Made by a program: the position numbers and the translations under genes. A stretch of DNA of 64,000 nucleotides, from positions 186,001 to 250,000 of the forward strand of contig JAJFJD010000001.1 in assembly GCA_021774335.1 (NCBI GenBank), in the 5' to 3' direction. The DNA comes from Alphaproteobacteria bacterium. Its GTDB lineage: Bacteria > Pseudomonadota > Alphaproteobacteria > UBA8366. Below the pieces are notes generated by a model. It worked only from the letters and a program-made list of their open reading frames with translations. It was not told where the DNA came from and did not search any database. How positions within the stretch are numbered: position 1 is the first letter of the stretch; each line of letters opens with the position of its first letter. Below, in pieces: positions 1 to 64,000 of this stretch.

Positions 1-7
1 CCAGCGC

Positions 8-619
8 ATGTTCATTATCGCCTTGCCGATAGACGCAGCCGCATGCGACGTGCCGCCCCATCCTTGCATACGAGAAGCGACGCGCGATGAAACGAGCCGC
101 ATTGCCGCGATCGGCGGTCCCGTGGCGGATGTGGAAGAACATTTCGACCGCGGCGACCGCTGTTGGGTATTTGAACGCGACGGCATGTTGCTTGCCTGCG
201 ATTGGATCCGTCATTCGGCGCAGGACAGGATCGGTTGGATCATTCTCGGCAAAAGTTCGGATGAAATCTGGTCTGCCGGCATACTGGTCGACCGGACCCA
301 ACGCGGTCAGGGTATCGCTCCCCAACTGCGGGCACAGGTGATACGGGAATGCGCGCGCAGCGGCGTGCGTAGAATGTTGGGGTTTATCGACACGCCGAAC
401 CGAAACTCTGTCCGTGCATTGGACCGCGTCGGATACCGGCCGCTGGGTATCCTTTTCTACTTACGAATCTTTGGCTTTGGCGTAATCCGCAGCGGGAAAC
501 CGTGGCGTTGGGGATTTTGGAGCGAGCGGTCTCCGGTGCGGCTATCAATGTGCGATATCGCGGACCCGTCCTGCCTCCGCCTTTGGAGTGCAATAACGGA
601 CGAACATATTGCCCGATGA
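8..619 (+). CDS. GNAT-family N-acetyltransferase
   Basis: A 203-residue protein with the acetyl-CoA-binding signature of GNAT enzymes: the segment RTQRGQGIA near residue 98 matches motif A (R/Q-x-x-G-x-G/A). It is followed by a helix and the Asn-Arg-x-Ser...Gly-Tyr pattern (residues 128-142) typical of motif B. It presumably moves an acetyl group from acetyl-CoA to an amine; the substrate cannot be told. The C-terminal 50 residues are aromatic and basic and lie outside the core fold. The start lies 7 bases from the window edge, so a longer N-terminus cannot be excluded. No partner gene is visible. Confidence 0.75.
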   Translation: MFIIALPIDAAACDVPPHPCIREATRDETSRIAAIGGPVADVEEHFDRGDRCWVFERDGMLLACDWIRHSAQDRIGWIILGKSSDEIWSAGILVDRTQRGQGIAPQLRAQVIRECARSGVRRMLGFIDTPNRNSVRALDRVGYRPLGILFYLRIFGFGVIRSGKPWRWGFWSERSPVRLSMCDIADPSCLRLWSAITDEHIAR

Positions 620-1113
620 ATTCTCAAAAAGGATTCAGCCGCCATCAATCCGACAGTCACGATGGTGATGCCGGCGGTCACCGCGAGCATGTTCAGATCG
701 AGTGTCGTTGGATCTCCGCGGGTCCGGACTAAGAGCAGTCAGCGTCGCGCATGTCCTACGCTTGCGGCGCGTCCGCGTATACAGGCGAGCCGTACACGCC
801 AGCCTCTCAAGATCCCATGTACAGAAAAGCGGCCAAAAGCAGTGCCGCCAGCGCGAGCGGCCACAACGATATCCAAGACTGGAACCGGCCCTTCCCGGTT
901 TTGCGACGCTTTTTAGGCATGTGCCTCACCCTTGTTCCGTGAGAGCCAAACACCCGGCAGAGGAAATTGCTTCCCTCGCGTATTCTAAACCGTTTAATCG
1001 CCAATGTCGCATACTGGCAGGCGCCCGATGGCCGACCGGGTAGGTTTCGACACGTCATCAACCCGGCACTAGAATGGCGTCGCGAAGAGAGAAACACAGC
1101 AAGGGGACACCGC
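620..1113. other. Intergenic stretch before the first selenoprotein gene
   Basis: This stretch of nearly 500 bases separates the acetyltransferase from the selenoprotein B family gene. Frames on both strands are short and lack convincing protein character. The only candidate is a 37-codon membrane peptide on the minus strand at 807-920, listed separately. No tRNA, clear terminator or repeat was recognised. Confidence 0.5.
807..920 (-). CDS. Possible small basic single-span membrane peptide
   Basis: A 37-codon frame with a highly basic start (MPKKRRKTGKGRF) followed by one hydrophobic segment (about residues 17-35, rich in Leu and Ala) ending in YMGS. A purine-rich ribosome-binding site (AAGGGTGAGG) lies a few bases upstream on the minus strand. 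The lysine/arginine cluster would keep the N-terminus in the cytoplasm. Many alphaproteobacteria carry such peptides, but I recognise no specific family. The frame stays open further upstream, so a chance origin remains possible. Confidence 0.35.
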   Translation of the reverse strand: MPKKRRKTGKGRFQSWISLWPLALAALLLAAFLYMGS

Positions 1114-2364
1114 ATGGCACGAATGGAGGATCTGCCCGAAGGCGAACGGGAGATGCTGCGGACGATCGAACTGCCGACGTTCGAAACGACACCCTTCGTG
1201 CGCGGCGCGCCGCTGTCGAAACGCCGCGTCGCGATCGTCTCAACAGCAGCGCTGCAGAAGCGCGACGACAAGATCTTCGATATCGGCGAGAACAGCTACC
1301 GGATCATTCCGGGCGACGTCGATCCGAACGAGGTGGTTATGTCGCACGGCTCGGCGAATTTCGACCGGACCGGCTTCCAGCAGGACCTCAACATATGCTT
1401 TCCACTGGAGCGGCTGCATGAGCTTGCCGCCGAAGGCTTCATCGGGTCCGTCGCCGATTTTCATTATTCGGTCTCGGGCGCGGTCAGTCCGCAGCGCAAC
1501 GAAGAATCGGTGCGCGAGATCGCCCGTCTGATGAAGCGGGAAGCCGTTGATACGGTTCTCCTGGTCCCGATATGACCGAAATGCACGCGCGCCGTCGGCG
1601 GGCTTGCCCACTACATCGAAGACGAGGGTCTCTCGACCACGCAGATCAGCCTCGTTCGCCTTCATACCGAGAACATCCGGCCGCCGCGGGCGCTCTGGGT
1701 GCCGTTTGAACTCGGCCGTCCGCTCGGCCAACCGAACGACCGGGATTTCCAAACACGCGTGCTGAAGGCGTGCCTCGGGCTGATTGAAGCGGACTCGGGC
1801 CCGGTGCTCGAGGACTATCCCGAGGACATACCCGCCGAAGCCAAGGCCACCGCTGGGGATATGACCGGCATGGTCTGCGAGATCGAGCTGCCGGCGCCGC
1901 CGTCCGACGACAACAGCCTCACCCAGGCTCTCATCGCCGAGATTGGCCGGATGCGGCCCTGGTACGAGATGGCCGTCAACCAGCGCGGCCGCACGACCGT
2001 CGGCGTGAGCCAGCTTTCCATCGAGGACGCCGTCCGCTATCTGGTGGACTTCATCGAGGAACCGGCGACCCCGAGCCGGCGCGACGATATCAAGGCCGGC
2101 CCGCTCCTCAAGCTCGCGTGCGAAGACCTCAAGGCCTTTTACGGCGAAGCGATGTCGGCCCAGCCCGGCATGTCGTCGAGCCGCGCGGTGGAGCATTGGC
2201 TCTGGAACGAGACCGCGCTCGGGCGCGCGTTTTGGAAGTTCCGCGAAGAGAACACCGATCACCCCGACAGCTACACACGGTATCTAGCGCAGCGCACCCT
2301 GATCCCGGACCGGCAGCTCCACTTCAAGGATGCCCCGGTATTCGAGACCGATAGCTCGATGTAA
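1114..2364 (+). CDS. Selenoprotein B family protein (GrdB/PrdB-like) with in-frame UGA at codon 154
   Basis: The frame of 417 codons is broken only by TGA at 1573-1575, after the residues LLVPI, and continues as PKCTRAVGGLA. This gives a Sec-Pro-Lys-Cys redox motif in place of a stop. Protein similarity to the paralogue at 34379-35614 runs without a break on both sides of the TGA (for example FDRTGFQQDLN before it, ALWVP.ELGRP after it). The family is the glycine/sarcosine/betaine/D-proline reductase selenoprotein B group, in which the Sec residue attacks the substrate. The N-terminus of this short version resembles PrdB more than full GrdB. Start chosen for AAGGGG at 1101-1106. The actual substrate is unknown. 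No glycine-reductase partners (GrdA, GrdC, GrdD) are seen nearby. Confidence 0.9.
1570..1608 (+). promoter_or_regulatory. Candidate bacterial SECIS element
   Basis: The 39 bases starting three bases before the UGA are identical to those in the paralogue at 34838-34876 except for one silent change (GTC versus GTT). A hairpin can be drawn by eye. The left arm is GCACGCGCGCC (1583-1593), the loop GUC (1594-1596) and the right arm GGCGGGCTTGC (1597-1607), with nine pairs and two mismatches. The loop begins 19 bases after the UGA and contains a G, as bacterial SECIS elements do. This is inference from sequence; no folding energy was computed. Confidence 0.7.
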
Positions 2365-2625
2365 TCGGGTGGCGGGCCCAGCAGGACGACAACAATCAAT
2401 ATAATTCAATAATTTATATATAAGTTTGGGCAAGAATTAGCGCATAGCAATGCAACGGGTTGCATGCGATTCCCCCAAACCTAATCTTCAAAACTACCCT
2501 TTGCTCTCGACGTCGTTGTATGTCGGCTTCCGGGTGCGGAGCGGACTGCAATTCGAATGCGATCAAACATCCGCTATTAGCCAAACTCGGAAGTCGGCGC
2601 TTTTTGCCTGGTGTAAAAAATTCCG

Positions 2626-2964
2626 CTACCTGTGCTTGGCGAACAAATCCCGTTGCGCCTGGTTGATCGAAGATGCGTCCCAATCTACCTCGCGTTTCGT
2701 TGCGGGATAGCCATTTTTTCTGTCCTCGAATTGGTAAAATAACGAACCATGGATACCCATTGCGTCACGTTTGAGTACGGGGCGTTCCCAGATTGGGCTC
2801 ATAATAGCGCCAACTTTGCCGTCGCCGGTCCGTTCGATGAAATCCTCAATGAATTCCATGTCCTGACCGGGGTTTGGAAATATGGCGGCGAACTCCTCGT
2901 CGGTCGCCTGGAATATGCTGAAGGTCGCATTGCGCGCGCCATCAAATACTTGAATGTTTTTCAT
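2626..2964 (-). CDS. Conserved hypothetical protein, about 112 residues
   Basis: A compact acidic protein with a well-formed composition (MKNIQVFDGA at the start; motifs IFQATDEEFAAIFP, FIEDFIER, IWERPVLKR, GIHGSLFYQF, PATKREVDWD). It resembles small hypothetical proteins found in rhizobia and other alphaproteobacteria that begin with the same MKNIQV signature. No catalytic motif, signal peptide or membrane segment is visible, and I cannot assign a function. It stands alone on the minus strand in AT-richer DNA between the selenoprotein gene and the SulP gene. Confidence 0.75.
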   Translation of the reverse strand: MKNIQVFDGARNATFSIFQATDEEFAAIFPNPGQDMEFIEDFIERTGDGKVGAIMSPIWERPVLKRDAMGIHGSLFYQFEDRKNGYPATKREVDWDASSINQAQRDLFAKHR

Positions 2965-3587
2965 GTGTCGGGCCCTTACAACAACGATCTATCGTCTAAC
3001 CCAATTTTACATAAAATCTTTAAAGATGTTGAGTTCCGCTTTGGGTCAGAAGCAGAAGTCGGGTTCGACAATGAAGGGTGTCCGCTCCTAGGGTTTAACC
3101 GGACTTCGCATAACGAAGGCCGGATGTCCGCAAATAGCCAATAACAGCCGTTCAGACAAATCTAGTATGTAACTTGTCGCCGGTTTTCGCTCTTGATAGC
3201 CGGCACATCTCGATGCCGTTGGAACCGGGCTGCCTAACACATCAATATCGGCTGTTTACGTCCACACGAAGGGCCATATTGGTCTATTGGGAAAAGCGCG
3301 AGCAACGCTGTGTAATAAGTTGCCGATGCGGTCATCCACATCCGTTTCCGACTAACGTGACAATGCCTGCCACGGCAGCTTGATGTTCGCCGCGGTGTAG
3401 GGGCCGTGCCAAATTTGGCTAATTATGTTGCATTGCAGCATAATTAGCGACTATATATGCTGCATTGCAGCGGTCGCGATCAATGCCGGGCGTCGCGGCC
3501 GACGCGCCGGGTATTTCTACTGACATCTCAATAACACCGTGGAACGGAACATCCGTTTTACGCGCGCTCATTTAACCCGGATACTCC
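2965..3587. other. Sparse intergenic region upstream of the SulP gene
   Basis: Roughly 620 bases without a convincing gene. Frames on the plus strand here lack ribosome-binding sites and recognisable protein features. The only structure seen is a pair of palindromic 11-13-mers at 3429-3471, described separately. Base composition is visibly less GC-rich than in the flanking coding DNA, as is usual for intergenic DNA here. Confidence 0.5.
3429..3471. promoter_or_regulatory. Twin palindromic operator-like sites upstream of the SulP gene
   Basis: The 11-mer TGCATTGCAGC occurs at 3429-3439 and again at 3461-3471, spaced 32 bases (three helical turns). The second copy extends to the interrupted palindrome GCTGCA-T-TGCAGC. 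The two copies also form an imperfect inverted repeat (GCATTGCAGCATA against TATGCTGCATTGC). The AT-rich TATATATGC stretch between them could contain a -10 element. This arrangement suits a dimeric repressor or activator bound on one DNA face. The regulator is unknown. Confidence 0.4.
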
Positions 3588-5072
3588 ATGCATTTACTCC
3601 TCACTTATCGCGACCAGTGGTTCGGCAACATCCGCAGCGACGTCCTCGCCGGTCTCGTTGTCGCCCTGGCGCTGATTCCCGAAGCCATCGCCTTTTCGAT
3701 TATCGCCGGCGTCGACCCGAAAATCGGCCTCTACGCCTCCTTCTCGATTGCCGTCATCGTCGCCTTTACCGGCGGTCGGCCGGGGATGATTTCCGCCGCC
3801 ACCGCCGCCACCGCCGTGCTGATGGTGACATTGGTTCGCGACCATGGCCTGCAATATCTGCTGGCAACGACCGTGCTCGCCGGGCTGCTGCAGATCGCGG
3901 CGGGCCTGCTGCGGCTCGGCTACGTCATGCGGTTCGTGTCGCGCTCGGTGATGACCGGCTTCGTCAACGCGCTGGCAATACTGATTTTCATGGCGCAGCT
4001 GCCGGAACTGATCGGCGTGCCGTGGCTAACCTACGTGATGGTCGCCGCCGGCCTCGGCATCATCTATCTGTTTCCGTTCGTCACGAAATCGATCCCGTCG
4101 CCGCTCGTCTGTATCGTCGCGCTGACCTCGGTCACGCTGTTCTTCGGCTTCGATCTGCGCACCGTCGGCGACATGGGCGACCTCCCGTCGACGCTGCCGG
4201 TCTTTCTCATTCCCGACATCCCGCTGACGTTCGAGACGCTGAAAATCATCCTGCCCTATGCGGCAGCGGTGGCGGCGGTCGGCCTGCTGGAATCGCTGAT
4301 GACCGCCTCGATCGTCGACGAACTAACCGACCGGCCGAGCGATAAAAACCAGGAATGCATCGGCCAGGGTCTCGCCAACACCGCCACCGGATTCATCGGC
4401 GGCATGGCCGGCTGTGCGATGATCGGTCAGTCGATGATCAACGTGAAGTCGGGCGGGCGCGGCCGGCTGTCGACCTTCTGCGCAGGCGCTTTCCTGCTGT
4501 TCATGATCGTCGTGCTCGGCGACTGGGTAAAACAGATCCCCATGGCGGCACTCGTTGCAATTATGATCATGGTGTCGATCGGCACGTTCAGCTGGTCGTC
4601 GATCAAGAACCTCAAGGATCATCCGCAGAGTTCGTCGGTGGTGATGCTGGCGACCGTGGCCTGTGTCGTCTTCACCCACAATCTGGCGATCGGCGTTCTT
4701 GCCGGTGTATTGCTATCGGGCCTGTTCTTCTCCTGGAAGATCGCGCAGATCTTCCGGGTTACCTCGATCCTGTCCGACGACGGCCGACATAGAAGCTATA
4801 GCGTGGAAGGTCAGGTATTCTTCGCTTCGGCAGCTGCCTTCACCGCCGCCTTCGATTTTAGGGAAGCGCTCGAGCGGGTGACGATCGACGTCAGCCGCTC
4901 CCACATCTGGGATATTTCCAGCGTCGCCGCGCTCGACATGATCGTCCTCAAGTTCCGCCGCGAAGGTGCGGCGGTCGACATCGTCGGCATGAATGAGGCC
5001 AGCGAAACCATCGTCGATAAGCTGGGTATCCATGATAAGCCCGGCGCACTCGACCGGCTCTTGGGCCACTAG
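3588..5072 (+). CDS. SulP-family inorganic anion permease with STAS domain
   Basis: A 494-residue integral membrane protein. It starts with the SulP signature ([20 protein letters not shown], residues 14-33), has about ten to twelve hydrophobic segments to residue 390, and contains the conserved [15 protein letters not shown] stretch. The C-terminal 90 residues form a STAS domain ([20 protein letters not shown]). SulP proteins move sulfate, bicarbonate or other anions across the inner membrane; the substrate cannot be deduced here. The gene is followed after ten bases by a universal stress protein gene, so the two probably form an operon, perhaps controlled by the palindromes at 3429-3471. 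Confidence 0.9.
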
Positions 5073-5082
5073 GGAGGCAACA

Positions 5083-5937
5083 ATGAATAGGCTCATCGCC
5101 CTCATCGACGGCTCGATCTATTCGCAAAGCGTCTGCGACCATGCGGCCTGGATCGCGAAGCGAACCGCATCGGCGATCGACCTGCTGCACGTCATCGGCC
5201 GACGCGAGACGGATAGCGCTCCGACCAATCTGAGCGGCAACATCACGCTGGGCGCACGCACGGCGCTGCTCGAAGAACTGAGCGCGCTCGACGAACAACG
5301 CGCGAAACTTTTTCAGAAACGCGGCCGGGCAATCCTCGATGACGCCAAGGCCAGCATCGAAGCGGCGGGCGTCAAGGACGTGACGGCACGTCTGCGGATC
5401 GGCGATATCGTCGTGACGGCCGCCGAGAGCGAATCCACCGCCGACATGGTCGTAATCGGCAAGCGCGGCGAAGCGGCTGATTTCGCCAGTCTGCATCTCG
5501 GCTCGAACCTAGAGCGAATCGTGCGCTCCTGCAGCAGGCCGGTTTTCGTGGCCGCGCGCGCCTTCAAACCGATCGAGAGATTTTTGATCGCTTATGACGG
5601 CGGTACTAGCAGCATGAAGGCGGTCGATCATGTCGCCCGCGATCCGCTGTTCGCCGGCCTGCAATGCCACTTGCTGATGGCGGGCACGGACACGCCGGAA
5701 GCCCGCAGTCGGCTGGACGATGCGCGCGCCCTACTCGAAGCCAGCGGCCTTGCCGTGGACGCCGGTATCGTCGGCGGTCAGGCCGAGACGGTGATAGCGG
5801 AGGCCGTCGAGGCCGACGGCATCGATCTGCTCGTCATGGGCGCCTACGGGCACTCACGAATCCGCAGCCTGATCATCGGCTCGACGACCACCGAGATGCT
5901 CCGCTCGTGCAAGATACCGGTCGCGCTGTTTCGGTGA
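5083..5937 (+). CDS. Tandem-domain universal stress protein (UspA family)
   Basis: 284 residues holding two Usp folds. The first (residues 1 to about 145) starts MNRLIALIDGS and ends near SNLERIVRSCSRPVF. The second (about 160-284) ends with GAYGHSRIRSLIIGSTTTEM, which matches the ATP-binding pattern G-x2-G-x9-G-S/T. Tandem Usp proteins act in the cytoplasm in stress survival. The ATG at 5083 is preceded by a strong GGGAGG ribosome-binding site and lies ten bases after the SulP stop, so the gene is very likely co-transcribed with the permease. Pairing of a Usp with a SulP transporter is common. Confidence 0.9.
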   Translation: MNRLIALIDGSIYSQSVCDHAAWIAKRTASAIDLLHVIGRRETDSAPTNLSGNITLGARTALLEELSALDEQRAKLFQKRGRAILDDAKASIEAAGVKDVTARLRIGDIVVTAAESESTADMVVIGKRGEAADFASLHLGSNLERIVRSCSRPVFVAARAFKPIERFLIAYDGGTSSMKAVDHVARDPLFAGLQCHLLMAGTDTPEARSRLDDARALLEASGLAVDAGIVGGQAETVIAEAVEADGIDLLVMGAYGHSRIRSLIIGSTTTEMLRSCKIPVALFR

Positions 5938-6154
5938 GATAAAGCCAGTCGGGCGCGTTCGTCGGAATGTCCGCTAGTAGCCAATGGACGACATTTGACA
6001 GGTTAGAGATAGCAATTCATCGCGGGGAATAGCGCATCCGAGTCTCCTTTGAGATGCTTTAAGCCGGATTCGCTCTGAGACGCCCTGTGTGCTATCCGTG
6101 TCGGCAACTACCATGGGCCATTTGGGGATTCTCGACTAATAAATGGAGAACATC

Positions 6155-6439
6155 ATGGAAGCTTTGTTGCCAATCATCATCCAGCTCATCAGCGGCGCTG
6201 TCGGCGGTAATGTCGTCGGTGCCTTGGCGAAGAACCTCTCACTAGGGACCGTCGGAAACTCGATTGCGGGAATCTTGGGGGGCGGCATTGGCGGTCAGTT
6301 GCTTGGCATGCTTGGGATGGCGTCTGGTGCAGGGGAAATGGATATCGGCGGCATCATCGGAAGTATTGCTGGTGGTGGCGTTGGCGGTGGAGTCATTATG
6401 GCAATCATCGGTATCGTTAAAAAAGCTATGGCCAAATAA
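6155..6439 (+). CDS. Small glycine-zipper-like hydrophobic protein
   Basis: A 94-residue protein made almost entirely of Gly, Ala, Ile, Leu and Val, with repeated G-x3-G spacing (IAGILGGGIGGQLLGM, IIGSIAGGGVGGGVIM) and a lysine-rich end (VKKAMAK). Such glycine zippers form tightly packed membrane helices or oligomers. Similar short proteins of unknown function occur in Rhodospirillales. The ATG at 6155 was chosen because GGAGA precedes it; an ATG at 6143 lacks a ribosome-binding site. No partner gene is apparent; terminator-like hairpins follow. Confidence 0.65.
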   Translation: MEALLPIIIQLISGAVGGNVVGALAKNLSLGTVGNSIAGILGGGIGGQLLGMLGMASGAGEMDIGGIIGSIAGGGVGGGVIMAIIGIVKKAMAK

Positions 6440-6481
6440 GCAAATAAGAAAGTGCTTTTAGGGCCTATATTCCGTTAGAAA

Positions 6482-6516
6482 GTGGCGGCGCAGTCCGCGA
6501 AGATCACGCCGCCACC
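6482..6516. other. Perfect 9-bp stem-loop without T-run
   Basis: GTGGCGGCG at 6482-6490 pairs perfectly with CGCCGCCAC at 6508-6516 around a 17-base loop. It is not followed by a T-tract, so it is not a classical terminator. It lies just before the real terminator at 6534 and may stabilise the 3' end of the upstream transcript. Confidence 0.4.
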
Positions 6517-6533
6517 CTCTAAATATTTAGAAG

Positions 6534-6572
6534 AGCCAGCTAGTGAGGCTAATCACTACTGGCTTTTCTTTT
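6534..6572 (+). terminator. Rho-independent terminator after the small glycine-rich gene
   Basis: The left arm AGCCAG-C-TAGTG (6534-6545) pairs with CACTACTGGCT (6554-6564): eleven pairs with one bulged C and an eight-base loop. TTTTCTTTT follows directly. Confidence 0.8.
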
Positions 6573-6893
6573 ACCCAGAATCCGATTTAAGCCCACACAA
6601 CACCGCTGACATAATCTGCGGGTTATCGGGAAGCGCGAACATGCATGTGTCGGCCGCTGGCGGGCATGGCCGATATCGTTGTTCGGGAGTCCGGTGTTGG
6701 GAGCAAAGCGGACCTTTGGCGATCTCTTTCTAAATGTCCGGCATCAGAGGTAAAGCGAACAAATATCAGTGCCGCCAACTATGTCTGCTCGGGAGACCTA
6801 TCAGCTTCCGTTCACCAAAACATGCAAGCCAAGTTTTGACAGTTTGGAAGAATTTCCAAAAATACCTGCAATGTCAGCTCTTTATGGGGAATT

Positions 6894-6970
6894 TGGTGGG
6901 CCCGGCAGGACTCGAACCTGCGACATGACCGTTATGAGCGGTCCGTTCTAACCAACTGAACTACGGGCCC
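6894..6970 (-). tRNA. tRNA with CAU anticodon, probably tRNA-Ile2
   Basis: A 77-nucleotide cloverleaf reads on the minus strand. The acceptor stem is GGGCCCG/CGGGCCC, with D arm GTTC/GAAC, anticodon stem GACCG/CGGTC and loop CTCATAA (anticodon CAT, complement at 6934-6936). The T arm is GCAGG-TTCGAGT-CCTGC, the discriminator is A, and CCA is encoded (6894-6896). A CAU anticodon fits Met or lysidine-modified Ile2. The C4-G69 and C5-G68 pairs that TilS recognises in tRNA-Ile2 are present, so Ile2 is preferred. It lies downstream of rpoD on the same strand. Confidence 0.93.
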
Positions 6971-7039
6971 ATCCGGGCCGGCCTGTTTGTCCAACTATCA
7001 AACAATGGGCCGGCGCGGCGTGCAGTCGTGCGTGTGCAC

Positions 7040-7076
7040 AAAAGAACGCGGGGTCCGTTGTAACGCAACGGACCCC
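7040..7076 (-). terminator. rpoD terminator
   Basis: GGGGTCCGTTG (7050-7060) pairs perfectly with CAACGGACCCC (7066-7076) around a five-base loop. On the minus strand the stem is followed by GCGTTCTTTTG. It lies 35 bases beyond the rpoD stop, closing the YqeY-dnaG-rpoD operon. Confidence 0.8.
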
Positions 7077-7110
7077 GGTTCAGAAACCGCAAATTCGGAT
7101 TTCGGTGTTT

Positions 7111-9237
<2,127 letters not shown>

Positions 9238-9333
9238 AGGCAATCGCCCCTTCTCTTTTTTAGTTCCTGCGCGCGGTCGGCCGCGCGCCGCGTTCAGCCC
9301 CATCCAGCGTGAATTGCGCCTTTACCCCTGGAG

Positions 9334-11154
9334 TTAATCCTCCAACTTGGCAATCTCGCTCTCAGCTCGTTCGAATTCGTTTCGGATCCGGAGGAACCTT
9401 GCCTCGCCATCGGCTGTCCCTTCCGCTTCCGCAATACGGCCCTCTTCCAACAACTCTCTGCTCCGGCTCGTACGGAGCATTGATGCGAGCAAATCCTGCA
9501 CGCCGGCCTGCACCTCTTCTAAAGGCGCGCCAGTGCGGGCAAATCCAGCGTGTAATAGCACATCTTTCCCGAGCAAACCCTTAAGAGAGCCCGAATCCGC
9601 CGTCTCAGAGAGGTGGCGTTTCAGGGCGTCAGAGTCAAGACCCGGCACCGAGGCAAGTAAGTGATGGATTTCCTGGCGTATTTTGTCAAGGTCAGGGTCC
9701 AAATCGACCACCGCAATCGTTTCGACCAACTCTTCATATAACGCAGGATGGTTAACAAGTGTTGCAAGCAGCGCCTGTTGCCGCCGCCGTGGATTCGAGG
9801 CGACGAGGCTCGCCAGATTGCTGCGCGGCCCGGTTTTTGGCGGATTTCCGCGCATTCGGCCATTTCCGCGAAAATCCCGGCGCGCGGCAGGCCTGAAAGT
9901 TTCCCGCAGCCGTTCGCGCAGCATGTTGCCGTAATGCTGTTTTACCGTGTCGTCGGCGATCTGAGCGACGCGCTTGCGCAGGCGCACCTCCAGGTCGGCC
10001 CGGCGCTCCGGTGTATCCAGCGGGCTGATCGCGGTTTCGGTTTCCCAGATCATATCCATCAGCGGATGCGCGCCGTCGATGACCCGTTGCATCGCGGCAA
10101 CGCCCTGCCCCTGAATCAGGCTGTCCGGGTCCTGCCCGGAGGGCAGATAGGCGAAACGCAGCGACCGGCCCGGCTTGAGCAGGGGCAATGCCCGCTCTGC
10201 CCCGCGCGAGGCCGCCCGTTGCCCGGCGGAGTCGCCGTCGAAGCACAAAATCGGTTCCGCCGACAAACGCCAAAGCTGCTCGATCTGTTCCTCGGTCAGG
10301 GCGGTGCCGAGCGGTGCGACCGCGGCCTTGAAGCCGGCGCGCACCAGGGCAATCACGTCCATATAGCCTTCGGTCACCAGCAATTGGCCGCTGTCATGCG
10401 ACGCCTGCCGCGCACCCGCGAGATTATAAAGTGTCCGCCCCTTATCGAAGAGCGGCGTGTCCGGCGAGTTGATGTATTTCGCCGCCGACCCGTCGCCGAG
10501 GATACGGCCCCCGAATGCGATGACCCGGCCGCGCCGGTCGGTGATCGGGAACATGACTCGTTGCCGGAAAAAGGCGTAGGGCGCCCGGCCATCATCCGGC
10601 TTTCTCAGGAGGCCGGCCTCCAGCAGATCCCGTTCCTTGATGCCCTGCGCCGTCAGCGCCTCGCCCATGGCGCGGCCGTCCGGCGCGTAGCCGAGTCGAA
10701 AATGCTGGATCGTGCCGTCATCGAGTCCGCGGTTGCGCAGATAGTCGAGCCCTTCCGCCCCGCCGCTGCGGCGAAGCTGCATCTCGAACCACTTGCACGC
10801 CGCTTCGGTCACGTCGTAGAGCGACGCGCGGCGCTGCTCGCGCTCGCGGTCCTGCGGGGTCTGCTCGGGCATCGCCAAACCGGCCTGCCCTGCCAGCGAC
10901 TCCACCGCCTCCGGAAAACTAAGTCCTTCAGTCTCCATGATGAAGGAAAAGACGTCGCCATGCTTGCCACTGCTGAAGCAGTGGTAGAAGCCTTTTTCGT
11001 CGTTGACGGTGAAGGACGGGGTCTTTTCCTGATTGAACGGGCTGAGGCCGACATGCTCACGGCCACGACGCATCAACTTCACGCGTTTGGCGCATACGTC
11101 GGATACGGCGACACGACCGCGAATCTCATCGAGAAAGTTTGGCGGATAGGCCAT
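9334..11154 (-). CDS. dnaG: DNA primase DnaG
   Basis: 606 residues. The N-terminal zinc-ribbon region (about 1-100) begins MAYPPNFLDEIRGRV. The TOPRIM catalytic core (about 245-340) contains LLVTEGYMDVIAL and FDGDSAGQRAA, whose acidic residues bind metal. The C-terminal third is the helicase-binding region. DnaG makes RNA primers for replication. Three of the four usual CHC2 zinc ligands are replaced: GLSPFNQEKTPSF gives Ser38 and Asn41 in place of Cys and His, and HCFSSG keeps Cys59 but has Ser62 instead of Cys. Related alphaproteobacterial primases share this change as far as I recall. It is encoded upstream of rpoD in the macromolecular-synthesis operon. Confidence 0.97.
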   Translation of the reverse strand: MAYPPNFLDEIRGRVAVSDVCAKRVKLMRRGREHVGLSPFNQEKTPSFTVNDEKGFYHCFSSGKHGDVFSFIMETEGLSFPEAVESLAGQAGLAMPEQTPQDREREQRRASLYDVTEAACKWFEMQLRRSGGAEGLDYLRNRGLDDGTIQHFRLGYAPDGRAMGEALTAQGIKERDLLEAGLLRKPDDGRAPYAFFRQRVMFPITDRRGRVIAFGGRILGDGSAAKYINSPDTPLFDKGRTLYNLAGARQASHDSGQLLVTEGYMDVIALVRAGFKAAVAPLGTALTEEQIEQLWRLSAEPILCFDGDSAGQRAASRGAERALPLLKPGRSLRFAYLPSGQDPDSLIQGQGVAAMQRVIDGAHPLMDMIWETETAISPLDTPERRADLEVRLRKRVAQIADDTVKQHYGNMLRERLRETFRPAARRDFRGNGRMRGNPPKTGPRSNLASLVASNPRRRQQALLATLVNHPALYEELVETIAVVDLDPDLDKIRQEIHHLLASVPGLDSDALKRHLSETADSGSLKGLLGKDVLLHAGFARTGAPLEEVQAGVQDLLASMLRTSRSRELLEEGRIAEAEGTADGEARFLRIRNEFERAESEIAKLED

Positions 11155-11299
11155 CAGTTGATCTCTGGATTACCCATGCATCAATATGGGCATTCGTGTC
11201 GCGTTTGTCGATTGCAGGACATCGACAATCCGACGAATTGTAATTTTGTTTTTTTATCCGGGACGCAAATCGTGATCGGTCGTTTAAGCGGCGTGAACG

Positions 11300-11755
11300 T
11301 TACGACAGTTTCTGTTTCGCCGCCGCGCTCGCCTTGGCGAAATCCATGCGCCCGGCATATTGCGCCCGCAGCGCCGTCATCACCTTGCCCATTTCCTTGA
11401 GTCCGGCCGCACCGACCGAGGCAATGATCTGCTCGACAGCCGTGGCGATCGCCGCCTCGTCCATCTGCTCCGGCAGGAAGCGTTGGATGACTTCGATCTC
11501 GCGCGCCTCGCGCTCGGCCAAATCCTCACGGCCGCCCTTCTCATACATCTCGATGCTTTCGCGGCGCTGCTTCACCATGGTCTGCAGCAGGCCGAGAATT
11601 TCCTCATCGCTGATGCCGGCTTGGCTATCCTTGGACCGAACCGCGATATCGCGGTCCTTCAACGCCGCGAGGATGAGCCGAATCGTCGCCGTGGCGCAGG
11701 TATCTTTCGCCAAGGTGGCTTCTTTGAGCGCATCGTTCAAACGGTCGCGCATCAT
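11300..11755 (-). CDS. GatB/YqeY domain protein
   Basis: 151 residues, helical, with the YqeY pattern: RLNDALKEATLAKD at the start, ATIRLILAALKDRDIA, then FLPEQMDEAAIATAVEQII and GLKEMGKVMTALRAQYAGRMD. The fold is that of the tail domain of the GatB amidotransferase subunit, which binds tRNA. The cellular role of the free-standing protein is not established. AGGGAAAG precedes two adjacent ATGs (11755 and 11752), so the start is uncertain by one codon. It lies upstream of dnaG and rpoD on the same strand, the position that rpsU or YqeY takes in this operon. Confidence 0.9.
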   Translation of the reverse strand: MMRDRLNDALKEATLAKDTCATATIRLILAALKDRDIAVRSKDSQAGISDEEILGLLQTMVKQRRESIEMYEKGGREDLAEREAREIEVIQRFLPEQMDEAAIATAVEQIIASVGAAGLKEMGKVMTALRAQYAGRMDFAKASAAAKQKLS

Positions 11756-11875
11756 TCTTTCCCTAAGCCCGCAATTTGCGACAAGCGAAAACCGTACACG
11801 AAACTCGAATAGTAGCGCAACAGGAAACGAAGCGCTAACTCGTTGATTTTTAATAATTAATTTATTAATAAATCC

Positions 11876-11903
11876 TTGACGGCGGCACGCCTTTTGCTTA
11901 GAA
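11876..11903 (+). promoter_or_regulatory. Probable carA promoter
   Basis: TTGACG (11876-11881) as -35 and TTAGAA (11898-11903) as -10 are separated by 16 bases, behind an AT-rich stretch (11848-11873). The start of carA lies 80 bases downstream. The YqeY gene diverges on the other side. Confidence 0.45.
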
Positions 11904-11983
11904 CCACGACAATTTGCGCAAAGGCCGTTGTGATCGCCGCGTCGAGCGCGCAAATAGAGACACACAATCGAGTTTAGGAGCCA

Positions 11984-13156
11984 ATGGCGGAACCGCGCCC
12001 TTCCGACCAAACCCCGCCGCCCGGTGCGACGGCCGCCCTCATCTTGGCGGATGGCTCGGCATTTTGGGGCAGAGGATTCGGCGCAACCGGCGACGCGGTC
12101 GGCGAAGTATGCTTCAACACCGCGATGACCGGATATCAGGAAATCCTGACCGACCCGTCCTACGCCGGCCAAATCATCACCTTCACTTTCCCGCATATCG
12201 GCAACACAGGCGCAAACCCGGAAGACATCGAAACCCTGACGCCCGCCGCGCGGGGCTGCGTGCTGCGGGCGGACATTACCGAGCCGTCCAATTGGCGCGC
12301 CGCACAGCATTTCAACGACTGGCTGGCCGCGCAGGGATTGATTGGCATCGGCGGAATCGACACGCGCGCCCTGACCGCGCGTATCCGCGACCTCGGCGCA
12401 CCAAACGCGACCCTGGCGCATGCACCGGACGGTAAGTTCGATATCGGCGCGTTGCGCGGCGCAGCCACCAAGTGGCCCGGCCTGGAAGGCATGGACCTCG
12501 CGAAAGAAGTGAGTTGCACTCAGACCTATCGCTGGACCGAAACACGTTGGGCGTGGGGATCGGGCTACGGCAACCAGGACAATCCCACCCGGCGCGTCGT
12601 GGCGGTGGACTTTGGCGCGAAGCGTAACATTCTGCGCTGCCTCGCGGACCTGGGCTGCGACGTCACCGTCGTGCCGGCCACGGCGACCGCCGACGAAATC
12701 CTGCAGCATGATCCGGAAGGCGTCTTCCTCTCGAACGGCCCGGGCGATCCAGCCGCAACCGGCGAATACGCGGTGCCGGAAATTCAAAAACTGCTGGCGA
12801 CCGGACTGCCGATCTTCGGAATCTGCCTCGGCCATCAGATGCTGGCGTTGGCGCTGGGCGCCAAGACCGAAAAAATGCATCACGGCCAACGCGGCGCCAA
12901 TAATCCGATCAAGGAACAGACGACCGGCAAGGTGGAGATCACCAGCCAGAACCACGGCTTCGTCGTGCGGTCGGAATCATTGCCCGACGGCATCGACGTC
13001 ACCCACCGGTCATTGTTCGATCAGACCGTCGCGGGCATCGCGGCGACCGACCGCCCCGTCTTCGGCGTGCAATACCATCCGGAGGCCTCGCCGGGACCGC
13101 ACGACAGCCATTACCTATTTCGCCGTTTCGTCGACTATATCGACGCCCGTCGCTAA
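11984..13156 (+). CDS. carA: Carbamoyl-phosphate synthase small subunit
   Basis: 390 residues. The N-terminal half is the CarA-specific domain (ALILADGSAFWGRGFG, VCFNTAMTGYQEILTDPSYA, FTFPHIGNTGAN). The C-terminal half is a class I glutamine amidotransferase with the nucleophile in GICLGHQ (about residue 280) and the His-Glu pair in FGVQYHPEASPGPHD. It hydrolyses glutamine and passes ammonia to CarB for arginine and pyrimidine synthesis. A GGAGCC site precedes the ATG. carB follows after 18 bases, so the two are co-transcribed. Confidence 0.98.
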   Translation: MAEPRPSDQTPPPGATAALILADGSAFWGRGFGATGDAVGEVCFNTAMTGYQEILTDPSYAGQIITFTFPHIGNTGANPEDIETLTPAARGCVLRADITEPSNWRAAQHFNDWLAAQGLIGIGGIDTRALTARIRDLGAPNATLAHAPDGKFDIGALRGAATKWPGLEGMDLAKEVSCTQTYRWTETRWAWGSGYGNQDNPTRRVVAVDFGAKRNILRCLADLGCDVTVVPATATADEILQHDPEGVFLSNGPGDPAATGEYAVPEIQKLLATGLPIFGICLGHQMLALALGAKTEKMHHGQRGANNPIKEQTTGKVEITSQNHGFVVRSESLPDGIDVTHRSLFDQTVAGIAATDRPVFGVQYHPEASPGPHDSHYLFRRFVDYIDARR

Positions 13157-13174
13157 GAAAGCCGCAACCGCCGT

Positions 13175-16429
<3,255 letters not shown>

Positions 16430-16456
16430 AACTATTAATTTCCCCGATGACGAACA

Positions 16457-16501
16457 GGGAAGGCATTCGGCCTCTTACTGTCAGGCCGAAGGTTCCCTTT
16501 T
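16457..16501 (+). terminator. carAB terminator or attenuator before greA
   Basis: GGGAA (16457-16461) and TTCGGCCT (16466-16473) pair with AGGCCGAA (16483-16490) and TTCCC (16493-16497), followed by TTTT. An internal GGCA/GG bulge separates the two stems. It lies between carB and greA. Confidence 0.65.
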
Positions 16502-16521
16502 CGCCAGTTTAGGTGAGTAAC

Positions 16522-16995
16522 ATGGATAAAATTCCTATTACCGCGGATGGCGCAAGCCGCTTGCATGAAGAACTAAAAACCCTGAAGGGCGTCGAGCGCC
16601 CGGCGGTGATCAAAGCCATTGCCGCGGCGCGCGAGCACGGTGATCTCTCGGAGAACGCCGAATACCATGCCGCGCGCGAGCATCAGAGTTTTATCGAAGG
16701 CCGCATCCTGGAACTCGAAGACCAGTTCAGCCGTATCGAGGTCATCGACGTCAAAGCGCTGAAGGGCAAAGAGATCAAGTTCGGCGCGACGGTCACGGTG
16801 GCCGACGAAGACACCGACGAGGAAAAGACTTATCAGATCGTCGGCGAATACGAAGCCGAGGCGTCGGCAGGCCGGATTTCCGTTACCTCCCCGATCGCCC
16901 GCGCCCTTATCAGCCGCGAAGTTGGCGACAGCGTCGAGGTGGTCACTCCTGGCGGTCAGAAAGACTACGAGATCGTCAAAGTCGCTTATAAATAG
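16522..16995 (+). CDS. greA: Transcription elongation factor GreA
   Basis: 157 residues, the family length. The N-terminal coiled coil (residues 1-75) contains the acidic tip (ARGD-like segment EHGDLSENAEYHAAREHQSF). The C-terminal FKBP-like domain ends with SPIARALISREVGDSVEV. GreA enters the RNA polymerase secondary channel and stimulates cleavage of backtracked RNA. The ATG at 16522 is preceded by AGGTGAG, so an upstream GTG at 16513 is unlikely to be used. Confidence 0.97.
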   Translation: MDKIPITADGASRLHEELKTLKGVERPAVIKAIAAAREHGDLSENAEYHAAREHQSFIEGRILELEDQFSRIEVIDVKALKGKEIKFGATVTVADEDTDEEKTYQIVGEYEAEASAGRISVTSPIARALISREVGDSVEVVTPGGQKDYEIVKVAYK

Positions 16996-17051
16996 GGGCC
17001 GGTATCGCCGTTTCCCTGCTCCGGAAAATGACCGCTGTTCCGATTTCGCGA

Positions 17052-17555
17052 CTACTCGGTCGTCGAACCAGGGATGGTCATCGTATCGTCGATCGGCACG
17101 CCGGCTTCCTGTTTCGACGCCCGGATCGCCAACGCGGATTTGACGTGGCTGACATTCGGCGCGGACGTCAATTCGGACGTCAGGAACTTGTTGTAACTGT
17201 CCCAGTCGGTCGCAACGATGCGCAGCAGAAAATCGGTTTCGCCGGCGAGCATGTAACACTCGCGCACCTGCGGCCATTGCTCGGTAAGCGTCTCGAAGGC
17301 AACGAGATCGGACTCGGCCTGGCTCGAAAGCCCGACCTGAGCAAAAACCGTCACGCCGTAACCAAGCGCTTCGGCATTCACATCGGCATGATATCCTCGG
17401 ATATAATCCGCCTCTTCGAGCGCCCGGACACGGCGCAAACATGGCGGCGCCGAAATTCCCGCCCGCTTGGCCAGGTCGACATTCGTCATTCGCCCGTGGG
17501 CTTGCAGGTCGCGCAGGATGCGCAGGTCGATTTTGTCGAGTTTCACTCGGCGCAT
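17052..17555 (-). CDS. Lrp/AsnC-family transcriptional regulator
   Basis: 167 residues: an N-terminal winged helix (LDKIDLRILRDLQAHGRMTN..LAKRAGISAPPCLRRVRALE) and a C-terminal RAM/ligand domain (residues 70-150, VRECYMLAGETDFLLRIVA). Lrp-type proteins form octamers and answer to amino acids. The gene is convergent with greA and divergent from the ELM1-family gene. The target genes are unknown. Confidence 0.93.
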   Translation of the reverse strand: MRRVKLDKIDLRILRDLQAHGRMTNVDLAKRAGISAPPCLRRVRALEEADYIRGYHADVNAEALGYGVTVFAQVGLSSQAESDLVAFETLTEQWPQVRECYMLAGETDFLLRIVATDWDSYNKFLTSELTSAPNVSHVKSALAIRASKQEAGVPIDDTMTIPGSTTE

Positions 17556-17677
17556 GAAAGTGCAGTCCCTATGTGTCTTTCGAGTAATAATATTACAAAA
17601 TCTGCAAAGACGAAATATTATTTCAAGAATGGCGCGCCACGGTCCAAACCATCAACGGCATCGAAGGCAACGGTCCG

Positions 17678-18640
17678 ATGACCGACCGCGTCACCTGGGT
17701 GATCACCGATGGTAAAGCCGGCCATGTCACGCAGGCCATGGGCCTGGCCGACGCCATGGGCTTCGACACCGTCAAGAAAACCATTCTTCCCGCCATTCCT
17801 TGGCGCTGGCTTCCGGCGTCACTGTGGCCACGCGGCGTATCCGGACTCGGCGGCGATGCCGGCATCCTTTCCGGGACACCGCCCGACCTGATCATCAGTT
17901 GCGGCCGGCATGCGGTCGGCCCGGCGCTCTGGGTGCAATCGCGCAGCCGGGGGCATAGTTTCCACATCCATGTCGAGCACCCGCGGGTCGATCCGCGGCG
18001 CTTCGATTTGATCGCCAGCCCAAAGCATGACGACCTGAAAGCGCCGAACGTGATTTCCGTACTCGGATCGTTGCATCGCGTCACGCCGCAAAAACTGGCG
18101 GTGGCCGCGGCCGACCTCGCCCCCAAACTTTTGCATCTGCCGCATCCACGCGTCGCCGTTCTGCTGGGCGGCAACAACAGCGTGTACCGCCTGACCGATG
18201 CCGTAACCGACCAACTGGCGGACGGGCTTCAGCGCCTGACTAAAGATTTCGGTGCCGGACTCATGGTGACCGCCTCGCGGCGCACCGGTGCGGACGCGGA
18301 AGCCCGATTGCGCGACCGGCTGGCGGACCTGCCGTGTGAGTTTTGGGACGGCACGGGCGACAATCCGTATCTCGGCTTCCTCGGCTCGGCCGATGCCATC
18401 GTCGTGACCTGCGATTCCGTCAATATGACATCCGAAGCCTGTTCGACCGGAAAGCCGGTCTACGTCGTCGATCTGGAAAGCCGCCGGGATAGCAAGTTCG
18501 CGGCATTCCACAAATCGCTGGCGGATGCCGGGATCACACGCCCGTTCAACGGCACCCTCGACACGTGGACCTATAAGACACTCGATGAGACCGCGCGGGT
18601 CGCTGCGAAACTGCGCCGCCGGATGGATTCGGCCGAGTGA
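17678..18640 (+). CDS. ELM1/GtrOC1-family putative glycosyltransferase-like protein
   Basis: 320 residues matching the family related to plant mitochondrial fission protein ELM1 (formerly DUF1022). Recognisable are WVITDGKAGHVTQAMGLADA at the start, the central IISCGRHAVGPALW and VLLGGNNSVYRL, and SADAIVVTCDSVNMTSEA near the C-terminus. The last motif recalls nucleotide-sugar-binding motifs of GT-B glycosyltransferases. In bacteria some members act in lipopolysaccharide core synthesis; the role here is unproven. It is followed by the 2OG oxygenase gene on the same strand. Confidence 0.85.
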   Translation: MTDRVTWVITDGKAGHVTQAMGLADAMGFDTVKKTILPAIPWRWLPASLWPRGVSGLGGDAGILSGTPPDLIISCGRHAVGPALWVQSRSRGHSFHIHVEHPRVDPRRFDLIASPKHDDLKAPNVISVLGSLHRVTPQKLAVAAADLAPKLLHLPHPRVAVLLGGNNSVYRLTDAVTDQLADGLQRLTKDFGAGLMVTASRRTGADAEARLRDRLADLPCEFWDGTGDNPYLGFLGSADAIVVTCDSVNMTSEACSTGKPVYVVDLESRRDSKFAAFHKSLADAGITRPFNGTLDTWTYKTLDETARVAAKLRRRMDSAE

Positions 18641-18705
18641 CCTGAATGCCGCATTGCCTATGACCTGGGCATTCCGTATATCTTCGCCCTACTGGCATCG
18701 GAACC

Positions 18706-19338
18706 ATGATGGAAATGTCCATGATGCTCGATTTTCCGGCACTGCAAGCCGCCACCGTACAGCGCGAACCGTTCGATCATCTTATCGTCCCCGGGTTCCT
18801 GACACCCGACGCGGTGAGCCAGATCGAGGCGGACTTCCCTGCAATCGATCGTCCCGGCAGTTTTCCGCTGAAATCGTTGGCCTACGGCGATGCTTTCCGC
18901 CGCCTGTCCGAAGCACTGCAGGGGCCGGAATTGGCAAAGGCGATGGGCGACAAATTCGACATGGAACTGGTCAACCAGCCGTCGATGCTGACGGTGCGCG
19001 GTCATTGCAAACCGACCGATGGCCAAATTCATACTGATTCGTTGGGCAAGCTGGTTACCGTGCTGATCTATGTAAACGACAGCTGGGACGCCGACGGCGG
19101 GCGGTTACGTCTGCTGCGCGCCGCCGACGACATTGAGGATTACGCCGCCGAGGTGCCGCCGGACGCCGGGACCATGCTGGCGTTCCGCTGCAGCGAGAAT
19201 GCGTGGCATGGGCACAAACCATTCGACGGCCAACGGCGGTCGATGCAGTTGAACTGGGTTCGGGACACCGCCTATCTCCGAAAAGAGCAGTTCCGTCACC
19301 GCGTCTCGGCCCTCGTCAAAAAGGTGCGCTTCGGATGA
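18706..19338 (+). CDS. 2-oxoglutarate/Fe(II)-dependent oxygenase family protein
   Basis: 210 residues with the iron triad His109-x-Asp111 (in QIHTDS) and His168 (in AWHGHKP), plus Arg178 (in QRRSMQLNW) for 2-oxoglutarate binding. It begins with a prolyl-hydroxylase-like lead (PFDHLIVPGFLTPDAV). It should hydroxylate a small molecule, sugar or protein side chain; the substrate is unknown. Several ATGs occur in the first 24 bases, so the exact start is uncertain. It lies 65 bases after the ELM1-family gene and may share its transcript. Confidence 0.85.
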   Translation: MMEMSMMLDFPALQAATVQREPFDHLIVPGFLTPDAVSQIEADFPAIDRPGSFPLKSLAYGDAFRRLSEALQGPELAKAMGDKFDMELVNQPSMLTVRGHCKPTDGQIHTDSLGKLVTVLIYVNDSWDADGGRLRLLRAADDIEDYAAEVPPDAGTMLAFRCSENAWHGHKPFDGQRRSMQLNWVRDTAYLRKEQFRHRVSALVKKVRFG

Positions 19339-19389
19339 CCCAATGCACCGGCGGCAATATGGGAATTCAACCGACGCGAATGGGTTCCG

Positions 19390-20280
19390 ATGGACTGGGA
19401 TAAACTGCGGGTCTTTCACGCGGTGGCCGAAGCCGGCAGTTTCACGCATGGCGGTGAACTGCTGAACCTCAGCCAATCCGCCGTCAGCCGGCAAATCAGC
19501 GCGCTGGAAGAAAGCCTGAAAACCACGCTGTTCCATCGCCATGCCCGCGGATTGATCCTGACCGAGCAGGGCGAGTTGCTCTATCGCACCGCCCATGACG
19601 TGTTCCACAAGCTGGCCATCACCGAATCGCTGCTGAGCGAAAACAAGGAGCGGCCGTCCGGCCCCTTGAAGGTTACGACCACGATCGGCCTTGGATCGCT
19701 ATGGCTCACGTCGCGGATCAAGGAATTCATCGAGCTTTACCCGGAAGTCGACGTCACGCTGATTCTGACCGATACCGAACTCGACCTCGGCATGCGGGAA
19801 GCCGATATCTCGGTTCGCTTACAACCGCCGACCCGGCCCGACCTGATCCAGCGCCCGCTGCTGACGGTTCACACCCATATTTACGGATCGGCGGAATATC
19901 TCGAAGAATTCGGCGCGCCGACGAAACCCGAGGATTTGGATAAACATCGCCTTCTGGTTTACGGCGAAGAATGGCCGGCACCGGTACCGCACGTGAATTG
20001 GATTCTGGAATTGGGCGCGGGTCCCGACTCTAATCGCCGCCCCGTCCTCCGGGTCAACAATATCTACGGCATTTACCGCGCCTGCCGCAGCGGACTAGGG
20101 CTGGCCGGCTTGCCCGATTACGCGATTCCGGATGACACGAATCTCCGGCGCGTGCTGCCCGAGATCAATGGGCCGTCCTTCCAGGCCTATTTCGTTTATC
20201 CGGAAGAATTGCGCCATTCGAAGCGGATCGGCGTCTTCCGCGATTTCCTGTTGCGCAAGATCGCGGAGCATGAATTTTAG
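19390..20280 (+). CDS. LysR-family transcriptional regulator
   Basis: 296 residues. The N-terminal winged helix-turn-helix (MDWDKLRVFHAVAEAGSFTHGG..LNLSQSAVSRQISALEE) is followed by a periplasmic-binding-protein-like sensor domain (about residues 92-290; LKVTTTIGLGSLWLTSRIKEF). The sequence GSFTHGGELLNLSQSAVSRQ is typical of an alphaproteobacterial LysR group near 2OG oxygenases. It begins 51 bases after the 2OG-oxygenase gene on the same strand. The inducer and targets are not deducible. Confidence 0.95.
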   Translation: MDWDKLRVFHAVAEAGSFTHGGELLNLSQSAVSRQISALEESLKTTLFHRHARGLILTEQGELLYRTAHDVFHKLAITESLLSENKERPSGPLKVTTTIGLGSLWLTSRIKEFIELYPEVDVTLILTDTELDLGMREADISVRLQPPTRPDLIQRPLLTVHTHIYGSAEYLEEFGAPTKPEDLDKHRLLVYGEEWPAPVPHVNWILELGAGPDSNRRPVLRVNNIYGIYRACRSGLGLAGLPDYAIPDDTNLRRVLPEINGPSFQAYFVYPEELRHSKRIGVFRDFLLRKIAEHEF

Positions 20281-20644
20281 GACATCGCCCGCCATTCATC
20301 GGCAAGGCCCGCCAGAAAATCCCAATAAACCAATGTTTAACCATGGCCATGCGCCAAACGCATAACTGTGATGAAAAAATGAACCTAGTCATGCGTCAGC
20401 GGAGTTACTATTTCTATAAGCAGATTGTTGCAAAGCCGCAATAGATCTACCGGTCGCCCATCGAGGCGGAGACGCCACACCGATGAACGACTGGGCTTTG
20501 ACGTCTCCCAGACGTGAAGCCTCCCTGTTTACTTTGCCGGGCCCCTATGAGGCCCGGCTTTTTTATGTGCTTTCCAATGTATTAAGCCTCAGCCGCCGCA
20601 ACCCCGGTCGTGCTGCCAATTAGGTTCAGCACGCATAGGAAGAA
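20281..20644. other. Intergenic stretch carrying a probable sRNA
   Basis: This region of over 350 bases between the LysR gene and the convergent msrP gene contains the sRNA candidate at 20486-20566. No protein-coding frame with family features is seen. The part from 20281 to 20480 shows no clear promoter hexamers, and the last 75 bases before msrP hold nothing recognisable. Confidence 0.5.
20486..20566 (+). ncRNA. Probable suhB/MmgR-type small RNA
   Basis: A first hairpin CTGGG (20491-20495)/CCCAG (20507-20511) is followed by an unpaired, pyrimidine-rich GAAGCCTCCCTGTTTACTT. Then comes a strong terminator GCCGGGCC (20536-20543)/GGCCCGGC (20551-20558) and TTTTTT. This two-hairpin layout with an exposed CCTCCC stretch resembles the alphaproteobacterial suhB family (MmgR, alpha-r8), as far as memory allows. 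The exposed CCTCCC could pair with ribosome-binding sites. The 5' end is a guess; no clear promoter was found. Confidence 0.5.
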
Positions 20645-21622
20645 TTACCGGAACAGCCGATCTCCTTCCGATTTCGCCATATCCTTATAGAGATGGGCGA
20701 CATGCTCTCCGTAGCCGTTGTAGAGCAGGGTCGGCACGCGGCCGGGTTTACCCAACACCTGCTCGGTGGCTTGGCTCCATCGCGGATGGTCCACCTTCGG
20801 ATTCACATTCGCCCAGAACCCGTATTCCTTGCCTTGGATTTTCTCCCAGAAACTGACGGGTCGTTTTTCGGTAAAGGTGAACCGGACAATCGACTTGATC
20901 GACTTGAACCCATATTTCCAAGGAACTGCCAGCCGCATCGGCGCGCCGTTCTGCTTCGGCATCGGCTTGCCATAGAGACCCGTCGCAAGGAAAGCCAGAT
21001 CGTTGGTCGCTTCCTCAATGCTAAGCCCTTCGAGATAAGGCCAGGGATACCAGAACTGCTTGAGCCCCGGCATGGTCTTTTTGTCAGCCAGCGTTTCCAT
21101 CTGGATGAACTTCGCCGAACCGAGCGGTTTCGCGAAGTCTACCAAAGCCTTAAAAGGAAAACCGCTCCACGGCACCGACATCGACCAGGCCTCGACGCAG
21201 CGATGGCGGTAAAGGCGTTCCTCGAGCGGCATCTGCTTCAACAGCGTATCGATGTCGACGGTGAGTTCCTTTTCTACCGCGCCATCGATCTTGACCGTCC
21301 AGGGACGGACGACCAATTCCTGCGCAGCCGCCCAGATCTTCTTGTGGCTGCCGAATTCGTAGAAATTATTGTAGGTGGTGGCGTATTTCTCTTCGGTCAG
21401 GTCGCGGTCGAGTTTGTATTTTTCGTTGCGTTTGACCGGGTAGAGCGCCGCCGACGGATCACCCCCTGCCGCCGCCAAAGCCGGCAATGCCGATCCGCCG
21501 CCGGCCAGCAGGACCGAGCCGAGCCCCATCGATTTGATCAGTTGGCGCCTCTGGTGGAAGACGGTTTCGTCCGTTGCGGCGGAGTCTGGCAGCTCCCACC
21601 CTTTCCTGACTCGAAGAAGCAT
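20645..21622 (-). CDS. msrP: Protein-methionine-sulfoxide reductase catalytic subunit MsrP (YedY)
   Basis: 325 residues. A twin-arginine signal (RRQLIKSMGLG, Arg25-Arg26) exports the folded molybdoenzyme to the periplasm. The molybdopterin-ligating Cys142 sits in RHRCVEAWSM, and the family landmarks NNFYEFG, VPWSGFPF, FWYPWPY and GFWANVNP are present. MsrP reduces methionine sulfoxide in oxidised periplasmic proteins, normally with electrons from the haem membrane subunit MsrQ. No msrQ gene adjoins it. It lies on the minus strand in front of dps and shares an oxidative-stress theme with it. Confidence 0.96.
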   Translation of the reverse strand: MLLRVRKGWELPDSAATDETVFHQRRQLIKSMGLGSVLLAGGGSALPALAAAGGDPSAALYPVKRNEKYKLDRDLTEEKYATTYNNFYEFGSHKKIWAAAQELVVRPWTVKIDGAVEKELTVDIDTLLKQMPLEERLYRHRCVEAWSMSVPWSGFPFKALVDFAKPLGSAKFIQMETLADKKTMPGLKQFWYPWPYLEGLSIEEATNDLAFLATGLYGKPMPKQNGAPMRLAVPWKYGFKSIKSIVRFTFTEKRPVSFWEKIQGKEYGFWANVNPKVDHPRWSQATEQVLGKPGRVPTLLYNGYGEHVAHLYKDMAKSEGDRLFR

Positions 21623-21815
21623 CGCGGCATCCTCTATCTGTTGAGTTCGACCGACATCCTACGGATAATTCGTGAAAAGCGAATAAAAGTGTTTGTGAAC
21701 ACCCAAAAATACCAGATTTACCGCCGCGCCAATCGCTGCAATTCGCCAATCATCATCTCGCGGTTCTATTTAGCTGTATGCCGGACGGCGCATAAGCACC
21801 GTCCGGCCGTTCCGG

Positions 21816-22286
21816 TCATGCCGCCAGCATGCTGCGCAACATCCAAGCGTTCTTCTCGTGGATCTGCATCCGTTGGGTCAGCAGGTCCGCGGTCGGCTCG
21901 TCACTCGCCCGCCCGACTGTCGGAAAGACGGACCGTGCCGTACGGACCACCGCTTCCTGCCCAGCGACCAGATCACGGATCATCTCGTCCGCGGACAGGC
22001 GGCCCTCCTGCTCATCGATCGACGACAACGCGGCAAAGGCCTTGTAACTGCCGGGTGCCGGCTCGCCGAGCGCACGGATTCTTTCCGCCACCTCGTCTAC
22101 CGCCAAGGCAAGCTCGGTGTATTGCGTCTCGAACATCGTGTGCAGGGTGTTGAACTGCGGCCCTTCGACATTCCAGTGATAGTTATGCGTCTTCAGATAA
22201 AGCGTGTAGCTATCGGCCAGCAACCGCGACAATCCCGCGGCGATTTCCTTCCGGTCCGTGTCATTGATTCCAATATTGATATCCAT
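21816..22286 (-). CDS. dps: Dps-family DNA-binding ferritin-like protein
   Basis: 156 residues with the inter-subunit ferroxidase centre: His37 and His49 (in HNYHWNVEG..FNTLHTMFE), Glu53 (Asp in E. coli), Asp64 and Glu68. Spacing equals that of E. coli Dps (His51, His63, Asp67, Asp78, Glu82). Dps dodecamers oxidise Fe(II) with peroxide, store iron and protect DNA. The basic N-terminal tail of E. coli Dps is missing, so DNA binding is doubtful. AGGAGAGGAGAG precedes the ATG. An Irr-like palindrome at 22334-22350 overlaps its upstream region. Confidence 0.95.
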   Translation of the reverse strand: MDINIGINDTDRKEIAAGLSRLLADSYTLYLKTHNYHWNVEGPQFNTLHTMFETQYTELALAVDEVAERIRALGEPAPGSYKAFAALSSIDEQEGRLSADEMIRDLVAGQEAVVRTARSVFPTVGRASDEPTADLLTQRMQIHEKNAWMLRSMLAA

Positions 22287-22333
22287 CGCCGTACTCTCCT
22301 CTCCTGCAATCTGTGTAGGATATTATGTTGCTA

Positions 22334-22350
22334 ATTAGAACTATTCTAAT
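22334..22350. promoter_or_regulatory. Irr/ICE-like operator upstream of dps
   Basis: The perfect palindrome ATTAGAA-CTA-TTCTAAT closely matches the iron-control element bound by the alphaproteobacterial regulator Irr (TTTAGAA-N3-TTCTAAA, from memory). It lies 48 bases before the dps start. On the minus strand a CATAAT -10 candidate follows, so the site overlaps the -35 region, which suits repression. Irr is known to control bacterioferritin and Dps-type genes in several alphaproteobacteria. Confidence 0.6.
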
Positions 22351-22410
22351 ATATGCATTCGAACATGATATTCAAGGACCGTGAGAGACATTTATTCGCT
22401 TATGAAGGAG

Positions 22411-22450
22411 ATAAAATAACGCCGGTACAATGGCTTACATGTACCGGCGT
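22411..22450 (-). terminator. Terminator of the hydratase-like pair
   Basis: ACGCCGGTAC (22419-22428) pairs perfectly over ten bases with GTACCGGCGT (22441-22450); on the minus strand it is followed by TATTTTAT. It lies 26 bases beyond the stop of the gene at 22476-23255. Confidence 0.8.
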
Positions 22451-22475
22451 CAGAAACGATGAGATTTGTCGCGGG

Positions 22476-23255
22476 TCAGGACGTGAAGTTGACCTCCACC
22501 ATGCCGAGCGGGCCGAAATCAGCCGACATCTTACTGCCGACGGGCGCCGGGATCGGGCCCGTTGCCGCACCAGCGGTGACCCATTGGCCCGCCTTCATTT
22601 CATACCCACGCCCGGCGAGATGATTGGCGAGCCACGCCAGGGAATTTATCGGATTGCCCAGGACGTTCGCCCCATTGCTGGCCGCGACCTCCTGGCCATC
22701 GACGAGATGCCGGACGCCGCAATTCGGAAGATCGAGCCTCTGCCAGTCAGTCACCGCATCGCCGTAGACGAAACTGTAGTTCCCGGCATGATCGGCGACG
22801 GTGCCGCGCACACCAAGCGAGGGGCGGTTGGCAATGCGCAACCCGACGACCTCGACCGCCGGATATACGGCCTCGATCGCACTCGCGATGGTTTCAGCGG
22901 TATAAGGCGCGCCGGACGCTGGAATATCGGCGGCCAGTTTGAAGGCGAATTCGCACTCAAAGCCACCGACCGTATTGGCCCCACCCTCAATGGTTTGCGG
23001 GTTGGCGACGATGTGCTGCGCGAAGAGCGGTCCCGCCGCGGGTTCGGTCGCATCGGCCCGCGCCATCGCCTCATCGTTGGTAAGCGCCACTTTCCAACCG
23101 CCCAGCGAAAGGTCGGTGCGCGCCATGATCGCGTCCTGGATGGCATAGGCATCCGCCAGCGTCGCCGGCTCCAACTCCGTCGGCAGCGCATCCATCTTTT
23201 GTTCGTCCCGGCGCGCTGCAATCAGAAGATCCGCCGCTTTTTCCGCATTGCTCAT
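22476..23255 (-). CDS. 2-keto-4-pentenoate hydratase-like protein (copy 1)
   Basis: 259 residues of the fumarylacetoacetase/MhpD superfamily. Recognisable stretches are GWKVALTNDEAMARA, a metal-binding FECEFAFKLAADIP and LGNPINSLAWLANHL near the C-terminus. Members add water to 2-hydroxypenta-2,4-dienoates or decarboxylate related keto acids in aromatic-compound degradation. The start at 23255 is chosen for AAAAGGAGCAGGC just upstream. It is the second of two paralogous tandem genes, 23 bases after the first, and ends before a strong terminator. The natural substrate is unknown. Confidence 0.85.
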   Translation of the reverse strand: MSNAEKAADLLIAARRDEQKMDALPTELEPATLADAYAIQDAIMARTDLSLGGWKVALTNDEAMARADATEPAAGPLFAQHIVANPQTIEGGANTVGGFECEFAFKLAADIPASGAPYTAETIASAIEAVYPAVEVVGLRIANRPSLGVRGTVADHAGNYSFVYGDAVTDWQRLDLPNCGVRHLVDGQEVAASNGANVLGNPINSLAWLANHLAGRGYEMKAGQWVTAGAATGPIPAPVGSKMSADFGPLGMVEVNFTS

Positions 23256-23278
23256 TGCCTGCTCCTTTTCTTGTTTTG

Positions 23279-24049
23279 TTAGTCGGTACAGTCGAGACGG
23301 CACTGACCGAGCGGCCCAAAATCGGCAACCATGCTGCAGGAGCGCGCCACCGGCTGCATACCCGTGCAGGTGCCGGTCGTCAGAATCTGTCCGGCGGAAA
23401 CACCGCCGCCGCGCGACGATCGCTTATTCACCAGCCAGGTCAGCGAAGCCACCGGATTGCCCATCACCGCTTCGCCGGTTCCCGTGGCGATTTCCTCACC
23501 GTCCACGCTGAACGTCACCTGCTGGCCCAGCAGATCGAAATCCCGCCAATCGGTCAAACCGTCGCCATAGGCAAAGGCGAAGTTGGCGCAATGGTCGGCG
23601 ATCAGCACCGACGCGCCAATGCCGAACCCGCCGTCGACCCGGCTGTGGGCGATCTCGATCGCCGGATGCAGCGAAGCAACGGCATCGGCCACTTCGTCTT
23701 CCGAATAGGTGGAATCGCGGGCCGGCAGATCGCGGGCCATCAGAAACGCATACTCGCTTTCGATCAGCCGCGCGCAGTTGTCCGGCGTGGCGATAGTCGC
23801 CCCGCTCCGAAAGACCCAGGTCTCGAACAATGGCCCCATCGCAGGTTCCGGCGTCTTCATCTTTTCCATCGCCGCATCGTTTGTGAACGCAGCCTTCCAG
23901 CCGACAATCTTTTCGCCATAGCGCTCCATGACCGCATCGAGCACGGCGTAGGACTCGTCAAGGGACGATGGGGTGTCGGCCAGAGTCACGATGGACCCGG
24001 CGCGGCGGGCCTCGATCAGACTGTCCGCCAACGCGTTTCGGTCGGTCAT
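23279..24049 (-). CDS. 2-keto-4-pentenoate hydratase-like protein (copy 2)
   Basis: 256 residues, clearly paralogous to the downstream gene: GWKAAFTNDAAMEKM, IESEYAFLMARDLP (metal-binding Glu pattern), VLIADHCANFAFAYGDGLTDW and VMGNPVASLTWLVN line up with it. A tandem duplicate of moderate identity suggests an old duplication with separate substrates, or a hetero-oligomer. It begins over 100 bases below the EF-G-like gene end, separated by a terminator, so the pair is its own transcription unit. Confidence 0.85.
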   Translation of the reverse strand: MTDRNALADSLIEARRAGSIVTLADTPSSLDESYAVLDAVMERYGEKIVGWKAAFTNDAAMEKMKTPEPAMGPLFETWVFRSGATIATPDNCARLIESEYAFLMARDLPARDSTYSEDEVADAVASLHPAIEIAHSRVDGGFGIGASVLIADHCANFAFAYGDGLTDWRDFDLLGQQVTFSVDGEEIATGTGEAVMGNPVASLTWLVNKRSSRGGGVSAGQILTTGTCTGMQPVARSCSMVADFGPLGQCRLDCTD

Positions 24050-24101
24050 ATAAGCTATCTCCTTGTCGTATTCATAATGTCAGAGGATTCGAGGCCATCA
24101 T

Positions 24102-24137
24102 ACAAAGAACGGGCCGCCGGTAACCGGCATGCCCGTT
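24102..24137 (-). terminator. Terminator of the EF-G-like gene
   Basis: On the minus strand AACGGGC (24137-24131) pairs with GCCCGTT (24114-24108), with an inner GCCGG/CCGGC stem, followed by CTTTG. It lies about 27 bases beyond the stop at 24164. Confidence 0.65.
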
Positions 24138-24163
24138 CCTATACTACGCCCGAAGGCAGGCGG

Positions 24164-26191
24164 TTATTGGGCCGCTTCCTTTCGTTCCGAAACAATGATG
24201 TCAGCGTCGCGCCCGGTCAGTTCCGCCAAATGATCGAAAGACCATTCGAAGGTTCCGACGCCGAGCGTCAATGACCGCAGATCGACAATCAGATCATGCA
24301 ATTCGGACTGCGGCATATGGGCCTGGACCTCGTCCCAGCCCTGCCAACCGTCCTTGGTATCGAAGCCAAGGATTTGGCCGCGCCGCTTGCTGATCACGCT
24401 CTGTGCTTGTCCAGTATACTCGTTCGGCACCGAAATCGTGACCGACGCAACCGGCTCCAACAGAACCGGATTGCAATGCGGCAACGCATCCTTCATCGCA
24501 AGGATGCCAGCTCGACGGAATGCCATGTCCGACGAATCAACCGCATGATGCTGCCCGTCATAGAGCGTGACGGAGAGATCGATCACCGGAAAGCCCAGCG
24601 GACCTTCACTCATGTATTCCTTCACGCCATGTTCGACCGCCGGAATATACTGGCGCGGCACCACGCCGCCGGAAATCTTGTCGACGAACTCAAAGCCCTG
24701 GCCACGCGGCATCGGTTTTATCTCCAGATGCACATCGCCGAACTCACCATGCCCGCCGGACTGTTTCTTGTGCCGGGCATGCTGCTGGATCGTCTTCCGA
24801 ATCGTCTCCTTATAGGGCACGCGCGGGCGCGCCGTCGTAACGCCAACATTGTAGCGATTGCGCAGTTTCTCTCCGGTTACTTGCAGATGGATGTCGCCCT
24901 GCCCCCACAAGACCAGCTCGTGGGTATCGTCGTTTTGCTCCACCGACACGGACGGGTCCTCTTCGATAATGCGGGCGATGCCGGTCGAAAGTTTGACTTC
25001 GTCCTCCCGCTTCTCGGCGGCGATCGCCATCGAATAGACCGGCGGGATCGGGTCGAACCAGGCCAGCGATTCGGCGGCTACTCCGGACTCAGTCAAAACA
25101 TCGCCGGTATGGATGTCTTCGAGCCGGCCGAGACCGACGACGTCGCCCAATCCGGCACGGTCGATCTTGTTCAGGGTATGCCCCATGATTTGCGACAGGC
25201 CGCTGACCCGATGCTCACCAAAGGAGTCGCCGTCCCGAACCTCGCCGCGCCAAACGCGGGCGACGGACAGCTTGCCCGTATGCGGCAGATGATAGGTCTT
25301 GAAGACCTGCAGCAGCGGATTGCCGTCGGCGCCGCCGAGCCGTTCCAAGGTGGCCTCTGGCGGCGGCGCTTCGTGCCGCAATGCCTTCATAAGACGGCGC
25401 ACGCCGTTGTCCATTTCCGCGGCGCCCAGGAAGACGGGCACAACCCGGTCGGACTGAAGCTCGCGCGTCAGGTATTCATAAATATCGTCCTTCGGCGGCA
25501 CCACGTCTTCGAGCAGTTGTTCCAGCAGCGTGTCGTCGAAATCGGCCAGCGTTTCCAGCAATTCCTGTCGCGCCTCCTCGTTACGGTCCTTGACCGTATC
25601 CGGCAGCTCGATCAACGAAGATTTCTCACCGGGCTTGTATTCGTAGGCACGCTCCGAGACCAGATCCACGTAACCGGTAATATCGTCACCCTCACGGATT
25701 GGCACGTGGCGCAGCGCCAGCGGCCGTTCGGAAACGCTCTGCATCGCTTCGAGCAATTCACCGACGCGGTCGTTCGAATGGTCCATCTTATTGATGAAGA
25801 CCATATGCGGAATTTCGTGCGTATCCAGGAAATGGAAAAGCGGCGCCAGCGTCAGCGCCCGGCTTACCTCGGGCTCACAGACGACGATGGCGACGTCGGC
25901 CACCATGAGTGCCGAATACGTGTCCTGGCCGAATTCGACCGACCCGGGACAGTCGAGAAAATACCACTGCTCGCCGAGGTATTCACCCGACGCGGCGGAT
26001 ATCTCTGTACTCATGTTACGTGCGCGCGCCTCATCGGAGGCGTCGCCGACCGTATTCCCTTCCTTGATGCTGCCCTTACGGTGCGTGGCACCGCAGGCGA
26101 ACAGTATCGATTCTAGAAGTGTGGTCTTCCCACTGAGGTATGGTCCGACTAGTGCCGCGCAGCGGGGTGCAGATGGTGTGCGCCCTGACAT
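24164..26191 (-). CDS. Elongation factor G-like translational GTPase (FusA2-type)
   Basis: 675 residues with EF-G domain order: GTPase domain (residues 1-260), beta-barrel domain II (about 290-370, HTGKLSVARVWRGEVRDGD), domain III, domain IV (GGHGEFGDVHLEI, VDSSDMAFRRAG) and domain V (VTISVPNEYTGQAQSVISKRRG). G1 is GPYLSGKT (16-23) and G4 is NKMD. G3 reads D80-C-P-G-S84, so Ser replaces the catalytic His of ordinary EF-G (DTPGH), and switch I has RNMSTEI instead of RGITI. It is a second EF-G of uncertain role, not the housekeeping translocase. It lies downstream of the panE-like gene. Confidence 0.9.
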   Translation of the reverse strand: MSGRTPSAPRCAALVGPYLSGKTTLLESILFACGATHRKGSIKEGNTVGDASDEARARNMSTEISAASGEYLGEQWYFLDCPGSVEFGQDTYSALMVADVAIVVCEPEVSRALTLAPLFHFLDTHEIPHMVFINKMDHSNDRVGELLEAMQSVSERPLALRHVPIREGDDITGYVDLVSERAYEYKPGEKSSLIELPDTVKDRNEEARQELLETLADFDDTLLEQLLEDVVPPKDDIYEYLTRELQSDRVVPVFLGAAEMDNGVRRLMKALRHEAPPPEATLERLGGADGNPLLQVFKTYHLPHTGKLSVARVWRGEVRDGDSFGEHRVSGLSQIMGHTLNKIDRAGLGDVVGLGRLEDIHTGDVLTESGVAAESLAWFDPIPPVYSMAIAAEKREDEVKLSTGIARIIEEDPSVSVEQNDDTHELVLWGQGDIHLQVTGEKLRNRYNVGVTTARPRVPYKETIRKTIQQHARHKKQSGGHGEFGDVHLEIKPMPRGQGFEFVDKISGGVVPRQYIPAVEHGVKEYMSEGPLGFPVIDLSVTLYDGQHHAVDSSDMAFRRAGILAMKDALPHCNPVLLEPVASVTISVPNEYTGQAQSVISKRRGQILGFDTKDGWQGWDEVQAHMPQSELHDLIVDLRSLTLGVGTFEWSFDHLAELTGRDADIIVSERKEAAQ

Positions 26192-26314
26192 AAAAACCTC
26201 CTTCCCGAATTGTTATTGTGCCGTTCCGTTATGCGGAACGTCTTTTAGACCCGGGAATATGGTTCCAATCCAAGGGCTCCGATGCAAGGAAAAAGCGGCA
26301 AACGGACCGGCTGT

Positions 26315-27229
26315 TCAGCCGTCCTTGTAGGGCTTCAGCGTCGCGTACAGCACGTCATGAACCGGGGTCGGCACGCCGGCCAACCGGCCTAGCCGGGTCA
26401 CCGCGCCGGAAAGATGGTCCAATTCCATACGCTTACCGGCATTCAGGTCGTGCAGCATCGAGGCCACCATGTCGTGCGGCCAGCCATCGACCACCGCAAG
26501 CTGCCGGTCGACGGCATCGTCCGGGAGAACTACACCCCTTGCCCGCCCCACGGCGGCCGCCTCAGCGATCGCGTTGCGGAACAAGGCCCGCGTGTCGGGA
26601 TCGGCGCGAAGCGGTCCGATCGACTTCCTTGTCGCCGTGGTCACGCCACTGAGCGCGGCCAAGACGATGAATTTCATCCATATTTCGGTTAGCACGGCAT
26701 CGGAGAACACGACATCCAGGCTGGCGGTCTTGCAGGCCGCTTCCAGCGCGAGCCCCCGTTCGGACCGGCTGCCGTCCAGTTCGCCGAATATCACGCGCGC
26801 GAAGGTCCCGGTCTGGCGGATCAGGCCCGGTTCCGTCACGACCGCCGCGATATAGACGGTCCCGCCCATGACTTTCTCATCGCCGAGGATACCGCCGAGG
26901 ATTTCCTCGGTTTCAACGCCATTCTGCAGGGCAACGACAGTGGTATCCGGGCCGACCATCGGCCGGCAGGCTTCGGCCACCGCCTCGGTGTCGAATAGTT
27001 TGACCGCGAAAAGCAGATAATCGACGGGGCCGACCGACGCCGGATCGTCCGTCGCCTGGGCCGGATGCAGCGTGAGATCGCCGTTCGGGCTGTCGAGCCT
27101 TAGCCCGGACTCGCGAATCGCGTCCAAATGCGCACCGCGCGCGATGAAGGTGACGTCCTCGCCGGCGGCGGCAAGCCGCGCACCGACATAGCCGCCGACC
27201 GCTCCCGCTCCGAATACGCCGATCCGCAT
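26315..27229 (-). CDS. Ketopantoate reductase-like protein (PanE/ApbA family)
   Basis: 304 residues. A Rossmann nucleotide-binding start (MRIGVFGAGAVGGYVGARLA, G-x-G-x-x-G) is followed by LLFAVKLFDTEAVAEAC and VVALQNGVETEEIL, as in the ApbA N-domain. The C-domain contains EIWMKFIVLAALSGVTT, with the conserved catalytic-type Lys, and MLHDLNAGKRMELDHLSG. It may reduce 2-ketopantoate to pantoate with NADPH or act on another 2-keto acid; many paralogues are not true PanE. Only 19 bases separate it from the upstream aspartate aminotransferase gene. Confidence 0.88.
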   Translation of the reverse strand: MRIGVFGAGAVGGYVGARLAAAGEDVTFIARGAHLDAIRESGLRLDSPNGDLTLHPAQATDDPASVGPVDYLLFAVKLFDTEAVAEACRPMVGPDTTVVALQNGVETEEILGGILGDEKVMGGTVYIAAVVTEPGLIRQTGTFARVIFGELDGSRSERGLALEAACKTASLDVVFSDAVLTEIWMKFIVLAALSGVTTATRKSIGPLRADPDTRALFRNAIAEAAAVGRARGVVLPDDAVDRQLAVVDGWPHDMVASMLHDLNAGKRMELDHLSGAVTRLGRLAGVPTPVHDVLYATLKPYKDG

Positions 27230-27248
27230 GGCGGCTCTACTCCCCGCG

Positions 27249-28478
<1,230 letters not shown>

Positions 28479-28616
28479 TCAACGAGTGAAGGAGCGAAGA
28501 CTACGCCCAAGCCAACGGCGATTCAACACTGAACCCAACGCTTCTGACGGCAAATGATGCATCCGCCCTCCCGTGGTATAATACTTCCGACGAACACGCC
28601 CTGGAGAGTTCCCACC

Positions 28617-29477
28617 ATGCCCAAAGTGCTCACCGCCGACCAAGTCCGGCACTATCATGAAGACGGGTTCCATTTCCCCGTATCGGCGCTGTCCGAAGCC
28701 GAAGCTGCGGAATGCCGACGCAAGCTCGAAGACTTCGAGGCGAGCCAGGGCGGCGCGATCACCGGGCGGCAAAAGACGAAACTCTACCTGTTGCTGACCT
28801 GGCTGAACGACCTGGTGCGGCACCCGACGATCCTGGACGCGGTCGAGGACGTTCTCGGTCCCGACATCCTGTGCTGGCAGTCGTCCTTCTTCACCAAGGA
28901 ACCGGACAAGAAAGGCTTCGTATCCTGGCATCAGGATGCGACCTATTGGGGCCTCAGTTCGCCGGACGTATGCACTGCCTGGGTCGCCTTCACCCCGTCC
29001 ACATTGGAAAGCGGCGCGATGAAGGCCGCGCCCGGCACCCATAAACTGGAACAACTGCCCCACAAGGACACCTTCGATCCGGACAACCTGCTGACGCGAG
29101 GCCAGGAACTGGGCGTCGACGTGGACGAGGACGCGGCCGTCGACATGGTCCTCAAGGCCGGCGAAATCTCGCTGCATCACGTCATGCTTGCACATGCGTC
29201 CGCGCCGAACGTGACCGACGATCGGCGCATCGGATTCGCGATCCGTTATATTGCGCCGCATGTAAGCCAGATCACCGGCGTGCCGGACAGCGCGATGTTG
29301 GTGCGCGGCGAAGACCGTTACAACAATTTCGAGATGGAAACCCCGCCGCTCTCCGATCTTCACCCCGACGCCATTGCGCTGCATGACCGAATCACGGCGA
29401 CGCGCGAAGCTTTCATCTATCAGGGCACCGACAAGGGCGCCCATCGGGGGGACGGAGGCGTCGTCATAGACTCCTGA
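28617..29477 (+). CDS. Phytanoyl-CoA dioxygenase (PhyH)-family protein
   Basis: 286 residues. The Fe(II) site is His105-Gln-Asp107 (in SWHQDATYWG) with the distal His193 in HHVMLAHASAPN. The 2-oxoglutarate Arg is probably Arg204 (in TDDRRIGFAIRY). Such enzymes hydroxylate or demethylate small substrates, and members in marine bacteria act on diverse compounds. The ATG at 28617 follows CTGGAGAG; an earlier in-frame ATG at 28554 has no ribosome-binding site. It is 13 bases upstream of the DMT transporter gene, so the two are probably co-transcribed and the transporter may move its substrate or product. Confidence 0.9.
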   Translation: MPKVLTADQVRHYHEDGFHFPVSALSEAEAAECRRKLEDFEASQGGAITGRQKTKLYLLLTWLNDLVRHPTILDAVEDVLGPDILCWQSSFFTKEPDKKGFVSWHQDATYWGLSSPDVCTAWVAFTPSTLESGAMKAAPGTHKLEQLPHKDTFDPDNLLTRGQELGVDVDEDAAVDMVLKAGEISLHHVMLAHASAPNVTDDRRIGFAIRYIAPHVSQITGVPDSAMLVRGEDRYNNFEMETPPLSDLHPDAIALHDRITATREAFIYQGTDKGAHRGDGGVVIDS

Positions 29478-29490
29478 CGGCACCCCGCCG

Positions 29491-30330
29491 ATGACCCTCA
29501 CCGTCACCGCGCTGCTTCTGGTCGCGGCGCTGGTCCATGCATCCTGGAACGCATTCATCAAAGGCGCCCGCGACCCGGTCGCCATGGCAGCGCTCATCTA
29601 CGGCTCGGAAGCCTTGCTGATGGTACCGGCGCTGTTCTTCGTAGCGCCGCCGCCGCAATCGATATGGCTGCTGCTCGCGGTGCATGTCGTCCTGCATATC
29701 ATCTACAAGATCGCGATGGTCGCGATGTATATCCATGGCGAGTTGAGCCAGGTATACCCGGTCACCCGCGGCGTGGCGCCGTTGCTGGTCACCCTGCTCG
29801 CCATTCCCGCAGCCGGCGAGATCCCCGGCGGCGCAGCTCTTGTCGGCATCATGTTGATCTGCGCCGGCCTGCTCAGCTTCGCCTTGGAGCGCAGTAAGGT
29901 CGCCGGCGCGGGCCTTCGGCCGTTGCTGCTGGCGGGCATCGCCGGCATCGTGCTCAGCGCCTACACGGTGGTCGACGGCCTCGCCGTGCGCATTCCCGAG
30001 GCGGCGATCAGTTATGTGGTCTGGATGTTCGTGCTCGACGGCGCGACCATGCTGGTGATCGCCCGCGTCTGGCGCGGCGAGCGGATTTATAATGCGATGC
30101 GCGACCGATGGAAGACCGGCATCGCGCTCGGCGTTATCAGCGCGCTGAACTTCTGCATCGTGCTGTGGGCGCTCAGCTTCGCCGCGATGGGCCCGGTGGC
30201 CGCCTTGCGCGAAACAAGCGTGGTTTTCGCCGCGATCATCGGCGCGCTTTTCATGAAAGAATCCTTTGGCTGGCGCCGCATCATCGCGGCGATCGGCATC
30301 GTCGTCGGCATCGTTTTCATGAACCTGTGA
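29491..30330 (+). CDS. EamA/DMT-family transporter
   Basis: 279 residues with about ten hydrophobic segments in two halves, as in drug/metabolite transporters. Examples are TALLLVAALVHASWNAFIKG at the start and AIGIVVGIVFMNL at the end. The loop ALRETSVVFAAIIGALFMKE is the conserved EamA element before the ninth helix. It exports or imports a metabolite; the substrate is unknown. It follows the phytanoyl-CoA-dioxygenase-like gene by 13 bases, in the same unit. Confidence 0.9.
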   Translation: MTLTVTALLLVAALVHASWNAFIKGARDPVAMAALIYGSEALLMVPALFFVAPPPQSIWLLLAVHVVLHIIYKIAMVAMYIHGELSQVYPVTRGVAPLLVTLLAIPAAGEIPGGAALVGIMLICAGLLSFALERSKVAGAGLRPLLLAGIAGIVLSAYTVVDGLAVRIPEAAISYVVWMFVLDGATMLVIARVWRGERIYNAMRDRWKTGIALGVISALNFCIVLWALSFAAMGPVAALRETSVVFAAIIGALFMKESFGWRRIIAAIGIVVGIVFMNL

Positions 30331-30480
30331 GTCCGGCGTTCGAACGGCGTACGCCAAAAACTCGCCGTATTTCTTCCATACATCGCCCTTAACTCGCCCA
30401 AGCTTCGCCCGCTTGCCCGGTTTTGCTGGACGCTGTCGGAAAGGCACGCCGACGGAGAGAGACAGCAGGAGACAGGGAAG

Positions 30481-32745
30481 ATGAAAAGATTTGGCGGGCG
30501 GCCGCTTACCGTAACGCCGGCGGGTCCACGACAGACCCAGGCAAGCAGGTTTATTCAAGAATTTTCGATCCTCATCATCAGCGCTTTGATTTTCATCGGC
30601 ACGGGCATTGTCGCCTTGTCGGCCGAGGCGGCCCCAATCGCCGGGCCGACGGAACGCGGCAAATCCGAGGGCGGATTATTTCTGCGCAAGCCGAACGCAT
30701 CGGGCCTCGGCGTCGCCGCGCCCGAACTCGACGCGAAAGTCACGATCGACATCAACGGAATCGTCGCCCGCGTCAACGTCGCACAAAGATTCAAAAACCC
30801 GGACAAGGAATGGGTGGAAGGCGTCTATGTCTTCCCGATATCGCGCAAGGGGGCGGTGGACCACCTGCTAATGCGGATCGGCGAGCGGATCATCGAAGGC
30901 AAGATCGACGAACGCAAGGCCGCCAAAAAACGCTATGACGCGGCGAAACGCAGCGGCCGCAAGGCCAGCCTCGTCGAGCAAGAACGGCCGAACCTGTTCA
31001 CCGTTTCCATCGCGAATATTCCTCCTGGTGAAACCATCACCGTCGAAATGTCCTATCAGCAACCGGTGACGGTCGTCGACGGACTGTACTCGCTGCGTTT
31101 TCCGATGGTCGTCAATCCCCGCTACATCCCGAAAGGACCGCAGGTCGCCGGCATGGGCGGCGTCGGCTGGGGCATCAATACGCGCACCGTCCCGGACGCC
31201 GAACGGATCACCCCGCCGATGCGCCACCCGATATTGGGTAAGGCAAACCCGGCGCTGATCACCGTCGCCTTGAAACCCGGCTTGTCGGTCGCCGCCTTGC
31301 GCAGCCTGTATCACGACGTGCAGGTCACCAATGGTGACGACAACAGTTTCCGCGTCGTGCTGCGCAACGGACCGATCCCTGCCGACCGGGATTTCGTCCT
31401 CGAATGGCGGCCGGACCCCGGCAACGCCCCACGCGCAACACTCTTTAAAGAAGAGCATGACGGCGAGACCTATGTGCTTGCCATGGTCATCCCGCCAGCC
31501 GGCGAGGCAAAAAAGGACGAAGCCCGACTGCCACGCGAAGCGATCTTCATCATCGACACATCGGGGTCGATGCATGGCCAGTCGATCGAACAAGCGAAGA
31601 AGGCATTGCAATTCGCGCTCGACCGGCTGCAACCCAATGACAGCTTTAACGTCATCGGATTTTCCAGTCAGCCGACGCCCTTGTTCGCCAAGCCGCAGAC
31701 GGTGTCTACGCAATCGTTGGCAACGGCCCGCCTCTTCGTCCGCGCGATGACGGCGGACGGCGGCACCGAGATGCGCCGTGCGCTCGACCTCGCCCTGGAC
31801 GACCGGATCGATACCAGCCGGCTGCGCCAGATCGTGCTGATGACCGACGGCAGTGTCGGCAACGAAGCGCAGCTGTTCCGGTTGATCCGGCAGGGCATCG
31901 GCGATTCCCGTCTGTTCACCATCGGCATCGGCAGCGCGCCGAACGCGCATTTCATGAACAAGGCGGCGCGGTTCGGACGCGGCACCTTCACCTTTATCGG
32001 CAAAACCAGCGAGGTCACCGACAAGATGACCCGCCTGTTCAAGAAACTCGGCAATCCGGTGCTGACCGATATCGCGGTCGACTTTCCCGACCACACGGCG
32101 ACGGACGTGCAGCCGGAACGCGTGCCCGACCTGTATCGCGGCGATCCGATCATTGTCAGCGCGCGCCTGCCGAAGGGCGAGGGCGACATCACCATCGCGG
32201 GCCGCCTCGCGGGCCGGGAATGGGCGACGAAACTGACCCTCACCGACGCGTTGGCCGGTAAGGGCATCGCCAAGCTCTGGGCGAAGCGGAAAACCGAAGC
32301 GTTGATGGACGAACTGCAGGAAGGCGTCGATCCGATGGCGGTGCGGCAAGCGGTCCTGAAGGTGGCCCTGCCGCATCAGATCATGAGCCGCTACACCAGC
32401 CTCGTGGCGGTGGACAAGCAGATCAGCCGGCCGTCGACCGAGGGCATGAGCCGCCGCGCGGTTCCCACCAACCCGCCCGCGGGCTGGACCCCGCCGCGGG
32501 CCGCCGGCAAGTCTCTGCCCCAACGGGCGCAAGGCAAGGCAACCTTGCGGACGCTGACCCAGGCGGCACCGGCCGGTGGGAATACCTCCCCTGTCGGCAC
32601 GGTTCAGCAATCGGGCCAACCCGGCGCGATGATCAGATTGCACACCCGCACGGCAACGCCCGCCGGTCAGCATTTGCTGATCGGGCTGTTGCTGGTGTGC
32701 TTAGCGCTCGCTGTCTGGTTCATCCGCCGGCGCACCGCGCAATGA
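30481..32745 (+). CDS. Sortase target protein with VIT and von Willebrand A domains
   Basis: 754 residues. An N-terminal hydrophobic signal (residues 28-51, FSILIISALIFIGTGIVALS) is followed by a VIT domain (about 70-200, VAQRFKNPDKEWVEGVYVFP). Next is a VWA domain with the metal site Asp359-Thr-Ser-Gly-Ser363, then a Pro-rich linker. The C-terminus is THTRTATP-like, then LLIGLLLVCLALAVW and RRR, a cell-wall-type sorting signal. This layout matches the marine proteobacterial sortase target family. The stop overlaps the sortase start (ATGA), tying enzyme to substrate. The protein probably becomes anchored or processed at the inner or outer membrane; its function is unknown. Confidence 0.92.
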   Translation: MKRFGGRPLTVTPAGPRQTQASRFIQEFSILIISALIFIGTGIVALSAEAAPIAGPTERGKSEGGLFLRKPNASGLGVAAPELDAKVTIDINGIVARVNVAQRFKNPDKEWVEGVYVFPISRKGAVDHLLMRIGERIIEGKIDERKAAKKRYDAAKRSGRKASLVEQERPNLFTVSIANIPPGETITVEMSYQQPVTVVDGLYSLRFPMVVNPRYIPKGPQVAGMGGVGWGINTRTVPDAERITPPMRHPILGKANPALITVALKPGLSVAALRSLYHDVQVTNGDDNSFRVVLRNGPIPADRDFVLEWRPDPGNAPRATLFKEEHDGETYVLAMVIPPAGEAKKDEARLPREAIFIIDTSGSMHGQSIEQAKKALQFALDRLQPNDSFNVIGFSSQPTPLFAKPQTVSTQSLATARLFVRAMTADGGTEMRRALDLALDDRIDTSRLRQIVLMTDGSVGNEAQLFRLIRQGIGDSRLFTIGIGSAPNAHFMNKAARFGRGTFTFIGKTSEVTDKMTRLFKKLGNPVLTDIAVDFPDHTATDVQPERVPDLYRGDPIIVSARLPKGEGDITIAGRLAGREWATKLTLTDALAGKGIAKLWAKRKTEALMDELQEGVDPMAVRQAVLKVALPHQIMSRYTSLVAVDKQISRPSTEGMSRRAVPTNPPAGWTPPRAAGKSLPQRAQGKATLRTLTQAAPAGGNTSPVGTVQQSGQPGAMIRLHTRTATPAGQHLLIGLLLVCLALAVWFIRRRTAQ

Positions 32746-33365
32746 CCTCCCGCGGTGCGTGCGCCCTCGCCGCCCTGCTGCTCGCCTTCGGCGGGTGGCA
32801 GGTCGGCGAGGCCGCCTGGATCCACGCCAAAGCCGGTTTGGCGCAGGTCCTCATAAAACAAGCCTGGGCGGACACGCAAAACGGGGCCGGACACAGCAAG
32901 CCCTGGTCCTGGGCGGATACCTGGCCGGTTGCACAGATTGCGGTGCCGCGGCTGCAAATCGACCAGATCGTCCTGGCGGGCGCCAGCGGCCGCACGCTCG
33001 CCTTCGGCCCCGGCCATATGGACGGCACGGCAGCACCCGGCGGCGACGGCGTCTCGGTTATCAGCGGCCATCGCGACACGCATTTCCGTTTCCTGCAGGA
33101 CCTCAAGTCCGGCGACGCCATGACGCTGACCGACCGATCGGGCGCACGCCGGACCTTTCGCATTACAAAGACACAAATCGTGGACTCGGATGCCAGCGGC
33201 CTGCAGATCGAGAAGGACGACGCCTGGCTGGCACTGGTGACCTGCTATCCGTTCGATGCAGTAGATCCCGGCGGACCGCTGCGGTATGTGGTCTATGCCG
33301 AGCCCGAGGCTACGCCCGGCGCGCCGGTCCCGGCGCCGTCGCCAAATAGAGTCCGACCGCTATGA
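32742..33365 (+). CDS. Class GN (marine proteobacterial) sortase
   Basis: 207 residues. One N-terminal membrane segment (ALAALLLAFGGWQVG) is followed by a sortase barrel with His110 (in VISGHRDTHF), Cys168 (in LVTCYPFDAV) and Arg181 (in GGPLRYVVYA), the catalytic triad. Sortases cut near the C-terminus of target proteins and join them to an amine. Gram-negative class GN enzymes are paired with one dedicated target, here the VIT/VWA protein whose stop codon overlaps this start. The 3' end overlaps the convergent DMT transporter gene by 56 bases. Confidence 0.93.
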   Translation: MTSRGACALAALLLAFGGWQVGEAAWIHAKAGLAQVLIKQAWADTQNGAGHSKPWSWADTWPVAQIAVPRLQIDQIVLAGASGRTLAFGPGHMDGTAAPGGDGVSVISGHRDTHFRFLQDLKSGDAMTLTDRSGARRTFRITKTQIVDSDASGLQIEKDDAWLALVTCYPFDAVDPGGPLRYVVYAEPEATPGAPVPAPSPNRVRPL

Positions 33366-34245
33366 ACGCCGCGCCCGCCAGATGGAACAGCGCCAGACTC
33401 TCGTCCAGAAATATCACCGCCAGGATGGTCGCGAAGACCGGCACCAAGTGGTTATACGGGCCGGTCCGATTCGGGCCCATGATCTCCACCGCCTTATTGA
33501 AGAAGAGCAGCGCCAGTGCGGTTGGGAACAGGCCGAGATAGGTCGCCGCGGCGGCTGCCTCCCACGTGGCGGGATAGGCGCGCGCCGTTGCGGACTCCCA
33601 TGCGTAGAATGGAATCAGCGTCACGACCGCAACGAGAAGCAGCGCGCTGAGAAAGGTGAAAGGGTCGATCGACGGCGGCCGCAGCTTCACAATGACGGTG
33701 TAGAAGGACCAGCAGGCCATCGCACCGATCATCAGCAGGTCGCCCTGATTGAAGGAGAAATCGGCGAGCGCCATAACGTCGCCGCGCGTGACGATCGCCA
33801 CGACACCGCCGAGCGACGCCGCAATCCCCGCCGCCTGCCGCCAGGTCAGCCCGACCCGCAGGATCAGCATGGCGAAGATCGGCACCGTCACCGGGCAGAG
33901 CGACATCATCAACGACGCATTGACCGCTGTCGTCCCCTGCACCGCCCAATACAAAACCGCGTTGAACAATGCCGTGCCGATCACCCCGGCCGCCAGGAAC
34001 ACGCCCATATTCGCCCGGATGGCCGGCCATTGTTCGATCAATCCACGCGCGGTGAAAGGCAGCATGACGGCAAAGGCCGCCACGTTGCGCCAGAAGGCCA
34101 GGCCGATCGGCGGCAGGTCTTCATGGACCGCGCGGCCGACGACCACATTGCTGCCCCAGAACAGCCCGCATGCGAGCAGCATCAGGACGGCGAGCCCGGT
34201 TTTTTCATCCGTTTTATGGTCTGATTTTTCGGCGGAAGGCGGCAT
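33310..34245 (-). CDS. EamA/DMT-family transporter (second copy)
   Basis: 311 residues with ten hydrophobic segments: LAVLMLLACGLFWGSNVVVG first, then two EamA repeats ending with NHLVPVFATILAVIFLDESL. Asn and Pro pairs (NRTGPYNHLVPV) mark the conserved last loop. It is a membrane transporter of unknown substrate. The start at 34245 (MPPSAEK) is preferred over 34269 by position only. It is convergent with the sortase gene, overlapping its end, and divergent from the second selenoprotein gene. Confidence 0.9.
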   Translation of the reverse strand: MPPSAEKSDHKTDEKTGLAVLMLLACGLFWGSNVVVGRAVHEDLPPIGLAFWRNVAAFAVMLPFTARGLIEQWPAIRANMGVFLAAGVIGTALFNAVLYWAVQGTTAVNASLMMSLCPVTVPIFAMLILRVGLTWRQAAGIAASLGGVVAIVTRGDVMALADFSFNQGDLLMIGAMACWSFYTVIVKLRPPSIDPFTFLSALLLVAVVTLIPFYAWESATARAYPATWEAAAAATYLGLFPTALALLFFNKAVEIMGPNRTGPYNHLVPVFATILAVIFLDESLALFHLAGAAFIAVGLYLATAPGPARRA

Positions 34246-34378
34246 GGCCGCACACCCTATAGGCCGCATCCGGTCGCGGCAATCGATGAAGGCTTCGGGA
34301 GTTGTGAATTGCCATCCCGAAGGCCGCCCGTCATACTTGAGCTTCGTTTCCCATCCGACTCACATCACGGATATCCCC

Positions 34379-35614
34379 ATGGCACGGCTCGAAGACATCC
34401 CGCTCGGCGAGCGCAAGATGATGGAAGAACTCGATTGCTCCGGCTTCGAGGATCGACGCCCCTGGGTGACCGGCAAGCCGCTTAACGAGCGCCGGGTCGC
34501 ACTGATCTCGACGGCGGCACTGAACCTGCGCAGCGATGCAGTGTTTCAGCGGAACGCTACCGATTTCCGGGTGATCCCCGGCAATGTGGACCCGGGCGAC
34601 GTGGTGATGAGCCATGTCTCGGTCAATTTCGACCGCACCGGCTTCCAGCAAGACCTAAATGTCTGTTTCCCGCTGCAGCGGCTGCACGAGCTGGCGGACG
34701 AAGGCGTGATCGGATCGGTTTCCAATTTCCATTTTTCGGTCTCGGGGGCGCCGCACCCAAGCGACCTGGAAGACTCGGCCCGCGCCATTGCACAGACGAT
34801 GAAGGCCGACGCGGTCGATACCGTCCTGCTGGTTCCCATATGACCGAAATGCACGCGCGCCGTTGGCGGGCTTGCCGTTATTTTCGAAGAAGAAGGGCTG
34901 GCGACGACACAGATCAGTCTGATCCGGATTCATTCCGAACGGACCACCCCGCCGCGCGCGTTGTGGGTGCCCTATGAGTTGGGCCGCCCGATCGGCATAC
35001 CCAACGACGCCGAGTTCCAGAAGAACGTGATCAAGGCCGCCTTCGACCTGCTCGACGCGGAGTCCGGCCCGGTGCTGGTGGATTATCCGGTGGAGATTCC
35101 CCAAGACGCCGCCGCGCTGGACGAAGACGCGATGACCGGCATGGCCTGCCCGATCGACCTGCCGGCGTTACCGGACGAAACGGCGCCGACCAGCGAGGTC
35201 GGCAAGGCCTTGATGACCGAGATCGCGTCGCTGGCACCCTGGTACGACTTGGCGGTCACGACGCGCGGCCGCACGACGGTCGGCCCGAGCGGCCTGTCCA
35301 TCGATGTCGCCGCGAAATATGTCGCCGCCTTCCTGGACGACCAGGCCGCACCCTGCCCGCGCGACGATATGCCGGTCGCCCGTGTGCTGAAGCTCGCCTA
35401 CGAGGACCTCAAAGCCTATTACGGCGAAGCGATCACCGCGCAGCCGGGCTATTCGACGAGCAAGCAGGTCGAAGACTGGATGTTCAACGAAACGGTCTTC
35501 GGCAAAGCGCTCTGGCGGCTCCGCACGCTCTGCCTCGAAAATGAGGACGAGTATTTCCACTATCTCGGCACGAACTCAATCGTCCCCGACCGGCAGATCA
35601 ACCCGCCAAGCTGA
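34379..35614 (+). CDS. Selenoprotein B family protein (GrdB/PrdB-like), second copy, in-frame UGA at codon 155
   Basis: A frame of 412 codons with a single TGA at 34841-34843, in the context LLVPI-Sec-PKCTRAVGGLA. It is a close paralogue of the gene at 1114-2364: both begin MAR-x-EDLP/IP.GER and share YGEA and NPxxP-like segments. The second half holds ALWVPYELGRPIGIPN and TTRGRTTVGPSGLS. Family knowledge: Sec-containing reductases attack the substrate to give a selenoether, and the -x-x-Cys partner releases it. It diverges from the DMT gene and is followed by mscL. The thioredoxin-domain gene lies less than 1 kb downstream and could be its electron donor. Confidence 0.9.
34838..34876 (+). 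promoter_or_regulatory. Candidate bacterial SECIS element, second copy
   Basis: Identical to 1570-1608 at 38 of 39 positions; the one change (C to T in a Val codon) falls in the predicted loop. The stem pairs GCACGCGCGCC (34851-34861) with GGCGGGCTTGC (34865-34875) around GUU. A change confined to the loop with an untouched stem favours RNA-level constraint. Confidence 0.7.
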
Positions 35615-35814
35615 TCTTTTCTCAAAGCCGCAGCACAGCATCTCCGTTCGGACATCCGATGCATCCGCACGCTTCCAAGCGGCGGATACTGACGCGTACC
35701 GTGTAGAGTATTCAGCCGATACAACTACGATTTCTTCAAACGATGGCTTGCTGATATATTCCCTCGATTGGGGCAACACACAGGGTCGCAAGAGACCTTC
35801 TTACGGGGGAATTC

Positions 35815-36258
35815 ATGCTAAAGGAATTCAAAGAGTTCGCGATGCGCGGCAATGTCATGGACATGGCCGTCGGCATCATTATCGGGGCGGCGTTCGGTAA
35901 GATCATCTCGTCCTTCGTTAAAGACATCATCATGCCGCCCATCGGGATGCTTATGGGCAACGTCGATTTCAGCAGCCTGTTCGTCAATCTATCCGGCAAG
36001 GAATTCGCCACCCTCGCCGCAGCGCAAAAGGCCGGCGCCGCGACGATCAACTACGGCCTCTTCATCAACACGGTGCTTGATTTCGTCATCGTCGCCTTTG
36101 CCATCTTCATGGTGATCCGGACGATGAATAAGCTAAAGCGCGAAGAAGAAGTCGCGCCGGCGGATCCGACCGACAAGGATTGTCCGCAGTGCCTGTCGAA
36201 AATTCCGCTCAAAGCGACACGCTGCGCGCATTGCACGTCGGAAGTTCCGGCAACGTAA
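35815..36258 (+). CDS. mscL: Large-conductance mechanosensitive channel MscL with C-terminal zinc ribbon
   Basis: 147 residues. Residues 1-105 are a standard Msc[21 protein letters not shown], first helix [19 protein letters not shown], and second helix [20 protein letters not shown]. The tail is unusual: [24 protein letters not shown] carries two C-x-x-C pairs spaced as in a zinc ribbon, replacing the usual short helical bundle end. MscL opens under membrane tension and protects from osmotic downshock. It is preceded by about 200 bases of non-coding DNA and followed by a perfect terminator. Confidence 0.95.
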
Positions 36259-36275
36259 CGCAGTTATGAGAACCG

Positions 36276-36321
36276 AGGCCGCATACCGGCAGGGATTCCG
36301 GTATGCGGCCTTATTCTTCTT
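36276..36321 (+). terminator. mscL terminator
   Basis: AGGCCGCATACCGG (36276-36289) pairs perfectly over 14 bases with CCGGTATGCGGCCT (36298-36311), followed by the T-rich TATTCTTCTT. Strong in the plus direction. Confidence 0.85.
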
Positions 36322-36466
36322 AGGCCGCGCATTCAGTCCATACCGACACCCAGAGAACGGCCCGGAATTCGCCTGCGCATATGTGAAGCGTTCTTGATGC
36401 CGCAATTTTAAACAGCGCAGCCGCGTCCTATAACTGTCTCGATCCTGAACCAAGGGCGAGACTCGC

Positions 36467-37954
36467 ATGCCTTCCAATATCCTACCGACCGACGGGCTGG
36501 CCGTATTCGTCAAGGCCGAGTGCGAAACCTGCGCGATGATCGCACCGTTGATCGCGGCACTGGCCCAATCAGATCTCGACATTTCGGTAATCACTCAGGA
36601 CGATCCGGCGTTCCCACCCGATGTCGATGCAGTGCATGACGGCACGCTCGAGCATTCCTTTCACGCCGATATCGAGATCGTGCCGACGATCATCCGGTTC
36701 CGGGACGGCGTCGAGACCGGCCGCACCTTTGGTTGGCACCGCGAAGAGTGGCACAATCTGACCGGACGGACGGACCTCGGGGCGGACCTACCGGACTCCC
36801 GTCCCGGCTGCGGGTCGCGCACCCATGACGTCGGCGCCTATGAAACGCTGGTCGCCCGGTTCGGCGATACCGGCATCGAGGCCCGCGAGGTTACGCTCGG
36901 CGAATGGGATGACGAGATCGAGGCCTGCTTCGATCGGGGCTGGTCCGACGGCCTGCCGGTGGTGCCACCCACCGATGCGCGCGTCCTGCGCATGCTAAGC
37001 GGCACGGCACGCGCACCCGATGAGGTGATCGGCGATGTACCGCCGAACCTGTTGTCCATCACGGTCGAGAAGGTCGCCATCAACGCGGTGATGGCCGGGT
37101 GCCGCCCGGAATACATGCCGGTCGTGCTGACCGCCCTCGAAGCCGCGCTCGACCCCTACGCGACGATGCACGGCGTGCTCTGTACGACCTGTTTTTCGTC
37201 GCCGATCCTGATCGTCAACGGGCCGATCGCTCGCAAGATCGGCATGAACTCCGGCATGAACTGCCTCGGTCAGGGCAATCGCGCCAACGCCACAATCGGC
37301 CGAGCGCTGCAACTCATCATCCGCAATTTCGGCGGTGGCGTTCCCGGCGAGATGGACCGCGCCGTGCTCGGCGGCCCCGGCAAATACACCTTCTGTTTCG
37401 CGGAGAAAGAAGACGATCCCACATGGACGCCACTCAATGTCGCGCGCGGCCACGCACCGGGCACGAGCACGGTGACGCTGTTCCAGGGCGACGGCGTCCA
37501 GGGATTCGTCGATCAACGGTCGCGGACGCCGGAAGCGCTGGTCCAATCGCTTTCCCGCTCCTTGATGGCCGTGGGAAATTGGAAGCTTTGTGAGTTCACC
37601 AACGCCATGCTGGTGTTGTCGCCGGAACATTACGCCACCTTCCGCGACGCCGGCTGGAACCGCGACAGGATCACCGGGGCGTTGCATGACACGCTGCGCC
37701 GCCCGGGTACGGACGTCATCCAGGGCGCGCACGGGATCGGCGAAGGCGTCGACCCGAAACGGGCAAACGAGATGGTCGGCAAATTCTGGCCCGAGGGCCT
37801 GTTGATCGTTCAAGCGGGCGGCCAAGCCGGACTGTTCTCGGCGATTTGCGCCGGCTGGACCGGGGGCCGTTTCCGGGACGACTCGCAGACGGTGACCAAG
37901 GAGATCGTCGTCAAATCGGCGCTTACGCCGGCGCCAGCGCAGCGGGTTTGCTGA
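36467..37954 (+). CDS. Thioredoxin-domain protein with large conserved C-terminal domain
   Basis: 495 residues. The N-terminal 110 residues look like a thioredoxin fold with the redox pair Cys-Glu-Thr-Cys (FVKAECETCAMIAP) and IEIVPTIIRFRDGVE. The remaining 380 residues (WSDGLPVVPPTDARVLRML, MHGVLCTTCFSSPILIVNGP, GMNSGMNCLGQGNRANATIG) form a domain I recall from bacterial genomes that also encode selenoprotein B family proteins. I recall no biochemical function. It may transfer electrons to the Sec proteins or process a related substrate. Start chosen for AAGGGCGAG. The 3' end overlaps the convergent cupin gene by 32 bases. Confidence 0.75.
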   Translation: MPSNILPTDGLAVFVKAECETCAMIAPLIAALAQSDLDISVITQDDPAFPPDVDAVHDGTLEHSFHADIEIVPTIIRFRDGVETGRTFGWHREEWHNLTGRTDLGADLPDSRPGCGSRTHDVGAYETLVARFGDTGIEAREVTLGEWDDEIEACFDRGWSDGLPVVPPTDARVLRMLSGTARAPDEVIGDVPPNLLSITVEKVAINAVMAGCRPEYMPVVLTALEAALDPYATMHGVLCTTCFSSPILIVNGPIARKIGMNSGMNCLGQGNRANATIGRALQLIIRNFGGGVPGEMDRAVLGGPGKYTFCFAEKEDDPTWTPLNVARGHAPGTSTVTLFQGDGVQGFVDQRSRTPEALVQSLSRSLMAVGNWKLCEFTNAMLVLSPEHYATFRDAGWNRDRITGALHDTLRRPGTDVIQGAHGIGEGVDPKRANEMVGKFWPEGLLIVQAGGQAGLFSAICAGWTGGRFRDDSQTVTKEIVVKSALTPAPAQRVC

Positions 37955-38492
37955 CGACATAGGTCTTGTCGTCGACATTGTAGTAATGCCGGATCGGCTT
38001 GTAGTTGCCGCCGACCACCGTCACGACATAGGTCTCTTCCGCGAGCGCTGTGAAGCTGTGAATTTCGGTCGGCGGCACGACCATTGCGATCTCGCCCGGC
38101 ACATACTCGCGGTCCTCGATCGTCTTCAGGTCGGCATGCCATTCCACGGTGCCGTCGTCGACGCGTTCGTACACGCAATGACGGACGCGCCCTTTGAAGA
38201 CCACCAGCGCCTCCCAGACGCCGTGATCATGCGGCGGGATGTATTTGCCGTTCGGGAATTCATCGAGGGTGATGGAAAGTTGGCCGTCGTAATACAGATA
38301 TTTGGAATTATCGATGTGATTGCCCGGCCGTTTGACACCGAGCGTCAGAAGATCGTCCCGCGCCACCAGTGGCCGCATGGCGTCCAACAGTCCGGCCCGC
38401 AGCTTGGATTCATCGCTACCGGCATCCGCGATCACGCGAATGGCGGTCTGGGCGCAGTCCCGAATGGTCGCTTGCGAGTCCGTATCCGGCAT
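37923..38492 (-). CDS. Cysteine dioxygenase-like cupin protein
   Basis: 189 residues. A double-stranded beta-helix with the metal motif HDHGVWEALVVFKG near residue 85, a glycine-rich NGKYIPPHDHG lead and a later EIHSFTALAEET carrying the distal His. It resembles predicted metal-dependent enzymes of the cysteine-dioxygenase-like group. A GGAGG ribosome-binding site precedes the ATG at 38492. It would act on a small thiol or similar molecule. Next to the Sec-type reductase and thioredoxin genes, sulfur metabolism is a reasonable guess only. It lies downstream of nothing on its strand; the amidohydrolase ends 55 bases upstream. Confidence 0.8.
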   Translation of the reverse strand: MPDTDSQATIRDCAQTAIRVIADAGSDESKLRAGLLDAMRPLVARDDLLTLGVKRPGNHIDNSKYLYYDGQLSITLDEFPNGKYIPPHDHGVWEALVVFKGRVRHCVYERVDDGTVEWHADLKTIEDREYVPGEIAMVVPPTEIHSFTALAEETYVVTVVGGNYKPIRHYYNVDDKTYVVSKPAALAPA

Positions 38493-38547
38493 GGCGGTCC
38501 TCCGTCTCGAACGACGGAGACCACCGGCCCCCGCCGATCCCGACACC

Positions 38548-39696
38548 CTACTGAATCAGGCCGTAGAACTTTCCGGCATTCTCGCAGGTGATCTTGTGCA
38601 CCACGTCGGCCGGCAGATGCGCGAACTGTTCGGCAATGTACTTGTCCGAGTCCGGCCAGACGCCATCGCCATGCGGATAATCCGAGCCCCACATCAGCGA
38701 TTCCACACCGATGTCGTCGACCAGCTTGGCGCCGATCGTATCGTACTGGAAGGTCGCCTTGCACTGACGCCGCCAATAGTCGCTCGGCCTCATCTTCAGG
38801 CCGAGGTCCTTGAAGCGGTCTTCCCATTCGAAGTCCATCCGGTCGAGCGCATAGGGCAGCCAGCCGATGCCGCTTTCACCGAAGGCGACGCGGACATTCG
38901 GATAGCGTTCCAGGATCGCACCGCCGATCACCGCGGCGACGATGTTGATCAGGTTCATCTGGAAGCCCGACACGATGGTGAAGATCGCGACCCGCTGGCA
39001 TTCCTTCGGCAGCGATTCGCGGACCTGCGGCGGCATCACCGGGAAGGTATGGAAATGCAGCGGCAGCTCGACGTCGTTGATCGCCTGCCAGATCGGCTCC
39101 CACATCGGATGATACATCGGCGCCATGTCCCAGGAACAGGACAGCTCGATCCCACGAAGACCGAGGTCCTTGGCGCGGTAGATTTCCTTCGCCGCTTCCT
39201 CGATATCGCCATAGGGCAGGCAGGCAAGGCCGATCTGGCGGTCCGGGTATTCCTTGCAGAAATCCGCCAGCCAGTCGTTGTAGATACGGTACATCTCATT
39301 GGCCGCGTCGTGGTCGGCCAGCTTGGAGGCCGCACCCAGGATGCCGTACATCACCTCGGCGTCGACCCCGTCGCGCTCCATGTCCTTGATGCGAAGTTCC
39401 GGCGTGGAAACCCGGCGAATATCGTTCTTGCCGTCCTCGTACAGATTCGTCGCGGCCATCAGGTCGGCGCGGTCATGCGCCCCCGGCGTGTATTTGGCGC
39501 CCGATGGGCCGACCCCGTTCTTGAGCCCGAAGGACGTGCCGTTTTTGCAGGTCCAATAGGGTCCGTCCGGACCCTCGGTGACGAAGGGCATACGCTCCTT
39601 CATCGCGGGCGTCGCCTCGCTGACGAACAGGTCGGGCGGCATCCAGCACAGATCGATATGACAATCGGCGGAAATGCGTTTGTATTCCATGGTCAT
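38548..39696 (-). CDS. Amidohydrolase-family protein (amidohydrolase 2)
   Basis: 382 residues. Metal-dependent TIM-barrel amidohydrolase motifs: ISADCHIDLCW near the start (H-x-H replaced by C-H-I-D), LHFHTFP, and MWGSDYPHGDGVWPDS at the C-terminus, whose Asp is the metal-linked catalytic residue. Members include decarboxylases of aromatic acids. The substrate is unknown. The ATG at 39696 (MTMEYKR) lacks a strong ribosome-binding site; MEYKR two codons on is an alternative. It lies on the same strand as the CMD-family gene. Confidence 0.85.
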   Translation of the reverse strand: MTMEYKRISADCHIDLCWMPPDLFVSEATPAMKERMPFVTEGPDGPYWTCKNGTSFGLKNGVGPSGAKYTPGAHDRADLMAATNLYEDGKNDIRRVSTPELRIKDMERDGVDAEVMYGILGAASKLADHDAANEMYRIYNDWLADFCKEYPDRQIGLACLPYGDIEEAAKEIYRAKDLGLRGIELSCSWDMAPMYHPMWEPIWQAINDVELPLHFHTFPVMPPQVRESLPKECQRVAIFTIVSGFQMNLINIVAAVIGGAILERYPNVRVAFGESGIGWLPYALDRMDFEWEDRFKDLGLKMRPSDYWRRQCKATFQYDTIGAKLVDDIGVESLMWGSDYPHGDGVWPDSDKYIAEQFAHLPADVVHKITCENAGKFYGLIQ

Positions 39697-39842
39697 TCCT
39701 CTCTAGGCAGACCGAAGCACACGGGGTTCGGATCGCAGACAACTTACACAGAATAGAAGTTTCGGCCGCCGCGGTCGAACCGGCGGGGAGACCGTGCTCC
39801 GCCTCCCATGCGCCGGTAACCACGGATACACCGTGACGCGAA

Positions 39843-40151
39843 TCAGTCGTCTTCGAAAACCTCAAGCCCGACGCGGCCCGCATTCACCGCACACGGCCAG
39901 CCGGCATAGAAGGCAAGATGCGTGATCAGTCCGCGCAGTTCGTCCTGGGTGACGCCGTTGTCGAGCGCGCGTTTCATGTGGCCGTGCAGCTCGTCGGTGC
40001 GATAAAGCGCGGTCAGGACAGCGACAGTGATCAGGCTGCGATCGCGCTTGGTCAGTTCCGGCTGCTCCCAGACATCGCCGAACAGCACCTCGTCGCGCAA
40101 TTTGCCGAGTTGCGGGATGAGTTCATAAGCGGTTTTTTTCGATGAAGGCAT
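39843..40151 (-). CDS. Carboxymuconolactone decarboxylase-family protein
   Basis: 102 residues, helical, with the CMD/AhpD fold: LRDEVLFGDVWEQPELTKRD, then SLITVAVLTALYRTDELHGHM and ITHLAFYAGWPCAVNAG. It lacks the C-x-x-C of AhpD, so it is more like the decarboxylase branch, with the His of HGH in the conserved place. Members act in protocatechuate breakdown or as peroxidase-like enzymes. The partner genes here do not decide which. Confidence 0.88.
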   Translation of the reverse strand: MPSSKKTAYELIPQLGKLRDEVLFGDVWEQPELTKRDRSLITVAVLTALYRTDELHGHMKRALDNGVTQDELRGLITHLAFYAGWPCAVNAGRVGLEVFEDD

Positions 40152-40310
40152 GTGTAGCGTTCCTTTGGTTGTTGGCTCGACACCAGCTTAGCGCCGCTCG
40201 CCGTTAACCGAAAATCGACGCCCTGGATTGCACGCTCAGAAGATGCCCAACCGCGGAAAACCGCCAAATTTTTATTAGCAAAACGTTAATTACAAACCGG
40301 GTAATCTACC

Positions 40311-41246
40311 ATGGGGCGCAATAGTCAAAGGCTTGCCACCATGGTCAATGTGACGACCAAGGTCGTCAGCGGAGTTTATACGGTCGCCGAGGCAAATGAT
40401 TTGGTCACGCCGGTCGTCTTTGATAGCCCGCACAGCGGCATCGAATTCCCGGCGGACTTTCAGTCTTCCGTTGCGCCGTCCTTGCTGACAAGCGTGGCGG
40501 ATTTATACGTGGACGAACTTTACGCGGATGCCGTGAACCGCGGGGCGGCATTCCTCAAAGCGCATTTTCCGAGAGTCTACGTTGACGCGAACCGCCCACT
40601 GTCGGATCTCGACGAATCGCTACTGTCCGGAACCGACCGCGATATCAAGGATGCCAAGCTAAAAGGCGCCCGGGGCATCGGGCTCATTTGGACGCTGGCG
40701 CCCGACCAATCCCCGATCTACGACGCGCCGCTGACCGAAAGCCAGATGCGCCGCCGCGTCGACCGGTACTGGGTGCCGTACCAGGCCATGCTCGACGCGC
40801 TGTTGGCCGCACGCCGGAACGCCTTCGGCGCGGTCTGGCACGTCAACTGCCACTCGATGCCCGGCGCCGGGACCAAACTGATGGGCGACTTCGGCAACCC
40901 ACGGCCAGACATCATCATCGGCACCCGGGACGGAACGACATGTTCGCCCGAGTTCGAGACACTCATTGCCGAGCATTTCAGCGGCAAGGGATTCGACACC
41001 CGGGTGAACGAATTGTTCAAGGGCGCGGACATCGTGCGGCGATGCGGCGACCCGGCAAACGGTCGCCATAGCGTTCAGATCGAAATCAACAAGTCGCTCT
41101 ATATGGACGAGCAAAACTTCGATCGGCTCGACAGCTTCCAGGAATTCCGGGACGACGTGATCGCACCGCTCATGGACGCGGTCTGCGCATACGCCACGGA
41201 GCAATGTCCGGGCTGCCTGCCCGACGACATCGAAACCGCGGTTTAA
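40311..41246 (+). CDS. N-formylglutamate amidohydrolase
   Basis: 311 residues. Family marks are VFDSPHSGIEFPADF (residues 37-51), VDANRPLSDLDESLLSGTDR, VWHVNCHSMPGAGT and VQIEINKSLYMDE. Histidines and Asp in these motifs bind the catalytic metal. The enzyme releases formate from N-formylglutamate, the last step of one histidine-degradation route, or acts on similar N-formyl compounds. The first ATG (40311) and one at 40341 are both possible starts. It stands between the divergent CMD gene and the convergent gamma-glutamyltransferase gene. Confidence 0.92.
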   Translation: MGRNSQRLATMVNVTTKVVSGVYTVAEANDLVTPVVFDSPHSGIEFPADFQSSVAPSLLTSVADLYVDELYADAVNRGAAFLKAHFPRVYVDANRPLSDLDESLLSGTDRDIKDAKLKGARGIGLIWTLAPDQSPIYDAPLTESQMRRRVDRYWVPYQAMLDALLAARRNAFGAVWHVNCHSMPGAGTKLMGDFGNPRPDIIIGTRDGTTCSPEFETLIAEHFSGKGFDTRVNELFKGADIVRRCGDPANGRHSVQIEINKSLYMDEQNFDRLDSFQEFRDDVIAPLMDAVCAYATEQCPGCLPDDIETAV

Positions 41247-41313
41247 GCGGCCTGCTGCGTTGCGCCGACGGCGTGACGGCCATCGTTAGAAATTTTCAAA
41301 ATATGGCGGCGGA

Positions 41314-43041
41314 CTACCAACCACACACACCCGTCGGACGGCGGGGATCAGAGGCGCCGGTCAGAACACCCGTCTCCCTGTCAGCGACGATCGTGCAGAC
41401 GGCCCCGGCCGAATACTCCCAGTCCGGCCACGGGTTCAGTTTGTGGCCGCGTTTCGCGAGATCCTGCGCCGTCGCGTCCGGGATTCGCGCTTCCAGGCGC
41501 AATTCGCCCGGGCTGTAGGAATGCGGTTCCGACGATCGGGGATAATTGAACGACGCGAAGCGCGGCTGTTCGACCGCGTCCTGCGGCGCCATGTCGAAGA
41601 CGACCATATTCATCAGCACCTGAATCATCGCCTGGATCTGGACATCGTTGCCGGGTGACCCGAACGGCATCAGGGTGCGGCCGCCGCGGATTGCCATCGC
41701 CGGGTTGGGAGTCAGGCGCGGCCGCTTGCCCGGCGCGACGCAGGCCGGGTGTTCGGGATCGGTCCAGTTCTGCGAGCCGCGCGACGACACGACGATACCC
41801 AGGCCGGGCACAACCGGCGAACTGGTCGAGCCGTCGCTCGGCGTGCCGGAAAAGGCGTTGCCCTTGCTGTCGACGACGCTGATGTAAGATGTGTCCAATT
41901 CTTCCCGCGCCAGTTGCGGGGTTCTTTCCAACTTGTCTTTCGCATCCGCCCGCAAAGCGGCGCCGGTCCACGGGTCGCCCGCCGGCGCCATCTCCGTCCA
42001 CGCCTTTTCGTTGTCGATCAGGGCGCGCCGGGCATCGGCATAAGCCGCATCGAGCAGGCCGTCGATCGGGACGTCGATGAATCGCGGGTCGCCGATATAG
42101 GCATGGCGGTCGGCATAGGACAGGTTGAGCGCCGACGCGAGCGTGTGGATGTAGTCCGCCGAGTTCTGCCCCATCCCCGCCAGATCGAAGCCGTTCAGAA
42201 TGTTCAATGTCATCGGCAGCACCGGCCCCTGGCACCATGGCCCGCAGGCAAACACCTCGAGGTCGCCAAACTGCGTCCGGAGCGGGGCTTCGATCGGCGA
42301 GCTGTAGGACGCGAGGTCGTCGGCCGACATCCAGCCGCCGCTTTCGGCCTGATGTTTGACGATCGCCTGAGCGATATCCCCCTTGTAGAAAGCGTCATGC
42401 GCCGCCTGCAACCCGGCGTCGCGGCCCGCGCCCTTCGCGGCCGCTTCCTGATCGGCCATGTATTGAATGGTCCGACCCAAATCTGCCTGGACGAACAGTT
42501 CGCCCGGTTGCGGCGGACGGTCCTGCGACAGATAGATCGCCTCGTTCGAGGGCCAGCGCCGGTATCCGTCCTCGTTCGCGGCGATGATGTCGCACAACAG
42601 ACGCGGGGCCGGAAAACCGTCGCGCGCAAATCGTATCGCAGACGCAGCAACGTCGCCGAAACTCATGGTGCCGTATCGGCGCAGCGCCGTAATCCATGAA
42701 TCGGGCCCGGCCGGGACCACGCTGCGCAGCACGCCTGGCGGCATCGCACCGCCGTATTTCTCGTGAAAGGTTTCGACCGTCACCGCCTTCGGCCAGGTGC
42801 CGAGCCCGGCAATCGTGATCACCTCGTCGCTTTCGGCGAGATAGATCATGATCGGCGCAACCCCGGCGAAACCGACATACTCCGACTGCAGCACGGTCAG
42901 CGCCATGCCGCCGGCACATCCGGCATCGATGGCGTTACCGCCGGCCTCGAGAATCTGGAATGCGGCCTGCGCCGCCAGGTAATGCCCGGCGGCCGCCATG
43001 TGACGGGTACCCATCAGGTGGGCGCGGTGTGGTGACGGCAT
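41314..43041 (-). CDS. Gamma-glutamyltransferase-family protein
   Basis: 575 residues with the N-terminal pattern AAAGHYLAAQAAFQILEAGG. The nucleophile-type Thr384 sits at the start of TSYISVVDSKGNAFSGTPSD, where the precursor would cut itself into two subunits. The nearby Pro-rich RLTPNPAMAIRGG is conserved. The enzyme moves or hydrolyses gamma-glutamyl groups of glutathione-like compounds. No signal peptide is apparent, so it may stay in the cytoplasm. It is encoded 18 bases after the zinc-ribbon gene (same strand), so the two probably share a transcript. Confidence 0.88.
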   Translation of the reverse strand: MPSPHRAHLMGTRHMAAAGHYLAAQAAFQILEAGGNAIDAGCAGGMALTVLQSEYVGFAGVAPIMIYLAESDEVITIAGLGTWPKAVTVETFHEKYGGAMPPGVLRSVVPAGPDSWITALRRYGTMSFGDVAASAIRFARDGFPAPRLLCDIIAANEDGYRRWPSNEAIYLSQDRPPQPGELFVQADLGRTIQYMADQEAAAKGAGRDAGLQAAHDAFYKGDIAQAIVKHQAESGGWMSADDLASYSSPIEAPLRTQFGDLEVFACGPWCQGPVLPMTLNILNGFDLAGMGQNSADYIHTLASALNLSYADRHAYIGDPRFIDVPIDGLLDAAYADARRALIDNEKAWTEMAPAGDPWTGAALRADAKDKLERTPQLAREELDTSYISVVDSKGNAFSGTPSDGSTSSPVVPGLGIVVSSRGSQNWTDPEHPACVAPGKRPRLTPNPAMAIRGGRTLMPFGSPGNDVQIQAMIQVLMNMVVFDMAPQDAVEQPRFASFNYPRSSEPHSYSPGELRLEARIPDATAQDLAKRGHKLNPWPDWEYSAGAVCTIVADRETGVLTGASDPRRPTGVCGW

Positions 43042-43059
43042 CGTATCGCTCCTTATTCG

Positions 43060-43272
43060 CTACGGAAGTCTCCGGCGTATTGGTCCGAGATGATGCGATG
43101 CGTTCCACAGGCGCTGGATTGCGCCGCGCCACGGATCCCGGCCAAGATCGATGTCATGGCCGCAGTCGGTACATGTCAGGACCGCGTTTGTTTGCAACCA
43201 GTCGATTTCCCGTGAGTCGTTGGCGCCGCACGCATCGCATGTGATCACCAACTTACTGTCGCCGTCTTGCAT
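43060..43272 (-). CDS. Small zinc-ribbon protein
   Basis: 70 residues. Two C-x-x-C pairs (CDACGAND at residues 11-18 and CTDCG near residue 33) form a zinc ribbon, followed by a basic C-terminal helix ending in RRRLP. The start MQDGDSK is preceded by AGGGGGCTCC. It lies upstream of the gamma-glutamyltransferase gene. Such small ribbons often bind nucleic acids or serve as adaptors, but no specific role is known. Confidence 0.7.
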   Translation of the reverse strand: MQDGDSKLVITCDACGANDSREIDWLQTNAVLTCTDCGHDIDLGRDPWRGAIQRLWNASHHLGPIRRRLP

Positions 43273-43402
43273 GGGGAGCCCCCTGTTCAACCTGCAACGT
43301 CTATAATTGGGTTCACAACCGAACGCTTCATTTTGCGCCCATTGCAGCAAAAAGCGAAATTAGATTGTTCGAAATAAGCGATGGCACGAGGAAAACCCGA
43401 AA

Positions 43403-44251
43403 ATGTCGAACCTGAATGGAAAGATTGTCCTGGTTACCGGCGCCGGTGGGCGCAAGGGCGTCGGCCGCGCAACGGCGCTGAAACTAGCCTCCCTGGGCGC
43501 GGATGTGACGATCACGGATGTCCCACGGCCCGATGATGACCTGCCGCCACAGGAGCGCGGCGACCAATGGAATGGTATCGAGAGCGTCGCCGAAGAAGTC
43601 AGGGCCTTGGGTCGCGAATGCCTGACGATTCCCGCCGATCTATCGAGCCGGTCGGAAATTCAAGACCTGATCGAACAGGTCGTCGCCAAATTTGGGCGGA
43701 TCGACATCCTGGTCAACAACGCACGGGCCATAATCGGCAAGGACCGCGTGCCGGTATGGGAGCTCGACGCGGATATCTGGCAGCATTTCCTCGACATCAA
43801 CACCACCGCCGTCTTCCTCGCCACCAAGTTCGCGGCGAAACACATGATCGACCAGGGCAGCGGCCGCATCATCAACATCGCCTCGGCCGCGTCCAAGCGC
43901 GGCAGCCCTAAAAGCAGCGCTTATTGTGCGTCGAAATTCGCCGTGCTCGGCCTGACGCAATGCGCAGCGTTGGACCTGGCCCCGCATAAGATCACGGTGA
44001 ATTCGGTATGTCCGGGCGGCATCAACACCGACCGCATGAATTACGCGGAGCAGGCGGAAGCCGACGCCCGCGGCGTGCCGTTGGAAGCCTATCGCGCGCA
44101 GGTGGTGGAACGGATGAACCAGGGAACGCCGCTGGGCCGGGTCGCCGAGTCGGAAGACGTTGCCCATCTCGTTGCCTTCCTCGCCTCGGACGAAGCCGAG
44201 ATGATCACCGGCCAAGCCTATAACATCAACGGCGGCACGCTCTTTCACTAA
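43403..44251 (+). CDS. Short-chain dehydrogenase/reductase
   Basis: 282 residues. The nucleotide-binding loop TGAGGRKGVG (residues 12-21) carries an extra insertion. NNAR stands near residue 106, the catalytic Ser is near 161, and Tyr174-x3-Lys178 sits in AYCASK. The C-terminus MITGQAYNINGGTLFH closes the fold. It reduces or oxidises an alcohol or ketone with NAD(P)H. It begins 130 bases above the zinc-ribbon gene and is followed after 31 bases by the maleate-isomerase-like gene, so the two probably work together. Confidence 0.92.
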   Translation: MSNLNGKIVLVTGAGGRKGVGRATALKLASLGADVTITDVPRPDDDLPPQERGDQWNGIESVAEEVRALGRECLTIPADLSSRSEIQDLIEQVVAKFGRIDILVNNARAIIGKDRVPVWELDADIWQHFLDINTTAVFLATKFAAKHMIDQGSGRIINIASAASKRGSPKSSAYCASKFAVLGLTQCAALDLAPHKITVNSVCPGGINTDRMNYAEQAEADARGVPLEAYRAQVVERMNQGTPLGRVAESEDVAHLVAFLASDEAEMITGQAYNINGGTLFH

Positions 44252-44282
44252 CGATCGGCCCACCACAGGAGAACCAAACGCG

Positions 44283-45014
44283 ATGCGACATTTCGGGTCA
44301 TTGATTCCCTCGACCAACACGACCGTCGAGATCGAATTCAACCAGCTGCTTCCCGATACCCTGCAGCTCCATGTGGGCCGGCTTGGCAAGGGCGGCGACA
44401 CGCCGTTTTCACCCAGCCTGGACGCGGACGTCGAATACCAGGCCAAACTCCTGGGCACCGCCAAGGTCGAAGTCATCAGCCTGGCGCAGACCTCCGCCAG
44501 CCTGTTCGACGACGACTACGACGCCAAGGCGGTTCGCCTGATGAGCGAGGGCGCGGGCGTGCCGGCGCTGACCTCGGCCGACGCGGTGGGACATGCCGTC
44601 CAGGCGCTGGGCGCGCGGCGGATCGCCATCGTATCCCCCTATTCGGAAGAAGTGATGGACCGCACCAAGCGCTATTACGAAACGCGCCATGGTCTGGAGG
44701 TCGTGGGGATGGAAGGGTTCGGCGCCACCGACGCCTACGCCATCGGCGCCTTGGGCGCAGAGCACGCCACCGCCGCCTTCGAGCGGATCAATAGTCCGGA
44801 GATCGAGGTTCTGGTCGTGCCCGGGGGCAACTTCCCGACGATGAAATTTGTCGCGGAATGGGAAGAGCAATTTCAGAAACCGGTCGTCACGACCAATCAG
44901 TCGGCACTCTGGGCGATGCTGACGGTCATGAAGTTCAAGGATCCCATCCCCGGCATCGGCCGGTTGATGACGGAAATGCCCGATGCCCGGACGCAGATCA
45001 TCATGAATGAATAG
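44283..45014 (+). CDS. Asp/Glu racemase-superfamily (maleate isomerase-like) protein
   Basis: 243 residues. Maleate cis-trans isomerase/arylmalonate decarboxylase fold: IPSTNTTVEIEFNQLLP at the start, IAIVSPYSEEVMDRTKRYYE and LVVPGGNFPTM later. The two catalytic cysteine positions appear to be occupied by Gln69 (LAQTSAS) and Gly181 (VPGGN), so the usual thiol chemistry is unlikely. It may bind a dicarboxylate or use other residues. It is the second gene of a pair with the SDR (31 bases apart). Confidence 0.75.
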   Translation: MRHFGSLIPSTNTTVEIEFNQLLPDTLQLHVGRLGKGGDTPFSPSLDADVEYQAKLLGTAKVEVISLAQTSASLFDDDYDAKAVRLMSEGAGVPALTSADAVGHAVQALGARRIAIVSPYSEEVMDRTKRYYETRHGLEVVGMEGFGATDAYAIGALGAEHATAAFERINSPEIEVLVVPGGNFPTMKFVAEWEEQFQKPVVTTNQSALWAMLTVMKFKDPIPGIGRLMTEMPDARTQIIMNE

Positions 45015-45040
45015 TTGGCGCGGCGCTCGGCAACTATCGT

Positions 45041-45631
45041 TTAGTCGCAGTGGTGATGCCGTATTCCATGCGGCGCATCTTTCCCTTCCGAGAGGCCGCC
45101 GCAAGGGTTTCCTTCATACCCACGCAACATGTTGTATCGCGCGATCTGCGGTTCCGACAGAAACTCCGAAACCGCAAGATGCGTGGAAAGATGCGTGTAG
45201 CGGAGACGCCCTCGGATCTCAGCGATTTCGGAAAGCAGCGCGCGCAGCCGCGTGTCCGAGGTCGCCCGATTCCGAAAAAAACTCTCAAGCTGTCGTTCAA
45301 GGTCGATCAACCGCTCGCCTTGGCTGATGGCGCGCGCCTTCATTTCTTCGTAGATTGCCGAGGCTTTGGTGACCTGCATAGGTGTTAGCGGGATCTTATC
45401 CTTCAGCTCCAGCAAATGAGCGGGGCCGGGAACGCCATTCAATTCGGCCGCCTTCGCGAGACCCCACCCGCCACCGCTGCGCAATTCACGGATATCCTCC
45501 GGCGAAAGGCTTTTAATATTCCGCTGCTCCTGCCCGGCGTATTTCGATTGCTGGTCGGCCTCACCAACAGCGAACCCGCTTGGCAGGACGGAAATGATAA
45601 CTGCACTGAGCATTAACAATCTTCGCATCAT
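45041..45631 (-). CDS. Spy/CpxP-like periplasmic protein
   Basis: 196 residues. A signal peptide (MMRRLLMLSAVIISVLPSGFAVGEA) exports the protein. The mature part is helical and contains IPLTPMQVTKASAIYEEMKA, a variant of the L-T-x-x-Q motif of Spy/CpxP chaperones, and a long acidic/basic helix. The C-terminus is His-rich (HGIRHHHCD). Such proteins guard periplasmic proteins or answer to metals. It diverges from the Crp/Fnr gene, with a 22-bp palindrome between them. Confidence 0.65.
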   Translation of the reverse strand: MMRRLLMLSAVIISVLPSGFAVGEADQQSKYAGQEQRNIKSLSPEDIRELRSGGGWGLAKAAELNGVPGPAHLLELKDKIPLTPMQVTKASAIYEEMKARAISQGERLIDLERQLESFFRNRATSDTRLRALLSEIAEIRGRLRYTHLSTHLAVSEFLSEPQIARYNMLRGYEGNPCGGLSEGKDAPHGIRHHHCD

Positions 45632-45685
45632 CGTCTCCAGCCGTTGTCCCTTGGACATCTTTTCTTGCCAGTTCCCGACTGCACG

Positions 45686-45707
45686 CGACATGATCATGAT
45701 CATGTCG
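45686..45707. promoter_or_regulatory. Perfect 22-bp palindrome with FNR-like core
   Basis: The palindrome has the core ATGAT-CATG-ATCAT, close to the FNR/DNR consensus TTGAT-N4-ATCAA. It lies 55 bases upstream of the Spy-like start and overlaps the first codons of the divergent Crp/Fnr-family gene. The location suggests autoregulation and control of the Spy-like gene. Confidence 0.5.
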
Positions 45708-46262
45708 AATTTTCTTTTCCAAGCATTGCGTCAGCAGTCGACGCGGATACTGTCGTTGGCGTCGGAAGAACACCTTTTCCATCGCAGCGACCGAATTTCT
45801 TCCGTCTATCTGCTTCTCTCGGGCGTGGTCGATCTCGTCCGCTATCAACGCGACGGGTCCGCGGTCGTGTTGAACCGCGTCAAGGATCACGCCATCGTCG
45901 CGGAAGCATCGCTTTATGCCGAGCAGTATCATTGCGACTGCGTGTGCGTGGAGGCAGCGACCGTTCAATCTGTCCCCAGGGCCAACATGACGCGGCTCTT
46001 GCATAGCGATCCCCACTTGGCGGAACAATGGTCAACCTACCTGGCGCTGGAACTCCAAAACATGCGGTACCGGTGTGAGTTATTGACACGCAGGACGGTC
46101 GCCGAACGCCTATCCGGCTGGCTTGACTGGAACGGCGTTCTGCCGCCAAAGGGGCAATGGAAAAACGTCGCCAACGAAATCGGCGTTTCGCCGGAGGCAC
46201 TCTATCGGGAGATCAAGAAGCGTCGGCGAGAAACACCAAACCACATCCTGGAAGAAACCTGA
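45702..46262 (+). CDS. Crp/Fnr-family transcriptional regulator
   Basis: About 186 residues. A cyclic-nucleotide-binding-type beta roll (residues 18-105, LFHRSDRISSVYLLLSGVVDLVRYQRDG) is followed by a dimer helix and a C-terminal winged helix (VANEIGVSPEALYREIKKR). No N-terminal Cys cluster of Fnr is visible. The start is ambiguous: several ATGs fall in a repetitive CATGATCATG stretch, none with a good ribosome-binding site. It is divergent from the Spy-like gene and the GNAT gene begins at its stop, so they are probably co-transcribed. Confidence 0.88.
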   Translation: MSNFLFQALRQQSTRILSLASEEHLFHRSDRISSVYLLLSGVVDLVRYQRDGSAVVLNRVKDHAIVAEASLYAEQYHCDCVCVEAATVQSVPRANMTRLLHSDPHLAEQWSTYLALELQNMRYRCELLTRRTVAERLSGWLDWNGVLPPKGQWKNVANEIGVSPEALYREIKKRRRETPNHILEET

Positions 46263-46715
46263 ATGCCCCGCGCAAGGCTCGCGAGAGCCGAAGACCTCGC
46301 ATCGCTCTTGGAATTGTATCCGCATGCCAATCCAAAGATGCCAGTACTGACGGACGACACGGCCCAGCGAATTTGGACGAGTATCGCCGCCCACCCGGGG
46401 ACGTCGATTTTCGTATCCGAGGCCCAGGCGACGATCGTCGCCACCTGCATGCTGATCACCGCGCCGAACCTCATGCGGGGCGGACGCGGCCACGCCTTCA
46501 TTGAGAATGTCGTCACGCATGCGGATTTTCGACGGCAAGGACATGGCCATGCCGTCATTCACGCTGCGCTGGACGCAGCCTGGGAGCAAGACTGTTTCCA
46601 TGTCCTGCTGCAGAGCGGCCGGCCCGACCCCGGCGTGCATCGCTTCTACGAGGAGTGCGGGTTCGTGCCGGGGGTGCGGACGGGATATGTCGCCCGTCGC
46701 CCCGACAGCTCGTAG
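46263..46715 (+). CDS. GNAT-family N-acetyltransferase
   Basis: 150 residues with the acetyl-CoA motif A in NVVTHADFRRQGHGHAVIH (R/Q-x-x-G-x-G), flanked by the usual beta strands. It begins immediately after the stop of the Crp/Fnr gene, so translational coupling is likely. The substrate is unknown. Confidence 0.85.
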   Translation: MPRARLARAEDLASLLELYPHANPKMPVLTDDTAQRIWTSIAAHPGTSIFVSEAQATIVATCMLITAPNLMRGGRGHAFIENVVTHADFRRQGHGHAVIHAALDAAWEQDCFHVLLQSGRPDPGVHRFYEECGFVPGVRTGYVARRPDSS

Positions 46716-46731
46716 CCATCCAAAGTAGGGC

Positions 46732-47313
46732 CTATGCCTGCCCTTCGTTCGGGTTACTCAGACGCGGTACGAAGATGATGAGCAGCACCGCAACCGACAA
46801 ACCAATCCCCATGGCCGTGAGAACGTGCGCCCAACTATCCGGCCTGACCGTCCCGCAGTAGACGATCACCGTGAACAGTGGGATATCGAGGAAATGCGCG
46901 ATCTGATTGAGCACCCCCCTCGCCTCGCCCCGAAGTTCGGCGGTTAGCGGACCACCATGCGCCAGGGCTTCCTGCGATCGGCGCAGCGTCTTACGAAACT
47001 GGATACGGGTTATCGTGTTGCCTTCGATGAATTCGAGCAGGAACAGCCCCCACATGCCGACGAGCCAGGGTTCATCGAAAAATCCGATTCCCAGTTCGAG
47101 TGTGAGGAAGAAGCCGGATATCGCAACGAGCAATGCGCCCGATATGACGAAACTGTCGTAGAAGACCGCGGTATAACGTGCGGCCTCGGCGAAGACGCGC
47201 AGGTCCGCGGTCCGGTAGGCCTGCAGCTCGGACATGAAGACTGCCAAAAGGCCGCCGCCCAGCAGGATGAACCCGACGATATGGACGAATTTCAAAAGTG
47301 TGTAGTAGTCCAC
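46732..47313 (-). CDS. DUF2269-type integral membrane protein
   Basis: 193 residues with about four hydrophobic segments: LLKFVHIVGFILLGGGLLAVF, FYDSFVISGALLVAISGFFL, WLVGMWGLFLLEFIEG and a C-terminal VAVLLIIFVPRL. A GTG start at 47313 is preferred because GGGAG precedes it at good spacing; no upstream ATG has one. Function is unknown. It lies 31 bases after the MarR gene on the same strand and is probably co-transcribed with it. Confidence 0.75.
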   Translation of the reverse strand: MDYYTLLKFVHIVGFILLGGGLLAVFMSELQAYRTADLRVFAEAARYTAVFYDSFVISGALLVAISGFFLTLELGIGFFDEPWLVGMWGLFLLEFIEGNTITRIQFRKTLRRSQEALAHGGPLTAELRGEARGVLNQIAHFLDIPLFTVIVYCGTVRPDSWAHVLTAMGIGLSVAVLLIIFVPRLSNPNEGQA

Positions 47314-47344
47314 TGCGGAACTCCCAAGATATTGGATTTCGCAT

Positions 47345-47809
47345 TTAAGACTGCGCTTGCTCCAGGCGATCCCGAACCTCGCGCAAGACCTTGAGGGCAT
47401 CCTCGATGGATTCGCGTGTCAGTCCGGCCGCCAGACCATTCGACCACGCTATCTGGCGCCGGCCGATTTCATCCAAAACCGATCTTCCGCTGTCGGTTAG
47501 ACACACGAGTTTTGCTCGCCGATGATCCGGATTCTCGGCAAATTCCACCAACCCATCCTCGGCCAGGACATTGGCGACGCGTTGCACGGCTTGCCGGGTG
47601 AGCCCCATGTTCCGTGCAATCTGCGCAACCGGCAACGGCGCCTCCTCGATCGCACCGATGACCTGCCATCGGGCGCTCGATATTCCAAGGTCGCCGGTCA
47701 AACGGTCTCCCGCTGCCAGAAGTCGGCCATTCAGCCGAAAAGTTTCCAGGATCAGAGCGGTTAGGGCCGCTCCGGATTGGGTGCGGCTGGGTCGAGATTG
47801 CTTTTTCAT
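47345..47809 (-). CDS. MarR-family transcriptional regulator
   Basis: 154 residues. Winged helix-turn-helix: ALILETFRLNGRLLAAGDRL, then LGISSARWQVIGAIEEAPLPVAQIA and GLTRQAVQRVANVLAEDGLVEF, with the wing at NPDHRRAKLVCLTDSG. It represses genes in response to small molecules in the best-studied cases. An ATG at 47827 is possible but 47809 (MKKQSRP) is preferred. It has inverted repeats directly upstream (47810-47846) and diverges from the metallo-hydrolase gene. Confidence 0.9.
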   Translation of the reverse strand: MKKQSRPSRTQSGAALTALILETFRLNGRLLAAGDRLTGDLGISSARWQVIGAIEEAPLPVAQIARNMGLTRQAVQRVANVLAEDGLVEFAENPDHRRAKLVCLTDSGRSVLDEIGRRQIAWSNGLAAGLTRESIEDALKVLREVRDRLEQAQS

Positions 47810-47846
47810 ATGACAACTAATAGTCATTTTGACAAAATATTGTCAA
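47810..47846. promoter_or_regulatory. Two inverted repeats between the marR gene and the metallo-hydrolase gene
   Basis: TTGACAA (47829-47835)/TTGTCAA (47840-47846) with spacer AATA, and ATGAC (47810-47814)/GTCAT (47823-47827), are likely operators for the adjacent MarR-family protein. Together they cover the divergent promoter region. Confidence 0.5.
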
Positions 47847-47935
47847 TAATAAATGCGACTTGCCAAAGGACTCCAAATTCGACTTCGATGAACAAGATCA
47901 ATAAGCGTGTTGTTTTTCAGGGAGGGAAGATTTCC

Positions 47936-48925
47936 ATGAATAAAATAATCTCCGCAGTCGGTGCGGCCGTTCTTCTATCCGGCGCATTCGGTGCGCCGGC
48001 CGATGCACAAACCGTGAAGCTGACGACGCTTGGCAGCCATACCGGGGAAATGTGTGGGCGCGACCGCGCCATGCTGTTCGAGGATCCCGACGGCACGACG
48101 GTGCTGTTCGATGCGGGCCGGACCGTGATGGGGCCGGATGATCCGCGCTTGCCGAAGACGCTCAACGTGGTCCTGATCTCCAGCGTTCACGGCGACCACC
48201 AGGGCGACCGCCGAATTCCGGAACTCAACGCGGGCACGTGCAAGAAACCCAAGACCAACGTCAAAACCGTTCCCAATTCCAACAGCGTCAAAATCGCCGC
48301 CGGGAAGAAATCAAATATCGTCGCCGCCGGTCAGATGCGCGCTTATTTGATGCCACGCATGATCGCCGAAGGCGTCGACGCGAAAACCGCGAAGAAACTC
48401 ATCAAACGGCTGCGTCCGGGCGGTAAGATGAAGTTCGGCGGCGTCACGGTGTCCGCCATTCCCACCGTCCACGCCAACGGCGCGTCGACAGCCTTCGTCA
48501 TCGACAAGGACCTGGCTGCCGCCATGAAGAAAAGTGGCATCTCCGCCTTCGTCGGCCCCGATAGCGGATTCATTTTGAAATTTTCGAATGGACTGGTGGT
48601 CTATCTTTCCGCCGACACAGGGCACACTGCCGACATGGAGGTGCTTGTCCGGCGCTACTATGGGGCGGAACTGGCAATCATGAATATGGGCGACGTCAAC
48701 ACGATGGGACCGGAAGAAGCCGCCTGGGCGGTAAACGAACTCATCAAACCCAAAGCCGCCATGCCGACCCACGCCAACGAAGAATCGACCAAGGGCGGCA
48801 AGGTTGTCACCGGCACCAAGGCGGATAAGTTCGTAAAACAGGTAAAGGGGATTCCCGTTCACATTCCGCTGAGCGGCAAGACCTATGAGTTCGACGGCGA
48901 CGCGAAATGCGTGAAGGGGTGCTGA
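47936..48925 (+). CDS. Exported metallo-beta-lactamase-superfamily protein
   Basis: 329 residues. A signal peptide (MNKIISAVGAAVLLSGAFGAPADA) precedes a metallo-hydrolase fold. The metal motif reads HGDHQGD instead of the canonical H-x-H-x-D-H, and further metal ligands appear in TVHANGAS and SADTGHTAD. The N-terminal region holds LGSHTGEMCGRDRAMLF. It is probably periplasmic and hydrolyses a substrate that is not deducible. A GGAGGGAAG ribosome-binding site precedes the ATG at 47936. It diverges from the MarR gene, which probably controls it. Confidence 0.82.
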   Translation: MNKIISAVGAAVLLSGAFGAPADAQTVKLTTLGSHTGEMCGRDRAMLFEDPDGTTVLFDAGRTVMGPDDPRLPKTLNVVLISSVHGDHQGDRRIPELNAGTCKKPKTNVKTVPNSNSVKIAAGKKSNIVAAGQMRAYLMPRMIAEGVDAKTAKKLIKRLRPGGKMKFGGVTVSAIPTVHANGASTAFVIDKDLAAAMKKSGISAFVGPDSGFILKFSNGLVVYLSADTGHTADMEVLVRRYYGAELAIMNMGDVNTMGPEEAAWAVNELIKPKAAMPTHANEESTKGGKVVTGTKADKFVKQVKGIPVHIPLSGKTYEFDGDAKCVKGC

Positions 48926-48963
48926 GAACGCCCTAGCACGGGTTTACCCGCCGGCATCGATCC

Positions 48964-50088
48964 CTACTTGTCGGGCACCACATTGCCCGGCGCGTTGATG
49001 CCGGCGGCGCCCCAGCGCACCGGATTGCCGCGCTCGTATTGCCGTGGATAGGGAATCGCTTCGCCCAATTCATACGCGGCCTGCCACGCCCAGTGCGGAT
49101 TGAACATCACCGGACGGGCCAACGCGATCATATCGGCCTGGCCGGTGCGCAGGATGGTTTCGGCCTGATGCGCATTGCTGATCTGCCCGACGGTGATGAT
49201 CGGCATGTCGACCGCCGCCTTGATCGTGGCGGCGAAGGTGGTCTGATATCCTGGGCCAACGGTGATTTTCTGCGCCGAATCGAGCCCGCCGCTCGAGACA
49301 TGCATATAGTCGCAGCCGCGCGCTTCGAGCGCCTTCGCGAGTTCCACCGTGTCGCCGACATCCCATCCGCCCTCGATCCAATCGGTGGCGGATACGCGGA
49401 TGCCGATCGGCAGCTCGTCCGGCCAAACTGCCCGGATCGCGTCATATACGTCGATCGCAAACCGCATCCGGTTCGGCAAGTCGCCGCCGTAGGAATCGTT
49501 GCGCCGGTTGGTGATCGGGGACAGGAACTGATGGATCAAATAACCATGCGCGCCATGGATCTCGATCACCCGTGCCCCAGCGCGATGCGCCCGTTTCGCG
49601 CCGTCGGCAAAGGCCTGGATCACGTCGGCGATCGTCTCCGACGTAAGCGGAGTCGGAGCCGGCCAATCATCCGAGATCGGCACCGCCGACGGGGCCCATG
49701 CCTCATACCCGCCTTCGCTGACGGGCAACGGACCGCCGCCGTCCCAGGGTTCGCGCGCCGAAGCCTTTCGCCCGCCATGGCAAAGCTGAACGCCGAAGGT
49801 GGCGGCGCCGTGATCATTGTAAAATTGAGCGATCCGGCCGATCCCCGCTTCCTGTTCATCCGAATAGATCGACAGACAAGAGCGCGCGTTGCGGGCATTC
49901 GACGCGACATAGGTCGATTCGGTCAGCACCAGCGCCGCACCCGATGTGGCGTACTGGCCGAGATGCACCATGTGCCAATCGCCGGCGACGCCGTCAGGCG
50001 CAGAGAATTGCGTCATCGGCGCGACGACGATCCGATTGGGAAGCCGCACACTGCGAAGGTCTATCGGCTCGAACAACATGGCGGCCAT
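48964..50088 (-). CDS. NADH:flavin oxidoreductase (Old Yellow Enzyme family, YqjM-like)
   Basis: 374 residues. FMN-binding TIM barrel: LPNRIVVAPMTQFSAPDGVA at the start, EIHGAHGYLIHQFLSPITNRRND, GIRVSATDWIEGGWD and ARPVMFNPHW. His residues in IHGAHG hold the substrate carbonyl. It reduces activated C=C bonds with NAD(P)H. It lies on the minus strand with the genes at 50123-53975. Confidence 0.92.
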   Translation of the reverse strand: MAAMLFEPIDLRSVRLPNRIVVAPMTQFSAPDGVAGDWHMVHLGQYATSGAALVLTESTYVASNARNARSCLSIYSDEQEAGIGRIAQFYNDHGAATFGVQLCHGGRKASAREPWDGGGPLPVSEGGYEAWAPSAVPISDDWPAPTPLTSETIADVIQAFADGAKRAHRAGARVIEIHGAHGYLIHQFLSPITNRRNDSYGGDLPNRMRFAIDVYDAIRAVWPDELPIGIRVSATDWIEGGWDVGDTVELAKALEARGCDYMHVSSGGLDSAQKITVGPGYQTTFAATIKAAVDMPIITVGQISNAHQAETILRTGQADMIALARPVMFNPHWAWQAAYELGEAIPYPRQYERGNPVRWGAAGINAPGNVVPDK

Positions 50089-50122
50089 ACGCGGCTCCCT
50101 CCAGCTAGGGTTGGGTTCTTGA

Positions 50123-51016
50123 TTACCCGTTCTTCGCCGCCAGATATTCGGCGGTTATCTTGCTGCAATCTTCCAGGGTCGTGCCGCGCTTACGGTCCTC
50201 GACGGTTTCCTCGCCGAGCGGCGAATCGGCGATGATCTGGAACATTTCCGCGCCGCCCATGCAGGTCGCCGCCGGCAACCCGACCGCGGCAAAGGTCTTG
50301 CCGATCTCCTCGACCTCATAGACCCACCGATAGGCTTTCGGCGGCGTCCCCGTGACCCGGTTCGCGGCCCATTCGAAGCCTTTGGTCTGACCGGTGCGCA
50401 ACTCGTGCTCGACTTCTTTGTAGACGCCCAAGGCTTCGGCGGCGGCGAAGGTTTCCGCCGCCATCGCGATCATGGCTTTCGTCATGGACGCGAAACACAT
50501 TTTGATGGCCGCCGCACGCCCTATCTCGTCGCCGCAGGGGATGATCTCGAGACCGAAATCCTTCAACGCCGCAACGTCGTCGCCATGCGGACCCGACGCG
50601 TAGTAGCGGGTCTTGTTCGACGTCGGCGACGGCGGGTTGCCGAGAATGCCAATATCCATGAAACGCCCGCCGGCGCCTTCGATGATCGATTGGATTTCCT
50701 GTTTGGTGGTCGGCGCGATCGCATTGCAATCGATATATAGGATCGATTTTCCCGACGCCTTGATATGCCCGGCCATCGTTTTCGCCAGATCGACTGCCTT
50801 GCCCGGCGGCAGGATGGACAGGAACATGTCGGCCTCGGAGATGAGCGCAGCATCGTTGCCGACATCCTCCATGCCCGCCTTTTCGGCAAGCCCGCGAGAG
50901 CGCCCGCTCCGTCCAGTCAGGTTGGTGATCACGCGCAGGCCGTGGCGCGCCAATTGGCCACCGGTCCCTGCACCCATGTCGCCTTGCGCGACCACGGCAA
51001 CGGTTTTCAATGTCAT
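50123..51016 (-). CDS. NAD(P)-dependent oxidoreductase, 6-phosphogluconate dehydrogenase-like
   Basis: 297 residues. Rossmann N-domain (TVAVVAQGDMGAGTGGQLARHG), LSILPPGKAVDLAKTM, ILYIDCNAIAPTTKQE, and a C-terminal helical domain with a conserved Lys near AAAIKMCFASMTKA. The family includes beta-hydroxyacid dehydrogenases such as 3-hydroxyisobutyrate dehydrogenase. The substrate is unknown. It lies 34 bases above the OYE gene. Confidence 0.88.
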   Translation of the reverse strand: MTLKTVAVVAQGDMGAGTGGQLARHGLRVITNLTGRSGRSRGLAEKAGMEDVGNDAALISEADMFLSILPPGKAVDLAKTMAGHIKASGKSILYIDCNAIAPTTKQEIQSIIEGAGGRFMDIGILGNPPSPTSNKTRYYASGPHGDDVAALKDFGLEIIPCGDEIGRAAAIKMCFASMTKAMIAMAAETFAAAEALGVYKEVEHELRTGQTKGFEWAANRVTGTPPKAYRWVYEVEEIGKTFAAVGLPAATCMGGAEMFQIIADSPLGEETVEDRKRGTTLEDCSKITAEYLAAKNG

Positions 51017-51073
51017 GTCTGTCCTCTTAATCGTGTTTCTCAGCGTACGGCCCGGATTGGGCCGGCGCGTCTA

Positions 51074-52123
51074 TTAGTCTTTTGGCGGGTTGAGCCGTGC
51101 CAGCGTGGCCATCAGATCAACGGCGGCGTCCTGCGCCGGAGCGACAGTGAGGCTATTGACGCCGGAGTCCTCCCACGCGCGGAAGCGTTCCTTGATCCGC
51201 GCCGGCGACCCCATCAGCGAGCGCGAATCGACCCAATCGTCAGGCACTGCCGCAGCCGCCTCGTCCTTGTGTCCGGCCAGATAGAGCTCCTGGATGCGTT
51301 CCGCCGCGTCACCGAAGCCGCGCCGGATCAGCATCTCCTTGTGGAAATTCTTGTTCTTGTGCCCCATGCCGCCGACATAGAGCGCCTCGCGCGGTTTCAG
51401 CCGGTCGAGCGCCGCCTGCACGTCGTCGTCGACATCGACGAAGACACGCGCCTGGATCTCGAAATTGTCCCATCCCTTGCCGTTGCCAGCGCGCTTGAAC
51501 CCTTCCTCGATCCACGGCTTGTATTCGTCCAGCGTGCCTGGAATGAAGCCCAAGGGCAGCCAGCCGTCGGCGATCTCGCCGGTCAGGCGGACGGTCTGCT
51601 CGTTTCCGGAACCGATATAGACCGGAATGTCCGGATTCATGTGCAGGATCGACTTGAGCGGTTTGCCGACACCGAGGCCGCCTTCGCCTTCGTACGGCAA
51701 TTGAAGTTGCCTGCCGTCATGGGTCAGCCCTTCTTCGCGCCGCCAAATTTTGCGCATGATCGAAACGTAGTCCTTGAGCCAGTAATAAGGACTGCCCCAG
51801 GGTTGGCCATACCATCCTTCGACGATCTGCGGACCCGACACGCCGAGACCGGCAATGAAACGCCCGCCGCCCGCGAGCGCATCGATGGTTCCGGCGCACA
51901 TCGCCGCATTGGCCGGCGTGCGGGCCGCGACCTGCATGATCCCGGTGCCGAGCTTGATCCGCTTGGTGATCGCCGCGAGATACGCCAAGGGCGTAATCGC
52001 GTCCGAGCCATAGGCTTCGGCGGTCCAAACCGAGTCATAGCCGAGCTTTTCCGCGCGCAGGATACGTTCGACCGGCAAATCCATCTCCCCGCCGGAATAT
52101 CCGACGGACAATCCCAATTTCAT
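51074..52123 (-). CDS. LLM-class flavin-dependent oxidoreductase
   Basis: 349 residues with the luciferase-like (beta-alpha)8 barrel: LGLSVGYSGGEMDLPVERIL at the start, GYDSVWTAEAYGSDAITPL, IKLGTGIMQVAARTPANAAM, and IPVYIGSGNEQTVRL. It resembles the F420-type LLM family; whether F420 or FMN is the cofactor cannot be told. Electron donors are not adjacent. It stands with the other oxidoreductase genes on the minus strand. Confidence 0.88.
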   Translation of the reverse strand: MKLGLSVGYSGGEMDLPVERILRAEKLGYDSVWTAEAYGSDAITPLAYLAAITKRIKLGTGIMQVAARTPANAAMCAGTIDALAGGGRFIAGLGVSGPQIVEGWYGQPWGSPYYWLKDYVSIMRKIWRREEGLTHDGRQLQLPYEGEGGLGVGKPLKSILHMNPDIPVYIGSGNEQTVRLTGEIADGWLPLGFIPGTLDEYKPWIEEGFKRAGNGKGWDNFEIQARVFVDVDDDVQAALDRLKPREALYVGGMGHKNKNFHKEMLIRRGFGDAAERIQELYLAGHKDEAAAAVPDDWVDSRSLMGSPARIKERFRAWEDSGVNSLTVAPAQDAAVDLMATLARLNPPKD

Positions 52124-52226
52124 GACGTTTCCCTAATGTTAGCTTTGCAAAAAGACGGCCGCTGAAGAACAACCATCATAGCATTATCAGCGGCGGCGTG
52201 CCGGTGTCACGCCCCTGGTCAGGTCA

Positions 52227-53321
52227 TCATTCGAATTTCGCCGCGCTACCAGTTTCCGATGATTGCGCGATCGCGTCGATCAGACGGTGCAAATCGACCG
52301 CGGTCTCGAATGTCGGTTGACTGCTGTCGCCGCCACCGATCGCCTGGGCAAACGCCGCATACATCTGTCCGACATTGACGGCTTCGCCCGCCGGTGTTCC
52401 CGGGGTGGCGATCGTGAAACGTTCCGGCACCGGCATCGGCGTAAGCGTGTTATCGCCTTGCGCGCCGTGTAGAAACACCTCGCCTAACTGCGGAGAATCC
52501 TCGCCGGTGGCGACCAACGTCCCTTCTCGGCCGTAAATCTCCATTCGGTAGCCGCTGCCGGCGTAAGGGATCGCCGCGACATGCGAGGATGCCACCGCGC
52601 CGTTCGCCAACCGCCCGCTGACCAGAATGTTGTCGGGCGACGTGACGTCGACCCATTCGTTGGTGCCGGTATCGAGCCATTGGGTCGCCTTGGTTTCGAC
52701 CACGGCGGAAAGCTGGCTCAAGTCGCCCGCGACGAAGCGCATGGCGTCAACCGTGTGTCCGTTTGCAATCGTCAGAGTGTTGGCGCCGAGGCCCGCGTCG
52801 CGCTGCCAGGTGCGATTGGACGGCCGCTTTAACACACCGTCGCGCATCAGGCTGACATGCACCGCCATCACCTCGCCGACAAAGCCCGCTTCGACCTGCT
52901 CCTTCATATACATCACCGCGGGATTGACGCGGGATTGCAGACCGATCGCGGTGACAAGACCGTTGGCGGCGGCCAGCGCCGTCAATTCCTCGGCCTCCGC
53001 TGTGGTCTGTCCGAGCGGCCACTCGCAATAGACATGCTTGCCCGCGTTTAGCGCCGCCTTGGTCGGCTCGTAATGCGACGGCACGCGCACGACAACGGCG
53101 ACGGCGTCAATCTCGGGCGACGCCGCCATCTTGCGGTAGTCGTCGAAAGCCAGCCGCGCGCCATACGCCTGACGCGCCGCTTCGGCGCTGTCCGCTTTGG
53201 TGGTGCAGACCGCGGTGAGTTCAATGTCCGAACTTGCCTGTGCTGCCGGCAGATGGGACCGCTGCGACCACGTCCCCGTGACGCTGGCGCCGATCAAGCC
53301 GAGCCGAATTTTGTCCGCCAT
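52227..53321 (-). CDS. Gfo/Idh/MocA-family oxidoreductase
   Basis: 364 residues. Rossmann motif GLIGASVTGTWSQR, then VYCEWPLGQTTAEAEEL (the usual E-K-P is replaced by E-W-P) and LTIANGHTVDAMRFVAGD with the catalytic His region. Such enzymes oxidise or epimerise sugars and cyclitols with NAD(P). The E-W-P variant suggests a different substrate orientation, as in some galactose- or inositol-type members. Confidence 0.88.
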   Translation of the reverse strand: MADKIRLGLIGASVTGTWSQRSHLPAAQASSDIELTAVCTTKADSAEAARQAYGARLAFDDYRKMAASPEIDAVAVVVRVPSHYEPTKAALNAGKHVYCEWPLGQTTAEAEELTALAAANGLVTAIGLQSRVNPAVMYMKEQVEAGFVGEVMAVHVSLMRDGVLKRPSNRTWQRDAGLGANTLTIANGHTVDAMRFVAGDLSQLSAVVETKATQWLDTGTNEWVDVTSPDNILVSGRLANGAVASSHVAAIPYAGSGYRMEIYGREGTLVATGEDSPQLGEVFLHGAQGDNTLTPMPVPERFTIATPGTPAGEAVNVGQMYAAFAQAIGGGDSSQPTFETAVDLHRLIDAIAQSSETGSAAKFE

Positions 53322-53408
53322 ATTCTTCTTTCTCCCTGGGAACGGCAGAGGACTCCACCGCCACTATGATCGGTGGATCATACCGCAACCCTCGCAGGCC
53401 GACGAATT

Positions 53409-53975
53409 CTACTGCTTGGTGAAGGGCAGCATCCGGTTCAGGAAGCGATCCTTGTTGACCAGATGATGCTTGAGGCCGAGCCCGATATGCAGGGTCAGGG
53501 CAATCACGATCATGTAGCCGATGATCAGGTGCGACCACTCACCAACGGCGGCGAGGCTCGCATTCTTCTCGATCAGGACCGGCAGCTCGACGACACCGAA
53601 CAACTTGAACCGGTAGCCGCCCGCCATGGTGAAGACGTAGCCGCTGACCGGCATCAGGATCATGCAGACATACAGGAACCGCTCGACCCATTTGGTCACC
53701 GCCCGTTCCCAGTCTTCCAGCGTCTCGGCCCAATCGGGCAGCGGCGTCGTCTTGCGCCAGACGATGCGCAGCAACACCACCGCAAGCACCACTACGCCGG
53801 CCGACTTATGCCATGTGTACAGCTCGCCGCCGCTATAGCCGAGGAATGCCTGCCCCTTGCCGAGCCGCATCATCACGCTGCCGGTTACGTATTGGTTGAC
53901 GAAAATCAGGAAAACCGTCCAGTGAAAGAGCTTCGCCATCGCGCCGTATCGCCCGGCGCTGTTCAGTAGTGCCAT
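53409..53975 (-). CDS. Cytochrome b561-domain protein
   Basis: 188 residues with four hydrophobic helices ([77 protein letters not shown]) and the haem-ligating histidines in LFHW, YTWHK, EWSH and [12 protein letters not shown]. It carries electrons across the inner membrane. GAGGGGGACAG precedes the ATG at 53975. It is divergent from uvrB. Confidence 0.88.
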
Positions 53976-54102
53976 TCTGTCCCCCTCGATACCGGCGGAC
54001 CAAAAGCGCCGGATGGCCGCGCAGTATGCCATGATTCGCGGAATTGGCAGGAGAGCGCGATTAGGGGTCGATCGGCCATCGCAAATCGGTACCCAACCCC
54101 TA

Positions 54103-54108
54103 TATAAT
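54103..54108 (+). promoter_or_regulatory. Probable uvrB -10 element for a leaderless transcript
   Basis: A perfect TATAAT lies only six bases before the uvrB ATG at 54115. If used, transcription would start at or within one base of the ATG, giving a leaderless mRNA, in line with the absence of a ribosome-binding site. The -35 region is not clear, and no SOS box was recognised. Confidence 0.45.
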
Positions 54109-54114
54109 CCTCCT

Positions 54115-56343
<2,229 letters not shown>

Positions 56344-56442
56344 TCCAAGCGGCGGACCGCCGACTTGCCCTCGCCCCGGCTTCCCGCGCTAAGATGCGCC
56401 GCAGCCGACGGCTGCCCATCCAAAACCAACCGGACCGCCATT

Positions 56443-57591
56443 ATGAAAATCACCGAAGTGCGCGCCTATCCCATGTTCTCCAAGATCGATCCGCCGAGCT
56501 GGACGGCGCATGAGATCAGCGACAGTGCCAGTCTCATCCTGATCGAAGTGCGCACCGACGAAGGCATCTCCGGCTATGGCGAGGTGCAGGGCGGGCCGCA
56601 GAAACTGATCTGCGATCTGGCCGCTACTTTTGGCGAGGTGATCGCGGGGATGGACCCGCACGGGCATATCGATATCTGGGAGAAGCTGTTTTCACTCACA
56701 TCTCCCCGCCCCGGTGGACTTGGCGGATGGGACGGCATGCCGGCGCCGATGCCGCGCACCCAACGGCCGCAGATCATGGCGGCAATCGGCGGCATCGACA
56801 TCGCGCTCTGGGACATCAAGGGCAAGGCCACGGGCCTGCCGGTCCACAAACTGCTCGGCGGCACGGCTGACTCGGTCTTCACCTATGCGACCGGCGGCTA
56901 CTATATCGAAGGCAATCCGATCACGGCCTGCGCAGACGAACTCGGCAGCTTCGTCGCGAACGGCTTCAAGGCCGTGAAACTCAAATGCGGCGCACTCTCG
57001 ATGGCCGACGAGGTCGAGCGTATCCGCGCCACCCGTGAGGCGATCGGCAAGGACACACTGTTCATGCTCGACATGAACGCGCCCTACGGCGTCGACGACT
57101 GCATCCAGTTCGCCCATGCGGTCGAACCGTTCGACATCTTCTGGCTGGAAGAACCGCTGCATTGGCATCTGCAACCCGCCGATTTCGTCACCCTTGCGAA
57201 TAATTCGCCGATCCCGTTGGCCCATTGCGAGCGCGAATGGCATCGGTTCACCGTGCGCGATTTCATCGATTCGGGATCGATCCGCTACGTCCAGTTCGAC
57301 TCGACGCGCCACGCCGGCTTCACCGAATCGCTTCGCATCGCCCATTACGCGGAAGCGCGTGGCGTGCAGATCGCGCCGCACACCGCCGCGCATATCCATG
57401 CGCCGCTGGTCTCGGCCTTCGGCGACGCGGCCTTTGGCGCGGAATCGCACGGCAGTCACGAACGGCACCCGATCCAGCACGATATCTACAGCGGCGGCGC
57501 GCATTTCCGCGATGGGCGGGTCCATCTGAGCAATGAGCCCGGCTTCGGTGTGGAGATCAACTGGGACGCCGTGGAAAAGTACAAGGCCTAG
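56443..57591 (+). CDS. Mandelate racemase/muconate lactonizing enzyme-family protein
   Basis: 382 residues of the enolase superfamily. An N-terminal capping domain (MKITEVRAYPMFSKI) is followed by a barrel with the K-x-K pair in FKAVKLKCG, metal ligands in FMLDMNAPYG, WLEEPLHWH and AHCEREWHRF, and a catalytic His in IAPHTAAHIHA. It abstracts a proton next to a carboxylate to dehydrate or racemise a sugar acid or similar compound. It lies 100 bases after uvrB on the same strand. Confidence 0.92.
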   Translation: MKITEVRAYPMFSKIDPPSWTAHEISDSASLILIEVRTDEGISGYGEVQGGPQKLICDLAATFGEVIAGMDPHGHIDIWEKLFSLTSPRPGGLGGWDGMPAPMPRTQRPQIMAAIGGIDIALWDIKGKATGLPVHKLLGGTADSVFTYATGGYYIEGNPITACADELGSFVANGFKAVKLKCGALSMADEVERIRATREAIGKDTLFMLDMNAPYGVDDCIQFAHAVEPFDIFWLEEPLHWHLQPADFVTLANNSPIPLAHCEREWHRFTVRDFIDSGSIRYVQFDSTRHAGFTESLRIAHYAEARGVQIAPHTAAHIHAPLVSAFGDAAFGAESHGSHERHPIQHDIYSGGAHFRDGRVHLSNEPGFGVEINWDAVEKYKA

Positions 57592-57637
57592 GCATGGCCC
57601 CTGTACCGCCCCTAGCCGCCGCTCTATCTTCATCGGC

Positions 57638-58402
57638 ATGACTATGCCGAAAAACGCCTTGGTGACCGGAAGTGGACGCCGGATCGGCCGCGCAATCGCG
57701 CTCGATCTCGCCCGGCACGGCTGGTCGGTTGCCGTCCACTACCATACGTCGCAAGAAGATGCCGAGGCGGTCGCCGCCGAGATCGTCGATGCTGGCGGCA
57801 AAGCGGTGACACTCGCGGCCGACTTGGGCGACGAATCACAAGTCGGCAAGTTGATTTCCGATGCCGCCAGCGCCTTGGGACCGATCGGCTGTCTGGTCAA
57901 TAACGCCTCCCGGTTCGAGCGCGATGAAGCCGATACAGTGACCCGCGAAAGCTGGGATGGGCATCTGGACGTCAACCTGCGGGCCCCCTTCGTGCTGATT
58001 CAGAACATGGCCGAGGCCCTGCCCCATGACGCCGAGGGCGTGGTGGTCAACATGCTCGACGAACGGGTCTGGAACCTGACGCCGCATTTCACCTCCTACA
58101 CCGTCAGCAAGGCGGCGCTTTGGACGCTGACACAGACGCTCGCCCTGGCTCTCGCACCCAGAATTCGCGTAAACGCCATCGGTCCGGGTCCGACCCTGGC
58201 TAGTCCACGCCAGACACCGGCCCAGTTTCAGGAGCAGTATGAATCGATGCCCTTGCGGCGCGCGGTGGACCCGCAGGAAATTTGCGACGCCGTTCGGTTT
58301 ATCATCGACGCGGGGTCGATGACGGGCCAAATGCTCGCGCTGGATTCCGGCCAGCATCTCGCTTGGGCCCAACCGGCGGCCGGACAATCTTCCTCCGAAT
58401 AG
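57638..58402 (+). CDS. Short-chain dehydrogenase, FolM/pteridine-reductase-like
   Basis: 254 residues. The nucleotide-binding site TGSGRRIGRAIA (residues 10-21), NNAS, and the active-site Tyr154-x3-Lys158 (in SYTVSKAA) are present. Asp141 (in NMLDERVW) stands where most SDRs have Ser, as in pteridine reductases, which suggests reduction of dihydropteridines with NADPH. It stands in front of uvrC, a neighbourhood common in alphaproteobacteria. Its ATG has no strong ribosome-binding site. Confidence 0.85.
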   Translation: MTMPKNALVTGSGRRIGRAIALDLARHGWSVAVHYHTSQEDAEAVAAEIVDAGGKAVTLAADLGDESQVGKLISDAASALGPIGCLVNNASRFERDEADTVTRESWDGHLDVNLRAPFVLIQNMAEALPHDAEGVVVNMLDERVWNLTPHFTSYTVSKAALWTLTQTLALALAPRIRVNAIGPGPTLASPRQTPAQFQEQYESMPLRRAVDPQEICDAVRFIIDAGSMTGQMLALDSGQHLAWAQPAAGQSSSE

Positions 58403-58860
58403 CTGCTAAGCCCTTGGTCTTTCGACCCAAGCCTTTCAAAAAAAAGGACTTCGGATTGGCCCGACTCGGGCGAAGTTTTGCACAGACGCAATTTCTCTGC
58501 CACAAATCGCCGTTGTCCGTACGAATTCACGATTCGGATTTAAACCGCAACAACATTCCATAGTATTTTCATGGAAAATCAACCGCTTAGAATATATGCC
58601 TATTTTTTGGGCATTTGGCTGAAGCGCTAGGCTCTCCGAGGGCCCACGAGATTCGTATGTCGATGTCAACAGAGTTATCCACAGAAATCGTGGATATGTA
58701 GGAGCGACCGAATCGCAACTCCGTATGAATGCAACGACTAGTTACGAATGCAGCACAGCGGCACGCCGATATGCGGCATTCAGCATCCTGATGAAAGCAC
58801 ATTGCCAGGCTGGCATGGCCTGGGGCAGTTTCATAAAGACGGACCCACTCGGCACGGATA
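58403..58860. other. Intergenic region with a DnaA-box-like 9-mer
   Basis: About 460 bases between the FolM-like gene and uvrC without a convincing gene. It is AT-richer between about 58430 and 58610. At 58675-58683 stands a perfect DnaA box TTATCCACA, and a degraded inverted copy (CGTGGATAT) follows at about 58689. The promoter of uvrC is expected in the last 100 bases, but no clear -35/-10 pair was found. Confidence 0.4.
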
Positions 58861-60783
58861 ATGGACGAGAATAAAAATCGGCCCAAGGTTGCTATTCCAG
58901 AGAGCGACGCCCCGCGCGGCGGTCTCGCCACCGGCGTTGCCGTAATTCAGGCGCATCTGGCCACTCTGCCGGGCGGACCGGGCGTTTACCGAATGCAGGA
59001 CGAAAAGGGCAATGCGCTTTACGTCGGCAAAGCGCGCAACCTGCGCAACCGCGTGGTCAACTACACCCGCCCGGTGCGGCTACCGATCCGCCTGCAGCGC
59101 ATGATTGCGGCGACCCGGTCGATGGAATTCGTGACGACCCACACCGAGGTCGAGGCATTGCTTCTTGAATCCAACATGATCAAGAAGCTGAAGCCGCGCT
59201 ATAACGTGCTGCTGCGGGACGACAAGTCATTTCCCTATGTCCTGATCACTGGCGACCATCCTTACCCGCAGGTCATCAAGCATCGCGGCGCACGAACGAA
59301 GGGCGGGCGATACTTTGGCCCCTTTGCCTCCGCCGGCGCGGTCAACCGGACGATCGTCACCCTGCAGCGCGCCTTCCTGCTGCGCAATTGCTCGGACAAC
59401 GTGTTTTCGGCCCGCACCCGGCCATGTCTGCAATACCAGATCAAACGCTGCAGCGCGCCCTGCGTGAACCGCATCGGCGAAAGTGAGTATGCCGGACTGG
59501 TCGAGCAGGCCCACGACTTCCTGGCGGGCCGCAGCCACCGTATCGTCGATAAACTCGCCGACGACATGCAGGACGCGAGCAAAACACTGGAATTCGAACG
59601 CGCTGCGACCCTGCGCGACCGCATCAACGCGCTGAGCCATGTACGCTCGCACCAAGACATCAATGTCGAAGGACTCGACGAGGCCGACGTCATCGCAATG
59701 CATCAGGAGGCCGGCCAGTCCTGCGTTCAGGTCTTCTTCTTTCGCGACGGCCGGAACTACGGCAACCGGGCCTTCTTCCCGAGCCATAACCGGGACATCG
59801 AGCCGCCGGAGGTCCTGGCCGCCTTCATCGGCCAGTTCTACGACCGCGTCGTGCCGCCCAAACTGGTATTGGTAAGCGAGAAACCCAAGGAAACTGCATT
59901 GCTGGGCGAAGCCCTGACGGTCCGGGCCGAGCGGCGGGTGCGGATCATCGCCCCGCAACGCGGCGCGCGGCGCAAGCTGATCGACCACGCCCTCATCAAC
60001 GCCCGGGACGCACTGGCCCGGCGGATGGCCGAAAGCGCGTCACACCGCAAACTACTGGACGGCGTCACCGAGACATTCGACCTGGACGCCCCGCCGGCCC
60101 GAATCGAGGTCTACGACAACAGCCACATTCAAGGCACCAATGCCGTCGGCGGCATGATCGTCGCCGGTCCCGACGGGTTAATGAAGAACGCCTACCGCAA
60201 ATTCAACATCCGCGGCCTCGACAAGAGCGAAGCGGTAACCCCAGCAGGCGGCGACGACTACGCGATGATGCGCGAAGTGCTGACGCGCCGGTTCGCGCGG
60301 GCGCTGAAGGAAGACCCGGACCGGGAAGCCGGCACCTGGCCGGACCTCGTGGTGATCGACGGCGGCAAAGGCCAGCTATCCGTTGTCCAGGACGTGTTCG
60401 AAGATCTCGGCATCGACGATGTGGCGCTGGTCGCAATTTCCAAAGGCCCGGACCGTAATGCGGGCCGCGAACAATTCCATATGGAAGGCCGCCGCGCCTT
60501 CATGCTGCCGCCACGCGATCCGGTCCTTTACTTCCTGCAGCGGTTGCGCGACGAAGCGCACCGATTCGCGATCGGGACGCATCGGGCCCGCCGGGCGAAG
60601 GGAATTACCGCCTCACCGCTCGATGAAATCGCAGGCGTCGGACAGAAGCGGAAAAAGGCGCTGCTCCTACATTTTGGGTCCGCACAGGCGGTTGCGGCCG
60701 CCGGGCTCACTGACCTGGAAACCGTCGAGGGCATCAGCCAAGCGGTCGCAAAGAAAATCTATGGTCATTTCAACGAGGATTAG
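58861..60783 (+). CDS. uvrC: Excinuclease ABC subunit C
   Basis: 640 residues. N-terminal GIY-YIG nuclease ([20 protein letters not shown]; residues 38-60), a cysteine cluster Cys177-X11-Cys189-X7-Cys197-X3-Cys201, a UVR coil that binds UvrB ([14 protein letters not shown]), the C-terminal RNase H-like nuclease ([31 protein letters not shown]) and a helix-hairpin-helix tail ([20 protein letters not shown]). It makes both incisions in nucleotide excision repair. The cysteine spacing equals that of E. coli UvrC, where a [4Fe-4S] cluster has been reported. Confidence 0.98.
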
Positions 60784-60843
60784 TAGACTTCCGACTTAAC
60801 AACCGGGCGGGCATTTTAACTGCCTGGAACTGGATAACGGCCC

Positions 60844-61473
60844 ATGCTCACCAGCCTGCCGAATCTCTTAACGCTGTCGCGGATTCTCGTCATTCCGCCA
60901 ATCGTTGCCCTGTTCTTCATGGACGGCGAGACCCCGCGTTGGGTTGCCCTCGGGCTCTATGCCGCGGCTTGTGTGACCGATTTCTTCGACGGCTATATTG
61001 CCCGGTCGATGGGCCAGATATCGAGATTCGGACGATTCATGGATCCGGTCGCGGATAAGCTGCTGGTCGCCGCGGTGATCTTCATGCTGGTCGCAACCGA
61101 CCGCATCGCCGGCCTGGTGGTTCTGCCCGCGCTGATCATCCTGATCCGCGAAATCCTGGTGTCAGGTCTGCGTGAGCATCTCGCCGCGCTCTCCGTAGGC
61201 GTGCCGGTCAGCCGATTGGCCAAATGGAAGACGATGATCCAGATGTTCGCCCTCGGGTTTCTGATCGTCCATGACGCCAGCCCGGATTGGATTCCCAGCA
61301 TCTGGATCGGCGATGTCGGGGTGTGGATCGCCGCGTTGCTGACCATGATTACCGGCTACGACTACCTGCAGGCGGGGCTCAAGCACCTCACCGGGGACGC
61401 GGAGCCGGAAACGCCGGCCAAACCAGCGGCTAAGTCGGCAAAGCCCAGCGGAACCGCCGAGAATTTGGGCTAG
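60844..61473 (+). CDS. pgsA: CDP-diacylglycerol-glycerol-3-phosphate 3-phosphatidyltransferase
   Basis: 209 residues. The CDP-alcohol phosphotransferase signature D-G-x2-A-R...G-x3-D-x3-D is present (FFDGYIARSMGQISRFGRFMDPVADK), and four to six hydrophobic segments follow. It makes phosphatidylglycerol phosphate for membrane lipids. It is 60 bases downstream of uvrC and upstream of the molybdopterin genes on the same strand. Confidence 0.96.
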   Translation: MLTSLPNLLTLSRILVIPPIVALFFMDGETPRWVALGLYAAACVTDFFDGYIARSMGQISRFGRFMDPVADKLLVAAVIFMLVATDRIAGLVVLPALIILIREILVSGLREHLAALSVGVPVSRLAKWKTMIQMFALGFLIVHDASPDWIPSIWIGDVGVWIAALLTMITGYDYLQAGLKHLTGDAEPETPAKPAAKSAKPSGTAENLG

Positions 61474-61505
61474 ACGCGCCGTCACCGGCGCAACACACTA
61501 TATCG

Positions 61506-62051
61506 ATGAAGATTTTCGGACTAGCAGGCTGGAGCGGCAGCGGCAAAACGACCCTGGTGCAGCGGTTGTTGCCGGTTCTGGTGGCGCGCGGCTTTACGGT
61601 ATCGACGATGAAACACGCGCATCACGCCTTCGATGTCGACAAACCGGGCAAGGACTCCTATGTCCATCGAGAGGCCGGGGCGACGGAAGTCCTGGTCACC
61701 TCGTCAAAGCGGTGGGCCTTGATGCACGAAAACCGGAGCGGACCAGAACCCGAAATGGCGGACCTGATCGAGCATATGTCGCCGGTCGACCTGTTGCTCG
61801 TCGAAGGGTTCAAGGCACATATGCATGACAAGCTGGAAATTCACCGCCCGTCGGTCGGGAAACCTCTGCTCGCCAACGAGGACCCGCATATCGTGGCCAT
61901 CGCGACCGACGACGCCAAGGGCGTGCGGGCCATCGCGGCGCGCAGCCTGCCGGTCCTCGACCTGAACGACATTTCGTCGGTCGCCGCTTTCGTCGTCGAT
62001 CATTGCAACCTCGCGCAGAGCAAGCAGGCCGTATCCGATGGCGCAGCTTAG
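61506..62051 (+). CDS. mobB: Molybdopterin-guanine dinucleotide biosynthesis protein MobB
   Basis: 181 residues. P-loop AGWSGSGKTTLVQRLL (residues 7-22), TMKHAHHAFDVDKPGKDS and LLLVEGFKAHMHDKLEI are the MobB marks. It binds GTP and aids bis-MGD cofactor assembly. Its 3' end overlaps the moeA start by 14 bases, so the two genes are translationally coupled. Confidence 0.95.
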   Translation: MKIFGLAGWSGSGKTTLVQRLLPVLVARGFTVSTMKHAHHAFDVDKPGKDSYVHREAGATEVLVTSSKRWALMHENRSGPEPEMADLIEHMSPVDLLLVEGFKAHMHDKLEIHRPSVGKPLLANEDPHIVAIATDDAKGVRAIAARSLPVLDLNDISSVAAFVVDHCNLAQSKQAVSDGAA

Positions 62052-63306
62052 CGACGACTGCTTCGCAACCGGCAAGCCCCTGATGACCACGGCGGAAGCC
62101 ATGGCGCAGTTGGACGGCCGGATCGGGCCCGTCGTCGATACCGAGGAGATCGCACTCGACGCGGCGGTCGGCCGCATCCTGGCCGCAGACGTGACCTCGC
62201 CCATCGACGTGCCGCAACATGACAATTCGGCGGTGGACGGCTACGCGGTCTTTGCCGACGATCTCGCCCCCGACACGCCATCACAGCTGCCGGTAACCGG
62301 ACGCGCGGCGGCGGGGCATCCGCTTGGTCGTCCGGCGCAACGCGGCGAAGCCATCCGAATATTCACCGGCGCACCGATGCCGGATGGTCCCGACACGGTC
62401 ATGATGCAGGAAGACTGCGACGAAAAGGACGGCGTCGTCACCATCGCGCCCGGCATCAAACGCGGCGCCAACCGCCGCAACGCCGGCGAAGACGTGACGT
62501 CCGGCAGCATCGTTCTTAAGAGCGGCATCAAACTGCGGCCCCAGGACGTCGGCCTCGCTGCTTCGGTCGGCCGGGCGACGGTCACCACCTACAAGCCGTT
62601 GCGCGTCGCTGTCTTCTCGACCGGCGACGAAGTGTGCGAACCCGGCAGCCCGTTGCGCGCGGGCGCGATTTACGATTCCAACCGCTTCACCATCAAGTCG
62701 GCACTGGCGCAGCTTGGTTGTAGCGTCACCGATCTCGGCATCCTGCCCGACGACGAAGCCGTCATCGCAAAGACAATCGCCGACGCCGCGGCCACGCATG
62801 ACGCGCTGGTTTCATCCGGAGGCATGTCGGTCGGCGAGGAAGATCATGTGCGCCGGGTGGTTGAAGACCTGGGCCAATTGCATTTCTGGATGCTGGCGAT
62901 CAAGCCTGGCCGCCCGGTGGCATTGGGCCACGTTCCCGCCGCCGGCGGGCCGGTCCCGATCATCGGCCTGCCCGGCAACCCGGTCGCCGTCATGGTCACT
63001 TTCCTGATCATCGCCCGGCCACTGTTGCTGCGGCTGTCGGGCGCGGTCGATGTCAGCCCGCATCACTATCGCGTTCGTGCCGGTTTCGATTACCGCAAAA
63101 AGAAGGACCGACGCGAATTCGTACGCGCCCGGCTCACCAACGGCGCGGACGGCGTCGCGTGCGCCGAGAAACACGGCGGCAGCGGCGCGGGCGTGCTGTC
63201 TTCCCTCGTCGGGGCGGACGGATTGGTCGAATTACCGGAAGACGTGACCCGCTTGGAAAAGGGCGCAATGGTCGACTTCCTGCCGTTTAATGAGGTAAGC
63301 CGATGA
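62038..63306 (+). CDS. moeA: Molybdopterin molybdenumtransferase MoeA
   Basis: 422 residues. PQHDNSAVDGYAVFADD, GMSVGEEDHVRRV and IIGLPGNPVAVMVTFLI are MoeA signatures. The protein inserts molybdenum into adenylylated molybdopterin. Its start lies inside mobB and its stop overlaps the moaD start (ATGA), showing a tight operon. It serves molybdoenzymes such as MsrP encoded earlier in the window. Confidence 0.97.
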   Translation: MAQLSDDCFATGKPLMTTAEAMAQLDGRIGPVVDTEEIALDAAVGRILAADVTSPIDVPQHDNSAVDGYAVFADDLAPDTPSQLPVTGRAAAGHPLGRPAQRGEAIRIFTGAPMPDGPDTVMMQEDCDEKDGVVTIAPGIKRGANRRNAGEDVTSGSIVLKSGIKLRPQDVGLAASVGRATVTTYKPLRVAVFSTGDEVCEPGSPLRAGAIYDSNRFTIKSALAQLGCSVTDLGILPDDEAVIAKTIADAAATHDALVSSGGMSVGEEDHVRRVVEDLGQLHFWMLAIKPGRPVALGHVPAAGGPVPIIGLPGNPVAVMVTFLIIARPLLLRLSGAVDVSPHHYRVRAGFDYRKKKDRREFVRARLTNGADGVACAEKHGGSGAGVLSSLVGADGLVELPEDVTRLEKGAMVDFLPFNEVSR

Positions 63307-63554
63307 AGATATTGTATTTCGCCTGGCTGCGGCAGAGCACCGGCATCGGCGAAGAAGACGTGACGGTCCCGGCCGAGGTCACCGACGTCGCCGGCCTTAT
63401 CGACTGGCTGAAAACACGGGGCGACGGCTTCGAGGACGCTCTGCAGGATGTCAGTGCAATCCGCGTTGCGATCAACCAGGAATTCGCCGCGCTCGACGCC
63501 AAGATCGCGCCCAGCGACGAAGTCGCCTTGTTCCCGCCAATGACGGGAGGTTGA
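63303..63554 (+). CDS. moaD: Molybdopterin synthase sulfur carrier subunit MoaD
   Basis: 83 residues, a ubiquitin-like fold beginning MKILYFAWLRQSTG and ending in the Gly-Gly tail (ALFPPMTGG) that carries the thiocarboxylate. With MoaE it turns cPMP into molybdopterin. It is coupled to moeA by ATGA and moaE follows after one base. Confidence 0.96.
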   Translation: MKILYFAWLRQSTGIGEEDVTVPAEVTDVAGLIDWLKTRGDGFEDALQDVSAIRVAINQEFAALDAKIAPSDEVALFPPMTGG

Positions 63555-63555
63555 G

Positions 63556-64000
63556 ATGGCCGTAAAAGTTCAGCAGGAAGACTTCGATCCCGGCGCCGAG
63601 ATGGCCACGTTGACCGACGGCAACCATGCGATCGGCGGGGTTGCCAGTTTCATCGGGCTGGTGCGCGATATGGCGAAGGGCGAACAGATCGGCGCCATGA
63701 CGCTGGAGCACTATCCCGGCATGACCGAGAAGATGCTCGCGGAGATCGAGGCGGAGGCGCATAAGCGCTGGCCGCTCGACGCCAGCCTGATCATCCACCG
63801 CTACGGCCGGCTCGAACCCGGCGACCGGATCGTCCTGGTCGTCACGGCGAGCGCCCATCGGGAAGCCGCCCTTGAGTCCTGTCATTTCCTGATCGACTGG
63901 CTCAAGACCAGGGCGCCCTTCTGGAAATTGGAAGAAACCGAAGACGGCGCCGGCAGTTGGGTCGATGCGCGCGATAGCGACGACGCGGCGGCCGAGCGAT
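63556..64000 (+). CDS. moaE: Molybdopterin synthase catalytic subunit MoaE (cut by the window end)
   Basis: The visible 148 codons start MAVKVQQEDFDPGAEMATL and include ASFIGLVRDMAKGE and VVTASAHREAALESCHFLIDWLK (residues 95-117), with the conserved Arg and Lys of the active site. The usual family length is about 150, so nearly the whole gene is present. A TGACGGGAGGTTGAG ribosome-binding region precedes the ATG. The stop lies beyond the window. Confidence 0.95.
   Translation, partial: MAVKVQQEDFDPGAEMATLTDGNHAIGGVASFIGLVRDMAKGEQIGAMTLEHYPGMTEKMLAEIEAEAHKRWPLDASLIIHRYGRLEPGDRIVLVVTASAHREAALESCHFLIDWLKTRAPFWKLEETEDGAGSWVDARDSDDAAAER

Follow-up and report, generated by a model that had tools for sequence, protein, structure and literature searches.

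A 39-base block around an in-frame UGA codon, found in two paralogous genes of the window (the whole 64,000-nucleotide stretch of alphaproteobacterial DNA analyzed here), is almost certainly a bacterial SECIS (bSECIS) lying within the coding region, which SelB would bind so that the UGA is read as selenocysteine (Sec). The bacterial Sec pathway comprises SelB, Sec-tRNA and the SECIS (PMC13188914, PMC4513850). The data establish a conserved, covarying hairpin, the loss of this pattern in Cys-encoding homologues, and a genome that carries selA, selB, selC and selD. The Cys-encoding control, the covariation and the Sec machinery strongly support the SECIS-type RNA element of the original prediction, and by analogy with known elements we infer its recognition by SelB and the insertion of Sec.

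Two paralogous genes with an in-frame UGA

The genes and their UGA codons are located as follows.

1114..2364, + strand: putative PrdB/GrdB-like selenoprotein gene, copy 1; 416 aa, predicted Sec at 154
34379..35614, + strand: putative PrdB/GrdB-like selenoprotein gene, copy 2; 411 aa, predicted Sec at 155, open with TGA read as Sec
1573..1575, + strand: Sec UGA codon of copy 1; TGA in 111/111 aligned Sec-type genes of the long family, Cys codons in Cys-encoding relatives
34841..34843, + strand: Sec UGA codon of copy 2, from the sequence read and the codon alignment

The ATG-to-TAA frame of copy 1 is open only when the TGA at 1573-1575 is read as Sec. The two copies share 57% protein identity and 65% DNA identity. 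Both exceed the gathering cut-off of 22 bits for the GRDB superfamily (PF07355), with 28.3 bits for copy 1 and 24.1 bits for copy 2, and both matches span the C-terminal part of the model only. Scores against the PrdB model TIGR04483 (108.6 and 88.6 bits) lie under its 300-bit equivalog cut-off; this match ends near residue 225, and the C-terminal part of the protein extends beyond it. Judged by their sequences, both copies appear to be PrdB/GrdB-like selenoproteins with the motif U-P-K-C, for which D-proline reductase activity is not demonstrated. A search of the genome for PrdA, run without a positive control, gave zero matches, and a sequence search of the PDB found zero solved relatives. 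The genome holds seven PrdB-family genes, each with one in-frame TGA.

The shared block is conserved at silent sites

Direct reading and the codon alignment both confirm that positions 1570-1608 agree with 34838-34876 at 38 of 39 bases. The block of copy 1 reads ATATGACCGAAATGCACGCGCGCCGTCGGCGGGCTTGCC, and the lone difference is base 27, the third base of Val161, which is C in copy 1 and T in copy 2. No other 39-base window of the codon alignment matches as well (overall identity 65%), and identity between the copies ends at the element's edges. All 13 residues of the block are identical between the copies. At silent sites, the copies agree in 11/12 comparable codons within the block and in 114/208 in the rest of the alignment (Fisher P=0.0098, a test that treats the block as pre-set), a modest excess that is suggestive when the pair is taken alone.

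To place the pair among its relatives, 80 named loci from public genomes, together with loci from relatives and from the class, were aligned at the Sec site, where TGA was present in 90/90 first hits. Silent identity in the U-P-K clade, whose 13 representatives are as little as 50% identical in protein, was 0.69 in the block vs 0.43 outside (P=0.0006); windows at the block ranked top of 180, and the best non-overlapping 13-codon window reached 0.57.

Among 50 long-family representatives (<75% identity), no silent site in the gene varies less than that of the Ala codon at Sec+6 (GCC in 47/50, z -16), which has an observed entropy of 0.33 vs 1.78 predicted from own-gene codon usage. A Mann-Whitney test over six family-wide columns did not reach significance (P=0.23), because codons in the outer part of the block can vary freely at this depth. 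The conserved unit across the long family is thus the apex, and the whole block is not frozen. The description of the block as nearly frozen is accurate for these two copies but does not extend to all orthologues: in two orthologues of copy 1 (L112 and L113), the stem has been altered to another, still paired sequence.

Covariation defines a six-base-pair stem

The hairpin is numbered with the UGA as nt 1-3, and its parts are as follows.

1587..1603, + strand: SECIS core, copy 1 (17 nt, nt 15-31); stem 1587-1592 / 1598-1603, pentaloop CGUCG 1593-1597; covariance model (CM) score 58.1 bits
34855..34871, + strand: SECIS core, copy 2; stem 34855-34860 / 34866-34871, pentaloop CGUUG 34861-34865; CM score 49.1 bits
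1582..1608, + strand: whole predicted hairpin with lower helix, copy 1; MFE fold -14.4 kcal/mol, lower helix without covariation support

Compensatory changes among homologous genes, the check proposed with the original prediction, hold the 6-bp stem (15-20/26-31). In 59 cells both sides of a pair had changed, against 16.2 in shuffles, and the covariation score of 0.472 (0.179 shuffled) was matched by 0/500 shuffles and lay far above that of every slid version of the stem. Pairing is kept through changes on both sides at 15-31, 16-30, 18-28 and 19-27, and 20-26 is an invariant C-G; pair 17-29 forms throughout the short family and in roughly two thirds of long-family sequences. Some of the double changes divide the long from the short subfamily, but when each subfamily is analyzed by itself two pairs still exceed shuffles, 16-30 and 15-31 in the long and 15-31 and 18-28 in the short. 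RNAalifold on all 54 sequences gave a 5-pair consensus without 17-29. In single-sequence folds the hairpin forms, with a stability not unusual against shuffles (z about -0.8).

The core supported by these data spans nt 15-31 and consists of a 6-bp stem and a CGUNN pentaloop, unlike the 11-bp imperfect stem and three-base loop originally proposed. Of the 11 stem positions claimed in the window copies, nine are paired and two are mismatched (C.U and G.G), and the outer helix 10-13/33-36 pairs no better than shuffled sequence (52.8% vs 54.8%). Similarly, the C21-G25 pair that would close a three-base loop is missing in 21/54 sequences and shows no covariation, so neither feature was retained as conserved.

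The G.G mismatch falls at 17-29 (1589 with 1601; 34857 with 34869), four pairs below a three-base loop, and occurs in 17/54 long-family sequences. Two more long-family selenoprotein genes (L091 and L092) lie in tandem on contig C55 of the same genome; in one of them the loop is GGUCG, not CGUNN.

The hairpin pattern is lost in Cys-encoding homologues

Homologues that encode Cys at the site serve as a natural control. We compared 165 dereplicated Sec homologues with 19 dereplicated Cys homologues, of which 16 belong to the short subfamily and three to the long. The motif CCGUNNG, at a constant distance from the UGA, is present in 159 of the 165 Sec homologues and in one of the 19 Cys homologues (P=6e-19, a value that overstates independence, as do all the homologue P values, the sequences being phylogenetically related). 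The three pairs adjoining the loop are present in 164/165 vs 3/19, and the hairpin is the MFE structure in 143/165 vs 4/19. In the Sec homologues, G22 is found in 165/165 and U23 in 164/165. In these alignments the hairpin pattern tracks Sec and not the active-site peptide.

The Val at Sec+7 seems at first to be invariant for protein reasons. However, it is dictated by the RNA, because 164/165 Sec homologues but only 8/19 Cys homologues have Val there. One long-family gene (L134, 1-1221) carries CGA at the Sec site with its hairpin intact, which would mean either that Sec was lost recently or that the sequence contains an error. A TAG-containing relative (L221) was considered as a possible UAG-Sec gene and rejected, because it has TGC at the site and its TAG at another position.

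Alternative explanations for the block

An identity of 38/39 within one genome, against 65% overall, is what might be expected if a short tract around the Sec codon had recently been copied from one paralogue to the other by gene conversion. We consider this very improbable. The block is nearly unchanged across genera and families (L106, L108-L111, L130 and L019), and the tree places the paralogues in two different, well-supported clades that both include members from other families, so that the two copies are old. Each copy also has the variable loop base in common with its close relatives, C in L107, L009 and copy 1 and T in L106, L108-L111 and copy 2. The identity stops at the boundaries of the element, and a conversion tract of 39 bp would be unusually short. 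On the sequences compared, gene conversion is not needed to explain the block. Similarly, the conserved peptide UPKCTRAVGGLA could by itself hold the block constant if matching codons simply reflected a GC-rich genome, an argument that draws on the residue identity of the pair and on its modest silent-site test. Protein constraint and codon bias alone are nonetheless a highly unlikely cause: Cys homologues whose active-site peptides are closely similar (C-P-N-C-T-R, C-P-V-C-H-Q) do not keep the silent pattern and often lack the Val, the entropy at Sec+6 is far below that predicted from each gene's own codon usage, and the compensatory changes require RNA pairing.

The remaining alternative, that the UGA is a real stop codon followed by a separate or degraded gene, is barely credible. 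TGA is a stop in table 11, and the list of open reading frames splits the gene accordingly (967-1575 and 1699-2364), but the protein alignment runs straight through a TGA that is kept in every aligned Sec-type gene of the long family, relatives have Cys codons at the site, and the Sec machinery is complete.

Sec machinery and genome-wide search

The genome encodes tRNA-Sec (selC), SelA, SelB and SelD. The selD gene (L211, 1501-2430), from an unrelated protein family, has its own in-frame UGA, followed by AGCACC-GUC-GGUGCU with the same CCGUCGG apex; its loop G-U lies one base nearer the UGA than in the PrdB-family genes. The selD hairpin is an independent case beyond the PrdB family. Another selD-like gene (L212) lacks a UGA.

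When the 5.4 Mb genome was searched with the covariance model, exactly seven sites were found (E 1.5e-10 to 3.6e-7; next E=1.7), all of them PrdB-family genes. This result shows specificity more than discovery, because the model was trained on a set that included some of the seven genes or close relatives of theirs. A match at window position 63611 (14.6 bits) was within noise and was discarded. Rfam at gathering thresholds found only a tRNA in the window and no SECIS, and a search for formate dehydrogenase alpha gave zero hits over the cut-off and zero with an in-frame stop.

Proposed mechanism and comparison with known elements

In the reading we favor, a bSECIS within the coding region, nt 15-31 would fold during translation into the 6-bp stem capped by the CGUNN loop. 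The loop, with its invariant G22-U23 over the C-G closing pair, would be bound by SelB carrying Sec-tRNA(Sec) and GTP, and SelB would deliver Sec as the ribosome reaches the UGA, giving Sec154 or Sec155 and not a stop. The silent sites and the identity of Val161 would then be held by the RNA, not by the protein.

The published bSECIS model has a loop of 3-9 nt with G in the first two loop positions followed by U/G, a stem of 4-16 bp, a spacing of 16-37 nt and an MFE <= -7.5 kcal/mol (PMC13188914). The element described here fits this model (bSECISearch) in its position after the UGA, small G-then-U loop, stem of 4-16 bp, spacing of 17-18 nt and MFE of -14.4 kcal/mol. No feature breaks the model, and the loop is best written as CGUNN with pairing of its ends optional. 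As expected of a bSECIS, the UGA is replaced by Cys codons in relatives, and the host has SelA, SelB, SelD and tRNA-Sec.

In E. coli fdhF, the minimal SECIS is nt 15-31 from the UGA, and E. coli SelB requires an unpaired U at position 17 (PMC8659212). The core described here occupies the same interval, also has a loop G-U, and likewise has an outer part of less importance. However, its loop G-U occupies 22-23, while that of fdhF (G23-U24) lies one base farther from the UGA (PMC8659212), and the bulged U17 is absent; position 17 is nearly always G or A and in most sequences is paired with 29. The G.G mismatch of the window copies sits roughly at the height of the bulged U17.

The value of these data lies in a well-supported SECIS model, built on covariation, for a large family of selenoproteins from Alpha- and Betaproteobacteria; bSECIS elements have so far been hard to capture in one common model.

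Codon preceding the UGA

1570..1572, + strand (copy 2: 34838-34840): AUA (Ile) codon immediately preceding the Sec UGA, a conserved rare-codon choice

AUA precedes the UGA in 9/11 Ile-type representatives (expected 1.2), the highest of 30 Ile columns, and GUG is depleted there in Val-type genes (3/38, expected 15.7). This preference is unexplained by the hairpin; it is reasonable to guess that codon context affects either termination or the insertion of Sec. For the Val-type genes a different cause is possible, because three long-family Cys homologues also carry GTC before the site. A tentative extension, which we hold to be possible but rather less than probable, is that the recoding signal reaches upstream, with the preceding codon (AUA; GUC/GUU, not GUG) selected jointly with the hairpin (the P-site tRNA might, for instance, slow RF2 or aid SelB), and that SelB of this lineage reads the CCGUNNG apex across unrelated selenoprotein families without the bulged U of E. 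coli.

PrdB-family selenoproteins in marine samples

PrdB genes with Sec number 42 in the Sargasso Sea set, and the GOS data have 235 Sec vs 110 Cys forms (PMC1088965, PMC2398784). The UxxC motif is common to the marine proteins and those described here. The parts of the marine studies consulted (PMC1088965, PMC2398784) do not describe a hairpin for the family. The present set is genome-resolved and alphaproteobacterial, with seven copies. Genomes of the same order (e.g., G425) carry up to nine PrdB-family genes, mostly with one in-frame TGA.

What the first reader, a model, noticed from the sequence alone, without database searches (positions are those of the whole stretch)
34379..35614. A second, diverged selenoprotein B family paralogue
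The same layout recurs 33 kb away with a TGA in the same context. Retention of two Sec genes that differ at many residues argues for different substrates, not simple redundancy.
Basis: partly seen in the sequence, partly recalled or inferred. Interest (0 to 1): 0.55.

Follow-up and report, generated by a model that had tools for sequence, protein, structure and literature searches.

The report
One of seven related selenocysteine genes
This is an intact, conserved selenocysteine-containing enzyme gene, one of seven related ones in this bacterium, and its two-part build and its habit of sitting beside the selenocysteine machinery in other species make it a useful entry point to a large, uncharacterised group of selenium enzymes.

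Summary
Window 34379-35614 (+) is an intact 411-residue gene with one in-frame TGA (codon 155, UPKC), 57% identical to the copy at 1114-2361. The TGA is selenocysteine: 54 of 55 long homologues keep it, three others have cysteine there, a covarying hairpin sits at a fixed place 3' of it, the genome has SelA, SelB and tRNA-Sec, and across 385 genomes TGA copies track SelB. But it is not simply "a second paralogue": the genome holds seven relatives (four long, three short), each with one TGA. The focal gene belongs to an old orthologous group under purifying selection (dN/dS 0.064); it is the other copy that is a broken remnant in the sister genome. "Different substrates" is plausible, not shown: the residues around selenocysteine are identical in the two copies, and divergence is higher in a C-terminal helical domain without Pfam, NCBIfam or PDB match. 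In 12 of 28 genomes the long gene lies within 15 kb of selB. Most likely a GrdB/PrdB-type selenol reductase subunit re-reduced by a thioredoxin-like protein; it fails the cut-offs for GrdB and PrdB proper.

The parts
34379..35614 (+). Focal long-form GrdB/PrdB-like selenoprotein gene, 411 aa, Sec at codon 155
   Evidence: PF07355 24.1 bits against a cut-off of 22
34841..34843 (+). In-frame TGA = selenocysteine codon (U155 of UPKC)
   Evidence: 54 of 55 long homologues U, 1 R; Cys in three homologues of other genomes
34851..34875 (+). SECIS-like hairpin inside the coding sequence, apical loop starting 19 nt after the TGA
   Evidence: loop at +18 or +19 in 42 of 56 long copies against mean 15.3 (max 25) under synonymous resampling, 0 of 200 reach it; pair counts; codon freezing
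34850..34852 (+). Codon for Cys158, resolving thiol of UxxC
   Evidence: C in 55 of 55 long copies
35147..35149 (+). Codon for Cys257, invariant third thiol in the poorly modelled linker
   Evidence: C in 55 of 55 long copies; pLDDT below 50 at 239-265
35162..35611 (+). C-terminal helical domain (residues 262-411), absent from the shorter relatives
   Evidence: AlphaFold pLDDT 90.9, pTM 0.86; no PDB match at E<=0.001, best VIA Z 4.7; no Pfam or NCBIfam match to this part; long and short forms align only over about 220 columns
1114..2364 (+). The other long-form copy in the window (P0002), 416 aa, Sec at codon 154 (TGA 1573-1575)
36467..37954 (+). Candidate electron-donor partner: protein with an N-terminal CxxC (CETC) segment, read here as thioredoxin-like, plus a conserved domain of unknown function
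   Evidence: starts 81 bp after the stop of the focal orthologue in the sister genome (L034); a relative lies near a long copy in G380; no Pfam or NCBIfam match; thioredoxin-like reading and donor role inferred
35815..36258 (+). mscL gene between focal gene and partner in this genome, not in the 81 bp gap of the sister genome; not part of the system
   Evidence: NCBIfam MscL models over cut-off, Pfam MscL

Best explanation
The gene encodes a working selenoprotein: UGA 155 is read as selenocysteine by the host's SelA/SelB/tRNA-Sec with the help of a hairpin inside the coding sequence (strong sequence evidence, no protein data). It is a long-form member of the GrdB/PrdB superfamily: a catalytic half of alternating strands and helices with Sec at the start of a helix (U155-x-x-C158), a linker with an invariant Cys257, and a C-terminal helical domain. 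Proposed mechanism (inferred from the GrdB/PrdB relatives): the Sec selenolate attacks and reductively cleaves a small substrate; U155 and C158 close to a selenenylsulfide; a thiol relay (perhaps C257) and a thioredoxin-like protein re-reduce it. The paralogues are old and separately maintained. The most likely reason is a shared catalytic half combined with different C-terminal (substrate or partner) domains, much as GrdB, GrdF and GrdH serve different substrates (recalled), but substrate difference is inference.
For: Sec: 54 of 55 long copies TGA, 1 CGA; three Cys homologues CPNCTR. Hairpin in fixed register in 42 of 56 long and 22 of 22 short copies; 0 of 200 synonymous resamplings reach either. 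Short-form stem 100% paired with 9 cells changed on both sides, 0 of 500 shuffles; long-form stem 82.1% paired, 12 such cells, 0 of 500. SelA 598.7 and SelB 454 bits, over cut-off; tRNA-Sec 75.7 bits. Of 35 genomes with TGA-bearing matches 32 have SelB over cut-off; of 8 genomes with only TGA-less matches, 0 (Fisher 1e-6). Long copy within 15 kb of selB in 12 of 28 genomes. Selection: dN/dS 0.064 focal, 0.070-0.150 for the five other own copies compared with G001. Superfamily: TIGR04483 (PrdB) E 4e-25 over residues 32-225; long-short hhalign probability 100. Divergence: 45% identity in the C-terminal part against 57% overall.
Against: Folding energy 3' of the TGA alone is unremarkable for the focal gene (z -1.0, p 0.16). 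In the covariation tests two of the five measures did not beat the shuffles: number of long-form pairs changed on both sides 334 of 500 and further pair types 250 of 500; short form 19 of 500 and 500 of 500; and the rows are related. Two genomes with TGA-bearing matches have no SelB over cut-off (G304, G353) and one only a partial one (G377); where each TGA lies was not checked one by one. No substrate, product or conserved operon: neighbours differ between loci, and the tandem pair on C55 sits between a murJ gene and a class I (Trp/Tyr-type) tRNA synthetase gene. The partner adjoins the focal gene only in this genus and, separately, lies near a long copy in G380. The full-length fold is weak (pLDDT 70.7, pTM 0.53). 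No fixed differences near Sec between the two clades.
Confidence: 0.6

Rival explanations
1. Dosage or redundancy: the long copies catalyse the same reaction and are kept for amount, regulation or chance, not for different substrates.
For: 22 residues around Sec identical in the two window copies; sister genome G001 lost the P0002 copy, leaving a relic; the number of matches varies from 1 to 10 among the 29 relatives that have any.
Against: The copies fall in separate clades found across families and the long ones are 44-57% identical to the focal one within one genome, under purifying selection; recent dosage duplicates would be nearly identical.
Confidence: 0.25
2. General antioxidant thiol/selenol oxidoreductase (peroxide or disulfide reduction) rather than a substrate-cleaving reductase subunit.
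For: UxxC is a thiol-oxidoreductase motif; the GOS survey marks PrdB selenoproteins among homologues of thiol-based oxidoreductases or Trx-like fold proteins (PMC2398784, passages read). GrdA and GrdE/PrdA models found nothing in this genome, without a working control.
Against: The nearest characterised families are substrate-specific reductase subunits (their biochemistry passages and recall); 63 positions at or above 96% conservation in 55 long copies, several polar and away from UxxC (D85, R86, R183, R193, R203), fit a specific pocket (reading inferred).
Confidence: 0.2
3. The TGA is a real stop and the gene is two reading frames or a pseudogene.
For: A table-11 ORF listing shows two separate ORFs (33749-34843 and 34961-35614).
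Against: Conserved TGA, Cys homologues, purifying selection over the whole frame, covarying hairpin in fixed register, linkage to selB.
Confidence: 0.02
4. The two window copies are xenologues: P0002 arrived by horizontal transfer while the focal gene is the resident copy.
For: P0002 is 83% identical to the copy in G028 of another family, against 72-76% for focal orthologues outside the genus; the P0002 clade includes MAGs labelled Chloroflexota.
Against: The relic in G001 at the corresponding place suggests the P0002 copy was there in the genus ancestor; dS to G028 is still 0.99, so no recent transfer; MAG labels can be wrong.
Confidence: 0.3

Closest known systems
D-proline reductase PrdB (TIGR04483)
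   Same: Best NCBIfam match (88.6 bits, E 4e-25) over residues 32-225, with the Sec UxxC motif inside the matched part
   Different: Far below the curated cut-off of 300; has an extra C-terminal domain; no GrdE/PrdA-type proprotein found in the genome (uncontrolled)
GrdB / GrdF / GrdH of glycine, sarcosine and betaine reductase (PF07355, TIGR01917, TIGR01918, NF040794, NF040795)
   Same: Pfam GRDB over cut-off (24.1 against 22); Sec in a UxxC motif as listed for GrdB (PMC13188914, passages)
   Different: Only profile positions 273-345 of 347 match; below all NCBIfam cut-offs (34.2 against 65.45 for TIGR01918); no GrdA match in the genome (uncontrolled)
'Proline reductase PrdB' selenoproteins of the Global Ocean Sampling survey (PMC2398784)
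   Same: Same Pfam (pfam07355) and UxxC; 235 Sec and 110 Cys copies listed there, so the wider group is known from sequence
   Different: The passages I read do not speak of long and short forms, a C-terminal domain, many copies per genome or linkage to selB; the rest of the paper was not read
UGSC family (seleno)protein NF041046
   Same: Also a Sec UxxC protein, in the same 22 of 41 genomes that hold TGA-bearing GrdB/PrdB-like matches, mostly in several copies
   Different: No significant profile similarity to the long form (hhalign probability 2) and little to the short form (12)

Membership tests
Selenoprotein (bacterial) | In-frame UGA conserved, with Cys in some homologues | tested here: met
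   54 of 55 long copies U; Cys in G178, G388, G184
Selenoprotein (bacterial) | SECIS hairpin just 3' of UGA | tested here: met
   energy alone not significant for the focal gene
Selenoprotein (bacterial) | SelA, SelB and tRNA-Sec in the genome | tested here: met
Selenoprotein (bacterial) | SelD in the genome | not tested
   not searched for in the own genome
Selenoprotein (bacterial) | Selenium detected in the protein | not testable with these tools
   needs 75Se labelling or mass spectrometry
Pfam GRDB (PF07355) | Score over the gathering cut-off | tested here: met
   24.1 against 22 bits
Glycine reductase GrdB (TIGR01917 and TIGR01918) | Curated cut-offs | tested here: not met
   23.8 against 602.2; 34.2 against 65.45
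Glycine reductase GrdB | Companion GrdA and GrdE in the genome | tested here: inconclusive
   no match in own genome for PF04723 and PF09338, but no control genome rang either
D-proline reductase PrdB (TIGR04483) | Curated cut-off 300 bits | tested here: not met
   88.6 bits
D-proline reductase PrdB | PrdA partner in the genome | tested here: inconclusive
   searched only through PF09338, no control rang
D-proline reductase PrdB | D-proline reductase activity | not testable with these tools
   needs assay

The most novel reading that the evidence does not exclude
A so far undescribed, expanded branch of GrdB/PrdB-derived selenoenzymes in Alphaproteobacteria that works without the GrdA/pyruvoyl partners, has taken on its own C-terminal helical domain and a third invariant thiol, and in several lineages is a founding client that keeps and travels with the selenocysteine machinery (selA-selB-selD islands), each paralogue serving a different small substrate.
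Probability: 0.3. Interest if true: 0.7.

Novelty: new variant of a known kind. Interest (0 to 1): 0.45.

Why it matters
The GOS survey counts PrdB and UGSC selenoproteins among its most abundant families (PMC2398784, passages read), and a 2026 review says of a list of predicted selenoproteins, UGSC among them, that their functions remain largely uncharacterised (PMC13188914, passages read). A genome with seven GrdB/PrdB-like Sec genes, and the finding that the long form sits by selB in 12 of 28 genomes, give a concrete handle: genomes with a single long copy inside a sel island let one ask what this enzyme does and whether selenocysteine decoding is kept for it.

Tried and rejected
Stop-codon or pseudogene reading: rejected. 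Folding-energy test with synonymous shuffles: not significant for the focal gene (z -1.0, p 0.16) and weak for the 57 long rows (mean z -0.72), stronger for 22 short rows (mean z -1.53); control windows inside the same genes were often as low (13 of 45 for the focal gene). One of those 57 rows was a wrong segment (second piece of L067), also present and dropped. Full-length AlphaFold model with 15 sequences: pLDDT 70.7, pTM 0.53; Foldseek 0 PDB matches at E<=0.001; VIA best Z 9.1 (rmsd 5.9, 155 residues) to LacI-type folds, with Rossmann-type enzymes below, read only as a common arrangement. C-terminal domain alone: good model but no PDB match at E<=0.001, best VIA Z 4.7, which does not prove a new fold. 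Sequence search of solved structures: 0 matches at E<=1. GrdA and GrdE/PrdA searches: nothing found but uncontrolled. UGSC as a remote homologue of the long form: not supported by hhalign. Shared operon: among 85 neighbour proteins (chosen by hand from the 134 listed) no Pfam family matches more than 4; those with 4 are AIRS and nucleotide-disulfide-reductase domains, largely SelD-type proteins. The partner is beside long copies only in G000, G001 and G380; for the other relatives I compared coordinates by eye and saw distances of about 2-10 kb in G003, G014 and G035, without a statistic. Within the 54 SelB genomes the GrdB/PrdB-like and partner families co-occur somewhat more than expected (25 both, 7 and 9 singly, 13 neither; Fisher p 0.009), not corrected for kinship. 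The selB-linkage probability (binomial 4e-18) also ignores kinship; the 12 genomes fall in 7 families, and one long copy per genome was used.

Rows dropped before counts: searches left out the partial rows L002, L046, L065, L068, two L095 fragments and the second L067 piece; one search used only three short copies, as outgroup.

Full report
What is there. Window 34379-35614 (+) is an open frame of 411 codons with one in-frame TGA at codon 155 and a TGA stop. The other copy, 1114-2361 plus stop, has its TGA at codon 154. They are 57% identical, and 22 residues around the TGA codon are the same in both.

It is one of seven. A whole-genome search with either protein finds seven places in the window's own assembly, each with exactly one TGA: two in the window, a tandem pair on contig 55 (44-47% identical to the focal protein) and three shorter relatives on contigs 31, 36 and 49 (30-32% over the shared half). 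The assembly has 63 contigs, 96.7% completeness and 7.0% contamination, so stray contigs are possible; but the sister genome G001 has orthologues of six of the seven, which argues against contamination. Of 98 genomes searched (the own one included) 29 have matches, up to ten per genome.

TGA is selenocysteine. In 55 long and 26 short copies the position is TGA in 54 of 55 and 22 of 26; the rest are one CGA (long) and four Cys codons (short). Three long homologues from other families of the class have Cys exactly there (CPNCTR; L121-L123). The 13 codons 3' of the TGA use the same codon, given the same amino acid, more often than any of 213 (long) or 96 (short) other windows. The predicted hairpin has its loop 18-19 nt after the TGA in 42 of 56 long and 22 of 22 short copies; in 200 synonymous resamplings the means are 15.3 and 5.9 and none reaches the observed number. 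In the short form all seven pairs hold in all 21 distinct sequences, with paired changes at two positions (C-G to U-A in eight, G-C to A-U in one); in the long form 82.1% of cells pair, against 32-43% for slid controls. Against this, folding energy alone is not significant for the focal gene, and two of the five covariation measures do not beat the shuffles in the long form (334 and 250 of 500) nor clearly in the short form (19 and 500 of 500). SelA and SelB (598.7 and 454 bits, over cut-off) lie together on contig 4, 1.2 kb upstream of a tRNA-Sec gene (75.7 bits). Over 385 genomes of the class, 43 have a match to the family at E<=1e-20 and 54 have SelB over cut-off. Of 35 genomes with a TGA inside a match 32 have SelB, one has a partial SelB (G377) and two none over cut-off (G304, G353); of 8 genomes with only TGA-less matches none has it. 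I did not check the place of each of these TGAs.

It is kept. Between G000 and G001 the focal gene has dN 0.027, dS 0.427, ratio 0.064; the five other pairs give 0.070-0.150. P0002 against its G028 relative gives 0.101. In the tree of 58 proteins the focal gene sits in a nine-row clade (SH-aLRT 100) and P0002 in a six-row clade (98), both within a 19-row clade (100). The upstream block of the focal gene is conserved in L041 and L046, which have a 58-59% identical copy at the same place. So this is no decaying duplicate. P0002, by contrast, is a broken relic in G001: the upstream flank (76% identical) is followed by a 234-base piece of the gene (76%) with an in-frame TAA and no Sec codon, and no further similarity was found.

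How it is built. Residues 32-225 match the PrdB model (E 4e-25) and residues 81-152 the end of Pfam GRDB; long and short forms align over 219 columns (hhalign probability 100). The full model is weak but shows alternating strands and helices with Sec just before helix 156-171. Residues 262-411 form a confidently predicted helical domain (pLDDT 90.9, pTM 0.86) with no PDB match at E<=0.001 and no VIA match above Z 4.7; neither family library matches this part. Besides U155 and C158, Cys257 in the linker is invariant in 55 of 55 copies.

Same or different function? The clades of the two window copies differ by 14 fixed residues, none between 145 and 220, and 9 beyond residue 220; identity is 45% in the C-terminal part against 57% overall. 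If the copies differ in substrate or partner, the C-terminal half is the place to look. This is inference. By analogy (recalled), GrdB, GrdF and GrdH are separate substrate-specific subunits of related reductases.

Surroundings. In 12 of 28 genomes with both placed, the long gene lies within 15 kb of selB (0.2 to 14 kb; seven families). In G301, G144 and G249 a SelD fused to a nucleotide-disulfide-reductase domain lies beside it (TIGR00476 and TIGR03169 over cut-off; TIGR04369, the fusion 'not SelD', scores highest but stays below its own cut-off). In G380 a long copy, a UGSC selenoprotein (over cut-off), a thioredoxin-like protein, selD, selA and selB (over cut-off) lie within 9 kb. In this genus the focal gene is followed by a relative of that thioredoxin-like protein (window 36467-37951), 81 bp downstream in the sister genome and beyond an mscL gene here. 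That makes it the best candidate electron donor, but the link is local to this genus and G380, and its thioredoxin-like nature is read from a CxxC, not from a family match.

Known or new. PrdB selenoproteins are a known, abundant group in the GOS survey (PMC2398784, passages), and the 2026 review lists GrdB and PrdB families (PMC13188914, passages). Paper searches gave listings in which I saw no account of the long form with its C-terminal domain, its high copy number in Alphaproteobacteria or its linkage to selB; I read only passages of PMC13188914, PMC2398784, PMC9312934, PMC1794560 and PMC5330540, so the absence is weak. The protein passes the Pfam cut-off but not those of GrdB or PrdB, so I file it as a variant of the superfamily and not as either enzyme. 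The finding itself is solid and moderately interesting; the surprising parts are the seven-fold multiplicity and the tie to the selenocysteine machinery.

Noticed in passing
G000 contigs 25, 53, 34, 4 (two), 49; L032 12773-13360: Six UGSC-type matches in the same genome, each with one TGA, all six next to copies of the family of window 36467-37951; two of those partner copies (contigs 25 and 53) also have a TGA inside the match. With the seven focal-family genes that makes at least 15 candidate Sec genes.
   Followed up: partly
window 36467-37954: Ten matches to this protein in the own genome; family found in the same 22 of 41 relatives as UGSC and in 38 of 385 genomes of the class, 34 of them with SelB over cut-off; no Pfam or NCBIfam match. 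A large family of unknown function that tracks Sec use.
   Followed up: partly
L116 2461-2687 (G001 contig 21): Broken relic of the P0002 copy in the sister genome, with conserved flank upstream (2089-2468).
   Followed up: yes
L102, L107, L111: Short-form relatives with UPLD or CPLD in place of UPVC: the resolving cysteine is lost while Sec (or Cys) stays.
   Followed up: no
L098 (G035 contig 158): One long copy with CGA (Arg) at the Sec codon and an otherwise open frame; decay or a sequencing error.
   Followed up: no
L126 (G076 contig 4): A long copy with a TAG at a conserved Trp position of the C-terminal domain, beside selB.
   Followed up: no
L129, L130, L132: Long gene beside a SelD-type protein fused to a pyridine-nucleotide-disulfide reductase domain in three genomes.
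   Followed up: partly
L038, L040, L044, L045: Close relatives of the focal gene in MAGs labelled Betaproteobacteria and of P0002 in MAGs labelled Dehalococcoidia or Chloroflexi; transfer or mislabelled bins.
   Followed up: no
L028 8762-11207: Tandem long pair between a murJ gene and a class I (Trp/Tyr-type) tRNA synthetase gene; tandem pairs of long copies also occur in G001, G002, G006 and G008.
   Followed up: partly
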